Source of the DNA: Lophium mytilinum
Taxonomy: Eukaryota; Ascomycota; Dothideomycetes; Mytilinidiales; Mytilinidiaceae
Assembly: GCA_010093605.1 (NCBI GenBank)
Contig: MU004197.1
Span: 1,116,001-1,180,000 of the forward strand
Reading direction: 5' to 3'
DNA: 64,000 bases
Positions 1 through 64,000 of the stretch are shown here, piece by piece. The position numbers and the translations under genes were made by a program. Positions within the stretch are counted from its first letter, which is position 1. Every line of letters begins with the position of its first letter. The notes below the pieces were generated by a model, which worked only from the letters and a program-made list of their open reading frames with translations, was not told where the DNA came from and searched no databases.

Positions 1-382
1 CACGTTCGCCATGCCCGAAGGTAACCCGTGTGTGAATCTAGTTGCTCAGTGATGTCGGTGGAAAGGAGACGCTCATTTGCGTAGAGAGAAGTGGGGTTCG
101 TAATGACGCAGCCTACGAACCCCAGCCTTATTTTAATAAATGATTGTAACTGTTTTTCTATGTATCCACAGTTCCTCATTCGTGCTTCCGCACGTACAGT
201 CCCACTAACTGTTCTGTTCTCAGAGTTGTGCTTTCCGGGGTATTTGCAGAGAGGTGGGTGTGTGCCCTGGAATGGCCGAGAAGCCTAGCCTCTCCCGACG
301 TAACACTTGTGATCTTTTAGGAGGCGAAGAGGCACCAAAAAGAAGAGGAAGCAGCCTGAGTCTAGCAGCCGGTCGGAGCTTG

Positions 383-1075
383 AAAAGCGTAGAGTACTGC
401 AAACCCACCTCTTTCTCAACGACGCAAGGCAAAGTCTCCTCCAGAAGTTCTTCAAAACTACTTCAAGACTACGCGAATCACGTAATGGTGTCAGATACGA
501 GATGGGAGGCGTGGTTGTCGAGTTATTCGTTGTAGAGGTCATAAGGATCCAAAAACTTGAGCAGCTCCTGTGTCGCAACTTTGTTTGGCCGCCGCCGAAA
601 TTCCTCAATCGGGCAACTCTTGGCTATCGAAGAAAGCCACAAAAAGTGTGGAAGACCATAACACCCACCGCTAGATCGATGAACAGGAAGTTTTGTGGTT
701 CCAGAACATCCTCAAATATACTACTGGGCCAGGGGAGAATTGTCCTGGAGTCAGATCTAAGCTGCGACGCGTGGTTGGTGAGCTATTCGTCAAGACACTG
801 AACAACGCCGGACCGCTCGAGGAACCCTCGTTCCCGGCAACGGCGAAACAAAGATGCGAGCGTCTCCTTTTGGCAAGTCTTGGCAGCTTCGACGAGATCG
901 AAAAGTGTGGAGTACCATAACACCCACCGCTAGACCGATGAGGCGGAGGTTTTACGGTTCCAGGATATCCTCAAAAATACTACTTCGCCGGGCAAATCGC
1001 GTCCTGTTGTCGGATTCGGGATGCGAAGTCTGGTTGTGAAGCTATTCGCGGAAAGGTGAGGGAGGCTCGAAAAGT
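383..1075. repeat. three-copy degenerate tandem repeat, 259-base period
   Basis: Three copies begin at 383, 642 and 901, exactly 259 bases apart. Each opens with a form of aaaagtgtgg-agtacc and runs about 155 bases to a shared gagctattcg-like block (near 521, 780 and 1039). Copies 2 and 3 are the closest to each other, for example in the shared block ataacacccaccgctaga. Copy 1 is more diverged. The period is not a multiple of three, so no single reading frame stays open through all copies. I recognise no protein family in any frame. It may be a decayed coding repeat or a non-coding tandem duplication. The rest of 1-1176 shows nothing I can support as a gene. Confidence 0.75.
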
Positions 1076-1176
1076 CGGAAATGTGTTGCTGCCAAGCCTG
1101 GAAGGTTCTCACGTGCCTCTCAAAGTAGGGAGCAGCTGTGGTTTGCTACTCGGGGGGATGTGATGGTTGGTTGGCT

Positions 1177-2524
1177 TCACTCCCCTTCCTGCATCTCATC
1201 ATTCTCTTGATCTTGCTCCATCTCACGCTCCCTTTCCCGGTCTCGCTCCTCGTCTTCTGCGGAGACAGGGAAGCTGAGATGTTTCCAGTCCTCAATCTGA
1301 CCATCGAATCAGTACTACGCCGCCCGGAACACCATAATCACAGGATTCATAACTCACCTCCTCGATAATGCTCCTCAGCCGATCTCTAATACTCTCCACC
1401 GCATAACTTCCTAACAACAACCTCAACGGAGGATACGCGCAATGCCCGAGCTGCCACACCAGCTCCGCGCTCTTTACCGCGCTCACCGGCTGCCGGTCAT
1501 TCAACCACCCCATAACCCTCTTGGTATGCCCCGCGGGTGAGCTTGCGCCTGCGTACGGCGCGCTCGGCGGCTTGACCCAGAAGTGTCCAAAACGTTTCAG
1601 TTGCTGCTCTTGAGCTCCACCTACGCCTCCCGTCACGTCTGGGGGCTCGTCCAGTCGCACATATCCTGGTTCTACGAGCGTGGCTTTGATATTAAAAGCG
1701 TCGAGTTCATACAGCATGGATTCAATGAGGCCCTCGACAGCGTACTTAGTCGCACAGTAAGGTCCCAGACCTGGCACGCCGAGCGCACCGGAAGTAGAAC
1801 TGAAGATGAGGTAGCGGCCATGGGACTGAGTGCGGAAGTGTGGGAGCGAGAGCTGGATGATGCTGAGCGTGCCCATGACGTTCGTTGCGAACTGGTTGCG
1901 TAGGTCGTAGGAGTCTTGGTCTTCGCATGCGCCTATGACGCCTGTCTCACATATTAGTACACTATACAGGCCTTTTTCCTCGTGGGTACCGGGGCATACC
2001 GTAGCCTGTGCAGCTGCAGATAGGTCGTTAGCGTCATTGTCATCGTAAAGTGCTTCAAAGAGAAGAATAGGCTTCAAGAGAGTACGAAATTGGAAGATGT
2101 ACTTTGCTATTATATCTACGTTCCCCCAGTGCTCGATGCTTTTATCAATGACATTGCGGACCGTCTCCCGGACGCGCACGTCGCACAGCAGACCAAGACA
2201 GTTCCGCTCGTCCCACCGCGACATCTGCTCCTGCGTATTCTCCTGCGACCACCCGACGGCTGTGCACTTATCACCGTGCGCGAGGACCGATTTTGCGAGC
2301 GAGCGACCCATATGGCCTGTTGCGCCGAAGATCTAGAATGAAACATGGACGATTAGCGATTCGTACAAAGAACGTTAAGGTTAGAGCTATGGCTGACGTA
2401 CGATCCATGAAGCTTGCTTTGGGAGATTGGTCTCAGTGGGCGGGTCACAGGTCGCGGGCAGGTGGAGATTGGGATGGTGAGACGCAGCTATCGGGGAGAG
2501 ACTGGTGCTCGCGGCGTCGTCCAT
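1177..2524 (-). CDS. short-chain dehydrogenase/reductase (SDR), five exons
   Basis: Exons on the minus strand: 2524-2402, 2332-2103, 2013-2000, 1941-1358 and 1296-1177, giving about 356 residues. The product is a classical NAD(P)-dependent SDR of unknown substrate, expected in the cytosol. Visible landmarks are the Rossmann motif FGATGHMG just after the first splice, a restored NCTGYG segment (the usual NAG position), the SSTSG strand with the catalytic serine, and YCATK with the catalytic Tyr and Lys. The 14-base third exon is required to join VDIIAN to CTGYGVIGACED. The last exon gives IEDWKHLSFP, the usual SDR tail, then an unusual charged Glu/Arg/Gln-rich end. The first exon (41 residues before the Rossmann strand) is less certain: its donor GTACGT and the in-frame join to WIIFGATG support it, but the start ATG could differ. 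Confidence 0.85.
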
Positions 2525-3016
2525 GGCGGGAAGGAGGAGAGATGGGACGGAAGCGGTGATGTGGGGATTTGAGGTAGAGCTTCGTAGGGCTGAAAGCTTT
2601 GACGAAAAGTCAACCTGCAGAACTTAACACACTTCATATCAAAGGAAAATCACATTGACCTGTAGTAGCTAACGTAATACAACTACTGGAGAGTTCCTCG
2701 TGGATGGCCTTTGGTAGACGGACAATTGGTTCTCCCTATGACATGATTTACATTCCGGTTCGGACATGGAGCATACCAAACATCAGAATATCAACACAAG
2801 CTAATATACACAATCTAGTCTGCGTATGCGTAATTACACTGATTGCGGAATTTCCATGTCTTGTGAAGGAAAATTGTGGAAGAAAGGTGGTGCAGATGGC
2901 CAAGAGGATATTCCTGAACTTGGAGCTTTGACCCATCCTGGGGTCGTCGTTTCGTCACCAACTTTTCATTACACTCGCCTTTCATGATTGCCTTATAACA
3001 CCGCGTCCGGCTTGCA
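2525..3016. promoter_or_regulatory. divergent intergenic region between SDR and MMM1
   Basis: This 492-base gap separates two gene starts that point away from each other, so it must hold both promoters. I see no clear TATA box or named operator. Short ORFs here look like chance. Confidence 0.5.
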
Positions 3017-4538
3017 ATGGCCGCAGCAAATGGTTTGCATAATCATTCAAAGAACTTCCAACGCCCTGAAACATGCTAACACCTCATAGAACCGCCGCCT
3101 GGCCCTCAAGGCTCCTCGTACGTCCTCCCCCTCCTCCATAGCTCCATATCCAACCCCGCGACTGACCTACCCCAGCCTCTCCTTCACCCAAGGCTTCCTC
3201 CTCGGCCAGCTCTCCATCGCCATCCTCATCTTCTGCTTCATAAAATTTTTCATCTTCGGCGAGCCCCCGCCCGCCGACGAACGCGCCCTCCACCTCTCCT
3301 CCCTCCGCCGCGCTCGCACTCTCGCGCATACCCAGCAGCATCCCCGCTCCGCTTCCCTCCCTCTCCGCCACAAGCACTCCCGTTCAATAATCCGACATCC
3401 CGCCGGCGGCGCAGGCCCATCGCCTACCATTGCCACAATCCTCGCGAAGACGTACTACAACGTGCAGGGCCACCAGCCGGAAAGCCTGGACTGGTTCAAC
3501 GTCCTCGTAGCGCAGACAATCGCGCAGCTGCGAGCAGACGCACGACAAGATGACGCGGTGCTGACGAGCTTGACGGAAGTGCTGAATGGGCCCAGCAAGC
3601 CCGACTGGGTGGGCGAGATGCGCGTCACAGAGATAGCGCTCGGGGACGAGTTCCCCATATTCAGCAACTGCAGAGTCATGCCCGCCGAGGACAGCAAGGT
3701 AGGGTCTAGTGGAGGGAGCAGTGCGGGAGGGGCTGGGGTAGGGTTGGGAGAGGAGAGTAGGCTGCAGGCGCGGATGGACCTGGATCTCAGCGACGTGATC
3801 ACGTTGGGGGTGGAAACGACACTGGTTTTGAATTATCCGAAGCCGCTGGTCGCGGTCCTCCCCGTTGCGTTAGCTGTCAGCGTCGAACGTTTCTCGGGCA
3901 CGCTGTCTGTGTCTTTCATCCCGTCGTCGCCTTCGCCGGCTCCTACAATGGTGACGCCGGACCAGACCGCGGATTCTGGCTCTGCGGAAGGTCGTCCGCA
4001 GACTCCGAACACGGCGCGTCGCCCTACTACCCTCGCTTTCACTTTCCTCGATGACTATCGTCTAGACCTCTCTGTTCGCTCTCTTGTTGGCTCCCGCTCC
4101 CGCTTGCAGGATGTGCCCAAGATTGCGCAGCTAGTCGAGGCGCGCCTGCACGCCTGGTTCGACGAGCGTGTAGTCGAGCCGCGCTTTCAGCAAATTGTGC
4201 TGCCGAGCTTATGGCCGCGCAAGCAGAATACGAGAGGCGGCGAGGAAGAGGAGGAAAGTGCAGAAGATGTGGGCGATGTTGGCGAAGCGGAGGGACAGAG
4301 GCATCAAAGAGAGCAGAAGGACACAGAAAGGAACAGCTTTGTTCCGTCCGCCGCGCCTGGGACGCTGGAGGCCAGGATGCAGGCGGAAGGGGCAAAGATG
4401 CGGGAGGCTGAAGTTAGGGCTGGCAAGAGGCCTAGTGCGAGAGCGGCCAGCGGAGAAGGCATGCGGTGGAGGGGAAATAAGGAGAGTGGGGACTGGAGTG
4501 GGCAAAGGGGTATGCCAGGTGCAATGCCTGGCTTATGA
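3017..4538 (+). CDS. MMM1: Mmm1, ER-anchored subunit of the ERMES ER-mitochondria tether
   Basis: Exons 3017-3032, 3090-3117 and 3176-4538, about 468 residues. Mmm1 is the ER membrane subunit of the ERMES complex, which moves phospholipids between ER and mitochondria through its SMP domain. The two short first exons splice to MAAANEPPPGPQGSSLSFTQ, joining directly to the family's hallmark SFTQGFLLGQLS and a membrane segment at residues 21-42. The SMP domain runs from about 118 (SLDWFNVLVAQTIAQL) to 360, with EFPIFSNCR, NYPKP, VLPVALAVS, YRLDLSVRS and RLQDVPKIAQLVEARL all in place. Odd points are a Gly/Ser-rich insertion in the SMP domain (near 190-205) and a charged tail of about 105 residues after LPSLWPRK, longer than in most homologues I know. 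Intron 1 has a perfect TGCTAAC branch site. Confidence 0.95.
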
Positions 4539-5494
4539 GGCGTTTGATGTACGGATGGCATTCCACTTCAACGGTCGATCGAAGGGACCGCATGGCTTAG
4601 GCGTTACTTGATGAAGCATAGGGAATGGTCCCTGGAAAATGTAATATAGATCATGTGGCAACGAGCACTCCTCGGGTTTGAGATGCCAACAACTAAGGGT
4701 AATTCAAGGAAAATTTAGAGATAAAGACTACGGACAATCATCAGATCTTCCAATGGCTATTGAGGCAGATCCTGGAGGCATTTTCTTCTGTGAACCGATG
4801 TGTACATTAAAGGCTTTCTCACAGAAAAGGGTTTGGTCAGGAATCGAAGGCAGGGAAGGGCGGCAAGAAAGTGCCCTCGGATCGTGGACTTCGAACCAAG
4901 ACTAGAATTTGAATATAGTGATCACTTTAATTCCAACCCGACCATATCAATTGTATGTGAAGGCATTCCGTTCCAGAACGCCTCGCTATGCCTTCTTCCG
5001 AAAGAGCCCTACCGCCAGGACCGCCCTGCAGTCCCCCTTTTAAGGCCAGCCATTTTCCTAGAACGCAAAACAAGCAAACACCGACCTAAAGTAGTCAAGG
5101 TGTTTGCAGACACTAAGAAGTTCCGCATTCAGGAATGGCAGCAAAAGGTCTTAAGAAGCAGTCAAGTAGGAAAGTGTAGAGTAAGGAGAGAGAGAATCCC
5201 AAAAGCGGAATCCATGATACCGAGCCCACCGTATCCAATGCACCAAATGGCAAAACAAAAACTGAGAATTGATTAAAAGGAAAGTAATTCTGACAAAACC
5301 ACCCAGTACCTGTAATTGGATCGTAGAAAAGAGAAAAAGAGAGGCTCAATCTCAGCTGCTTATGCAAAGACGCTAGGATCTTGAAGCAGAACAGTAGCAA
5401 GGATGAGACAGGGAAAACACGACGTGTGATTCCCAGATCACAACTTCCCAAATCTAGATATGGGGACCTCAGCTCTCTCGTTGCTGGGACTCAC
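4539..5494. other. intergenic, no gene seen
   Basis: This stretch lies between the ends of two convergent genes (MMM1 and the BAR protein). One 158-codon reading frame at 4800-5276 has no recognisable motif, no ATG start and no homologue I know. Confidence 0.5.
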
Positions 5495-7045
5495 TCATCC
5501 CAGAGCGTTCCGCTTCATTGGCGGTGGGGGTGGTGGAGGCTTCTTCGCCCGGCTCGGTGGTGGGGGCGGCGGCGCCTTCTTCCCAACAGCACCTCCGCTT
5601 CTCTCAATCTCACCCGTTGTCCAGCTTGCAGCCCGGCTGGGTATACTGCCATGGCTAGTTGCAGGGCTGGGCGGGCTTTCGTCCCGCGCTCGTCTGCCTC
5701 CATAACCGTTTCTGTCCCCGTTGCTCTCGGCGTGCTCGTCCTCGTACGGGTCTGCAAATGTATCTGCCCGACGTACGGGTCGCAGCTGTGAACGATTTGC
5801 CATTATGATAGAGGATTCGGTGGGTACCCGAGCCAGGCGGGCATTTGGAGCAGGGGACATGTCGCGGCCGGCTAGGCGGGAGGGGCCTTCGAAAGTTTGG
5901 GCTCGATTGGCGGACGGGCGAGAGTAGGCATGGGCCGGCGAGAGATCGCGGTTTGAGCCACGGGTGGGGATCGTCATGCGCGGTTCCGGAAGAGGGGGTT
6001 CTTCTTCGACGGGGTTGTAGCGCTCATTGTAGGCATGGGCCGTGTTGGAGCGGGAGCGTGTGGGCTGGCGGGTGTCGCGAGTTTCGCTATTTTTAAGACT
6101 TCTGTTAGCATACCGATGCGATGAACAGCTAACGATGGGCTTCGCCCTGTGGTGAGGGGAAGGGCGTACCTTTGCGCTGGCCAGTTCCGTTTCAGTTTCG
6201 TCAGGACTTCCCTGCAGCTGTCGTAATATGACAGTTCGGCCTCCAAGAATGCCGTAAGATCTGCCACGCTGTCCACCTCGGCGGCTTTGATGTCCTCCAT
6301 CCGCCTGTAGACGTCCTCGCTCGACTCTTCGTATTTTGCTTTCTGGGACCGCAGTTCCTCCTCGACTCGGAAGTCTTCCTTCTTGGCTTTCTGCATCTTC
6401 GCGAGGGAAGCATCGTAGGCTAGACGGCGGGTTTCAAGCTTCTTTCGGGCAGCCTGTAGAGCGTTAAAGTGCTGCTTATGAAGCTAAGATTCACGAATGC
6501 TGGCCTACCTGGTACTCCTTCATCTGAGCAAGAGAGCGCTCGAGCCCCTCCAGCCAGCTCGAAGTAGCGTTCTGCACGTAGCTCTCTTGTAGGCGAGCTA
6601 TCCTCTCGTTCGCTCTACCAAGGGCTAGATAGTACCATCAGCATAGGCCCCAGCGTAAGCTTACTGCGAAGGGTGTGCTCACAATCAAGGCATTGGCCGA
6701 ATTCTGAGTCGGGCTGGAAGTCCTCGCCGTGGCTGATCATGGTAGAGCCCAGGTATCCGCCGGGCAGCGCCTTCTCGCGGTCGTCGACTTCGTTGCGTTT
6801 CGAGAGCGACTTGACGTACATGTTCATGGACTTGTGGAGCTTCTCCATGCCTGTAGGAGAGCAGAGTTAGCATTGGGACAATCCTCCTCGTGCAACCGAC
6901 GGCGATATGAGCTCGTACCCTCGTGCCGCAGCGTCATCTCCATCTCCAGCTGCTTGAAGTCCTCAGAGGTGCTGGTCTTGGCCTCCCCGCCCATCTTCTC
7001 CCCCGCCCACTGCTTGAGGCGGTCGGCCTTCTTGATGAAATTCAT
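5495..7045 (-). CDS. BAR-domain membrane-curvature protein with poly-proline tail
   Basis: Exons 7045-6919, 6850-6683, 6624-6509, 6453-6170 and 6086-5495, about 428 residues. The first 230 residues match the fungal amphiphysin/endophilin-like BAR family: MNFIKKADRLKQW, GYLGSTMISHGEDF, LGRANERIARLQESYV, then AYDASLAKMQKAKKEDFRVE and a long charged helix. Such proteins bind and bend membranes in endocytosis and actin patches. The remaining 195 residues are Ser/Arg/Pro-rich and end in two poly-proline runs shortly before the stop. No SH3 domain follows, unlike Rvs167, so the tail is more likely a ligand for SH3 or profilin-type partners than a binder itself. That role is inference. Every intron has clean GT/AG ends and preserves frame. 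Confidence 0.9.
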
Positions 7046-8076
7046 GGCTGGGTATGGTTGGCTTCAATAGTGAATGTAGCAGATAGGGGAGCAGAGGCCG
7101 AGCTCTGCGGTGGTGCTCGGAGGGGGCGCGCGGTGGAGGAGCGCGGACGTGGCCTGTTTATCACTGGAGGTGGGACGGCACTTGGGCCAGCGCGATCAAT
7201 AACGCCGTGGAGTTTAGGGGCAACAATGGGCCAGTGTACGCGGCTATCACGTGGCGGAGGGTCCGGCAGAGAGAACAGTATGGTGGAGAGTGAAGGAGAG
7301 GGTTCGAGGGTTCGAGGGTTCGAGGTATGCAGCTGTGCAGCTGCTTTTCACTTCTCTCTGGGCCTTGTAAGAAGTTGCCCCTTCTGGCATGGCATGCTTC
7401 CTCTGCCCGCCACCGATCACGGGCGACCTAAGGTTCAGACGCCAACGCTTTCCAGGGGGCCTCCCGTGGCGCGTCTCCACAGCGCCTGGTTCAATTGATT
7501 CTCTCCAATCCATCCTGAAACCTGCGACGCCCCTTCTGCCACCCCTCTGCTACCCCCAGCGCAGCCGTTTCACCTCGCAACCCGCCCGTCTCTGCTCTGG
7601 CGCGCGCTCTCTAACTTTAGAAGCGCATGTTGACCCTTCAGGCGCTCTCTATCAATCGGATGCTGCCGCACACATCCCTCCGGCTCTCACCGGCCACTAT
7701 GCCAGGGGCCACGCAATGGCAGCTTCATGCTTGCCTCTGTTGAGGAACGCCTGTGCTTTGGGCCAGGGGCCTTGGGAGGTGGCAAGTGCTAGTTGTGAAG
7801 AGCGAACGCGGAGTACATAGTAATCATGGGGAGTGCGGCACTGATGTCACTGTAATGGCACTATGACTGCTGTGCAGCAAGTATAGACATCAGAATCCGT
7901 GAAATCACAGGCTTGGCGCGTCTTCTGGCTTTTGGATTTTGTATCACATTGGACCCAGGCTGTATGAAAACCGTGATATGCTACCTGCCTTGTGGCAGGC
8001 CAACTTGGATGCTACCACCGTGAAGAACCCCAAAGCCGCAAAACAGATCCCGGAACCGTGCACCTTCTCATATCCC
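7046..8076. other. intergenic, no gene seen
   Basis: Upstream region of the BAR gene and downstream region of the uL2 gene. A 191-codon plus-strand frame (6923-7498) overlaps exon 1 of the BAR gene antisense and has no family signature. A short run of gggttcgag repeats sits near 7303-7325. Confidence 0.5.
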
Positions 8077-9213
8077 TTAATCCTTCGTCTTTTGAGTACC
8101 ACGGAGCAGACCAGTCCGGCGGGCAGCGATGAGACCAGCCTTTTGACCCTGGGCAGCGTACCGCGAGATTGTCGACGCTTTACCGATATGTTGATGGTTA
8201 CCACCTCCGTGAGGATGGTCGACGGGATTCATGGCCACACCACGAGTCTTGGGCCACGAGTTGCGCTTGACGGCGTACTTGTGCTTAGCACGCGAGGCCT
8301 TCAAGAGAGGCTTGTCCGTCCTTCCTCCACCAGCGACAATGCCAATCATGCCACGAACACTGCTCGACACGACCTTCTTGGCACCAGATGGAAGCTTGAC
8401 ACGGGTCTTGCCCTCGTCGGGGTTGTGGCCGATGACAGTGCAGCTGAAATCCTGTTAGTATATGCGATTACTGCGCTCGAGTGCGGGTGCTTTTACTAGT
8501 TGCCAGATGTGCGGCCCAGCGCGCCTCGGTCGCCAATCTTCTCCTCGACGTTCGACACAACGGTACCTTCAGGGACGCTTCCGAGAGGGAGAATGTTTCC
8601 AACGGTCAAGCTTGCGTTCTTATCCCACAGGTCAGCCCCAAGTTATCCGTGTGTTCATTGCGTGCGAAATACCTTGCCGGAGTAGATGAATTGGCCAGTG
8701 TACATGCCCTCGTTGGCGATCATCTGTGGATGTTAGTAGGGTTTCTATCGGGTCGCGGGGTTGTCGCAGCTTACGGTCTCGGTGTGGAGCTTGAACCTGT
8801 ACGGCTGTGAAGGAGTCAGTCCCATGGAAGTCAAGTATGTTGCGACAAACTCACATCTCTGAAGACCACCTTGCAGAGGGGAGCACCTCGTCCGGCTGCA
8901 CAGACTGTTAGTAGAGATCCTCGGACTGTAGACGGGTCTTCGTACGGTCATGGACGATGTCCTTCACGACACCGCGAATGTAGCCTGTCAATCATTTCAG
9001 CGAAGTCCAGCGCAAGTCGGATTGAAGCCGCAGCGGCTGCCAAACTGACCATGTCGTTCGGCGTAGTCAAGAGTTCGGAATTTCGCAGGCGCCTTGTTCA
9101 GGCGGGTGTGGGCCGTGAATATCGAGCCGCGACCCTTCCTCTGGTTACGGATAACTCGACCTGGAGGGCGTTAGCAGTGCAAGCATTACAGAGGGCGTGG
9201 AAGTCGTACCCAT
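8077..9213 (-). CDS. RPL2: 60S ribosomal protein uL2 (yeast Rpl2, mammalian L8)
   Basis: Eight exons: 9213-9210, 9160-9050, 8984-8946, 8895-8855, 8804-8775, 8723-8673, 8618-8497 and 8443-8077, giving 254 residues, exactly the family length. uL2 sits at the peptidyl-transferase centre of the large subunit. The N-terminus reads [20 protein letters not shown]. The C-terminal half carries the conserved [20 protein letters not shown] loop with the histidine important for peptide-bond formation, and ends [11 protein letters not shown]. The first exon is only four bases, ATG plus the first G of the glycine codon. The gene is unusually rich in introns (seven), which is common for fungal ribosomal protein genes. 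One acceptor (before exon 7) ends in AAG rather than CAG or TAG. Confidence 0.97.
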
Positions 9214-10998
9214 CGTGACTTTGGCTTGACGTTGGATCAGTTGATGGATATTTCGAGGTGGAGGTTTTACGTCGCTTGCATCTGTGGGCCAAGGCCGCAC
9301 GGGCCTCGACTCGAAATGGCCCTAGCGCGATCCAAGCCTTCTCAACATCGGAGCGGCCCTCTGTCGTTGCCTCATCTCTCTCACCCCCCCGCACCATCAT
9401 ACCAGCCATCTTCAAGCACTTTGTAGAGCTCGCTCGGTGGCGGAACGCAACCACTGTGGATGACTAGTTGGGCGTGGGGCAGTCCGACTTGTATCGCATT
9501 TTCTGGCTCCTGTGCGTGTGGAGCTCTTTTTTCAATATTGCGTCGTTCATTGTCTTCTGGTAACGCTTTCAATCGTCGAAAGAGATGATTTACTTGGTGG
9601 CGGTCAGAGAGAGCGTGGAAGTCAGGGTTTGCGACCGCGTTTGAGGCCCCTCCTTCTTTTCCTTACCCCAGCACCGAGGGTTACGATCTCACGGCCTGGA
9701 AGGCTTACCTTGATCCGTGTCACAACTGATCGATTCTTATTTCGAGAAAGATCTGCTAGCTCTTGCACTCTTTTTCCTTTGTCAAGCATCTCCAAGTCGT
9801 CGTAATAACATACCACGGAGGAGTAATAGGCGTGATTCACCAAGAACATCACTTTCATTGGCGAAATCATTTTCAACTTCGAACAAGAAATCTACGTTGC
9901 GCGCGCGTGCTACTCAGCATCGCTTTCCCCGCCAAATTTCTAAAAAGAGAATGGGATCAACGGAACTTTTCAGCCCCTCGGGGCGTGTTGCCAAGCACAT
10001 TATGCGAACGCTTCGGAATGCAACACCAAGAATCCTCAAGATGAAGGGCGCGGTATTTTTTACTGAAGCGCTTCATGAATCTTACTATGGGCGGTCGTCT
10101 GCCTCAACGCTGTCTGGTGTAGCCCAGAGAGCTATCAGGCATGCTAAAAACTGTCGCTTTACATATTCTAATAACGTACTAGAGGACCTCACGCAGTACT
10201 AGGCAAGCTCACATGGCATACAGAGAGGTGTAGCTTAGACCAGGAAATCGCAAGGATCCGTGGACTCCCAATCTCTGTTCTAGGGAGCCTGGCTTTTGCG
10301 CGGTCTCCATTGCGCCCGGCCCGCGCAGGAAAACTCCATCACATCCACAATCCAGCCTTCCTCCACAACGAGAATAATCAACAAAATATACATCACTATT
10401 CTATCGCATGATTAAAGAAGCAGTATGCCTCTCTACTATTCCCAGCGCCCTTCTCGTTAGCGTTCTTTGATGCACTAGCCGGAGCAGAACCACACCTATC
10501 AGCACCCGATGACCCGCCCGTAGCTACCGATACACACTCTCGCTAGTGCTTGGAGTTGGGCGCTGAAGAAGTGTTGATGCGTTGCGTTGTGCGCGACGCT
10601 GGAGGATCGTATTTTAGCGGACGGCGGATGTAGAATGCTGCTTTTTTCTCGCGTATATAGCACAGCAATACCTTCCAACTATTACAGGCGGTTACATAAA
10701 TGCAATATACAAGTCTCCTGTCCAACCTTCCTCTCAAGCTCAAGTCTAGAAGTCTCCAGAGGCGCCGTGAAGGAGAAGTGAATCCCCTTTGCATGCTAAA
10801 TAATCTAGCACAGGCTTACCCATATCTTATGAACGAATCATACGTCTCCAACGTCGAATGACGCCGTGCGCCGTGCCTGTAACTTTAGCTCCGTCTTTGA
10901 ACCTCGCTCCCCATTCCCGAACCTCCCTCTGCGCACGTCCACCTCGCGACTACTCCCACCCCCAAAGTACTTCGACAGGTGCGATCCCAACCTTCATC
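9214..10998. other. long intergenic region, no gene seen
   Basis: This region holds the divergent upstream sides of the uL2 gene and the DDT/WHIM gene. Frames at 9717-10202 (+) and 9622-9876 (-) are open but show no motif, no convincing intron structure and no family I recognise. The last 140 bases before 10999 are C/T-rich, as in many fungal leaders. Confidence 0.45.
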
Positions 10999-13218
10999 AT
11001 GAGTGACAGCGAACTCTCTTCTGTTTTATCTTCTCCGCCGTCGTCGGACCACGAGATGGCGCAGCCCACACCGCCCACCAAGTCCACCAAGAAATCATCC
11101 TCGAAGAAGAACGGCACCATGCTCAGCTTCGTGGAGTCCTCGCCACCAAGGAAGAAGCGCGCGCCCTCTCCAGCTCATGAAGAGGTCCTATCAGACAATC
11201 CTGACATTGCTGTAAGTCGTCGTCGCGTAAATCACGTCGTCGTCAACGCGATTTCACGTCCTTCCCTCAGATGCGCAGCGGGCTAATAGAATTATCCATA
11301 GTTCATTGTAATGTTCAGATCACGATTCAGCGACGTTTTCCCTACAAAACTACAGAACCTAGGACCACAGGATATTGAACGTGGCGTGGTCGACCCATTG
11401 CCCTCTCCCCAAGTCGAGAGTCTCCTTTGCGCCCTCCTCGGCCTCGTCCTCAATCGCAAGAAATATGTAGAGTCAGTAACCCAAACTCCTACTGCCCTAC
11501 CTAGCTGGATGAGGTCGCGTTACGGCTGGGAATCCGCTATGGCCGATCAAATTTGCTGACGTCTCTTGAATCTCACAGGAGAGGCCACTATGGTCGGGCA
11601 CTCGAAGAAGCCGTCCAGACCCAGAAGTCGCAATGGCCACGCGCTTGGAACGGTATAAACCCACTTCATGGAGGTCGTACATTCAACACCATGTCCCCAG
11701 AAGACCGAGTACGTCGCGCACACACTATTCATCGCTCCACAGACTTTGCTGACCTCTTCACCAGCTCACCCTACTCAAGACCCTTGTCCTCTGGAGCTTG
11801 CATGAATCAGAAGCAGTCAATGGTATGATCAAAGAATCATACAAGCAGGCTCGCCACGATGGCGACGAGAACCAGCCCCTCTCCGTCCAACCCTGGGGCC
11901 GCGATGGAGACAAGCGCCGATACTGGCTGGTCGAAGGTCGAGATGATACCGCTTTTAGAGTATACAGGGAAAGCAACCCAGTTCTAAAACACAATACCTG
12001 GTGGAGTGTGGCCGGCACTATCGATGAGCTGCGGGTTCTCTCGGACAAGCTCAAAGACGAGGATGGCACACAAGCTGCCAGGCGGTTGAGCGAGCGCATC
12101 ATCAATGCCATACCTCGTTTCGAAGCTACTGATGAGGTAAGTGCTACTTGTCTATCTAACGGCAACTGATGCTAATTATGCGGTAGAAGCGCAAGCGTCG
12201 CGAATACCGAATGAACCGAAAGGCCCAATTCAGCCGCCCCGAACCAGGTTTCTCACTCTACGAAGGCAGGACTCGTGGAAAGCGCATGAGGTATACCTTC
12301 TCTGACGAAGAGGATGAGGACACCTCCGATGCAGGTTCTGCTCGGCGATCCACGCGACAGTCCGGACGAGGAACACCGGCTGCGCCCTCTGGCCCTACTG
12401 TTACTGCCAGTGGCCGTCACGTTCGGTCTCGACTAGGAGGAGTATACGGAGAATCTCTGCTGAGCGGACAAACTACTACCGAGCGAGCATCACCAGCGAC
12501 TGGGGAGTATGAGCGATCTGATGCGTCGGAAGAACCTCACCCAGCACATGGTCGATCTACTCGTGCCGCAGCGAACGCCAAGCCAGCCAATGGAAGGTCG
12601 AAGATACGCAAGCATATTGAGGGATACAACTCTATTGACGAAATTGACGACGAAGATGATGCCTCATCATCTGGTGGGGAGTGGGATGGCGGAGACGAGG
12701 AAGACGAGGTCGATCGAATGGATGTTGACGAAGAGGACGATACCGCTTCCAGCGAGGAAGACATCGAAGATGATGCTGAGCCAAAGCCAAGGTCCAGCCT
12801 GATCGTCAAGTTGCGATACCGCAATGCATCCAAGTCTCTGGAAGTCAAGCCGGCTCAGCCTCTCCAGGACTCAATAGCCGTCCAGCCAAGGACAGCCAGC
12901 ACTCCTCCCAAAGTAGAGCCAATCCCTAACGGTGTCGCTGGTTCCATTCAAGTCACACGGCAGCCAGTCCAGGCTGCTCCACAAGCAGCACCTCCGGTTG
13001 TGGCTAATGGTGTCGCGGTTCATCATGCTCCCGACGCAACTCCGCCGCAGCCCGCACAACCGGCAACTGTTTTGCCACCATTCTCAGTTCCGGCAGACGC
13101 ACCTTTGAAGCAGTATCCTCAGGTCATGAATGTCCCCATTACTTCACACGAACCCTCCCAAGCGTTCCAGACCACTATTTTACCCCCAAATCCCACCACT
13201 GCCTATGGCTGGCAGTGA
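10999..13218 (+). CDS. DDT/WHIM-like chromatin-associated protein
   Basis: Exons 10999-11211, 11302-11471, 11579-11708, 11765-12136 and 12187-13218, about 638 residues. The product belongs to a fungal family with a DDT-like helical region (FSDVFPTKLQNLGPQDIERG ... LLCALLGLVLNRKKYVE, about 72-128). A WHIM-like region follows (RGHYGRALEEAV, LHGGRTFNTMSPEDRLTLLK, QPWGRDGDKRRYWLVEGRDD). Such modules are found in accessory subunits that help ISWI-type remodellers space nucleosomes; the exact complex is not shown by the sequence. The N-terminus is Ser/Pro/Lys-rich, and the second half is low-complexity with long acidic Asp/Glu stretches followed by a Pro/Ala/Val-rich end. I chose ATG 10999 (MSDSELSSVLSS). 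An in-frame ATG lies upstream at 10858 but adds a C/T-rich leader. Confidence 0.85.
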
Positions 13219-14469
13219 TCGATCAAACGATATGTTGTCATAATTTACCGGGGTCATGTACTTGAGGCGTCTTTCATCGAAACGAACAAGACGTCTCTAT
13301 CAAACTAGGACTGCTACCTTATCAGCTGTTGGCTTCGACTTGCAGTCATGACAGCTACTGCTTTCGGCATAACCTCTCTTCAGGATATCCGAAGCTACTA
13401 TTGTCCCTTTCCAACATTGCCTCCTTTTTTTCTTGTATTACCTTGCGCTCTAGAGTCTTATGCGGGCTGGGCTGGGAGCGTAACATGCTCGTGCGCAGCT
13501 TCTTGAACCTCGTAGTGTAGACACTGGGGCGTTCTGAAATACACTTGATATCTACCTTAGGCTCTAAGAAACACTATATCTCATATGCTCATGTGTTTTG
13601 AATATATGCGATTGCAATTCATCGTGACTCTGTACGTATGATATCTGAGATGCTTTTGCATAGCCTGCTGCAATTGTTCAAACTCTAGGTGTTATGTGCC
13701 ATCGACAAAGGGTGGAATCGATTGTAAAGCTTGCTTTAACAACAATATAGAGGCGTGTAAATGATGTAGGTAGTAGGACAAGAAAAGCCAGCGTCTATGA
13801 CTTTCTTCCAGTACAATACGACGCCGCACGGATGTGATACTGCTTGAGCTTCGCACTTGCTCGGTCGACACAGCTTTGGCGAGCAGCCCAGCTAGACGAC
13901 GACCACTTAGTCATGAGGAAGTTCAAGATGTTAACATTGAAACACACGCAATAAGCAATGTCATAAATGCAACCGCTCGATTTGCTAGCCTAAAGTACAG
14001 CGCAAGAGATCACACCCCAGCAGCCTCTTCCGCAAGATCGGCCGCCCCCTACGCTCTCGCCGCCATCCTGCAACCCGCCAGGAGTAACACATTAAGCCCC
14101 AACCCAGCGCCCCGAAAAGGCCTCCGAAAGCAAGTCCAAACACCGCTTCTTCGTACGCCGCATGCAGCGTGGCCGACCTAGCCAAAGCCGAAAGGGAAAT
14201 ATGGTGATGAGAGAAAGGGGGGGTGGATAAGAAGGGGTGGCTAAATGCCATCGCAATGATCTAGCACGTTCTTTCAATCTTTGATTGCTCAATAGGGTTA
14301 CAAGAAAATGAAGGAAGCCAAGCCGAAGCCGGAGGGGAGCAAAATCAAAGCAGAGCCAAAGTCGAGCTGCTGTCACAAGACCGATGTTTCCTCCATGTTC
14401 ATCGTGAGAAAGTGGGAATCTTAATGCCGAACTATTGTTGCTTGAAATGAATAGAATAGTCTATGTGGA
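13219..14469. other. intergenic between convergent genes, no gene seen
   Basis: Downstream of both the DDT/WHIM and Snf21 genes, so it holds two 3' ends. Short frames at 13834-14376 have no recognisable content. Confidence 0.5.
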
Positions 14470-17400
14470 TCATCCTGTAGAACGTTAGTTGTCATGAACA
14501 ATCCGCAACCTGACCCGCAAACTTACTGCCAGAAGTGGAAGCCAAGGGCGTGCCGACACTCGAGATAGGAGCAGTGGATCTACCATCTGCCATCGAGGAC
14601 CCGGCGTTCTCAAAATCTTGGAGATGAGGATGCATTTCTGTTTCGTCCCTCAGGCGGTCGATACAGGTTTGCTACCGTAAAGTTAGTCAGACGATTGGAC
14701 GACTTTCCCAATGATAAGAACAAACCTCAATCAAATTCGCATCCTTGTAAAGGATACTCTCGTCGTCGTTGTACGTTCGGCAGTTGTTGCAGAGAGCCCG
14801 AATATCTGATAAGAACTGCCTCAGACTCTGATATTCCTTCTTGTTGATCTTCTTCTTGATCTGGTTCATGCAAATCGGGTTCTTTATGATCTGATAATAA
14901 TCCGGATAATCGTACTTGTCCGGCAGCTCGATGAACGGATCGATGATACCCCGGTTTGGAATATCGTCGTCGTTGGACTCTTCTTCGAGATCATTCAGAG
15001 ATTCGTAGACGGCATTCAGAATGCGCTGGTGAGTCTCGCGGTCCTCCTTACTGAGTGTCTCCTGAACTTTGTTTGGTGTCGGACGGCCACGCTTTCGTGG
15101 CGCTGGGTCTTCGTCCAGTGATGCTTCGTCGGCCTTCCGCTTCTCAGCAGCCTTTGGTTTGCGGCCACGCTTCTTCGGTGCGGGCGACTCAGAGCTTTCA
15201 CGAGACGGAGCAGGAGAGTCATCTTCTCCAAAGTCGCCGGTCCGCCTTACCTTATTCGCGTTACGCTTCGCAATCTTCGCCTCTTTACGAGCCATAGCAG
15301 CTTCAATGGTGTCCTCATCGTTGTCGACAGCCTCGAGCCATTGTTCCTCTGTGAGGCCGTCATCGTACTTGACCCGCGTCCGCTCGCGCGCCCCACGACC
15401 GCGGGTCTCTTCAATCTCTTCAACGACAGGGTTGTCCTCCGACATGTACAGTTCTGGCAGCTCGGACTCGCCAAGAAGACGAGGGTACTTCCTGTTGGGG
15501 CCGTACTCGTCATTCTTCTCGCGATCACGATCCATTTGCCCGAAGATCTCAAGCTCCTTCTCCGAGCGCATCATGATCACATTCAAGTCGTCATCGTCCA
15601 TTTCGGCCTGTTCCAATTGTTCCGCAGCCTCAGCAGACTCCAACATGATCCTGAGCATGGCGTCACGTTCCTCGTTTGTAGACTTGTTGTCGAATTTACC
15701 GGCTTGGATGACCTTTCCGTCCATATCGAGCTTGTAGTTAGCACGCTCCAGGATTTTCTCTTCGACGGAATTGGAGCTGATAAGTCGCAAAATGCGAACT
15801 TCGTTCTTTTGACCAATGCGATGAGCTCGATCCTGAGCCTGAAGATCCTGATGGGGATTCCAATCCGAGTCGTAGATAATGACTGTATCTGCAGTTTGGA
15901 GATTGAGGCCTAGGCCGCCGGCGCGCGTTGATAGCAGGAAACAAAAGTAGGGCGAGTCGGGTGCGTTGAATTTTCGAAGCAGTTCAGACCGATCATCCGA
16001 TTTCGTGGAACCGTCAAGTCGTAGGTACGCCATCCCTCTTAGGCGCAGGAAATCCTCCATGATGTTCATGATTTGAGTCATCTGGAAGAACATGAGGACA
16101 CGATGCCCAGTGGCTTGAAATTTGGGAAGGACCCGGTCAAGTAGCTCGAACTTTCCAGCTGTCCGCCAAAGGAGGTCGTTGGAAATTTTCCCTGGGTTCA
16201 TCTGCTCTTCAACTTCTTCAAAGACGAAGGGGTGATTGCACAGCTTCCGCAGTTGCATCAGCATATTGCTCAAGCCCCTCATACCAGTCTTTCCTCCCTT
16301 GCCGTCGCTAACTATAAGCCTGTTGTGATTGACGAGTTGCTTGTACAGCTTGGCTTGAAGTGCTGAAAAATTGCACTTCACGACTCGCTCCGTCTTGTCG
16401 GGCAGGTCTTTCTCGACATCCTTCTTGAGGCGACGGAGGAGGAAAGGCCGAAGAACCTTATGCAACCGGCGAATGACGAGCAGCTGTTCTTCTTCGGTAA
16501 GCTCCATCTTATCCTGTCCACCTGTATTTGCAAAAGGGGTATTGAACCATTCATCGAACGATTTGACAGACTTGAAGATGGTAGGTAGAACGAAGTTAAG
16601 AAGTGCCCACAGCTCTGGGAGGTTGTTTTGGAGAGGGGTTCCTGTGAGAATGATGCGATATCGGGTGGTGTAGTATTGCGTGATAGTAACGCTGAGTTTC
16701 GAGCCGGCATTCTTCATGCGATGGCCCTCGTCCACAATCATGTGTAGCCACTTGACTTTGCTGAGTACAGGACGGTCCTTGATAATGAATTCATAAGTCG
16801 TCAGAAGTACTTGGAATTGCCCCCAGCGGATTTGTTGCTGTTGCTGCTTCCGGGCGTTGGGAGGGCCTTTGTAGACAATCTTCTGGACACTCGGAGCCCA
16901 CTTGTCAAACTCGTTGTTCCAATTTGTCAAGGTGCTGAGTGGGACGATGACTAGGAAAGGGCCTTGCTGCTGCTTCTTCTCGATAAGATATGTGATCAAG
17001 CTAATAGTCTGGATAGTCTTGCCGAGACCCATTTCATCAGCCAAGATGCCGTTGAGGTTGTTGTTGTACAGCGATATCATCCACTGCAATCCCTTGACCT
17101 GGTATTCTTTTAGAGTACCGCCGACGAGATTCGATGACTGTCCGGTAACTTCTTCTTTGATGCGATGCGCGATTTCATAGTAGTCGGTTTTTGCCACCCG
17201 CTTACTACTTCCATCTTCATCCATGGAATCATCCTCACTGCTCTCAGATTCTTCGGCAGGACGACCTCTATCGCCGTACCGATCCATAGCACTCCGCTGT
17301 TGCGCTTTGACGGAATCGGAAAGTTGTTTCAGGAAACCATCTGTTTGCTTCAACAGATGTGAAATACGAGTGTCCTTTGCCTGACCGAGCAGCTTCAGGT

Positions 17401-18890
17401 ACGTCTCTTCGTCGTTAGCCTTGAGCGCTTGCAGACGCTGTTTGGCGGTACGTTCAACGCGCTTCTGTTCTTCCTTTTCGATGTTCTGGTGCGTCTGTAT
17501 CATGGTCCTACCAAGCTTCTGCATTCGTTGGCGTTGAGCATATGCAGCCTTCTGGATGTCTTCTTGGTGGGTGGTGATGGACTTGAGGAAGTCGATGTGC
17601 TTCTTCTTCTCCTTGGTTTCCCGAGCGTCGCGCTGTTGCTTCTCGAGCTTCTCGGTAATGCGAGCCTCTCGAAGGGATTGCTTCTTGATTCGGCGGTATT
17701 GGGCACGGTTCGCCGTCATTGCTAAATTGTCAGACTGGACCATTTCCCTACTGATGACGTTTCGAAGGGATCGTTGCTTCTGGAGGAGGCACAGCGCCTT
17801 GTACTCGATGAGTGCCCTGAGCTTAAGATTGCCGTTCTCAGCTGGAACGTCCGACTTGCTCGTGTCCCATGTGCCAATGTTTGCAGGTAGTTTTTCTAAT
17901 TGTGCCTTTCTTGAGAGAACCCTATTGTAAACAATGTTCTCACGTTCTTCGCGCACCTTGTCGACGTCAACTCCAATTGGCATTATAGACGGTAGCAGAT
18001 GGCGCTTGTCACGGAAGGAATGGTCGACGTAGTTGACGGGATCGCTGATGTGCTTCCAAGGTGATGCGAAAGTCTCATAGCCTTTGTGGCTATTCGAGTC
18101 AGATTGATCAGTGTTGGCTTCTGTGCCAGCAACACTTGCTGCCTTGGTCGCATCGTCAAGCGCTTGGCTGGCGGCAGCAACCGCTTCCGTTGGCGTCGGC
18201 GGCTTCTTGGATTGATGTGAGGCGAACAAAGTCTGCTGCATGTTGGGAGGGAGTGGCAGGCCTTTCGATAAGCGCTTGAAGGCGGCAATCTGGTTTCGCA
18301 GGACTAAGAGTTGCTCCTGGTTGAACGGGCTCATACCAGGGCCAGTCACCGATGTAGGCGTCTTTCCTTGTCCGGAACCCGCAGCTTGACCTTGAGTAGA
18401 TACCTGGATAGCGCCTGGGGGAGCCGCAGACACAGCTGTGCCCGAGGTGAGTGGGCCCTCACTCGTTGTGCCCGGAGCAGCCTTTGCGCCATTGGTCATG
18501 GCGGCTACCCCATTCCCATTTTGTTGCTGGGTATGGTTCTGCTGGGCTTGCTGCAGCTGCTGGTTCTGTTGCATGCGCGACTGCATTTGTTGTTTATACA
18601 TGGTGTTCTGTCGCTGGACAGCCTGGAGGAGGGCCCGGGCTTTGCGAAACTCGGGGTCGTCCTCGGGAACGCCTTGCTCTTTCAGCTGTTGGTACTTCTG
18701 TGGTGGTGTTAGCAATCTTTGCGACGCGCGGTTGCGTTGAGTGAATCAGCAAGCAAGTTAAGGGTGGGGGACTTCTTACCACATAGGCAGCCTGGACATG
18801 CTCCTTGGTGAGGCCGGCAGGAAGAGTAGTGGACGCGAGCCCCATGCGTTCCTGGGGGGCAAACCCCGGGGCAGCCTGTACGGAAGCCAT
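14470..18890 (-). CDS. Snf21/Sth1/Snf2-type catalytic subunit of a SWI/SNF-RSC chromatin remodeller
   Basis: Exons 18890-18780, 18697-14726, 14671-14527 and 14474-14470, about 1410 residues. This ATP-driven DNA translocase slides or evicts nucleosomes. Domains in order: a Gln-rich N-terminus; QLQ near 160 (FNQEQLLVLRNQIAAFKRL); HSA near 400-470; SNF2 ATPase with Walker A DEMGLGKT near 590 and box II DEGH near 696; helicase C-terminal domain near 900 (VLMFFQMTQIMNIMEDFL, LDGST); a SnAC-like segment near 1100 (RLLGESELPELY); two AT-hooks (KKRGRKPK, KRGRP) near 1210-1240; and a bromodomain near 1270-1350 (YDYPDYYQIIKNP). It could be the only Swi2/Snf2-class enzyme in the genome. The final intron (52 bases, GTAAGT, CTAAC branch, TACAG) leaves a last exon of only five bases. 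Without splicing, the frame would continue 10 codons to another stop. Confidence 0.95.
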
Positions 18891-20034
18891 GGTCAAGAAT
18901 AGTGAATGATAGTGTCGTGCAACGCGTAGCGCGGCCGACGGGGGGGTGATGCTAGCGGCGCAACAGGAGTGAGGGAGGAAAATCGCACGCGCAGGCGACT
19001 GCTAGGAACAGGGTGGGTAGTGAAAGGGCGCGCGGGGTGGCTGTTCAGAGCATCCTCGTGCGGCGTGGGTGCCGGTGCAGAGCGTCCGTCAACGAGAGTG
19101 ATGGACAAGACCGGGGGGGCTCCTGTGGTCGATGTCGCGCGGGTTGGGGATGATGGAATTGGGCCCAGGCAACAATGGGGCGGCGCAGGAGAGGAGGGAG
19201 GGCACGCGGGGGGAGGCGGCGGTTCACGCGTCGTGGGAAACGTGTTATGCGGCGGAGATAAGATGGATGCGGGCTTGGGAGGTGTTGTGGTCGGCCTGGG
19301 AGGGTCGGCGTAGAGAGGCGAGCGTGATGAGAAGTGGACGGCTGGAGTTCTCAGCAGGAAATACGCTAGGGGGGTCACGTGCACGCTAGCTTCCTCTGGA
19401 AGCCCGCCAATCAAGCGGCTGCGATGCTCGGGAATGCTCTCGGGGCAGTGAATGCCGTGAAGCAGTTTTGTAGCATGCTACGCGCAGGGCCAGAGATTGA
19501 TGCTCTTGTCCAAACTCCCCTTGGTTTGCTCACCCCTATTTGGACGAGACATCTACGAGCCCTTCAGCAAGTCAACCCGCTGGTTTATTATTAGAATCTA
19601 ACGGAACTTTTACTTCTGCAGTGCGTTAGATCCCTCGGCGTCTTTTCTCCCCTGTTCAGGCATCTGCTAGGTTTCAAGATGGGTAAACTCTACGTAGAAT
19701 GTTGGTTTACACAACGTTACCACCGAGACTCAAAAGTCTGTGTCGTCAAAACCGCATTGGAGCGGAATGCCGACTTTCCCTAGCATACCGGAGTGCGCTC
19801 AAGAACAGCTCATGGAGAACTAGTGGCTTTATCTAATAATACTAGCTATTTTGTATCGAGCGGGCCTCGAAACCAATCCTGGTAGAAATCTATAAGTCAA
19901 GCAACGATACTCACCCCAACTATTAATATGCAGGTGAACAAAAGGGAACTAGAACTAAACAATCATGCAAAAATCGACTTACTCATACATCATAACACGC
20001 GAGCTCGGACAAAAATCTATTAACGAAGACATTT
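18891..20034. other. intergenic, Snf21 upstream region
   Basis: The first 450 bases upstream of Snf21 are GC-rich and purine-rich on the plus strand. A 173-codon minus frame (18893-19414) is compositionally biased and has no motif. The rest lies beyond the 3' end of the Zn2Cys6 gene and shows no gene. Confidence 0.5.
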
Positions 20035-22535
20035 TCACGCAGTGCCGTTGTTGAACGACTGAAAGCCCCATGAGTCCTAGTGTCGCACCCAGGTCAGTCA
20101 CGATCTGCTGCTCAAGTACATCCATACTGGCTGTAGTAACTTACGCGCTGCTGCAACGGCGGATTCTGCTCATTAGCCCCGCCAGCCAGCCAGTCGTTCT
20201 CAATGCCAGAATCTGCGGGTACGAATATGGCTCCAGTATCTGTCGACGGCATGGCTGGCAGGAAGTCTTCGTAGGTATCCGTCGTTGCTACGTTGCCAAA
20301 ACCTTGCAGTAGCGAGTCGAGATCTACATCGAGGGCTCCCATAGGCGGATGTGGTTGCGAATTCATAGTTCCCAAACCAGAATCCGAGCCAAATTGATTT
20401 TGACTGTTTCCCTTGACCGCATTAGCTTGACCCTGTGCTGCTCTTCTCTTTTGCGCTCCCCGCATCCCGAAGAACACTTCCAGGTTCTCCTTGACAGCCC
20501 ACAAGATGTCCCCACACCGCTCTTGGACGCCTACACCATAGCAGTGGCCGAATACATGATCAATAATGGTGAACATTCGGTCCTTCTTTGCTAGATCAGG
20601 GGTGCGATACAGCTCACTCAATAGCAGTAGCACAGAATTGTATTGCTGGTATGAGCTTGCGTACCACGCCCAGGGGTTCAGTGACGGCAACGTCTCTAGC
20701 GTGGCGCCAGTTTCTAGAGTCATCAACGCAGCTGTGATCAGCACATCTCTGAGGCGATTTTCAGATTCCGTACGTGTATGCGTAGGATTCTGGGGCAAAT
20801 GACGGTACAGCAGCATGGAATCGCAACGCGATAGGAGGAGCGTAGCGACCAGACCCGCGCAGCGTTGGATCGGGACTTGCGGGTCAAGAAAGCGGAGGTA
20901 GTTGGAGTGTATCTGGCGCTTGTGAGACTCGACCTGGGCGCGGATGTCGTGTAGAGTGATGGCGTTGCGGTCCATTTCCGTGCGGCCTCGAAAAATAAGA
21001 CGATGGATCTCGTTGCATTCATAGCGAATAATAGAGAAAGTCGCATCAGTCCAGCCTTGGACGGAAACGGGATGCGGTTGCCACTTAGGAGTGCCGAACT
21101 CGAATGCATCGTCATCGACGTTTAACGGAAGCGATATGTCGAACTCGTCGGTTCGAATAGAGGGAAGAGGTCCTTGTGATTCTGCTGATTTGATGTCGAG
21201 AAAGCAGATTTGGTGCCACAACAGTGATCGAACATGACGTTGCAAAGGATTGAGAGACGTAGAAAGATTATGGCTAGCACGGTGGATACCGATGCATTGG
21301 GCGAGACGGATGAGGGCACCGACGAGGACGGATGTTGTACGAGAAACCTGAGCTCGACAGAGAGGCATCTAGATACTGTCAGTACTTCATCCTTCCAGCT
21401 CTAATTGACAGTGGATAATTCACTAAATATATGGTGAACGCTTGGAGAGTTCGGATGTTTGATGTCTTTGTCCAATTGGCTCTAATCAGAGCTTGCTCGG
21501 TAGCTATCTGCAATCTTCGAGCAAGATCTTCTTGTTCGAGTCCGAACTGTGTTTTCGATTGAAGTATTGTCAGGCTTGAAGCGGCCGCCATGCACACTGC
21601 CAGGATAAGTGCCATGGATGATACAGAATTTGGGTTTCCCAACTCAACGTTCACCCAGAAAGTATCGAACAGTCTCTTGAAAGACGGAATGTGTAACACA
21701 TGCGCAATGGGATTGACGGATTCAAGATAGATCTGGTACAAGGTCTCCGCTTCTACCCTAGTAGGAAGTCGAACATCGTTAGGGCTATCGGGTTGAGAGC
21801 GGGAAGCGGGAAGTCCTAAGAGTAACGAGAGAGATGGTGACGGACAAGGGACCTTTTGGGAAGACAGTAAAGCAGAAGACTCGGTGATAGTGTGGCTAAT
21901 GCCAGATGACGATTGCTTAGGACGATTTGAGAGGAGTCTCCCCAACTGGGAATTACTTAGTAAGAAAATGGAAAAGGCCGTATGGATGTCGTAGCACATT
22001 GAGGGAGGAATACCTCTTCTGCGTACTGGGGACGAAGAGGAGCCCCGACTCTATCGACGAGAACCATTCTTCCGATCTGCAGGTTGAATTCCGTGACATC
22101 CCAATCCTCGTCTTCGTCTTCGTAAACGCCATCATGCGCGGCTTCCAACTCTAATGGGAGTTTTGCCCAGGCGTCGTCATCTACATCAATATCTTGCTGA
22201 TAGGCCTCCCATTCGTAATCACGTGGAGGCGTGCCTGGCGTCGTAGTGGATCCGCTGGCATGATGCTCCGCGCTCGGGCCGGGTGAATCGTTCAGAGTGC
22301 GAAGTGGTAATGGTTGCGTCCAGTCCGCCGAGGATCTTGAAAGAGACTCCCGTGGCCTTCGGCGTTGGGTTTCTGGAATGGTTATGAAGACACAATTCCT
22401 CCCGAATGCGGTGCAATTCTGGCATGGCGACGTCTTAGAACAGCGCGACTTGCGTTGACGGCACTCAATGCAAGAATTGATTGGTCGTGGATTCCTCCGA
22501 CGGACGATGCGTGATTGCGTGACCTGGTCGGACAT
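20035..22535 (-). CDS. Zn(II)2Cys6 fungal transcription factor
   Basis: Exons 22535-22014, 21945-21424, 21368-20145 and 20076-20035, about 769 residues. The binuclear zinc cluster has all six ligands with standard spacing: C22, C25, C32, C38, C41 and C48 (CIECRQRKSRC ... PCQNC ... C). It is preceded by a basic stretch RRRNPRP. An acidic linker (about 100-165) follows, then the fungal-specific regulatory domain at about 230-470 (LYQIYLESVNPIAHVLHIPSF, GALIRLAQCIGIHR). Proteins of this class act in the nucleus as pathway-specific regulators. The target is not visible, and no biosynthetic cluster lies next to it. The last exon encodes DSWGFQSFNNGTA, the SWGF-type C-terminal motif common in the family and often part of an activation region. 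Confidence 0.92.
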
Positions 22536-23639
22536 GTCCAGGGGTCATTTTTGTTGCATCGTGCCTCTGTGGACGAAAGCGCTGGTGGTGGTCAGAAGGA
22601 TGAAAGACGAAGCGGCAGAGATTCCAAAGAGAGATCAGTCTCAACCACGTGATGGTAATAAGGCTGAGCCCGCGCGATTTTTAGTCGACACGGAACGGCG
22701 CCGATCCAACTCCAATCCGTGATAGCGTCGCAGCCGTCACCGGTGGGAAAAAGAACATAGCAGCGTCTGACAGATATTGGAGAACAGCACATACAAAGGG
22801 ACCTACATTTCTTTTTCTTTAGGATGACCTCACTCTAACTGCGCTGCCATTCTTGGGCGGACCGCAGAGTAGACGGTATCCAAGTCTGATACAAGGTTCC
22901 TGTCGCGACCCTGCAACTATCTTATCACAGGTTAGATGAACTGAAAGACTATTGCGGCTGAACGCTTGCAGAACATGTGAGTATGATGGCCTCAGCTACA
23001 CTCGAAATAATCGCCGACATCTCATATGCCATGTCCGTTGGGTTTTGGGTTCGACGGACAGACTGGATTTCCTAGATCTAGTAGGCCAGGAGCTGCTGTG
23101 TAACACAGTAGCCTTGTGAGTCAGATTTCGTCGTCAGTGGCTCCTTGAGTTGGTGTTTCTATCCCGCTGCCCAGGAGCGCTTGGTCCGCGGCCGGCAACC
23201 ACCAGGAGGAATTCATAAGTGAGACTAGTGGGTTAACAGTCAAACCGATGAGTATCATGGCCACAACTCATTTCAGATAATTTGACTGGACATCGCGAGG
23301 AGGACCGAAATGCAGGAGAAAGTTCCATCCAGAGTGGCACAAACTTCAACTTAGCGTGAAAAGCAAGCCTCTCACATCCAAATTGTATACAGTACACCGC
23401 TCTGACGCTGCGTGAGGTGGCCTCGAGGCTTCTTCGATTCTTCGAAATCATGGGATTCGGATTCTGACTGCAAAGGCTCGAGGTGACCCCACAGGCTGCA
23501 TAGGTCCGCAATACTGTGACGAGCTTAATGTGATTTGTGGCACAGGCTTAACGCAGCACCGCAAGTGGAGAAAAGACGAGGTCACTGGACACTCAGTCTC
23601 ATGCTTGGTGCAATATAATACATTGTTCTACAAGATGCA
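22536..23639. other. intergenic, no gene seen
   Basis: Upstream of the Zn2Cys6 gene and downstream of BDP1. A 92-codon minus frame at 23233-23511 has no recognisable motif. Confidence 0.5.
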
Positions 23640-25962
23640 TCAATCATCGAGCTCCTCCACAATCTCAAGCTCTTCTCCACCCACAGGCTGGCCCTTTGGC
23701 TTCTTCTTTTGTCGCTCTCTCTTCTTCTTTCCCCCATTCTCCTCCCCTTCGCCACCCTCGTCGCCCGAGACGTCAGCTCCAGCCAGTTGCTTTTGGCGCT
23801 GTATTTCCGCATACTCTTTCCTCGCAATGTCGACCTCGGCCTGGTTCTGTTCCTCGATTTCCTTCAATTCTGCCTCAAGTTGGCGGGGATCCTTGAACGC
23901 AGAGGCGTCTTTGCCAGTCCTCTTCAGGTACTCATTGAAATCGATTGGTTCTTTCCTCCCAACAAGAGCTTCTTTGATACGGTCCGGGTCCAGTCGCTCC
24001 TCACGAACGAATTTGTGCTTGATGCAACGGCGGTTTTTGTTAGGGAAGAGTGTGGCAACCATGCCAAAATCGGTGCCAAATATCGTTAAAGCGTCGTAGA
24101 ACTCGTTGGTGTCGGTAATAGTCCACTTCTTTGATGGGCCCCTTATGCGCTCTGCAGGGTCGCGGCGATTTGCAAGGAGATGACTGCCCATGTTGAACCG
24201 ATTAGTGAGGTCGTCCTCCTCAATTGCCTCCAGGATATCTTCATCTTCAGCAGCTTCGGCCCGGCGGTCTCGAATCAAAGAGTCCGAGTTGAGAACAATG
24301 TTGCCATCTGCGTCCGTTGTGAATTGAGGCACGTCGTTCGCAGCGTTTCGCTCGTTGGCAGCCTGGTCGAGGCGCTCGTCAACCTCTGTGGAGTTAGCAC
24401 CGCCATTCTGTGCGAGCTGGAGAGCTCGTTCCGCTCGACGTTTCTTGACTTCGTCCCAGTCTATTTCACGCATTTGTTTTTCCCGGGTGGAAAGTTTTCC
24501 CCGTCGCGTATCTGCCACGGCTAAGCTGGCCATGGTCGTGTCCGGGGCTACTTCGTAATCTTCAGCATCATCAGGCGTTGGAGCCCGAGTGCGTCGGCCC
24601 CGTTGTCGCGGCTCTTGTCCGTCCTCGTTACCGGCTTCTCCTTGGCCTTCCGTCTCTGCGGTGGCGGTCCTCTTTTTCCGAACTCTCTTAGGCTTTGGAC
24701 GAGGGTCGTCAGTAGCCCCGTTCTCTTCAGTACCCGGGGCCTTCCTCTTGGTTCCTTTGTCCTTGCGAACCTTTCGGGGTTTCTTGGTCGCAGGGCCTGG
24801 ATGTTCTGCTTCGCCGTCCTCGCGTGCTGGTCCCTCCTTTGCTTTCCTCTTGCCTCTTGGCTTTGCAGTGGCTTTAGGCTGCGTTCCTGGAGCCCTCCGT
24901 CTCTTCTTGCTTCCAGCTGTTTGCTCTGTTGTCTCTGTTGGAGGTGAAGGCGGTCCTGCGGTTTCCGATTGGGGTGTATCGGGCGAGGGCGATGGCGCGG
25001 CAGATGTCTCTGCCTGAGAAGGTGGCGCTGGTTCTCCTGATCGGGGAGTCGTAACAGCGGAGGGTGATGGCGTGGGCAGTGGGCGGTTCTCGGCTGTTTG
25101 TGAGAACGTAGGGATCGTGGTTGTGGTCGTAGTCGTGATCGTGACAGGCGTAGCTTCTTGATTCAATAGCGGAGATAGCGCCGGAGTATTCGACGTGGCT
25201 TGCGAATCTGCGAGGGTCGTGGTTTCTGGCGCCTGGCTTTGATCTGGGGCCTTGGATGTGCGATCTCGTGGTGGCTCTTGCGAGAGTCGCTGCCTCTTGG
25301 ATGGTCTCGGAGAGACGGCGCCGTCATCATCTTGCTCCTCTGCTTCAGCGGGCGCAGGGACTGGAGACTTCCCAGGCTCCCCAGCTCCACTACGCTGTTC
25401 TTGACGTGCATCTGAGGCTGTGGTATGTGTTGAAGGAGCTGCGCTACCCGATTGTACGGTGTTTGTCGTCAAGTGAGTTTGCGGGTCGATTGGAGCCTCT
25501 GTGTTTGTCGAGGTCGCTGTAGACTGTGTCGAGGTCGTGGCAGCCTGTGCTGGAGTCACAATAGCCTGTGCTGGAGTTTCAATAGGCTTCTGGGGTAGGG
25601 CGGTGGTGGGTGGTTGCGTTTCGGAAGTAGCATGCTGGCTGTCTGCTGGTTCTGGCTCTGCCTGCGTGGATGGCTGCGGCGTGGGGGCATCAACAGTCGG
25701 GGCTGCAGACGAGTCTGGGGGGGCTTGGGATGGTTCTGGAGCTGGAGGAGCGGGTGGTCGACGCCGCTGAATAGCTTTCGGTGCGAATTTCCGGGTAGAT
25801 TTGTCTGCGCGAAGAAGTCAGCCTGGGAACGAAGTGATAGCTGTGAAGCAGCTTAATTGGAAACTCACTGATCAGAGAGCTTCCAAAAGTGCTAACTGGT
25901 AGTGGCGCATGCGGCTTCTCGCTGGTGGCATTGGCCTGAGAAGCTCCGGCGTCTGAAGACAT
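23640..25962 (-). CDS. BDP1: TFIIIB subunit B'' (Bdp1), RNA polymerase III initiation factor
   Basis: Exons 25962-25869 and 25804-23640, about 752 residues. Bdp1 completes TFIIIB with Brf1 and TBP and helps open promoters of tRNA and 5S genes. The diagnostic part is the extended SANT domain near 588-640 (KKWTITDTNEFYDALTIFGT, FPNKNRRCIKHKFVREERLD), followed by the conserved basic/acidic helix region. The N-terminus after the splice reads INKSTRKFAPKAIQRRRP, a short conserved block of fungal Bdp1. Between them lies a long Pro/Thr/Ala-rich disordered segment with a repeated TPAQA motif and Lys/Arg-rich stretches. The C-terminus is Lys/Glu-rich. The long frame contains no ATG before the SANT domain that would be a better start, so the two-exon model is preferred. 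Confidence 0.93.
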
Positions 25963-26327
25963 GTTGTTGGTCCATAGAAGTGTTGTGTTGGAGGGGGAGC
26001 GTTGTTACTGCAGCGGGGTGACAAGAGTCGTGGGATATTACAGAAGGGGCCTTGCTGGGTCTAGCGCGCCTTATGTCAGCGCCAAGTCCTCCAATCCGAC
26101 TCGCGGACCTGACTTACTTGACCACCGCGTTCTCCACTCTCTCCTCACCCCTTCTCACACTCGCCCTCCACTACCATCTGCTCGTCGACACTGCGCCCTC
26201 CCCACATCTGGTCCGCGGCGGGCCTCTGGCGCATTCCCTTCCTCCCTCACATCTCCCCCTTGCGGCTCTGGTGATGAGGCTCGAGGCCAGGACCGTCATT
26301 GTCCCCCCCCAACTTGACGTCGTCAAG
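25963..26327. promoter_or_regulatory. shared divergent promoter, BDP1/BRE1
   Basis: Only 365 bases separate the start codons of BDP1 (minus) and BRE1 (plus), so the two very likely share regulatory DNA. The BRE1 side is C/T-rich for about 150 bases. I see no TATA box. Confidence 0.55.
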
Positions 26328-28721
26328 ATGGAGGACCGCAAGCGGCCCGCCATGGGCGACGACGAATCTGTCCCCCCAGCTAAGAGGCAAGCCGTGACTG
26401 TCAACGGTGCGAGGTCGCATCCCGACGCTGACCTTCCCTGGAAAGATTTCAACATCGAGGTTCGCCCCCCTTCTCGCAGCCGCCCTCCCATTACATTCGT
26501 CGCGCCCTCGACTAATCATGTCGACACACTACAGCTGTTCCAGAAAGATGCCATCGTACGCCAGATGAAGGAGTACAAGCGAGAGAAGGTCGCGCTCGAG
26601 AACCAAGTCGCCAACATGGAAAAACGGTCAGCATATCACGATGACCATCTCCGCATAATCGACGTCTGGTTCTCTCAGGTTGGTCTCCTCACTACGAATA
26701 TTTCATTGCGCTGCAGGAAAAACTAATTGGTCTCGCAGCTCGTCGACGAGGTTCGGATCTTGGCTAATGATACCCACTCGCTGGGGACATCGCAAAGCTG
26801 TAAGCACTTGCCCTTTCCCTAGGACTTGATTAATCAAAGGCCAGACGCTGATAGAAAGGCATTCCAGCTCCCGACACGCCTTTCCCCTCCTCGCTGCTTT
26901 GGGCAGATACCGAGACCTTCCAGAAGCATCTGTTCGCGCGGTCTGAAGAAATAAAGTCTGCCCTGTCTGACCTCTTTGCCAAACTACCTACCGCGTCGCC
27001 CGACGTTCACCATCTCCAGAACAAGGTTTCCAAGTTACTGGCCTTGGAAAAAGAGCACATAGCGGAACTGCACCAGATCACTACCGAGAAAGAGGAACTG
27101 TCCGAGCGCATGGATACTGCCACACATCGCTACATGATTGCTGAGAAGAAGCTGGATCGTTCCAAGAGCATTCAGGTGTCCAAGTTGGAAAGCCAGGCAA
27201 TTCAAAGCAGCACCCGCGAAGATTCGTCTGCTACTAATCAGGACGGGGCCGTCGAGGTCAATGGGGTCAAAGGCGGCGCTCGTATCAATGAGGAGTTGGA
27301 GGCGCAAAAGAAGGAGGCCGTAGCTGAGTCCGTCAAGAGAAAAGAACAGCTGGAGCAACTTGAGTCGGAGAACAAGAAGCTGACAGAGCATGTCACATCC
27401 CTGACCATCAAACTCTCCGGACTCTCTGATGACGACTATGCCAAATCTGAACTCTTCAAAGTCCTCAAATCGCAACATGAAGATGTACTCAAGCGAATCA
27501 ATAACCTGGAGGCCACGAACAACCAACTGCGCGAAGAAGCCAAGAAGTTGCAAGCTGAGCGAACCGAGTACCGCATCCAGATTGACGAGGAAAGCCGAAT
27601 CATGCTCAACGAGACCGAAACCAGCCTTGCTCAAACCGAGGCAAATCTCACACGAGTTCGACATGCTCGAGATGAGCTTATCGCTGAGAACAGCATCATG
27701 AAGACGGGTCAAGATCAGAACAAGAGTCTAATCAACCAAACCAAAGAGCTCGCTAGCGCGAAGGAGAGCCGAATTGCAGCACTTGAATCAGAAGTCGAGA
27801 GATTACGCTTGAAATTGGCGGAGCAAGAGGGTGTCGAGACCAACCTTCCTGAACTTGATGAATTATCACCCGAACAGCTACGCAGCAAGATCATAAGCCT
27901 CGAAAGCCAATACAAGCTCTTGAGCAACGAACTGCCCTCTATGGAGACCGCTTGGAAAAAGGCACAAGCTATTGCAGGCCAGAAAATCAAAGACCAATCA
28001 GACGCGCTGGAAAAGATCAATCAAGCAAACGCTGACAAGGCTAAGGCCGACCAGAAGTATTTCGCTGCTATGAAGACTAAGGAGGCACGGGAAGTTGAAA
28101 ACAAATCTTTGGTGCTTCAACGATTGAAGAATGGTGAAGTCATTGCTTCTCTGAAAGAGGCGGAAGCCCTCAGTCGATCCCTCTTAGACAAGGTTGAGAA
28201 GCAGAACGCCGAAATGAAATCCCAAATGGACGACATGGCGAACCAACACCGCGTGATGCAGCAAAAGTTGAACGAAAATTCACATACGGCCGAAGGACAA
28301 TCCTCCCAGATCGCGGAACTGAAGAAGACTGTAGAGGCGAAGACCGCTGCTCAGCTAGCCGCCGCACACGGTCAACGAGAGGCCGAAGCCGAGCGCGAGA
28401 AGCTGAAGGTCCAGCTGGAAGAGTCGAAGAAACAGGCAAAATCTTGGAAAGAGAAGAGTATGGGCAATCAATCAGAGGAGGACAAACACATGCGGGTGAG
28501 TTCAAAAAGTATAACGTTACTTGCTTCTTATATTGACGTTGGACTAGGCCATGCTTCTGTGCGCAGTGTGCAAGAGGAACTTCAAGGACACGGCCATCAA
28601 GTCGTGCGGCCACCTGTTTTGTTTTGATTGTGTGAACGAACGACTCACGTCGCGGTCAAGGAAGTGCCCTCAATGCGGAAAGTCTTTCGGATCTAATGAT
28701 CACATGCGGGTTCATTTCTGA
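26328..28721 (+). CDS. BRE1: Bre1-type E3 ubiquitin ligase for histone H2B
   Basis: Exons 26328-26459, 26535-26678, 26739-26799, 26868-28495 and 28548-28721, about 712 residues. Bre1 (RNF20/40 in animals) monoubiquitinates histone H2B with Rad6, which promotes H3K4 and H3K79 methylation. The protein begins MEDRKRP and has the conserved early block FQKDAIVRQMKEYKREK. A coiled coil of about 500 residues follows. It ends in a C-terminal RING at about 660-700 (CAVCKRNFKDTAIKSCGHLF, then CPQCGKSFGSNDHMR). The RING is encoded by its own last exon. Intron 1 (75 bases, donor GTTCGC) is a multiple of three with no stop, so retention would insert 25 Pro/Ser-rich residues. For exon 4 a second acceptor at 26858/26859 would add three residues. 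An in-frame upstream ATG at 26271 is possible but less family-like. Confidence 0.94.
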
Positions 28722-29364
28722 AATAATGAGAACCCGCTCGACTTGCCTATGCAACCCGGAGCACGGCACACACGGAACGGAAGCGGAGCCATCGGCCCAG
28801 GGATAAATATCTTTTTTTTCTCCTCATGGCTTGGACTCCGATGCAGACGAGAACCAGCATGTTTTCTCTGTTGAGCACCTCTTTGTCCCTGTATACTATA
28901 CCACAGATCTTCACTTCGGCCGACTGGGAGCTCTGTTGGCTGTTTTCTTCTGATGACTCTTTGGCTTTGAGTCTGAAGGCTTCTTCGATTGACTGGCGTT
29001 CTCAGCTTGTTGGCCTTTTGAGCGCACACTGTGGTTCGGCTGATCCACCCTCAGGCACTAGTGTGTTGTACGATACTACTGGCGTGGTTCCATCATGGCA
29101 AGGCTGGAGTTCCTAAATAGGCACGTTCGAGAGAGCGGTCGACGTCGAGATAAATAGCTTAGTTCGCTGAATGTGAGCGAAATGTCCCAACGTCACTTTA
29201 TTGCTTGTGACGAAGACGCGTGAATGGCCTTGGTGCAGTCAGTATCTTCGACTGTTTTCCGGATCCAAGAGAGATGAACACATTTAACCCAGGTGTTCTT
29301 CCTGTTCTCAACTGTTTTTGTTTGCCGTTGTGTCGCCTTCTGACAATGCGAATTCGACCTGCTT
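28722..29364. other. 3' intergenic between convergent genes
   Basis: This region holds the 3' ends of BRE1 and the NAD kinase gene. A T-run at 28811-28820 is the only low-complexity feature. No gene is seen. Confidence 0.5.
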
Positions 29365-30663
29365 TCAAGCTTCCTCTCCGAATGGGTAATTAAACTTCAA
29401 CAGCGCATTAAGCCCGCCGACCCAGTGATCTTCCTCCTTCTCTTCCATTCCCACCACGCCACGCACGATACTCGGCACACCACCGCACCACTCTCCACTT
29501 CTTCTGTCCCTGATATCTTCACCTAGCACCCGCACCTCCATGCCCACGCCTACGCCCTTACTAATGCGTACCCCATCGACACTCACCTCCACTTCCCGTC
29601 CTCTATTCTTTTCACTCAAGCGTAATGTGATGGGCGTATTTGCTGGCAACACCAGTGGACGGAAAGAAAGACTCCGAGGACAGATAGGCGTCAAAAGGAG
29701 TGACGAGACAAGCGGATGCACGATACTGCCGCCGCTGGAGAGAGAGTAGGCCGTCGAGCCAGTGGGCGAGGATATAATCATGCCATCCGCGACGGCTTCT
29801 GTCAGAAATCGCCCGCCAACAAAGACATCGATTATCTTCAAATGGGGGGACGAGCCTCGGTGTACGATCACTTCATTCAAGGCGTAAGTATCGCCAGCAG
29901 CGGGGTCAGAGCTGTTAAGCCGGTCACCTGAGGGGGAGAATACAGAGATGCGAAGGCGGTTTCGGAGAAGGATGCGGGCGGGACGGGCAGCGCCCATTGA
30001 TTTGCCGCGGATGGAAGCGTATGTCGGTGTAGTATTGGCATCTTCTGAGTCAGTAATTTCGGATTGGTCTTTTTGGTCGATGCTGGCGTATGCATCGTGC
30101 GCGCCGGACATGTAGACTTCGCGGAAAGCGCGCTTATATTCCTTGAACTTCCATTCCCCGAGGAATCCAAGCGTGCCCATCCCAAACGAGAGGATGGGCG
30201 GGACGCAGGGTGTGTGCGCGAAGAGGGAGGAGGCGTGTAGGACCGTGCCGTCGCCACCTAGGGTGGAGACGAGGTCTGTTTTGTCGGATAGTATGGTCGG
30301 TGTGGGCGCATCATGGAGGGTGGGCGTCGAGGTGGTGTAAACGGGGAAGTCTAGCTTCGAGTGGACTTCTTCGGCGGCGTGCGGCTCGAGCATGAGGTTC
30401 ATGGACGGGTACGTGGAGTGTATATGCTGGGCGTATTCGATCAGGGACTCGGTAATCTCAGGGGTGTTGTTTTTCTTGGTCAGGAGGACGTTGCGTGGTG
30501 GTGACGGCCATTGCAGGCACAGCAGGTCGTTCTGCCGTGTTTCGGTGTACTTTGGGTTTATTCGGGCGGGCAGTTCAGATAGGCTTTTTATCACTCTTCG
30601 TGAACTGCTGTGGGAGAAGGACCTCCGCCAGGGGAGCACGCGACGAGGTACGAAGTACTTCAT
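29365..30663 (-). CDS. POS5: NAD(H) kinase, probably mitochondrial (Pos5-like)
   Basis: Single exon, 432 residues. It phosphorylates NAD(H) to NADP(H), supplying mitochondrial NADPH for antioxidant defence and iron-sulfur assembly. Family motifs are complete: GGDGT at 136-140, the FGMGTLGFLG strand near 160-169, the NE/D-type block ALNEVIVHRG near 261-270, and DGMIISSPTGSTAYSLSSGG near 293-312 for nucleotide binding. The N-terminus MKYFVPRRVLPWRRSFSHSS is rich in Arg and Ser and has no acidic residues, as expected of a mitochondrial presequence. This separates it from cytosolic Utr1-type enzymes. The start is the only ATG upstream of the conserved region in this frame. A short acidic insertion (about 196-216) is lineage-specific. 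Confidence 0.93.
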   Translation of the reverse strand: MKYFVPRRVLPWRRSFSHSSSRRVIKSLSELPARINPKYTETRQNDLLCLQWPSPPRNVLLTKKNNTPEITESLIEYAQHIHSTYPSMNLMLEPHAAEEVHSKLDFPVYTTSTPTLHDAPTPTILSDKTDLVSTLGGDGTVLHASSLFAHTPCVPPILSFGMGTLGFLGEWKFKEYKRAFREVYMSGAHDAYASIDQKDQSEITDSEDANTTPTYASIRGKSMGAARPARILLRNRLRISVFSPSGDRLNSSDPAAGDTYALNEVIVHRGSSPHLKIIDVFVGGRFLTEAVADGMIISSPTGSTAYSLSSGGSIVHPLVSSLLLTPICPRSLSFRPLVLPANTPITLRLSEKNRGREVEVSVDGVRISKGVGVGMEVRVLGEDIRDRRSGEWCGGVPSIVRGVVGMEEKEEDHWVGGLNALLKFNYPFGEEA

Positions 30664-31524
30664 GCTTGTATGCGACTACCTGCTGTTCGAAGATTTTCAA
30701 ACGGTGGACCAAAGATGGAAAGAAAAGGAAACCACATGAGATATTAGCCAACGTCAAGAGAACCCTCCAGCAATTACTTGCGGGCACCTAGGCAGGTCTT
30801 GACGACTTCTGACGAGTGTATGGAAATAGCTTTGTAGGCTTCTGGAGTTGACGTCTGCTCAGAATGTGGGCCCAAGCTCTTATCGATTAGGTAGCGAATC
30901 GCAGGGCAGGTGTTCTAAGAGTCAAGCATTTTAGTCGGCTCTAGCACATGAAGCTGCTGCCACGGTCAGACGTAGGCACAAATCGGTGTAAGATGCCATA
31001 CCAGACACCAGAGCTCTAGCCGGTCCGCGTGACGTGGTCTGAGAGGTTCCGCCGCGTCTTGCATCATGTTTCGGTTCTTGTCCCAGGACAGCAACTCACC
31101 GAAATGCTGTTGTGGTGCCGCGTTCCTTAAAGCGCCCACCGCTCTCCTCCGGCGGCGACATCACCCCGCGTCTCCGCGCATGTGTTCTTTGGTCCCCGAT
31201 CTGCCTGGTCAGCTCGTCCACCGCAAGCACGACCACGTCTTATAGCCAGCCTTCTTTGCGAGCCTTCTCCCGCAGCATGATCGAAATTCACGACTTCAGG
31301 CCCTTATCCTACTCCCCACTACTCTGACTTCATCCTAGCACGCGCTGAGCCTGGGGCACTTGACTCAGCCCGCCGCCGCGGCTTATTCTCTCCACACAGT
31401 ACAGCTGGCTCCAGAGCTACCACGCGACCTAGAGCCCACCACCCTCTCGACCGTCAGCCATATTCTAGCCTTAGATCGCCTCTCCACCGCCCTCCTTCGC
31501 ATTCCTACCCTCCTGTAATCTATC
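30664..31524. promoter_or_regulatory. divergent intergenic region, NAD kinase/acyltransferase
   Basis: The two genes point away from each other across 861 bases. The last 200 bases before the acyltransferase start are C/T-rich with many CTCC-type runs, a usual fungal leader. No further gene is seen. Confidence 0.45.
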
Positions 31525-32972
31525 ATGGCAACCAACGACCTAAAACAAAGATACCCCGCCGCTTCCGTGACGCCCAAGGCAGAGAACGGCGCCGCAACCA
31601 ACGGCACCGCAGAGAAGATCAAGACTGGCGAGCTGCACCCTGGGGGAGCCATCAAACATGGCACATATAAACAGGCGCTACGTATGGCGTTGTTTGCAGC
31701 GTACTTTAACGGATGCTGCGTCTGGTGCGTGATCTTAAGCTAACGTCGTCCAGCACGCTAATGCCAGGACTCAGCATTCTTGTTTCCCAGCTCCTTGGAG
31801 CTCCCCTATATTTCTACGATAAAGATCTGTACTACGCCTGGATGGCCATGACGAAGCAGCACTTCGGCCTGGTTATCACCACCATGACCCAGTGGTGGAG
31901 TCCCACAACTGTGCGAATAAGCGGAGACAAATCTGTGCGAGGACAGCTGCGTCAGGTCGCGGATGGCCGGATAGAGTGTGACTTTCCGGAGCGTATGGTC
32001 CTCATTGCAAATCACCAGGTTCGACAGCTTCCCTATCTTGCTGAAATCATTGCTCTAACTAAATCAGATATATACGGACTGGCTATACCTGTGGTGGATA
32101 GCCTACACCGCGAAAATGCACGGCCACATCTACATCATTCTCAAAGAGTCTATTAAGTGGATTCCCGTGATTGGGCAGGGTATGATGTTCTACGGATTCA
32201 TATTCCTGTCGCGAAAGTGGTCAACGGATAAGCCGCGCTTCAAGCACCGCTTGCAGAAGCTTAACAGCAACCACGGCGGCATGCTCTCTGGGAGCCAAGA
32301 GCTCGATCCCATGTGGCTGCTCATCTTTCCCGAGGGCACTAATCTGTCAAACAATGGTAGAATCTCAAGCGCCAAATGGGCAGAAAAGACCGGAATACCA
32401 GACCTACAACATGCCCTATTACCGCGCAGCACGGGGCTTCAATTTTGTCTCCAAGAGATGAGGCATACCGTAGAATGGGTGTATGACTGTACAGTGACAT
32501 ACGAGGGCGTCCCGTAAGCTGCATCCGTTCATCTTTAGTTCCTTGACGGTAGTGTTAATGCAACCCCAGTCGCGGTCAATTCGGGCAAGATATCTTTACT
32601 CTCCGCTCAACGTACTTCCAAGGCCGACCTCCAAAGTCGGTTAACATGCATTGGCGGCGGTTCGCTATGTCTTCAATCCCGATGGATGACACCAAAGAAT
32701 TCGAGAAGTGGGTCCTGCAACGTTGGATCGAAAAAGACCAGCTCTTGGAGTATTTTGTCCAGACCGGCCGCTTCCCCGCCGACGACGAAGCTGGGCCATC
32801 CCTCGATGGTACCAAGGAAATCAAAGGTGCCGGACATATCGAGACGGAGGTCCGAACAGCAAACCCCTTAGAGTTTTTGCAGATCATCCTTCCTGGTGCG
32901 GCGCTAATCTTGGTACTAAACGTGCTTGGGAAGATATGGCGAATGTTCGCTCGCGGAATCTTTGGAGGCTAG
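31525..32972 (+). CDS. PlsC-family lysophospholipid acyltransferase (Cst26/lysocardiolipin type)
   Basis: Exons 31525-31724, 31775-32018, 32068-32513 and 32570-32972, about 430 residues. The enzyme transfers acyl chains from acyl-CoA to a lysophospholipid at a membrane, most likely ER. Block I is NHQIYTDW, with His 147 and Asp 152 as the catalytic HX4D pair; block III is FPEGTNLS near 235. The IYTDWLYLWWIAY and STGLQFCLQEMR stretches match the lysocardiolipin/Cst26 group. Hydrophobic segments near 60-80 and at the C-terminus (LQIILPGAALILVLNVLG) anchor it. The HX4D motif is rebuilt across intron 2, which falls between NHQ and IYTD. Intron 1 ends at the second possible AG: using it gives NGCCVCILVSQLLGAPLYF, which matches the family's length here. 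The exact lipid substrate cannot be read from sequence. Confidence 0.92.
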
Positions 32973-35188
32973 CATGATCAAGATATACGGCAGTTTGATT
33001 TGGACCTAGGTAGAAAGCGTAGAGACAACATGCAAAGGCATGCTCTGGTTAGCGGCGTCGTTCAGGTATCGGTTTCTCTTATTGTTCAATGCGTTTTTAA
33101 GAGTGTTGTGGCTGCATTATACCCAAGCTACACCTGGACTTCCTGTGTCACGGCAGTACAATGTCTCATTCTAGATCTGTGTACACAGAACGGAAGTGTG
33201 AGCTACCACGAATGTCTGAAGAAAGTTGTAAACACCACAAGCAGTGGCGGAAGAGTGTGCACAAATCTTTGATGAGGCATGGCATATACAGAGAAACATG
33301 GTTGAAAGAAGATGTGATATGGAATACTTAATGAAATTTGAACATGACTCAATCGATCTCCATCCAGGGTCGTGGGGGTCAAAGAAACTAAGACGTGGAT
33401 GATAGAGAAGGTCACTTGTACTCTATCTTCCAAGGAGGTTGCTGCTGAGTAAAATAACATGTTCCATGTAAGTGGCGCATATGCAGGCAACGACCCAGTC
33501 CAGTGAAGTTTTCCATCATACCAATGGTCGTCCCCAAGGTACGATAGTGCTCGAGTCTATTCATCAAGGAATGAATTTCGCCCTTATCAACAGGCATCTT
33601 CAAAACGGGATGGGATTACCTGAAAGCTTCAAATGCAAAGAGGGAGCGAACGGCGATGCCCGTGGAGTCTCCTACGTATCTTTCTCCCTTGTCCCAAAGA
33701 CTGTCACCCAATCTTACGCTCAAAACAGTCCATTCTGAGCGAGCAAAATTCGTTAGAGATAATCCTTTCTTGAAAAGGGTTCAATCATAAGGAGTCATCC
33801 TACGGTCTTTCTTGAGTCGAGCTCATATGATGTCGTAGTGACCCAGAAAGTTAAAGACTGGAGATCTCAACTTCAAGAGATCTATCTACCCACTTGAAGA
33901 TAAGTCTACACAAACTCTCAACATAATGCTCTTAAATCTCTCCCGTCGAAGACTGTCAACCTAAACTATGCTCCTAAAACTAGCAACACTTCAGGTGTGG
34001 ACCAGCAAGTACCTCATTACATATTTTGTTGTCGATACCGTGATTCTGCTACAGCGGGCCCCGGTCATACTCTCACCAGGAGCTTACAGATCTGAGCCTT
34101 TCACGCTAGACCCCTCATGCCATGACTCAACTTCCCAGGTTTGACTAGCGATAATCGCACTAGATCTGGACATATCAAGATCTTCAGCTATCTCGATTGT
34201 TGAAGAACTTCTCTCGTTTTGGGTGTATGAGTGGTGCTTACACCTTGAGTGTCAGTCCCACTCTCCGAAACTTTATTTTACCCTTTTATAGGATAATGTA
34301 ATGCTACAGGGCAAACAGCTCATCGCGAACATTTAAGAGCAGCATATACATTCTCGTAAGGTATGCTTGGATGAGGAGGTACGACGTAGGGTACCCAGCC
34401 ACGAAGCATGTTCGCGATGCCAGCGCATTGCGCAAGATTGCGTAGTCAGCGTGCGAGAGTACGGAATGAGGATGCTGAGGCGCAAAGGAAAAGTGGAGTC
34501 CTCAGGGCTGATCCATCGAAATTCTACAGTGTTCTGTGAAGCGATCCGTATGAATCAAATCATGGTGTTAAGACCCGCTCGGACGAATTCTCGTGGTAGT
34601 CGGGAGCCCCCTGGCGATGACGTCGGCCAGCTGTGGTGATTACTGTTCAATGGTCGCCGGGGCTTGGGCGGTGTTAAGCAGGGAGAGGTTTTAGCGTGCC
34701 ATGGGGAGAAACTAAACTGCTTTTTATCGCCGATTTGGAAGACAACCTTTGCTGCGTAATCGACTGCCAGCCACCAAACTCCATCATTCGCGGCGCTGCA
34801 TGCAGGACCATAAACTCGAATCGGTGCAATCTGTGCCCGCACAGGCAACCCACCAATGGCGACGCATCCAGATAGCGTTAAGCTTTTTTGTGTTCTCCCG
34901 CTTCCTGACTAAATCCTTGGTGCTTGGAAACCGATCGCTGACTGTCTCGCAACACTGCATGCTTGTGTAACTGCCAGACTCCGGGTGAGTAGTAGTAGAG
35001 GTAGTTGTAAAATCCGATAGGAACAAATGTATATATGTCTGTCCTATTCATCATGTCTCATCATCAACAGCTCGAGTCCTCCTCACATCTCCACCTCCAC
35101 TACTCATCATCCCTTTGCATTCCACCGTTCCAAATCAGTAACATACCCTATCTGAATATTCGAGTGTTCCTCCCAAACCTAACTGAAG
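32973..35188. other. 2.2 kb intergenic region, no gene seen
   Basis: No reading frame here exceeds about 100 codons, and none carries a recognisable domain or credible intron joins. It contains diverged text of ordinary composition with slightly AT-rich stretches (33280-34340). It may hold remnants of lost genes, but I cannot identify any. Confidence 0.45.
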
Positions 35189-37093
35189 ATGTACGCCCTT
35201 TTGAGGGATGCCCCTGTTGGGCAGATTATCAGATGGGTCACCAAGAAACAGGCCCTACAGTACCCTGAAGAAAAGGCCGACTTTTTGTTGCCGTCGACAT
35301 ACGCCAAATTCCATGACGAGGCTCAACCCCTCCCGGTATCAGCGCCAGAGGGCCTACCCACCGAGGAAGTAGTCCCAGCAGAGCCCGGAACTGCCCTCGA
35401 GCTGGAGCCCAAGACGACAAGAGACTCAGACGACGACGAATATGACGACTCAATCGACCTAGAAAAGATGAAGACTGCTGGAACGATGAATACAAGTCGG
35501 ACTGGCTTGTCGCGGCTCGGCACGAGAACTGCCCTTTCAAAGTCCCATACGCGAGCCGATCTTGAGCAGCAATTCTCAATCGCGACTCTAGAAAAGGGGC
35601 CAACTCTGCCAATCGCGCCAGAGAGACTAGACGACGGCACCATTCTTGTAGACTGGTATACCACGGATGATGAAGAAAACCCACAGAACTGGTCGTTTGG
35701 CAAAAAAGCATTCGTTTCGTTGCAGATATAGTAAGTTCGTGAGCTTCGAATGTCTAAACCTCGGCCTCTAACGCGACATAGTCTTTACACTCTCGCATTC
35801 TACATGGGCTCCGCAATCTACGCTCCTAGTGAATTGGGGGTTATGGAGCGGTTTGGTGTCTCTCAGCAACAGGCCGCCCTGGGTTTGTCTATGTATGTCC
35901 TTGCATACGGTATTGGACCCCTCGTCTTCTCGCCGATGAGCGAGATCCCCATCATCGGCCGAAATCCACCATATATGATAACTTTTGCAATATTCGTCAT
36001 ATTGTGTATTCCCGCAGCCGTCGTCGACAACTTCGCAGGCCTTATTGTACTTCGCTTCCTCCAAGGGTTCTTCGGCAGCCCTTCTTTAGCTACCGGCGGC
36101 GCTACCCTGCAGGACATGTACTCGCTCATCAAGCTACCATATGCCCTCTCACTATGGGCTCTCGCTGCAACCTCTGGACCAGCTCTTGGCCCTATAATTA
36201 GCGGTTTCAGTGTTTCAGCGGAGAACTGGCGATGGTCCCTCTGGGAGATGGTTTGGCTCGCTGGCCCAATCTGGATCCTCCTCTTCTTCGCTCTCCCAGA
36301 GACATCTGCCTCCAACATTCTCCTTCGCCGGGCTTCACGCCTTCGGGCGCTAACAGGCAACCCAAACCTCAAGAGTCAGAGCGAGATCGATCAAGCAAAC
36401 CTATCCTCTCGCGACATTGTCGTTGAGGCCCTATGGCGACCCATGCAGCTCATGCTGTTCGACCCCGCTATTGCCTTTACGGCCGTGTACACAGCCTTGA
36501 TTTACGGCATATACTACAGCTTCTTCGAAGCGTTCCCTCTTGTCTATAACGGCATGTATGGCTTCAATCTTGGCCAGCAGGGACTCACCTTCTTGTCCAT
36601 CACCGTTGGGGTTATCATCGCCATTGCCGCATACTGGAGCTACATATACTACATTGTTGAGCCTGAAATCCGCGCATACGGATTAGGAGCTCCAGAGCGT
36701 CGCCTCATCCCTGCGCTCTTCGTAACGTTCCTACTGCCGATCGGCTTATTCATATTTGGTTGGACCAGCGACCCCAGCATCCATTGGATAGTGTCCGTCA
36801 TCGGCATCGGCATCTTTACCATCGGTATCTTCCTCATCATCCAGTGCATCTTCTTGTACCTGCCCATCACGTACCCGCAGTACGCAGCCAGCTTGTTCGC
36901 AGGTAACGACTTCATCCGGAGCACTCTCGCAGCTGGTGCTATTCATTTCTCCAGCCCGCTCTACAAGAATCTAGGCGTGGGACCCGGTGTGAGCTTGGTG
37001 GCTGGGCTCACCTGTGGGTGCGTCGTAGGAGTGTATGTGCTCTACTTCTATGGTGCTCAATTGAGGGCGAGGAGTCGGTTCGCCGCAAAATAA
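35189..37093 (+). CDS. MFS multidrug transporter, DHA1 family (Flr1/Mdr1-like)
   Basis: Exons 35189-35730 and 35782-37093, about 617 residues. It is a 12-helix proton antiporter expected in the plasma membrane, of the DHA1 group that exports drugs and toxins. The N-terminal 180 residues are cytoplasmic and acidic (DSDDDEYDDS), ending in the DHA1 signature DDEENPQNWS just before the first helix. After the splice come FYMGSAIYAPSELG, the GIGPLVFSPMSE loop, RFLQGFFGSPSLATGGATLQ and the antiporter motif C region SGPALGPIISGF. The last six helices follow without further introns. The closest known proteins give azole, benomyl or self-made toxin resistance. No toxin cluster is visible beside it, so the substrate is unknown. 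Confidence 0.92.
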
Positions 37094-37651
37094 GTATCAT
37101 TACAAGATTTTACGAAGACTAAGAGATGCTGTCGGAGGAGTAGTTGCTTTTAATGATCTTAGCGGGTGGGATATTAGCATCGGGAAATGGATTTAGCGAG
37201 GTGTTTGAGGGGCTTTTGGGTATAGAATTACATAATCTTAATGTGCAACATGCTTCCTACCACTATTTCGCTACAATTGTGTAAGAAAGGCCCGCATTTG
37301 AACTAGTCTACTGTCCTTGAAAAGCTCTGTATCATCTGTGGAGCTCATCTGTGGAACTCGTGAGCAGCATCATTCAACGCAGCCAGTAAGGGTGAGGGAG
37401 TGGGGCCACGCGCCAACTCCCACGTCAAAGGCACTTGGAACATCAGGCATCCAGCCACGCGCCAGCGTAAGCACGTCTTTATCCAGATCACCCACCGCTG
37501 CTCACCAGCGAACTTCACGGATACACCAACCACATTAACGTATTGAGGGCCTTCGGTAACCTGAGCTCCGCCATTTGGATTGAAGAAATCAGCTCGGTCA
37601 CGACTCTAGTATTCATTAAAAGCATCCGGGCTTGTCTCTTGTTATCTCGAC
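37094..37651. other. intergenic, no gene seen
   Basis: Downstream of the transporter and upstream of the hydrolase, both on the plus strand. No gene or clear regulatory motif is seen. Confidence 0.5.
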
Positions 37652-38990
37652 ATGATCTTCTTCCAGCTCCGTCTATGTCATGTTGTCGCTCTAGTTCTAG
37701 CGACGTCGTGCAATGTAATCTGGGCGAAGGAGCAAGTCCCTCTGCACACTGAACAAAACTCACTCCAACCTCTCCGGAAATACTCTTGGGTCCGCACATT
37801 TGCTTCTATTGGAGATTCTTACGCGGCAGGCCTTGGGGCCGGTAACCGTATCGACTGGTCCTGCTCTCGCTACGATCATTCATACCCTTCACTATTGAAT
37901 TCGAAAACCTTCCTTGGAGACAACCCAAATCGAACTCATCAGTATCTCGCCTGCTCCGGGGCAACCTCCGAAGAGGTCTTAGCAAAGCAGGTATCGGCCC
38001 TTGATGAAGATCTGGATGTCATTACGGTCTCTGCAGGCGGCAATGATGTTGGTTTGAGTATTATCATGAATCAGTGCATTTACCAATTCTTCATGTCAAA
38101 GACCGACGCCTGTGAAAACGCTCTGAACGAAACGTGGTCGAAAATTGAGTATGATTTGTCTGGGAACCTCACTGCGCTCTTGGAGGCGCTGAAACCCAAA
38201 TTGAACGAGGACCACGGCCGGATTTACTACACTGGATATGCGAGATTCTTTGCTACCGACGATGAGATCTGCGATAATGTCACATGGGCTGTGTGGAGCT
38301 ACGAAAGTCAATCCGCCAAGCAATTCTTAACTCTAGAGCGCCGAAAGATCATGAACGATATGGTCCAGGCGGTGAACAAGAAGATCGAGGAGGCCGTCCA
38401 TAAAGCAGGTGATCAGGTTATATTTGTTGACTACGACAGCTACGTGGCGGAGAACAAAGGTCGATTTTGCGAAGCCGGAGTTATAGAACCAGACCCAAAC
38501 CGCAATGGTCTATGTTTCTACGAGTGGAAAACAGTTGACCCAGGCTAGTCAATTCTTCCTCTCCGCGAGGTACACGCTAACATCTCGCAGGCGATAATAG
38601 TACAGCGCTACGTCATGCTGGAGACGACGTTCCAAAAGGGTCCTTCGAGGTGAGAAAGTCTATGATCTTTGCATTCCTGGTGTATTTTAGCTAACACGCA
38701 CATTACAGAGTGACATTGCCGAATGGACGAACAAAACGTTGCAAGAGCATCCGGATTGGAAATTTGGTCCAGATGAGGAAGTCGGACTCGATGCGGACAA
38801 AATGAGAGAAGAACAAGCAATAGGAGACACTGTTAGCTGGCTCCTACCGGATTTCTGGAAACGCGTATTCCATCTCCGACCAGCTGGACATCTGCTCATT
38901 GCTCACCTTCTCATGAGCAAGCTAGCGGAGACTACACCAAAGATCTGCGGATCAGAAACAGGGGAAGATTACGCTTCTCTGGTAGACTAA
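37652..38990 (+). CDS. secreted SGNH/GDSL-type hydrolase
   Basis: Exons 37652-38543, 38591-38649 and 38709-38990, about 410 residues. A signal peptide covers about residues 1-25 (hydrophobic core VVALVLATSC). Block I is SIGDSYAAGLG with nucleophile Ser 56. Block III is SAGGND with Asn 131. The C-terminal block has HLRPAGH with the probable catalytic His. The family includes esterases and lipases acting on plant or fungal polysaccharide esters and lipids; the substrate is unknown. The first intron starts with GC (CAG followed by GCTAGT) and ends CGCAG with a GCTAAC branch site. It is the only join I found that keeps VDPG in frame with DNSTALRHAG. Several potential N-glycosylation sites (NRT, NET, NLT, NVT) fit secretion. 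Confidence 0.9.
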
Positions 38991-39641
38991 GCGAGCGCAT
39001 ACCGGATTTTCCTTCGTATTGTCTGATGACCAGCAATGCATCTACCAACGGAGCACATGCGGCATTCGGATTATCGGATGAGAACGTTGTCAAAAAGTCA
39101 TCTCTCCAAGCGAGAGATTTACTCAGAAAGGGGACCTAGTGCCCTATGCTCCAAGATTTCCTCCTCAAAATTCGGAGTTCCTCGCGGCATCAAACGCAGA
39201 TTGTAACATGAGACGCACGCATCTCTTACTTAGAGGGCTGGGATCCGCAGCCGAACAGTATTAGAATGCTGTCTAGACTTTTCGTGTTCTCCGACCACTG
39301 ATGACAGCTATGGAACCCGGTCTGACCAGCGGCATCTCAGCGGTCGCAAGATTGCTCTAGACTCTAGATTGAACATGTAATGTTAGGACTTTCTACACGC
39401 GAAATCCGGTTGTGGGACAGAGAAGTCTATCAGTGGCAGTTTTGAGGAATACAGTTATGTATCTGAGCAAAAAGCAGGACTTTCAATAAAGAGATTGACA
39501 AGATGTATGCAAGGATTACAAGGCCGACTTGTTTCAAGAGAGGTACAGAAGGGGAAAGGTACAAAGCATAGCAGGAATGGAACGTATTTCAAACTGTTAA
39601 TTCAAGGGTTCCCTAAGCTCTACTTAAGAAACATATAGGAG
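38991..39641. other. intergenic, transition into the AT-rich island
   Basis: No gene is seen. Composition shifts from balanced to AT-rich towards 39600. Confidence 0.5.
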
Positions 39642-39646
39642 GAAAC

Positions 39647-39882
39647 TGTCAAAGGTAAAGAGTTGAAGTAAGAACATATGGATAGATAGATAGGAATTGT
39701 ATTGCTTTTGTTCTATTCTACATCGACAGCAACGGAGTATATATACAGCATTTAATGCATTATAAAACGTTTCTCTAACGTTCGTTATATCACGTTCAAA
39801 CGCCCACAGGTTCGTCCCGTTTAAAGGCTTTTAAGACTATTATGCGTAAAGATACAACGCTGATGCTATTATCAATCTTACA
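39647..39882 (-). mobile_element. solo LTR of the window's copia family, with target duplication
   Basis: A 236-base LTR starting TGTCAAAGG and ending CTTACA, bounded on both sides by the 5-base direct repeat GAAAC (39642-39646 and 39883-39887). It resembles the LTR of the copia element at 61985-62248 along its length and contains a short GATA run near its start. No internal region is attached, so it is a solo LTR left by LTR-LTR recombination. Strand follows the copia coding direction. Confidence 0.88.
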
Positions 39883-40060
39883 GAAACTTTGTTAGTGGAT
39901 AGCGTAAAAAGTGGAATAGAAGTACTACTAAAGAAGCATAATAAGAAAGTATCTATGCTATTATTACACTAAGTCCTAAATTACACTTGCTCCTAGATAT
40001 TTTAGCACTAGAGATAGAGCTTATAAGTTGTAGTGGTATTATATTAGTTGCAGGATCTAT

Positions 40061-40161
40061 TATTAACCGTATAAATATTTAGTCCAATAAAATAGATAAG
40101 ATATATATAAAAGCATAAAGAATAGATATATAGATAGATAAATAGGATAGAATAGATAGAT

Positions 40162-40231
<70 letters not shown>

Positions 40232-40249
40232 GAGGATAGATGGTAGGAG

Positions 40250-40329
<80 letters not shown>

Positions 40330-40600
40330 GATAAATAGATAGATAGATAGGAGGAAAGATAGATAGGTAGATAGATAGATAGAAGGAATTATATTACTTA
40401 AGGACTATTATACACTAATAGTAACAGAGTTGTTTATATACACTATTTAATACGTTTTAAAACGCTGCTCTACCTCGCTTCTAACGTTATGTATTTTTTA
40501 TTATATTATATCCAAACGTTTTTAGTTCTATTTCCCATTGAAAGGCTTTTAAGTCTATTATGTATAAGAATATAACAGTTATACTATTATAAAACTTATA
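40061..40600 (-). mobile_element. decayed LTR copy with expanded GATA array
   Basis: The right 215 bases (about 40386-40600) align with the same LTR family, in the same orientation as the copy at 39647. The left end is less certain, and the internal GATA run is enlarged to about 260 bases. It is strongly AT-shifted relative to the better copies, so it is probably older or more heavily RIP-affected. No target duplication is evident. Confidence 0.6.
40121..40384. repeat. (GATA)n microsatellite
   Basis: Long runs of the tetranucleotide gata, broken by gaggat, gaaa and aata variants. It sits at the position where the LTR family normally has a short GATA run. Confidence 0.9.
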
Positions 40601-40887
40601 ATTATATACTAAACTTATAGGAGACTAAAGGCTGCCTCTATATCTAGATTAAGAGGATAGAATGATGCTTACTAGTACTTATACATTAATGGTATACCTC
40701 TAGCTAATAGTAGAGCAACTAACCGCTAGTTAGATATAGTGTAACAGCTAGTCAAGAATACTAGTAAAGCGCAATCTAGAAGATATAATAGTGAGGTAGA
40801 TCTACTGCGCAATAGGGGAAGTATACTTACTAGAATATATAAAGATCTTTTTTTAAAACGCTTCTCTTAGAAGAATAATTCAGCTAA

Positions 40888-41148
40888 TGTAAGTTTTATA
40901 ATACTATAAGCGCTATATCCTTACGCATTGTAGGTCTAAAAGTCTTCAAACGGAATAAAACCGTGAGCGTTTAAACGTGATACAATAAACGTTAGATAAC
41001 GTTACAAGAACGTTAGATAAATGTTTTACAATGCATTAAATGCTGTATATATAATTCGTTCCTGTCGATGTAGAATAGAACTTAAGTAATACGATTCCTA
41101 TGTATCTATCTATTTATCTATTCTCACATCAACTCTATACCTTTAAGA
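40888..41148 (+). mobile_element. LTR copy of the same copia family, opposite orientation
   Basis: About 261 bases matching the family in reverse, from TGTAAG to the CTCTATACCTTTAAGA end. It is moderately decayed. Flanking 5-mers do not match, so either they have decayed or it is one end of a lost element. Confidence 0.75.
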
Positions 41149-42005
41149 GGAGCATCTATACCTAATAAAATGCTGTTCCCCTCGTCTTAGAGGAGGGCTT
41201 TCCTAACATAGGCTACTTTTCTTCTTTAAGTAAATAACCCTATATAAGGCTATTATATAGCGCCTTTATAGAGCAAAATTAGTATCTATATTTCTATCTA
41301 TCTATCTATCTACCTTTCTATATACCTTTTATATGCCTTTCTATATACCTTTCTATATACCTTTCTATATACCTTTCTTTCTATCTATCTATATATCTAC
41401 CTATTTATATCTTTTTTTATATATCTGTTTAGAGTATGTTTTATTATATTAGCCTTTTTAACTTTAAGTTAACTAAGTTACTATATATCTTTATAAGATG
41501 TAGAAAGGTAACATTCATACTATAGTTCTTATTATTCATAAGGATAGCCTATAAGTAGAGCCTAATATAGCAGAATCTTAACTTTTAACAGCTTATAGTA
41601 GATAGATACCTCTTCTTAGGAGCTGTATACCTTCCCTCTATTTAATCTTATGAATAGCTTTAAGAGCCGCCTATAGGGCTTCTCTAAATAGAACTGTTTA
41701 TATCATATTCAAGTGCAGAATTGGCAGCAGCTAAGATCTAGAGAGAAAAAGAATAACGCGTGCAACAACTGGATGATTGCTATGCTTCTGCAACTTGCAG
41801 TAACCCTGAGATATTCTACAAGAGACACGAGTGCTCTACACAATGTTTCCACTGTAAGGAATGCTGGTGCTCGAATGTGGACAAATAGGAATTGCATTCC
41901 TTGTTATCATTAAGGAATGGAGATTTAGGAACGTTAACATATTATAGCCCTCTTGCATAGTCTGTACTCTAATGCGTCCCTTTCCTCCTTCTCCCTACAG
42001 AAGCA
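41149..42005. other. AT-rich, low-complexity stretch
   Basis: Contains a TATC and ctttctatatac repeat tract near 41281-41400 and otherwise TA-rich text. Composition returns to normal at about 41700. No gene is seen. Confidence 0.6.
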
Positions 42006-42789
42006 ATGCGTACCTCTTTGGCCAATGGTTTCCTTGCTGGTATTGTGCTCTTTATGTTGGGATTTGATTGTGCTCTTGCAAACAAGGCATTGGATGCGCC
42101 AACAGATACCATAACCTCATTCCCTTGTGATACAACCGAGCTACCCTTTTTGTAAGTTCGTTCCAACTGGATCTCCTGGGCCCTTATGTTCATGCCGATT
42201 GTCCGTAGGCGCTACGACTCTTGCACTTCTTCCCTTAGCAGCCGTGTCCAGGGATGTGCTTTTACCGACGCAAAATGTGCCTGTAACGCGGCCTCGTCTG
42301 GGTTCAGGTGAGCCTTCGCAATAACAGTCGAGTTTGTTATCTACTAATGCATCATCCTTTAGTTGTCTCACAGATTGGTGTCCCAGCTATACATCAGCAA
42401 TTTGCCCAGCATCGTTCTTCATTTCCGCGGGTTGCTCTCTGGCAGGCGAACCAGGACCCAGTTTTACTCATTATTCTTGCCCGACGACTTTCAGCGACGA
42501 CGTCTCTTCTGAATTTGCATCCCTGTTTGATTATATTAGCACCGCTTTCGAAACGGGCGCTAGCAGTACTTCCAAGGCTTTATCGGGAGGCAAAGCGAAG
42601 GAGACAGGAGGATCGACAGCTACAACTCCGATTGCAACATCAACCAGTTTCACCATTACAGCTCCTTCCAACACGGCCAAGCCAGGGAATGCAAATTCGG
42701 TGCTCTCTGACAATAGATTATTTCAAAAAGTGATGCCGATGCTCGTTGCGGTGGGTTTAGGGCTCGGAGGTGTGGCTGTAATTTTATAG
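42006..42789 (+). CDS. small secreted cysteine-rich CFEM-like, GPI-anchor-like protein
   Basis: Exons 42006-42151, 42209-42307 and 42363-42789, 223 residues. The signal peptide is about 1-25 (MRTSLANGFLAGIVLFMLGF, cut near ALA). The mature part has ten cysteines: 41, 54, 65, 72, 74, 83, 88, 96, 106 and 121. The core C54-x10-C65-x2-TD-x2-C72-x-C74-x8-C83-x4-C88 matches the CFEM pattern, including the Asp (D69) that binds haem iron in known CFEM domains. The first cysteine and two spacings deviate, so it is CFEM-like rather than typical. A Ser/Thr/Gly-rich stalk follows, then a C-terminal hydrophobic tail (MPMLVAVGLGLGGVAVIL) as in GPI-anchored wall proteins. Known CFEM proteins take up haem iron or act as effectors. 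It stands alone between an AT-rich repeat island and ordinary genes, the setting typical of effector candidates. Confidence 0.82.
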
Positions 42790-44025
42790 ACACTACGAGA
42801 AATAATGGAAGACGTTGACATATCATGATACGACATATGAAGAAGCGGTCTCTAGCTAGCTAGCCACGTGTGGCATGGAAAAGGTGGCACATACTTCGAG
42901 AAAAAGCTGCTCAAGTGTGCACATGCACTGCTTGGGTTGCTTCAATGCATGCTCGGAAATCTAAGCAAGATGGCTATAGAGTAGATCTTCCCTCTGCGCT
43001 CTAGGGACAATCGCTGAGGCACTTCAAGTAATATTAATGAGGTGCTCAATCAAAAATGGCAGTCCACAAATCCGCGATATATAGTACCCACTATTTCTGT
43101 GCTTGTTTAGCCCCGCTTGAGGTCCTCCTGTATTCTACGTTTTTGTTATTCGTGAAAGACTAGCTTTGGTAAGCTTGCTAGCTCTCCAGGTTCCATTAGA
43201 CGGTCTTGCACTGTTCGAGAGTGTCACGATTCTCCGGCTTAGCAACACTACAAATTCCAGCTACTTTGAAACGTTCTAAATTGATTAAACTGTTGGGGAG
43301 TATTTGCTTCAAATTTGATGTTGGATGAAAAGCACGCCCCGAAATCCATCGGCCAGGGGGACCCCAAAATAAGCGACGTTTTGGGGTTCCTGACACCTGC
43401 AACTTTTCTATACCGTTCGAGTTAGCCTAAAGAGCTACCAAACTTATCAAGTCTTGACAATTTCCAATTTCCAAGAGCGTACAGAGGATCATACGCAGCT
43501 TTATGCAAGCGCAGAGTGAATTTATGATGCATGCCAAGTGGCACAATACATCAGGTTACCTACCCCCGTACTTCGTCGTAGAAGCTTGGCCCGATCCGAC
43601 GCCGACAAGCAGAAGAAACCGACCGAGCTGTAGCACAGGTCACCGTTGCCTTCGTTCTACCCTCTAGAACGTCTAGCGTTTCTGAAGTAGTGCTTCCACA
43701 TTCATCACTCGTTTACCTCAGCTGCCTACCTCCCCTAGTAATTCGTAGGCAACACGCTGGTGCCTCCTAATATCCAATAGTGCCTTCGATGATTGGACTT
43801 TTGCAAGACGCGTCTTGCTTCATCGTCGCGCATAAATACGACGCGGTCTCCCGCGTCTGAATGTCGATTGCTAGCAGCAGAGTTCGAAGCTTTGCATTTG
43901 GCGGAACTCGGCGCGTTTCCCATAATTGCACCCTACCTCTGTCAACCACGCCCCTTTTTATGCATCGCAGCGTGCACTACAAGAAAGCCTACAAGAAACA
44001 TCCTTCAGGACGCGAGCCTTCAGCC
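42790..44025. other. intergenic, no gene seen
   Basis: Ordinary composition with no reading frame of note. The last 170 bases (from ATG 43861) are in frame with the DUF4246 gene and may be part of it. Confidence 0.45.
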
Positions 44026-46310
44026 ATGCCGAAGTACCCGGGACTCGGCCTCCCGTTGCGCCACAACGAGCAGGATAACTATGGCTTCTATCCCATCGGA
44101 GCCCATGGCAGCTGCTACGGTTCAGACTCAGATATTCTCCCTGTGCGCGAACTTGCGATGATGAGCGTTATGGACCGCCTCACGGATAAGGAAAACTGGC
44201 ATAAAAAGGTCTTCGATGAGAAGATCGTGTCGAACTGGCGCAAGGAAGCTCTCGCGATTCCGGACAAGGCGCTTTGGAAACTAGCTTTCCAAGAGAAGTC
44301 GCAGTGGTGGGGAGAGAATGGAGATCTCAATGTGCGGGATGACTTCAGTATCAATCACGTGACGCAGTTGGAGGGTATCATGACTGAAAACACTTTTGAT
44401 TGTGTAAGTCAATCGCTACAGGAGATCCGCTTTCATGCTAAACCATGATCCGAACAGTGCATCAAAGAGCTCCAGTGTAAGGCGAAATATTACGAGAAAT
44501 CCGGCATCATCCCAACCCTCGACGCATGCGCCGCTGTAGCAAAGTCAGACAAGCTCATTACTCCAGAACTTCACGAAGCTCTGCGCGATGCTTTCGCCAA
44601 AGTCCAGGCCGACCATGCAGTGTCCCCCGATTGGCATCCAAGCTCCAACGAAATGGTGCAGGATCTTGTACATCCTTCAATGTACCCCTTGGTTTATGGC
44701 CGTAGCAAAGTTCTCAAGAAAGAGCTCGTCGGAGTCTGCGACGCAATCGAGAAATGGGCTGGGAAAGGAGACGTCATTCCGAAGGATCCTAAGGAAAGTT
44801 TGGAATGGGAGAAAAATGACCGGTACAGTTATGGAGTAGGGTCTGGCACCGTGCCTCCTCCATACTGGTCCGATACGTACCAGTGGCTGCCGTCTAATGT
44901 GGCCTTTCAGGAGGATGGCACCATGAAGCTTACCAGCTATGTCAACAATTTACACCCGAGAAGATACCCTGACGTATACCGCACGATTGAGAAGCTGATA
45001 GAAAGCGCGCTCCCTGCGTGGGATCAATGCCTTGCGCTTGCGGCGGGTTACAATGAGATAGATGGCCCCGGGCGTTGCAAGTCCCGATTTGAGCAGCCAG
45101 ACAATCCCGAGTAAGTGGTTTCTCAGTCCTCTCATTCAAGCTGTGTGGTGCTATAAATCTAAACCTCCTACAGTGACGAGAATGCCGAGAATTGGATTCC
45201 ATCGGATCCCCAAGAAGTGGCCGACGTTGTGGTCAAATGGGATGACATTGAAGGCCGGCACGAATTTAACCCGGAGTACGACGACGAGACGGATTCTAAG
45301 TGGCATTTGTTGCGCAAGCCTCTGATTCCAGAGCCTAGCTTTAAAGAAGTCGATTACACCCCAGAACCCGAGCAACGTCTTGTCAACAAGTTCGGAGATA
45401 GTGGTCTACAGGTCATTGTTAAGATGGCATCGATTGAACTGACGCCTGAGAAGCCGGAGTTTCCAACGGGCGGATGGCACGTCAGTATTGATCCCTTCGC
45501 GCTCCGAGTCCATCAAATACTCACTGCTATGGAAACAGATTGAGGGCCAAATGAACGAACACATCTGCGCCACAGCGCTCTACTACCTCGACAGTTCGAA
45601 CGTCACATCTAGTAGCCTCTCTTTCCGCATGCAAACCTCAGCCTATTTGAACGACGATATCGACGTAGGACAGGACAGTTATCACTGGCTAGAGCAGGTT
45701 TACGGAACAGGTCTCGGCAGCGGCAACTCGCCTTGTCTGCAAAACTATGGCACCGTTGAGACTCCTCAAGGGAGATTACTTGCTTTCCCTAACGTCTTGT
45801 GAGTTCAGCATTACTTGGCTTATCTGCATAGGTCTGCGGAGTAAGGTTGCTAACGCCATTCATAGCCAACACAGAGTTTCCCCTTTCAAACTCATCGACC
45901 CCACTAAACCGGGCCACCGCCGCTTCATAGCCCTCTGGCTCGTGGACCCCACTAAACGCATAATCTCGACTGCGAACGTGCCGCCACAGCAGCAGGACTG
46001 GTGGGCTGATGCCGCATTTGGGGATACACCCGAGTCGCGAAGTGCAGCTTTGGCCAAGCTGCCAGCCGAGCTACTCACTCTGTTGAAAGAAAAGGGCCTG
46101 CGGGATGTCCCCAGTACGGACGAGGGGCACTTGCCCGCGGAGTTGATGGAAATGGTGCGCGAGTACTTCAATGCCGATCAGGATTCTTTCTTGATGGGAG
46201 TGGAGGAAGCAAAGAAACATAGAGAGAAGCTTATGCAGGCGAGAGGAGCATTTTTGCAAGTTGCGGAGAAAGGGTGGCAGCTACATTCGTATAGTTTCTG
46301 CGAGCATTAG
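44026..46310 (+). CDS. DUF4246 family protein
   Basis: Exons 44026-44403, 44458-45110, 45174-45480, 45539-45798 and 45866-46310, about 680 residues. DUF4246 proteins are large and fungal, and their reaction is not established. The C-terminal half carries conserved WHIEGQMNEHICATALYYLD, the RLLAFPNVFQHRVSPF block and RRFIALWLVDPTKRIISTAN. The spaced His residues (WH, EH, QHR) and the Arg resemble an Fe(II)/2-oxoglutarate oxygenase-like double-stranded beta-helix; that functional reading is inference. The N-terminal helical part includes ELAMMSVMDRLTDKENWHKK. Start choice is open: ATG 44026 (MPKYPGLGLPL) fits the family's usual beginning, while in-frame ATG 43861 would add 55 residues with a basic, Ser-rich look. 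All four introns have GTAAGT, GTCAGT or GTGAGT donors. Confidence 0.88.
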
Positions 46311-46683
46311 AGCTTCCGCGGATGGATGGATTTTGGGGCGAGTTTGAAATGAAGGGGGGCCTGCCAGCAAGTAAGCATGATGTTCAAGTTCTTGATGATG
46401 AGCAGTGAGAAATATGAACGCATTTGAGAAACCTATCCTGTCCCAATATACCAGTCCAGAATCAAAGGGCTCTTCGACTACCAGATCTGCGGATCTAATC
46501 TGCCTTTCGCACTTCGTGGATGCATGATGCACGCCAAGCGACGGAACAGATCTGGAAGCTTGGACCCCAACCTAGCGCCGAAACCGAAACACCAACCGGA
46601 TTCCAGCAAGCTTTCGTCGACCTCGAGCAGGCCGGACGCCGGCGCTATCGTTCAGCGTTCTTCCCTTGAAAGACCTCGTCGAC
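46311..46683. other. intergenic, CDF upstream region
   Basis: A 373-base gap between two genes in the same direction. No distinct motif is seen. Confidence 0.5.
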
Positions 46684-48515
46684 ATGGCTGACCATTCAGC
46701 CTCTCCTCCGCGCTCCAACCTCCATCGTATTGCCAGCTTGAAAGCATTCCTGCCCCTCAATGCGGAATCTGCCATGTCCACCCGTGGGCAGAACCTACCC
46801 TCTTTGATTCATAGCCAATCCACCGGACATGTCTTGTTGCGCCGGCCATCAGCCAATCGAGGCGAACGCCGCCCAAGCGAAGAGGATGTCGAGAATGGCC
46901 ACCTCCACGGCCTGCAAATGGCCTGGGGAGGTTCCTCAGAGCGGGACGAGAGACGAGCGAGCGTTGCTGCTTCTGTCCTCATGACGCCCCAGATGCGCAG
47001 CCAGCGATTGATCGGCAACAGTAATCCAAGATACAAATGGTTAGTCACTCGTGTCCAGTCTCTTGATGGTATATTTTAATGTTACGAAGGGAGAAATACT
47101 TCAAAACCGACGACGAGCTGAAAAACATGAAGAAACCAATGTCAGTATCCTTGGTCCCTATCATCCCTATTTCGAGCCAAACATGCTCAATTATCACAGT
47201 CGAAAATACTACGAGCGCAACAACTACTTAATTCAACAATACCTCTACATCGACCGTCTCCTCGACTCCTCGTTACCCCATAACTTGCTACAGGAATACA
47301 ACCAACCGTCTGGATCTGTCAATGTGCCGCCGACCATCTCTGAGGAGTCTCAATCAGGTCTCGCGACCCCATCTGGCGAAAGTATCAGCGCCCAGGACCG
47401 CGGCATTCTAGATAGCGCAGGCAACGGCAATAACGTTCAAAATAAAGTTAAACGCACGCCCAAGAATCTGTACAGAGTACCAGACGAAGAGACTCCATTG
47501 ATTCAAGCCGACTCAGAAGATTCCGACGAACCCCAGCAGGTTATGCCCGATTTCATGCCCGAGGAAGAAACAGACAGCAGCCATCCTATTGTCACTCTTG
47601 CCATCTACATCAACTTAGCTGCAAACACAACTCTCCTCATTCTCAAGATTATCGTGACCATCCTTACCTCATCCCTCTCCGTCATAGCCAGTTTGGTGGA
47701 TGCCGCCCTAGATTTCCTGAGCACGGCCATCGTATGGACGACAACTCGCATGATATCGCGACAAGATCAGTACGCATACCCGGTTGGACGCCGGAGATTA
47801 GAGCCAATTGGTGTACTTGTCTTTTCTGTCATCATGATCACTTCTTTCTTCCAAGTTGCAATCGAAGGCATCAGTCGTCTCTCGTCTGACGATCACAAGA
47901 TTGTTCAACTATCAATTCCTGCAATTGCTATCATGTCTTCAACTGTTATCATCAAGTTTCTTTGCTGGCTTTGGTGCCGCTTCATCAAGAACTCTAGCGT
48001 CCAAGCATTGGCTCAAGACGCAATGACTGACGTGGTCTTCAACATTTTCAGCATCATATTTCCTCTAGGTACGTCAAACCCCAAATCCGGAATTTCATGC
48101 CTTAATTGAATCTTTAGTTGGCTACTACGCAAAAATATGGTGGATGGACAGCCTAGGCGGAGTCTTGCTGTCGTTCTACGTTATTATCAACTGGTCACGC
48201 ACATCTACAACACATATTCGCAATTTGACCGGAGCTGCAGCATCTGCCGATGAAAGAAACGTTCTTTTGTACCTCACCATGCGATTTGCCAAAACCATCA
48301 AGCAAATACAAGGTCTGCAGGCTTACCATGCTGGGGACAAGCTCAACGTTGAAGTCGACATCGTTCTGGACGAGGCAACAAGTCTGCGAGACGGCCACGA
48401 TCTGGGTGAGAGCTTACAATATGTGCTCGAAAGTGTTCCAACGGTTGATCGGGCCTTCGTCCATCTAGATTATACGGGGTATAATTTACCTTCCCATATG
48501 CAACAGCAAGACTAG
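46684..48515 (+). CDS. cation diffusion facilitator (CDF) metal transporter, Mn-type motifs
   Basis: Exons 46684-47039, 47090-47140, 47200-48068 and 48118-48515, about 557 residues. It is a metal/proton antiporter of an intracellular membrane or vacuole. A long cytoplasmic N-terminus (about 290 residues) precedes the helices and includes YYERNNYLIQQYLYIDRLLD, conserved in this fungal subgroup. The metal site is DAALD in the second helix (near 303-307) and DAMTD in the fifth (near 409-413). The DxxxD pair is usual for Mn-transporting CDFs, whereas zinc members have HxxxD. The C-terminal cytoplasmic domain has HAGDKLNVEVDIVLDEATSL and ends with AFVHLDYTGYN. The 51-base second exon is small but keeps frame and encodes EKYFKTDDELKNMKKP, typical of the family. 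Confidence 0.9.
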
Positions 48516-48986
48516 AGACTGGGTGTCGAGAGATAAATTCAATCTATAGATGTCCGCACAGCACGATGCCCTGGTTAGAACAAGCTAAGAAGCTTTGAGT
48601 TGATCACCGCTTTTCCTAACTGACTGTTAGGTTAGTTGCAATCTATCGAAAGCGTGGTCTATCGCTGTTCCTACCTGCCACCCTGGCTGGGAGTACAATA
48701 GCTGCTTGGAATGGCATATCACCTGAGTTCACGTGACATCGAGCGGATAAGTTTTCCGGCACATCTTGTAGACGGGCACGACGGACTTCGCGAACACGGT
48801 AGTGCTGTATTCTATTCATAGCCAAACTACCTGTATCGACTCCTTCCACGAAAAAGCTCGTTAAATGCCACTTTAGTAGCTTGGGTATCATCTGCTGGTT
48901 ATCATTGTGTACCGCATCCCTGAACACCAGGTTGCAGAGGGACCTGAAAATGCTGTGCCAGCTCTCCGTTGCGTAGCGCTAAAGAC
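48516..48986. other. 3' intergenic between convergent genes
   Basis: This region holds the 3' ends of the CDF and sugar transporter genes. A 94-codon minus frame at 48643-48927 has no motif. Confidence 0.5.
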
Positions 48987-50770
48987 TTAAGCAATCCTAG
49001 TCTCCGTGTTTTTCTCGCTATCCTCAGCCTCTATTTCGTCATCATCAAGGAAACCATATTGTCGCGCCGTTGCATCAATCTCTGCGTCAGTCAAGAAAGG
49101 AAGCTCCTTGCTCGCTCGCACGTAGGTCATGTCCTCAAGATATCCCTTGGCAAAGATGAGATCGATCTCCTCGAGACTGCGCTTGCGGGTCTCAGGATAG
49201 AAGATATATATGACCGGCAAGAAGCAGGCGTTGACGACGGCGAAGACCAAGTAGGTTCCCCATTTGATGTTGTCTATCATTATAGGGGTGATCATGACAA
49301 TAAGGAAGTTGAAAATCCAGTTGGTGCAGGTGGACACCGCGTTGGCCTTGGCTCGAATCTTGATAGGGTTTCTGGATTCGAATGTCAGCAAACATCATTG
49401 AGGGTGCCCTAAACATCGGGACTCACATTTCTGCAGGATACAGCCATGGAAGTGGGAGCCAAGTCGCTCCAAAGAACGCGATATAAGTAAAGAGACCGAC
49501 AGCAGCTCCCTTTGCAGCAGAAGGGGTATCCGGAATGAGACAGGCCATCACAAGGAGCATGGAGAGACACTGGCCAACGGTGCCAATGAGAAACAGCTTG
49601 CGGCGACCTGCCCTCTCGATGATGAACCACGAAACTGTTGCAAAGATGGCGTAGACTACCATATTCACACCGCCCATGAGTAGTGACATTGTATGCTGTC
49701 CCGGGAGAATTGATTTCTCGAACAGAATGGGGAAATAGTATATGACTGCGTTACGTTAGGAAACGCGAGATACAGACTTCGAAAAGTATCGAAAACTCAC
49801 CTGCATTGCAGCCACCTATTTGTTGGAAAAGCTGAGCGGACGCTCCAAGGAGCATGCGACGAAGATGTTGTGTCTTGCCACCAGTGAACAGGGCACTAAA
49901 TGGCGTGTTTCCGCCATGGTGACCCGACGCTCTGATACTGTCCATGATGATGTTTGCTTGGAGCTTGGTTTCATCATCGTCGACATGCAGGCCCCTAAGG
50001 GCAGCAATGACTTGCATGCTTTCCTCCGTGCGGTCTTTAGTGAGAAGCCACCGAGGCGACTCTGGTAGCCAGAACATGAAAATGCAGACCATGAGACCGA
50101 AAAAGATTTGAAACGCGATTGGGAGGCGCCAGCTTATATCGTCGGAAGCATAGGTGCATCCGAAGTCGAGCCAATACGCGATCAGAGTCCCAAAAGCAAT
50201 GATTCCACCTTCGATGCAGATTAGTAGGCCGCGGTTGGTTGTCCTGGAACACTCAGCCTGGTAGGTAGGAATGGTTGATGTGTTGATTCCATTTCCAAAG
50301 CCCGTAACAGTGCGGCCGATGATGAACTGGGCTGTTGCGTTATGACCTTTTATGCAAGTGATTTGAATGATGACACCGAGTATCATCACAAAGCCTCCAA
50401 TCATAATAGCTTTGCGGCGACCTAGCTTATCACCAACGAGCAAGATGAAGACGGCCCCTAGGAAGCAGCCAATTTCGTAGATAGCCGTAACAAAGCCTTG
50501 CCACGTAGAGTTGTCTTTGGTTTCAGGGAAGTAGGCATTGAATGGATCCGCTGAAATGATGCCGCTCATGACACCCTCTAGGTCTCTGGTAAGCGTATGG
50601 TAGGAAGGAATATTTGTATAGTGCTCACGGTCATATCCGAATAGAAGAAAGCCGGTAGTCGCAACGATGGATACAGCCAAACTCAAGGGCCTCCCTGTCA
50701 GGCCCATGAAATGAGGGTGTTTAGACCGGTCATTAAGGGACGCCCTCGAAGGGCTCATATCGGTCGCCAT
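48987..50770 (-). CDS. MFS sugar/hexose transporter
   Basis: Exons 50770-50629, 50577-49801, 49745-49427 and 49371-48987, about 540 residues. It is a plasma-membrane sugar porter of the fungal hexose/quinate/lactose-type group. Signatures: FGYDQGVMSGI in the first helix (rebuilt across intron 1), GDKLGRRKAI after helix 2, PESPRWLLTKDR before the central loop, LFQQIGGCNAVIYYFP in helix 7 (rebuilt across intron 2), ERAGRRKLFLIG, and PETRKRSLEEID after the last helix. The stretch WLYPAEINPIKIRAKANA, rebuilt across intron 3, is also family-standard. The exact sugar cannot be read off. It faces away from ORC2 across a 1.35 kb gap. Confidence 0.93.
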
Positions 50771-52123
50771 AGTGCCGATTGCTGAAAGCCTGTTTCTACT
50801 AGATAAAGCAAGCGATAGCAGTCCCGCTGGGTCCAGCCAGATACAGTATCAATATCGAAAAGCGAGGCTCAGGATGAAGATATCTCGGAGATCATTCAAG
50901 GATATCACAGAATAGATAAAACGAGACACAAAACAGTACGAGGGGTGTTTGTGATACGGAATTGAAAGATTCCTAAATGTGGGCATGTACCTCTTTATCT
51001 ACTAAGAAGCCCGCCCCAGCGCAAGCCTGCATCCTGTTTGGTGGAACCCTGAAAATTTTCGGCGGATACTTTCCACGACGGCGTGTGCATATCACCGCCG
51101 TGTTGGTGTCGCAGGAGTGCAAGCTGAACAGACAACGTCATCGCTGGACGGGAATATACCACGGACCACGGGGTACTCTCCACAAGGAGGGGCGCGTGTG
51201 GGACTCTAGTCGTCTAGCAGAGGAGGCTGGCGTGAGGAGGGCATGGCACTGGGAGATCGGCAGAGCTAGACGGCAAGACATTCACCAAAGAGGACCTTGC
51301 CGAAGAAGGTGTGCCCGGACTGCCCGACTCGGCCTCGCATCGTGCACCAACGGCTTACACTGGTGTGGAGGGAGGGGAGGCTCCCATGGGGCTGCAATGT
51401 GACGTTTTTTACGCTTGCTTCCGAGGCCTGACCGAACCGGTCTTGGTGTATCCTTGCACACACATATTAACGACTCGCTACAAATGCTTGATCAAACAAC
51501 GCAGATTGCAAGTACAGCCTCTTCGCCACAACCACTAGCGAGCTCAACGTTACAGGCCTGGTCGATGAGAATGTGGGGGATGCCCTCTGTGCTCTCAACC
51601 CCGAAAATCCTGGAGATAGCGGGATGAAGTTGGACTGTTGGCTCAAAAGACTGGGGAACCATGGTGATATAAGCAAAGGATCGGCTAGCTTGCTGATTCC
51701 TGCGATGCAACGCCGAGGTTCAACCTGCATACATAGTTCGGTGTTTCGCGATTCGTGGAGAGCGATTTGTGTGGTCCTCCAGGATGATGCATACATCATT
51801 AGATTGGAGGCGGACGAAGGGTGCCGTCGGCTGATTTGGTTGGCTCACGACCAGTTCGTAGAAGTGGATACAGAAGTTGCTGGACCCTGACGAGGTGGTA
51901 TGGGACGGATGGAAGTTGTGGGTCGAGAAACACAAATGCTTATTTCACATGCTTGCAGACGGAATATCTAATTTTCCGCTAGCGTGTTTAGCGTGTTTTA
52001 TCGCGACTTCGGGTTCGGATGATTTAGGAGCGGATAACGCGACTTCACCAAAATCGAACGAGGAGGCCCTACTCCACATATCCTGCCACGACTGCCCACC
52101 ACTACCCGCCGTCAGCTGTATCC
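50771..52123. other. 1.35 kb divergent intergenic region, no gene seen
   Basis: Lies between the starts of the sugar transporter and ORC2. Frames at 51467-51890 on both strands are open for 105-110 codons but show no motif, and neither strand gives credible exon joins. Confidence 0.5.
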
Positions 52124-53878
52124 ATGAAGCGTAAAAGCACCGGGGTTGCTCCAGGGACACCGACGCCAAAGAAGAACCGGACATATACCCGACGAAATGG
52201 AGAGCTCGACAATGACACTGCAGTGAAGAGCCCGGAAGTGGAGACACCATCTAAGAGAAGGCGAGGGGAGCAGGATTTGATGAAGGAATTGCACCAGGCA
52301 AAAGCCAATGGACCTAATACTGGCGAAATCAATGGAAGCAACGCCCTAGGGACGCCTCGGTCGCAGCGCAAAGTGCTCTTCACAACTCCTACCAAGGCAC
52401 GGCATGAAGATACCCCGAATGGCACGCCTACTATCGTCAAGAATGCAGACCGATCTGCTCGTCGGAAGAGCACCCGACGCCTGATTGAGCGGACCATAAA
52501 TGGAGATGAAAGCGACAATGAAGCCCTGGATGAAGAGGACACCCTGGCCCAGGAGATACTGGGGGAGGATGGGGACGAGGAGGAGCAAGATGAAGTAAAT
52601 GGTGGGGCGTCTCCCATACCCGAGACCCCGTCCAAACGAGGAAGAGGACGGCCTCGAGGACGGCCACGGAAAGAGCGCTCTCCAACGCCGCCCCGAAATC
52701 TTCCACCACACGAGGAGTTCTTTTGGCAAAATCGGCCTGGCGGGACGAAGACCTCCAACAACACCCTTCCATCCAGCGTGCTCTTGAATCATGACGAGTA
52801 CTTTGCGGCTATGCAATCCTATGAGGATCCACATGATCCAGAACGGAACTTCTTGCTAGAACTCCACAGCCGGTCTTTCGACCAATGGATATTTGAGCTG
52901 GAGCAAGGCTTCAACATATGCCTTTACGGCTACGGGTCGAAACGCTTACTGACTGACGAATTCGCCTCTCACATATACGATTATCTCCTAGCCAGAAATT
53001 CTAAAGTTCCCGATAGACAGGTGCCGAGGATTCTCGTCGTCAATGGTTACACGCCCAGCATAACGATCAGAGACATCATCTCTAGTCTGGCTTCAGCTGT
53101 TTTCGCATCTACTTTCAAACTCCCTACGCAACCTGGTCCGCTCCTATCTCACGTACTCTCTCATCTCTCCTCACATCCTCCGAGTCAACCAATCCAAATT
53201 CTGCTCAACTCAATTGACTCTTTACCTTTACGGCGCGGCCCAGCAGTATCCCTTCTTGCCCAAATAGCTGCACATCCAAGCATCCACTTGCTTTGCACCG
53301 CCGATACGCCTAATTTCCCCCTTCTGTGGGATTTGGGTCAGAAAGCACAGTTCCGATTCATTTTCCATGACACAACTACGTTTGCGCCCTATGACGCCGA
53401 GATAGACGTTGTTGAGAGCGTCAATGAGCTTCTCGGTCGTAGCGGTAGAAGAGTTGGCGGCCGAGACGGTGTAGGCTTTGTACTGCGAAGTCTGCCGGAA
53501 AATGCGCGATCTTTGTTCCGAATCCTGATCAACGAACAGCTTGATCTTCTATCAGCCGACACTAATGACAACGATGCCGACGGCTTAGGGGAGCAGCCCG
53601 CATCTATGCAGACACCACGGCAAAAATTGCAGCTAGCAACTCGGAAACATGAAACCGAGTCTGGCATGGGTATAGAGTATCGTATGTTATATCACAAAGC
53701 CGTAGGAGAATTTGTTTGTTCAAACGAAGTGGGCTTCAGGACCCTTTTGAAGGAGTTCCACGATCATCAAATGGTCGAAAGCCGCAAGGATGGTATGGGA
53801 ACCGAGAGATTATGGGTCCCATTTAGACAGGAGGAGTTGGAGGGACTGAAAGAGGAGTTAGAAGTCGAAGGACTCTAA
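52124..53878 (+). CDS. ORC2: origin recognition complex subunit 2 (Orc2)
   Basis: Single exon, 584 residues. Orc2 is a core subunit of the complex that marks replication origins and loads MCM helicases. The N-terminal 220 residues are basic and acidic low-complexity, with an AT-hook-like GRGRPRGRPRKER near 172-187. The ORC2 domain begins near 220 (HDEYFAAMQSY) and includes the degenerate AAA+ block FNICLYGYGSKRLLTDEFA, followed by LVVNGYTPSITIRDI, IQILLNSIDSLPLRRGPA, HLLCTADTPNFPLLWD and FRFIFHDTTTFAPYDAE. The winged-helix end reads EFHDHQMVESRKDG ... LWVPF. It is the last gene before the large AT-rich island. Confidence 0.95.
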   Translation: MKRKSTGVAPGTPTPKKNRTYTRRNGELDNDTAVKSPEVETPSKRRRGEQDLMKELHQAKANGPNTGEINGSNALGTPRSQRKVLFTTPTKARHEDTPNGTPTIVKNADRSARRKSTRRLIERTINGDESDNEALDEEDTLAQEILGEDGDEEEQDEVNGGASPIPETPSKRGRGRPRGRPRKERSPTPPRNLPPHEEFFWQNRPGGTKTSNNTLPSSVLLNHDEYFAAMQSYEDPHDPERNFLLELHSRSFDQWIFELEQGFNICLYGYGSKRLLTDEFASHIYDYLLARNSKVPDRQVPRILVVNGYTPSITIRDIISSLASAVFASTFKLPTQPGPLLSHVLSHLSSHPPSQPIQILLNSIDSLPLRRGPAVSLLAQIAAHPSIHLLCTADTPNFPLLWDLGQKAQFRFIFHDTTTFAPYDAEIDVVESVNELLGRSGRRVGGRDGVGFVLRSLPENARSLFRILINEQLDLLSADTNDNDADGLGEQPASMQTPRQKLQLATRKHETESGMGIEYRMLYHKAVGEFVCSNEVGFRTLLKEFHDHQMVESRKDGMGTERLWVPFRQEELEGLKEELEVEGL

Positions 53879-54276
53879 ATCCCTTACATAGTCAGAAGTC
53901 TATAGAAGCTTTTTGACAATACATATATAGGACATGAATACCTGTACATACACCTCGTTTTCGGTGTTTGTAAACCCCCTTTTGTCTGATCTTCTGAATG
54001 GCCAGAACGGCTAGGAGCTTCGTCCGGTGCGCTGTTCTTAAATGGATCTGCGTTGTATGTAAGGCTATAACTTTACAGCCTCTCTATTCTAATATGCAGT
54101 CCTTCCAATGCCTTCAGCCGTATAAAAGGACTTTAAAGTATGTTTAAACTGTTAAACCTTGCTTTATAAGGGCTCCTTTACAAGTAAGTCTTCTAATTAG
54201 ATACCCTCCCACGTCTTTAATATACACTACAGGCTAATAATAAAGCTCTTTATAACTAACCCTTCTATCTAGAGAG

Positions 54277-54532
54277 TATTAAAGGTATAAGTTAGTATAA
54301 AAATAGATAGATAGATAGATAGAAAGTATATTACTTTAGTTCTATACTATATAGATAGTAACGGAGATATATATATATATAGTTTAATAGATTATAAAAT
54401 ACTTCTCTAATACTCTTCTAATATTTAATAATTCTTATATTACCTTTAAATACTTATAGCTTTATTCTATTTTATAGCTTATAAGCCTATTATAGATAAG
54501 AATATAATACTTATACTATTATAAAACTTATA
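54277..54532 (-). mobile_element. solo LTR with target duplication, strongly AT-shifted
   Basis: About 256 bases of the same LTR family as the copies at 39647 and 61985, flanked on both sides by GAGAG (54272-54276 and 54533-54537). It carries the internal GATA run near its left end. It is much more AT-shifted than the copy at 61985, so probably older or more exposed to RIP. Confidence 0.82.
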
Positions 54533-55019
54533 GAGAGAAGATAAAAATTAAGTACTATTCTACTATTATACTACTTTATTCTATAGTACCTTATTCTATT
54601 ATATTTTATTCTATAGTGCCTTATTATTTAAGCTAGGCAGCTAACTATACTTTATATAAGTAGGTTTAAAGTTAGGTATAAGTATAGAGTTATATTAATA
54701 GTTACTAGAAGGCTATATTAAAAGATAGATAGGGTATATTATAAAGGTAAAGAATAAAAATATATTTACTTATATTTAGTAGTATATTTAGAGAAAGTAT
54801 TTAGAATTATTAAAAATAGTAAGTAAGTAAATTAAGTAGATTAAAGTTAGGGGAGGCATTCTAATAGACTCCCTTTTAGCTTGTAATATACCCTTTATAT
54901 AAACTAAGTACACCCCTTATATCTAATCTTCTAATTAGCCTAAAAGACTTAGATTACTACTCTAGCGCTTAAATTCTATATATATCTACTTTCTATTTCC
55001 TATATATATAGGCTATTAA

Positions 55020-56590
55020 AAGAAATACTAAAATTATAATTTAACCTATATTATTATATAGGCGTTTCTTTCTATCTTATTTAAACTATAAGGCTTATAT
55101 AAGAGTAAGAATTATATTTATTACTAGTATAGTAATATTATATTATAGCTAGAGGTTATCTTTAAAGATATTATTCTTAACGCTGCTAAAATAGTAGAGT
55201 TTTTACAAGTCTTAGTACTTAATAATAATAATAATAAATAGAGAAATAGAGTAAAAACTATCTAATATCTATATACCTAGGTAGGCTATTCCGCCCTAGG
55301 GCTATGCTAGCGCCTATACTTACTAGTAGAAGTAATAGAACTAATCTATTTAAATAATAGAATACCTCTATACCTAGCTATAGCGGAGGCCCTTACACTT
55401 ATATCTCCCTTAGATAAAATAACCCTAGATAGAGCTATAAGGCGTAAAAGTAAGAACTATAGTAGGTTTAGTTAGTAGATAATAAGAAGTAGTAGCTATA
55501 TAGTATTAGGTTACTATAATAACCTTCTATCTATAAAATATAGTTAGCCTATTATTATAAGAGCGTTATAGGTAATATAAAGGGGCCTCTTCTAGGCTAT
55601 AAGGCGTAGTATATAATAGTAGTAATAGCTAGCTCTAGGTCTCTTTAAACGCCTAGTAGACTTATAGTAGATAATAGCTAGCTACTTAGTTTATAGTAAG
55701 TATATAGAAGTAAATATATATACTTTCTATTTAGCTACTTATATATAGCTAAATAAGCTATAGCTTATATAGTACCTCTATATACTAAAACTAATAGTAA
55801 GTATATAGTAGCCTTTCTATCTATATATATAGCTAAATAGGCTCTACCTAGATAGTACCTCTATACTATAGATAGTAAGTATATAGCGTAGCCTTCTATA
55901 GCCTTACTATTAGCTAGCTAGCTAGCTAATATCTACTATATAGAAAGAAGAATTAATACCTTACTAATAATACTATCTATATAGCCTAAATAGATAGATA
56001 CGCGTATTAGTCTATTATACTAGAGGAAATATATAGTAACTTATAGTAATAGGCTTAAGAAGTAAATAGGTAGAAATAGGCGTATTATTACCTAGTAATA
56101 GAGGCTTAGGTAGGTAAGCTAAACTAAAGGTATCTATCTCTATATATATTATAATATATATATTTTTACCTATAAACCCGCCTTTAACGTAGAATACGCG
56201 TGCACCTATACTACGCGCGTGCCCTTACGCTAATTCTATACTAGTAAACCGCCCCGGATTCTAATTAATCTAACCTAAACCTAGAAGGATAACTATAACC
56301 TAATCTAGATTAATCTAGAAAGACGCATTATAATAGCTTATTCTATGGCAGGCCTAATAGACCTACTACGCGTCCCTAATAGCTAAATAATACTATAAAA
56401 GAGGGCGCTTAGCTTAATATACTATAGAAGATAAGGTTTTTATCTAATAGCTACTTAGTAGTAAACGGTTTTCTTCTTATAACTAGCCTAGATAGAACAG
56501 CTATATAGACCCTAATAGAAGCTATACTAGCTTAATAGAATTTAATAATAATAATATAGGCTATTATATTGCTATATATATATATATATA
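55020..56590 (+). repeat. left arm of a long imperfect inverted repeat
   Basis: Blocks at about 55020-55210, 55200-55690, 55910-56050 and 56200-56590 occur again in inverted order and orientation at about 60100 down to 57790. This arm is more AT-shifted than its partner where the two are compared. The element type is not recognised; it may be two copies of one transposon facing each other. Confidence 0.75.
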
Positions 56591-57496
56591 TATATACCTA
56601 GAAGTATGCTAAAATAGTTTAAATCTTACCTTAGTACGGCCCCTCTATATTAAACCTAGCCCCCCTATATTGCCGCCGCCCCCATTGCCGCTTAATCTAG
56701 GATGAGCGCTAGTCTGACGCTATATCGCCTTCTTCTGTGGTGTAAAGGAAGTTGTAGGCCCGTAGCGGCTAGAGGTCTATAGTAAGTGTATTCTAGAGAG
56801 AGCATTTCTAATTTATAAGCAACTTAAGCAAGTAAATTAGAGGCCTAGGAGCGACCCTCCGGACTAATTAGATAATTAGACGTAAAGGTGGTGTGCATAG
56901 AGTAAAAAGGGGGTGTTAGAACCCCTCCCCTAAATTTATGCTTTAAAATAACTATAAAGACTAGATAAAAAAGGTAAGATGAGAGTAAGTAAGTATACAG
57001 CTACTAAGAAGAGGTAGAAAAAGGAAAGGTATTTTAGTACTATAAAAGGAGCATATAGGTACTTATATCTTCTATATTATAAAGTAAAAGAACTCTAGTC
57101 TTTTAAGTAAAGACTTCTTTATATAATCTATAAGCTTAGGCTAAACTTTATTTTAGTAAGTAGGCTACTAACTATAGTAAATACTTATGCTGCTAATATA
57201 GAGCTAATTAAAATAGTATAATAGTATCTTATATATCTACTAAAAGTAGACTACTATTTCCACTTTAAAAGCTAGTAGATTTTAGATAAAAGGGTGTAGT
57301 TTAGTAAAGAGTCTAATTGAGTAAAATCTATTTAGTTATCTAGAATTAGTCCTAGAGTTTATTATAAACTATACTACTTGATAAGCTATATCTATGTTAA
57401 TAAGTAGAAGCTCTATAGATACTCTACGCTATAATATAGGTTATAGATAGATAGATAGAAAGTATATTAAGATAAAAGAGATATAAATACAGGAAA

Positions 57497-57580
57497 ATAG
57501 ATAGGTAGATAGATAGATAGGTAGATAGATAGATAGGTAGGTATATAGATAGATAGATAGGTAGGTAGATATATAGATAT

Positions 57581-57668
<88 letters not shown>
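57497..57668. repeat. (GATA)n microsatellite
   Basis: Interrupted ataggtag-type units on the left, then an uninterrupted gata run. It is preceded by a gatagatagatagaaagtatatta segment resembling the start of the LTR family at 54310-54340. Confidence 0.9.
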
Positions 57669-57669
<1 letters not shown>

Positions 57670-57789
57670 AGAAAAGTATTTTATATAGTATACTCTATAC
57701 TCTAAGTAAAGGGACTTAGTATATACTAAGAAAATCCCCCTCTAAGATTAGCTAGGGTAACTAGTTTACTTTTAGGTACTATAGTAAAG

Positions 57790-60100
57790 TGGATTAATGT
57801 AAGTATATAAATATTATATTATTATTATTAAATTCTATTACGCTAGTGTAGCTCCCGTTAGGGTCTATATAGCTGTTCTATCTAGGCTAATTTATAAGGG
57901 GAAACTATTTACTACTAGGTAGCGTTTAGGTAAAAACCTTATCCTCTATTATATCTAGTATTAGGCGCCCTTCTTCTTTATTTTTACTATAGGGAATATA
58001 TAGTAGGTCTATAAAAACTACTATAGAATAAGCTTTTAAGATATATCTTTCTATATCTATCTAGAAAGGTTTATTATTATTCTTCTAGATACAGGCTAAG
58101 TAGAATCTAGATAGGAGGCTAGTATAGAGTTAGTATAAGGGCCCGCGTATAAGTAGTATATATATAGGGCCTTTATCTAAGGTAATAATAGTAAAGTAAA
58201 TAGTAGCTATATAGGCTATTAGAATAGAAAAGCTATATAGTATATAGATAGTATATAGTAAAGGTATATAGTAAGTATATAGTTTATAGATAGTCTATTA
58301 TTTTATAAGTAGGCTATAAGAGTAGAAGGGCTATAAGTAGCTATAGGGTTTATAGCTATAGTAGTAAGTATAAGCCCCTATAGTATAGCTAATAGCTATA
58401 AAAGGGCTAAGAGTATAGAGTATATAGTTTATAGTCTATAAGTAGAAAGTATATAGCTACTTATAGTAAGTATAAGCCTTTATAGTATAACTAACTAATA
58501 GTAGAAAGAAGCCGCGTATATATACTATTATAAAGTAGATAGGCTATTTAGAAATAGAAGAGCTATAGAGAATAGAAAGTATATACTATAGAGTATATAG
58601 TAGAGACCTAAAGCTAACTATCTATTAGTTCTAGTATACTATAGAGAGTATATAGCTATATATAGTAAGTATAAGCCTCTATAGTATAGCTAAGGGCTAT
58701 AGCTTAGCTAAGGGCTATACTGCGGCTATAGTTAGTAATAGCAGGGTTGTTAGTAATAGTAGGGTTATTAGTAATAGTAAGGCTATTAGTAATAGTAAGG
58801 CTATTAGTAATAGTAAGGCTATTAGTTATAGCTAGGCTATATATAATAGCAGGGCTATAGTATTAAGCAGGAGGGTTAAATCTACTTCTTTTCTATCTCT
58901 CTTACTATTAAGAGGTAGGGTAGCAGGTCTATTTTCTATAGAAACTACCTAGCTACTACTTTAGGTCTCTTTTTACTTTTATATATTTTCTTATATATCT
59001 AAGCTAAAATATATTTATATTATAGAGCTATAAAAGTTATATATAAAGTAGAGTTAGGCGTAGCCCTTCTACTAGAACTTTCTACTATAGATATAGCTTA
59101 TTAAATATATACCTCTATTCTATATATATTTAATTTACTTTATAAGCCTATCTTATAGCTAGCCTCTACCTTTTAATAGACTAATACGCGTATTTATTCT
59201 TTTAGGCTATATAGATAGTATTATTAGTAAGAGTTTAATTCTTTCTCTACTATAGGTCTACTAAGAGTTAAAGCCTAGTAAAGAGGTAAGGTTCTTAGAG
59301 CTATCTATTATTACTATTATATACTACGCCCTGCAGCTCTTTTAGTTCTAGTAGCTATTTTATATTACCTATATTATTCTTATAATAATAGGCTAACTAT
59401 ATCTTATAGATAGAGGTATTAGCCTAATAGTATACCTAGTAGCTAGCTATTATTCTAATAGTAACCTAATACTATACAGCTACTATACCTTCTATCTACT
59501 AACTAAACTTATTATTCTCTCTTAGCTACTACCTATATTTTTATCTATTCCAGTACTATGTTAATATATTCTCCCCCTACTTTTAAGTCTATTTCTAGCT
59601 CTTTAAGTTCTGGATTAATATTACTGCGGCTAATTTAATATTAATGTAATAAGAATTAACGTTGTCTAATATAGTTAATAGTACTAGAATTCTCCCTATC
59701 CTTACTATAAGTATAATCTTAGAATAGAATAAGTATACCAGTATTCTATTCTATTACTAGGCCTTCTACTTCTACTAGTAAATATAGGCGCTAGCTTATA
59801 GTCTAGGATAGTAAGCTTCTAGATAGTAATAGGTTAGGTAGTTCTTAAGAAAGTTCTACTATTTAAATTTCTATCTATAGATGTTAAGTTTTAGTAGTAG
59901 TAGGCCGCTAAGACCTATAAAAACTCTACTATTCTAGCGGTATTAAGGATAACATCTTTAAAGACGACCTCTAGTAGTAACGCAACGCCGCTGCACTAGT
60001 AATAAATATAATTCTTACTCTTGTGTAAGCCTTGCAGTTTAAATAAGATAGAAAGGAACCCCTATATAATAATACGGGTCGAATTATAATTTTAATGTTC
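57790..60100 (-). repeat. right arm of the long imperfect inverted repeat
   Basis: Reverse-complement partner of 55020-56590. Matching blocks lie near 57790-58160, 59150-59260, 59290-59800 and 59930-60100. It carries about 0.9 kb of extra sequence (about 58160-59100), including the 18-base minisatellite. It keeps more C and G than the left arm at matching sites. Confidence 0.75.
58733..58858. repeat. 18-base minisatellite, seven units
   Basis: Seven head-to-tail units of the form tagtaatagtaaggctat begin at 58733, 58751, 58769, 58787, 58805, 58823 and 58841. Units 3-5 are identical and the outer units have diverged. Confidence 0.9.
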
Positions 60101-60239
60101 CTTCCCTTTAATTATTATATAGTAGTTATTATTGTTTTTTTAAATACCTAAAGTTCTATCCCTATTTAAAGGCTTTTAAAGCCTACTATATAAAAGAATA
60201 TATTACTTAGGATTTTATAAAATTTATATATATTATCCT

Positions 60240-60860
60240 TAATACTACTATAATAGTAGAGCTCTTATAAGAGCCTTTATAAAGCTTTATATAATTAATA
60301 ATAAAATAAAAAGGTAGATTTAAAACTATCTAGTTTTCTATTATATAATTAGGTAGGCTATTCCAACCTATAGCTTTACTAGTACCTTTACTTACTAGTA
60401 GAAGTAATAGAACTACTTTATTATAATAGTAGAACACCTTTTTACTAATTTAACTAATATAGCACCTCTAGGTAGGTAGATAAATAAACGCTACTATAAA
60501 TAAATAAGTATACAAGCTAGGACCTAGAAGCTAATAGGCGTAAGAGGAAGAAAGATAATAGTCTAGTTAGTAGGTATAAGGGATAATAGCTACGTAGTAT
60601 TAAGTTATTAGATATAATATACTCTTTCTTTAACTTATAATTGGCCTATTATTGCATAAGCGTTATATATAATATAAAGAGGCTCTACTTTATAGAAAGA
60701 GGTAATTACTATAGGGCGTTATATATTATAGTAGTAGTAGTAGTTATAGTAGTAGTAGTCAGCTCTAGGCTTCTATAGATAGCTAGTAGACTTATAGTAA
60801 GTAGTAGTTTCCTAGTAGTAATAGTAAGTTTATAAAGGTATATATAAATATACTTTCTAT
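60240..60860 (+). repeat. third copy of the inverted-repeat family
   Basis: Matches about 55180-55690 in the same orientation, including the cttactagtagaagtaatagaac block and the tagcctattattataagagcgttat-like block. Just left of it (about 60110-60236) lies sequence resembling the right end of the copia LTR family. Confidence 0.7.
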
Positions 60861-60881
60861 TCTATTCCTTTTATCTGCTTC

Positions 60882-60976
<95 letters not shown>

Positions 60977-60986
60977 NNNNNNNNNN

Positions 60987-61081
<95 letters not shown>

Positions 61082-61082
61082 A
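60882..61082. repeat. (TATC)n microsatellite containing an assembly gap
   Basis: A pure tatc array interrupted by ten N at 60977-60986. The gap lies inside the array, so the true array length is unknown. Confidence 0.95.
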
Positions 61083-61491
61083 TACTTACCCTAATAATAA
61101 TATAGATAGGGGATATATAATATATATAGATAGATAGATATTACTTAGATATTATATTACTACTTCTCCCTTTAGATTCTAATATATATGCTAGAAGGTA
61201 TAGGCTTAAGCTAGCTTATAGTACTTAAACCTACTATATTATAAATTTAGGGGAGGTAGGGTATAATAATAAAGACTCTACATACTCTTAAAGCCCTTAA
61301 ATTAAGAATTATTATATTTTCTTTTAGTTTTTTTCTATATTAGAACTAAGACCTCTTATATTAGTATATTTATAAATAAGCCTAATCCAAAGGTAGTATA
61401 GCTAAGAGAGCGCCTTCTCTTTTTATACCCACTCTTATTACTCTAGATCTACATCTAGAGTAGATTAGTAAAAGCACTTAATCCTTATATT

Positions 61492-61756
61492 TATAAGGTT
61501 TACAATAGTATAAGCGTTATATCCTTACGCATAATAGGCTTAAAAGCCTTTAAACGGGACAAAACCGTAAGTGTTTAAACGTGATACAACGAATATTAGA
61601 TAATGTTATAAGAATATTAGGGGAACGTTTTATAATGCATTAAATGCTGTATATATACTCCGTTGCTGTTAATGTAGAATAGAACTTAAGCAATACAATT
61701 CCTATCTATCTATCTATCTATCTATCTATCCTTACATCGACTCTATACCTTTAAGA
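61492..61756 (+). mobile_element. solo LTR with target duplication, opposite orientation
   Basis: About 265 bases of the copia LTR family in reverse, flanked on both sides by ATATT (61487-61491 and 61757-61761). It has a run of six TATC units at the family's usual place. It lies only about 230 bases from the LTR of the decayed copia element but in the other orientation, so it is an independent insertion. Confidence 0.85.
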
Positions 61757-61984
61757 ATATTCTGCCTTAGGAGTTAGAGCTTAAAGAAATTATTTCTATA
61801 GCCAGATCTAGGCGGCGCTAAACTTAGAGTGTCCACCTTTTGCAAAACACCTGCTCCTATGCCTTGTTTGAGAATTAAGGGCGTAGGAAAGCGGACCCGG
61901 CAAGTTTGCAATAAGCGCTGATAATGGTACAGAGTGTACTGCAAAAGTGTTATTACCTACACTTGTTTATAACTCCCATAGTAC

Positions 61985-62248
61985 TCTCAAAGGTATAGAG
62001 TCGATGTGAGAATAGATGGATAGATAGATAGATAGGAATTGTATTACTTGAGTTCTATTCTACATTAACAGCAACGGAGTTGTATATATACAGCATTTAA
62101 TGCATTGTAAAACGTTTCTCTAACGTTCTTGTAACGTTATCCAGCGTTCGTTGTATCACGTTCAAACGCTCACGGTTTTGTCCCGTTTGAAGTCTTTTGA
62201 GCCTATTATGCGTAAGGATATAACGCTTATGCTATTATAATCTTTACA
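61985..62248 (-). mobile_element. 3' LTR of the copia element at the right edge
   Basis: About 264 bases, the best-preserved LTR of the family here. On the minus strand a polypurine stretch, CTTAAGGGAGTG, ends exactly where the LTR begins (TGTAAAG), as expected of a 3' LTR downstream of the copia coding region. Confidence 0.85.
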
Positions 62249-62303
62249 CACTCCCTTAAGCGTTATATGCTTATTTTGTATATTCTTTTTTGAATAGATA
62301 GAG

Positions 62304-62390
<87 letters not shown>

Positions 62391-64000
62391 ATTTCTTTTT
62401 CTTCTTCTTTGCACAGATAGATAGATAGATAGATAGATAAAATCTATATATCTATGTATTTGCGCAATAGAGTTATATCTATATATCTATGTATCTATTT
62501 AGTGTCTAATCTCATATAGTCTACTATTTTAGTAAAACTACTTCCCACTAATGGTTTAGTGAATATATTAGTTATTTACTCCTTAGTATTAAGGTAGGCT
62601 AGCTTTATTAATCCATTTTAAACATTTTCTCTTACAAAATGATATTATATATCTATATGTTTAGTTTTTGAGTGGTGTTCAGGATTATTAGCTAATTCTA
62701 TAGCTGATTAACTATCCGTAAATAGATAGAAGTCTTCTGTATTTTTAATATTAAGTTGTTTTAATATACTTTTTAAGTATATATATTCTTTTATAGTTTC
62801 TTTTAAAGCTATATATTTAGCTTCGCAACTAGATAGTGCTATAGATCTCTATAGTTTACTATTCCAGCTAATAGGTGTTTTTCTATAGGAAAAGTAATAT
62901 CCTGTAGTAGATTTTCTTCCTATTATATTACCCCCGTAATCTGCATTAGAATAGCCTAATATATATAGTGCAGGATTATTAGGAGAAAATTTAACGCTTA
63001 TTCCTTGCGTAGGCTTATATAATAAGTATTTCCATATCCTTTCTAAGGCTTTAAAGTGAATAGGACTAGGATTAGACATAAAACAAGCGCATAGATTTAC
63101 GCTATAGGCTATATCTAGTCTTATTTTTATAGATAGATAGATAAGACTTCCAACTTATTATTAGTATAGTTTTATATCCTCTTTTAATGCCTGTTTATTG
63201 TTTTTCTCTAGTTTTATACCTATTTCTCCTAGTATAAAGACGGGATTTAGTTTCTCTTTATTAAATCTTTTTAATAGACTTTTTGTATACTTTTTCTAGC
63301 TTAATAATAGGGTTCTTTCCTTTCTATTATATATTATTTCCATGCCTAGAAAATAGGATATAGGCCCTAAGTTTATTAATTCTAAGTCTTTACTTAGTTT
63401 TAATTATAGATTTTCTATATCTTTTATATTTAGGCTAAATACTAATAAATTATCTATGTAGTAGACTATTATTATAGTTTTATTTTTAAATACTGCCTGC
63501 TCTGCAATAGTACTTTTAAAACTGTACTTTTCTAAATATATAGCTAAATGGATATACTATTGTCTAGGGGACTATTTTAAGCCGTATAATGCTTTATTTA
63601 GCTTATAGACTTTATTATTTATATTAAAACCATGTAGTTATTCTATGTATAGTTCTTTATCTAAGTCTATATGCGTAAATGCGTTTTTAAAATCCTATTA
63701 TATTATTTCCTAGTTATAATAAGTAGCTAATACAAGTAATAGCCTATATACTTCTAGGCGGCAGGTATTAGTAAAGGTTTCTTTATAATCTACGCTGTAG
63801 ACTTAGCTAAAACCTTTTACTACCCATCTTGCCTTATATTTAGATATATTATTATCTATATCGGTTTTAATTTTATAAACCCAGCGTCCTTTTAACGCAT
63901 TTCTATTTACTAGTAAGTCTACTAACTTCCAGGTATTTTACTTATTAAGCTAGTCTATTTCTATTTACATAGCTTCTTTCTATTTCTTATTATATAGAGA
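62249..64000 (-). mobile_element. decayed Ty1/copia retrotransposon, 5' part beyond the window
   Basis: The minus strand carries the end of a copia polyprotein. In coding order it shows reverse transcriptase (about 63950-63150; recognisable ALKGRWVYKIK, a YxDN-like active-site region and LGPISYFLGMEI), then RNase H (about 63080-62530; ILGYSNADYGG, RKSTTGY, CEAKYIALKE). A 3' untranslated stretch with GATA runs and the polypurine tract follow. The copy is clearly broken, with many interruptions of the reading frame, and is AT-shifted like the rest of the island. The 5' LTR, gag, protease and integrase would lie past 64000. Confidence 0.88.
62294..62440. repeat. two (GATA)n microsatellites in the copia 3' region
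   Basis: A run of about 97 bases (62294-62390) and a shorter one (about 62416-62440), separated by a C/T-rich spacer. Confidence 0.9.

Follow-up and report, generated by a model that had tools for sequence, protein, structure and literature searches.

A GPI-type cysteine-rich protein gene of Lophium mytilinum, with suggested CFEM ancestry, beside a RIP-marked repeat

Positions 42006-42789 (forward strand) of the window, the whole stretch of 64,000 nucleotides that was analysed, hold an entire gene encoding 223 amino acids. The window corresponds to bases 1116001-1180000 of contig C17 in the 43.2-Mb, 24-contig genome of Lophium mytilinum, a species of the order Mytilinidiales in the Dothideomycetes. 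Running from an ATG at 42006 to a TAG at 42787-42789, the gene comprises exon 1 (42006-42151), encoding the signal peptide (residues 1-25, 42006-42080) and Cys41 (42126-42128); exon 2 (42209-42307, 99 nt), encoding Cys54, Cys65, Asp69 (42267-42269), Cys72, and Cys74; and exon 3 (42363-42789), encoding Cys83 to Cys121, a Ser/Thr stalk (approximately 42568-42729), and a hydrophobic tail (42730-42786) before the stop. Both introns are of the GT-AG type and lie in phase 2: intron 1 (42152-42208) has 57 nt, and intron 2 (42308-42362) has 55 nt with a CTAAT branch-like site. This structure was established by splicing and translation, and by comparison with the deposited protein P0001 (BU16DRAFT_585745, Lophium mytilinum; 100% identity over 95% of the query) and the orthologue P0002.

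Simple sequence measures identify a hydrophobic N-terminus followed by a cleavage-type site between ALA and NK. One cysteine, Cys22, falls within the signal peptide, and the mature part contains ten: 41, 54, 65, 72, 74, 83, 88, 96, 106, and 121. Serine and threonine make up 34% of residues 145-205, and the C-terminal 17-mer is hydrophobic (mean Kyte-Doolittle value, 2.28). By hydropathy and sequence measures, the protein thus carries both marks of a GPI-anchored secreted protein: a signal peptide, and a hydrophobic C-terminal tail with an uncharged end. The anatomy proposed in an earlier note (ten mature cysteines, signal peptide, Ser/Thr stalk, and GPI-like tail) is borne out by splicing, translation, hydropathy, and composition. 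The product is probably a small cysteine-rich protein tethered to the cell surface.

Few relatives were found. The orthologue P0002, from Mytilinidion resinicola, is 75% identical, and the metagenome protein P0003 is 48% identical over 84%. Contig C17 also carries a paralogue, at about 870.7-871.5 kb. Spliced, it encodes 204 amino acids; both introns have the same phase as in the gene; each of the two genes has a middle exon of 99 nt; and the cysteine spacing is 11/10/6/1/8/4/7/9/14, compared with 12/10/6/1/8/4/7/9/14. The tail of the paralogue is weaker (Kyte-Doolittle value of 1.63, one Arg). P0004 is a deposited protein of the paralogue's length, 100% identical over the region searched. Among 5.8 billion proteins, P0001, P0002, and P0003 were matched for the gene, and P0004 alone for the paralogue; searches of the genome with three family proteins, with the best candidates scored, found no third copy. 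Because an orthologue exists in another genus and the paralogue has identical intron phases, the gene and its family are taken as beyond chance. Judged from its sequence, the gene is intact. The UniRef name for P0001, P0002, and P0004 starts "Extracellular membra"; our guess is that it continues by naming CFEM. P0003 seems to contain translated introns, and in it Gly and Ser replace Cys83 and Cys88 together, which fits either a Cys83-Cys88 bond or a decaying copy.

AT-rich DNA (18-37% GC per 100 bp) stops near 41.7 kb, leaving 300 bp to the ATG. The identifiable repeat ends about 860 bp from the gene: it occupies 39647-41145 (about 1.5 kb), has inverted ends at 39678-39783 and 41008-41113 (89% complementary), and neighbours the gene while being separate from it. 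RIP was assessed by the product index TpA/ApT and the substrate index (CpA+TpG)/(ApC+GpT), with thresholds, as given in an excerpt of PMC7882544, of above 1.15 and at most 0.75, respectively. Across 39.5-41.5 kb, four 500-bp windows gave 1.19-1.56 and 0.50-0.81, three of them passing both thresholds; across 54-64 kb, all five 2-kb windows passed (1.34-1.93 and 0.12-0.61). The gene itself, at 0.74 and 1.36, is not RIP-marked. Its reported position, within about 300 bases of AT-rich, RIP-affected DNA, is upheld by the GC profile and these indices. Farther downstream, an AT-rich, RIP-marked island of about 13 kb (25-35% GC per kb) occupies 54001-64000 and continues to about C17:1183500. Directly upstream of the gene is an open frame of 43 residues with seven cysteines (41757-41885), perhaps a relict exon and perhaps chance; it has no Pfam match, and no second copy was found in the genome.

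The distribution of the repeat is distinctive. Its 258-base end piece occurs in at least 45 places (from the best 40 of 112 candidates); all of these fall on 18 of the 24 contigs, each of which has a single cluster. The 84 places among the matches listed for the repeat (of 272) show the same pattern, a single cluster on each of 18 contigs, with spans of 0.4-62 kb. The inner piece has at least 57 matches (from the best 40 of 117 candidates), mostly in or near the end-piece clusters; others fall at a second site on C12 (157-169 kb) and, once, on C1. A control RIP-marked repeat from window positions 57000-59000 gave, among the best 40 of 98 candidates, at least 61 matches at several places per contig (598, 1173, 1246, and 1452-1460 kb on C17, for example), with some inside the clusters too. 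The C17 cluster spans about 1155.6-1183.5 kb, the AT-rich DNA ending near 1183.5 kb, so the gene, together with about 12 kb of genes of normal GC content, has a part of the cluster on either side. Because one cluster per contig is the pattern expected of a centromere landmark, the repeat may be a candidate for such a landmark; Neurospora centromeres have been placed by AT-rich blocks, according to the same excerpt of PMC7882544.

Does the cysteine-rich domain belong to the CFEM family? The earlier note described the protein as CFEM-like, perhaps of an undescribed CFEM subgroup; the description holds, and membership in the family is weakly supported. The gene product itself has no Pfam match, even at E 10, so the expected hit to the CFEM profile (PF05730; curated cut-off, 22 bits) did not materialize. 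Two relatives come closer while remaining below the cut-off: P0004, at 15.7 bits (E 0.015; residues 49-102 against profile positions 11-65 of 66), its Asp and cysteines falling where the CFEM register predicts; and P0003, at 14.2 bits. The noted TD-x2-CxC element is present as T68-D69-A-K-C72-A-C74, and the Asp at the haem-ligand position is kept in all four family sequences (Asp69 and its equivalents).

The cysteine order C2-C7 and the core CFEM motif are likewise present in the gene product. Formulated as C-x(5,12)-C-x(2,5)-[DN]-x2-C-x-C-x(7,13)-C-x4-C, the motif occurs in three of four family proteins, in 11 of 18 CFEM segments of the genome, and in 93 of 300,000 shuffles. The full eight-cysteine CFEM spacing, including C1-x3-C2, is absent: the protein has ten cysteines, a short C5-C6 spacer, and a C1-C2 spacing of 12 (Cys41-Cys54; 11 in the paralogue). 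A displaced first cysteine and added cysteines had indeed been noted. Profile comparison with the 17 CFEM segments above the Pfam cut-off in the genome (L001-L008, L022-L030) was weak: of shuffles that preserved the cysteines, 3 of 300 and 16 of 500 reached a real score. One of these segments, L030, shares contig C17 with the gene, at 1220.7 kb and a distance of about 62 kb. Together, conserved Asp, motif, and below-cut-off matches suggest CFEM ancestry.

The explanation that we favour, at somewhat under an even chance, is that this working gene encodes a divergent CFEM-type domain in a GPI-anchored protein of the cell surface or wall. Cys54, 65, 72, 74, 83, 88, and 106 would be CFEM cysteines 2-8; the place of the displaced cysteine 1 is probably taken by Cys41; and one additional disulfide probably joins Cys96 and Cys121. 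Haem or a similar iron ligand would then probably be bound through Asp69 at the hyphal surface, for the fungus's own nutrition; haem scavenging may thus be its role. In excerpts of published work, CFEM domains bind ferri-haem via Asp, and sequence similarity and cysteines can both be lost in domains with the CFEM fold (PMC9635878); some CFEM domains are described as having six or seven cysteines, and Csa2 as forming a helical basket (PMC11176510).

A more specific proposal is tentative and, taken whole, rather unlikely: a CFEM-derived subfamily with ten cysteines and five disulfides (so far the Mytilinidiaceae and one metagenome), in which the first cysteine has moved 8 or 9 residues N-terminally, one disulfide has been added, and haem is bound via Asp69 at the hyphal surface, with parts of a candidate centromeric repeat cluster on both sides of the gene. 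If the family is a CFEM offshoot, the profile can miss proteins that still have the haem-ligand core. The CFEM proteins of fungal genomes would therefore be undercounted, and this genome would contain 17 segments over the cut-off plus two genes missed by the profile.

Alternatively, these proteins may form a separate, lineage-restricted family of GPI-anchored, cysteine-rich wall or surface proteins, structural or adhesive and without haem, whose resemblance to CFEM is convergent. This is a real possibility, to which we give about a third of our belief. The missing Pfam match, the weak profile comparison, and the scarcity of detected relatives all speak for it, as may structure models that came out unlike Csa2 (4y7s). 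Against this, two relatives match CFEM in the right register, albeit below the cut-off; the Asp is retained throughout the family; and the CFEM-type motif is rare in shuffles. A surface binder of haem or iron for the fungus's own use is our first choice, with a structural wall protein close behind.

Lophium mytilinum is a saprobe and, to our knowledge, not an established crop pathogen. The earlier note had proposed an effector or haem-scavenger candidate; a host-directed effector would be released, suppress plant defence, and evolve fast at the repeat border. Such a protein would be small, secreted, and cysteine-rich, as this one is, and AT-rich, RIP-marked DNA lies 300 bp from the start of the gene. 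Effectors are found among CFEM proteins, one being the ten-cysteine VdSCP77, as an excerpt of PMC8867779 describes. Strain CBS 269.34 of L. mytilinum is listed from Pinus in an extract of PMC11514609, and Mytilinidion is called mainly saprobic and plant-pathogenic in part of PMC11898243, so lifestyle alone is not decisive.

Several observations nonetheless make an effector improbable, and that proposal is not supported. The tail is of the anchor type. Between Lophium and Mytilinidion, 65 of 81 residues of the Cys domain are identical (80%), compared with 31 of 54 in the stalk (57%), which appears unlike a fast-evolving head domain, as far as one orthologue pair, read without a genome-wide yardstick, can indicate. 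The gene bears no RIP mark, and the adjoining repeat forms one cluster per contig. The neighbours are ordinary: genes for an MFS transporter and a GDSL lipase upstream, and for a DUF4246 protein, a cation-efflux protein, a sugar transporter, and ORC2 downstream. The DNA around the paralogue has a normal GC content (46-58% over its 4-kb surroundings). Moreover, the two immune suppressors of Verticillium dahliae have Asn at the ligand position, the other seven proteins having Asp, in the excerpt of PMC8867779. A RIP-marked repeat next door is, in short, no ground for calling a gene an effector.

The deposited model would yield a freely secreted protein. It shares introns 1 and 2 with our reading, and P0001 differs only in its final residues because a third, doubtful intron of 39 nt (42751-42789), present in the deposited model alone, is spliced out, which replaces the hydrophobic end with one terminating in TLREIMEDVDIS. 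That this NCBI protein is correct seems quite unlikely: the supposed intron is only 39 nt long, its acceptor coincides with the stop codon in the two-intron reading, and the hydrophobic tail is retained in both P0002 and P0003. The two-intron end, with the tail kept, appears more likely, and the relatives suggest that the loss of the tail is an annotation error.

The closest known counterparts are the CFEM haemophores Csa2, Rbt5, and Pga7 of Candida albicans. Shared with them are a secreted cysteine-rich domain; the cysteine order C2-C8; and an Asp three residues before the first Cys of CxC, the haem-ligand site. Rbt5 also has a GPI-type anchor, as the gene product does. The differences are that the first cysteine precedes the next by 12 residues, compared with 3 in the CFEM segments L003, L027, and L028; that the Cys74-Cys83 spacer has 8 residues, compared with 11-13 in CFEM; and that there are two extra cysteines and no Pfam match. 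VdSCP77, compared here by its description in the PMC8867779 excerpt rather than by alignment, likewise has ten cysteines and one predicted extra disulfide beyond the CFEM domain, but it is a recognised CFEM protein whose ligand position is occupied by Asn, and it acts on plant immunity. The N-terminal domains of fungal ferric-reductase-like proteins, as portrayed in part of PMC9635878, provide a precedent for a CFEM fold in domains whose cysteines are changed and whose sequences show little similarity. Those domains have fewer cysteines and form part of membrane reductases, whereas the Lophium protein has additional cysteines and lacks a reductase part.
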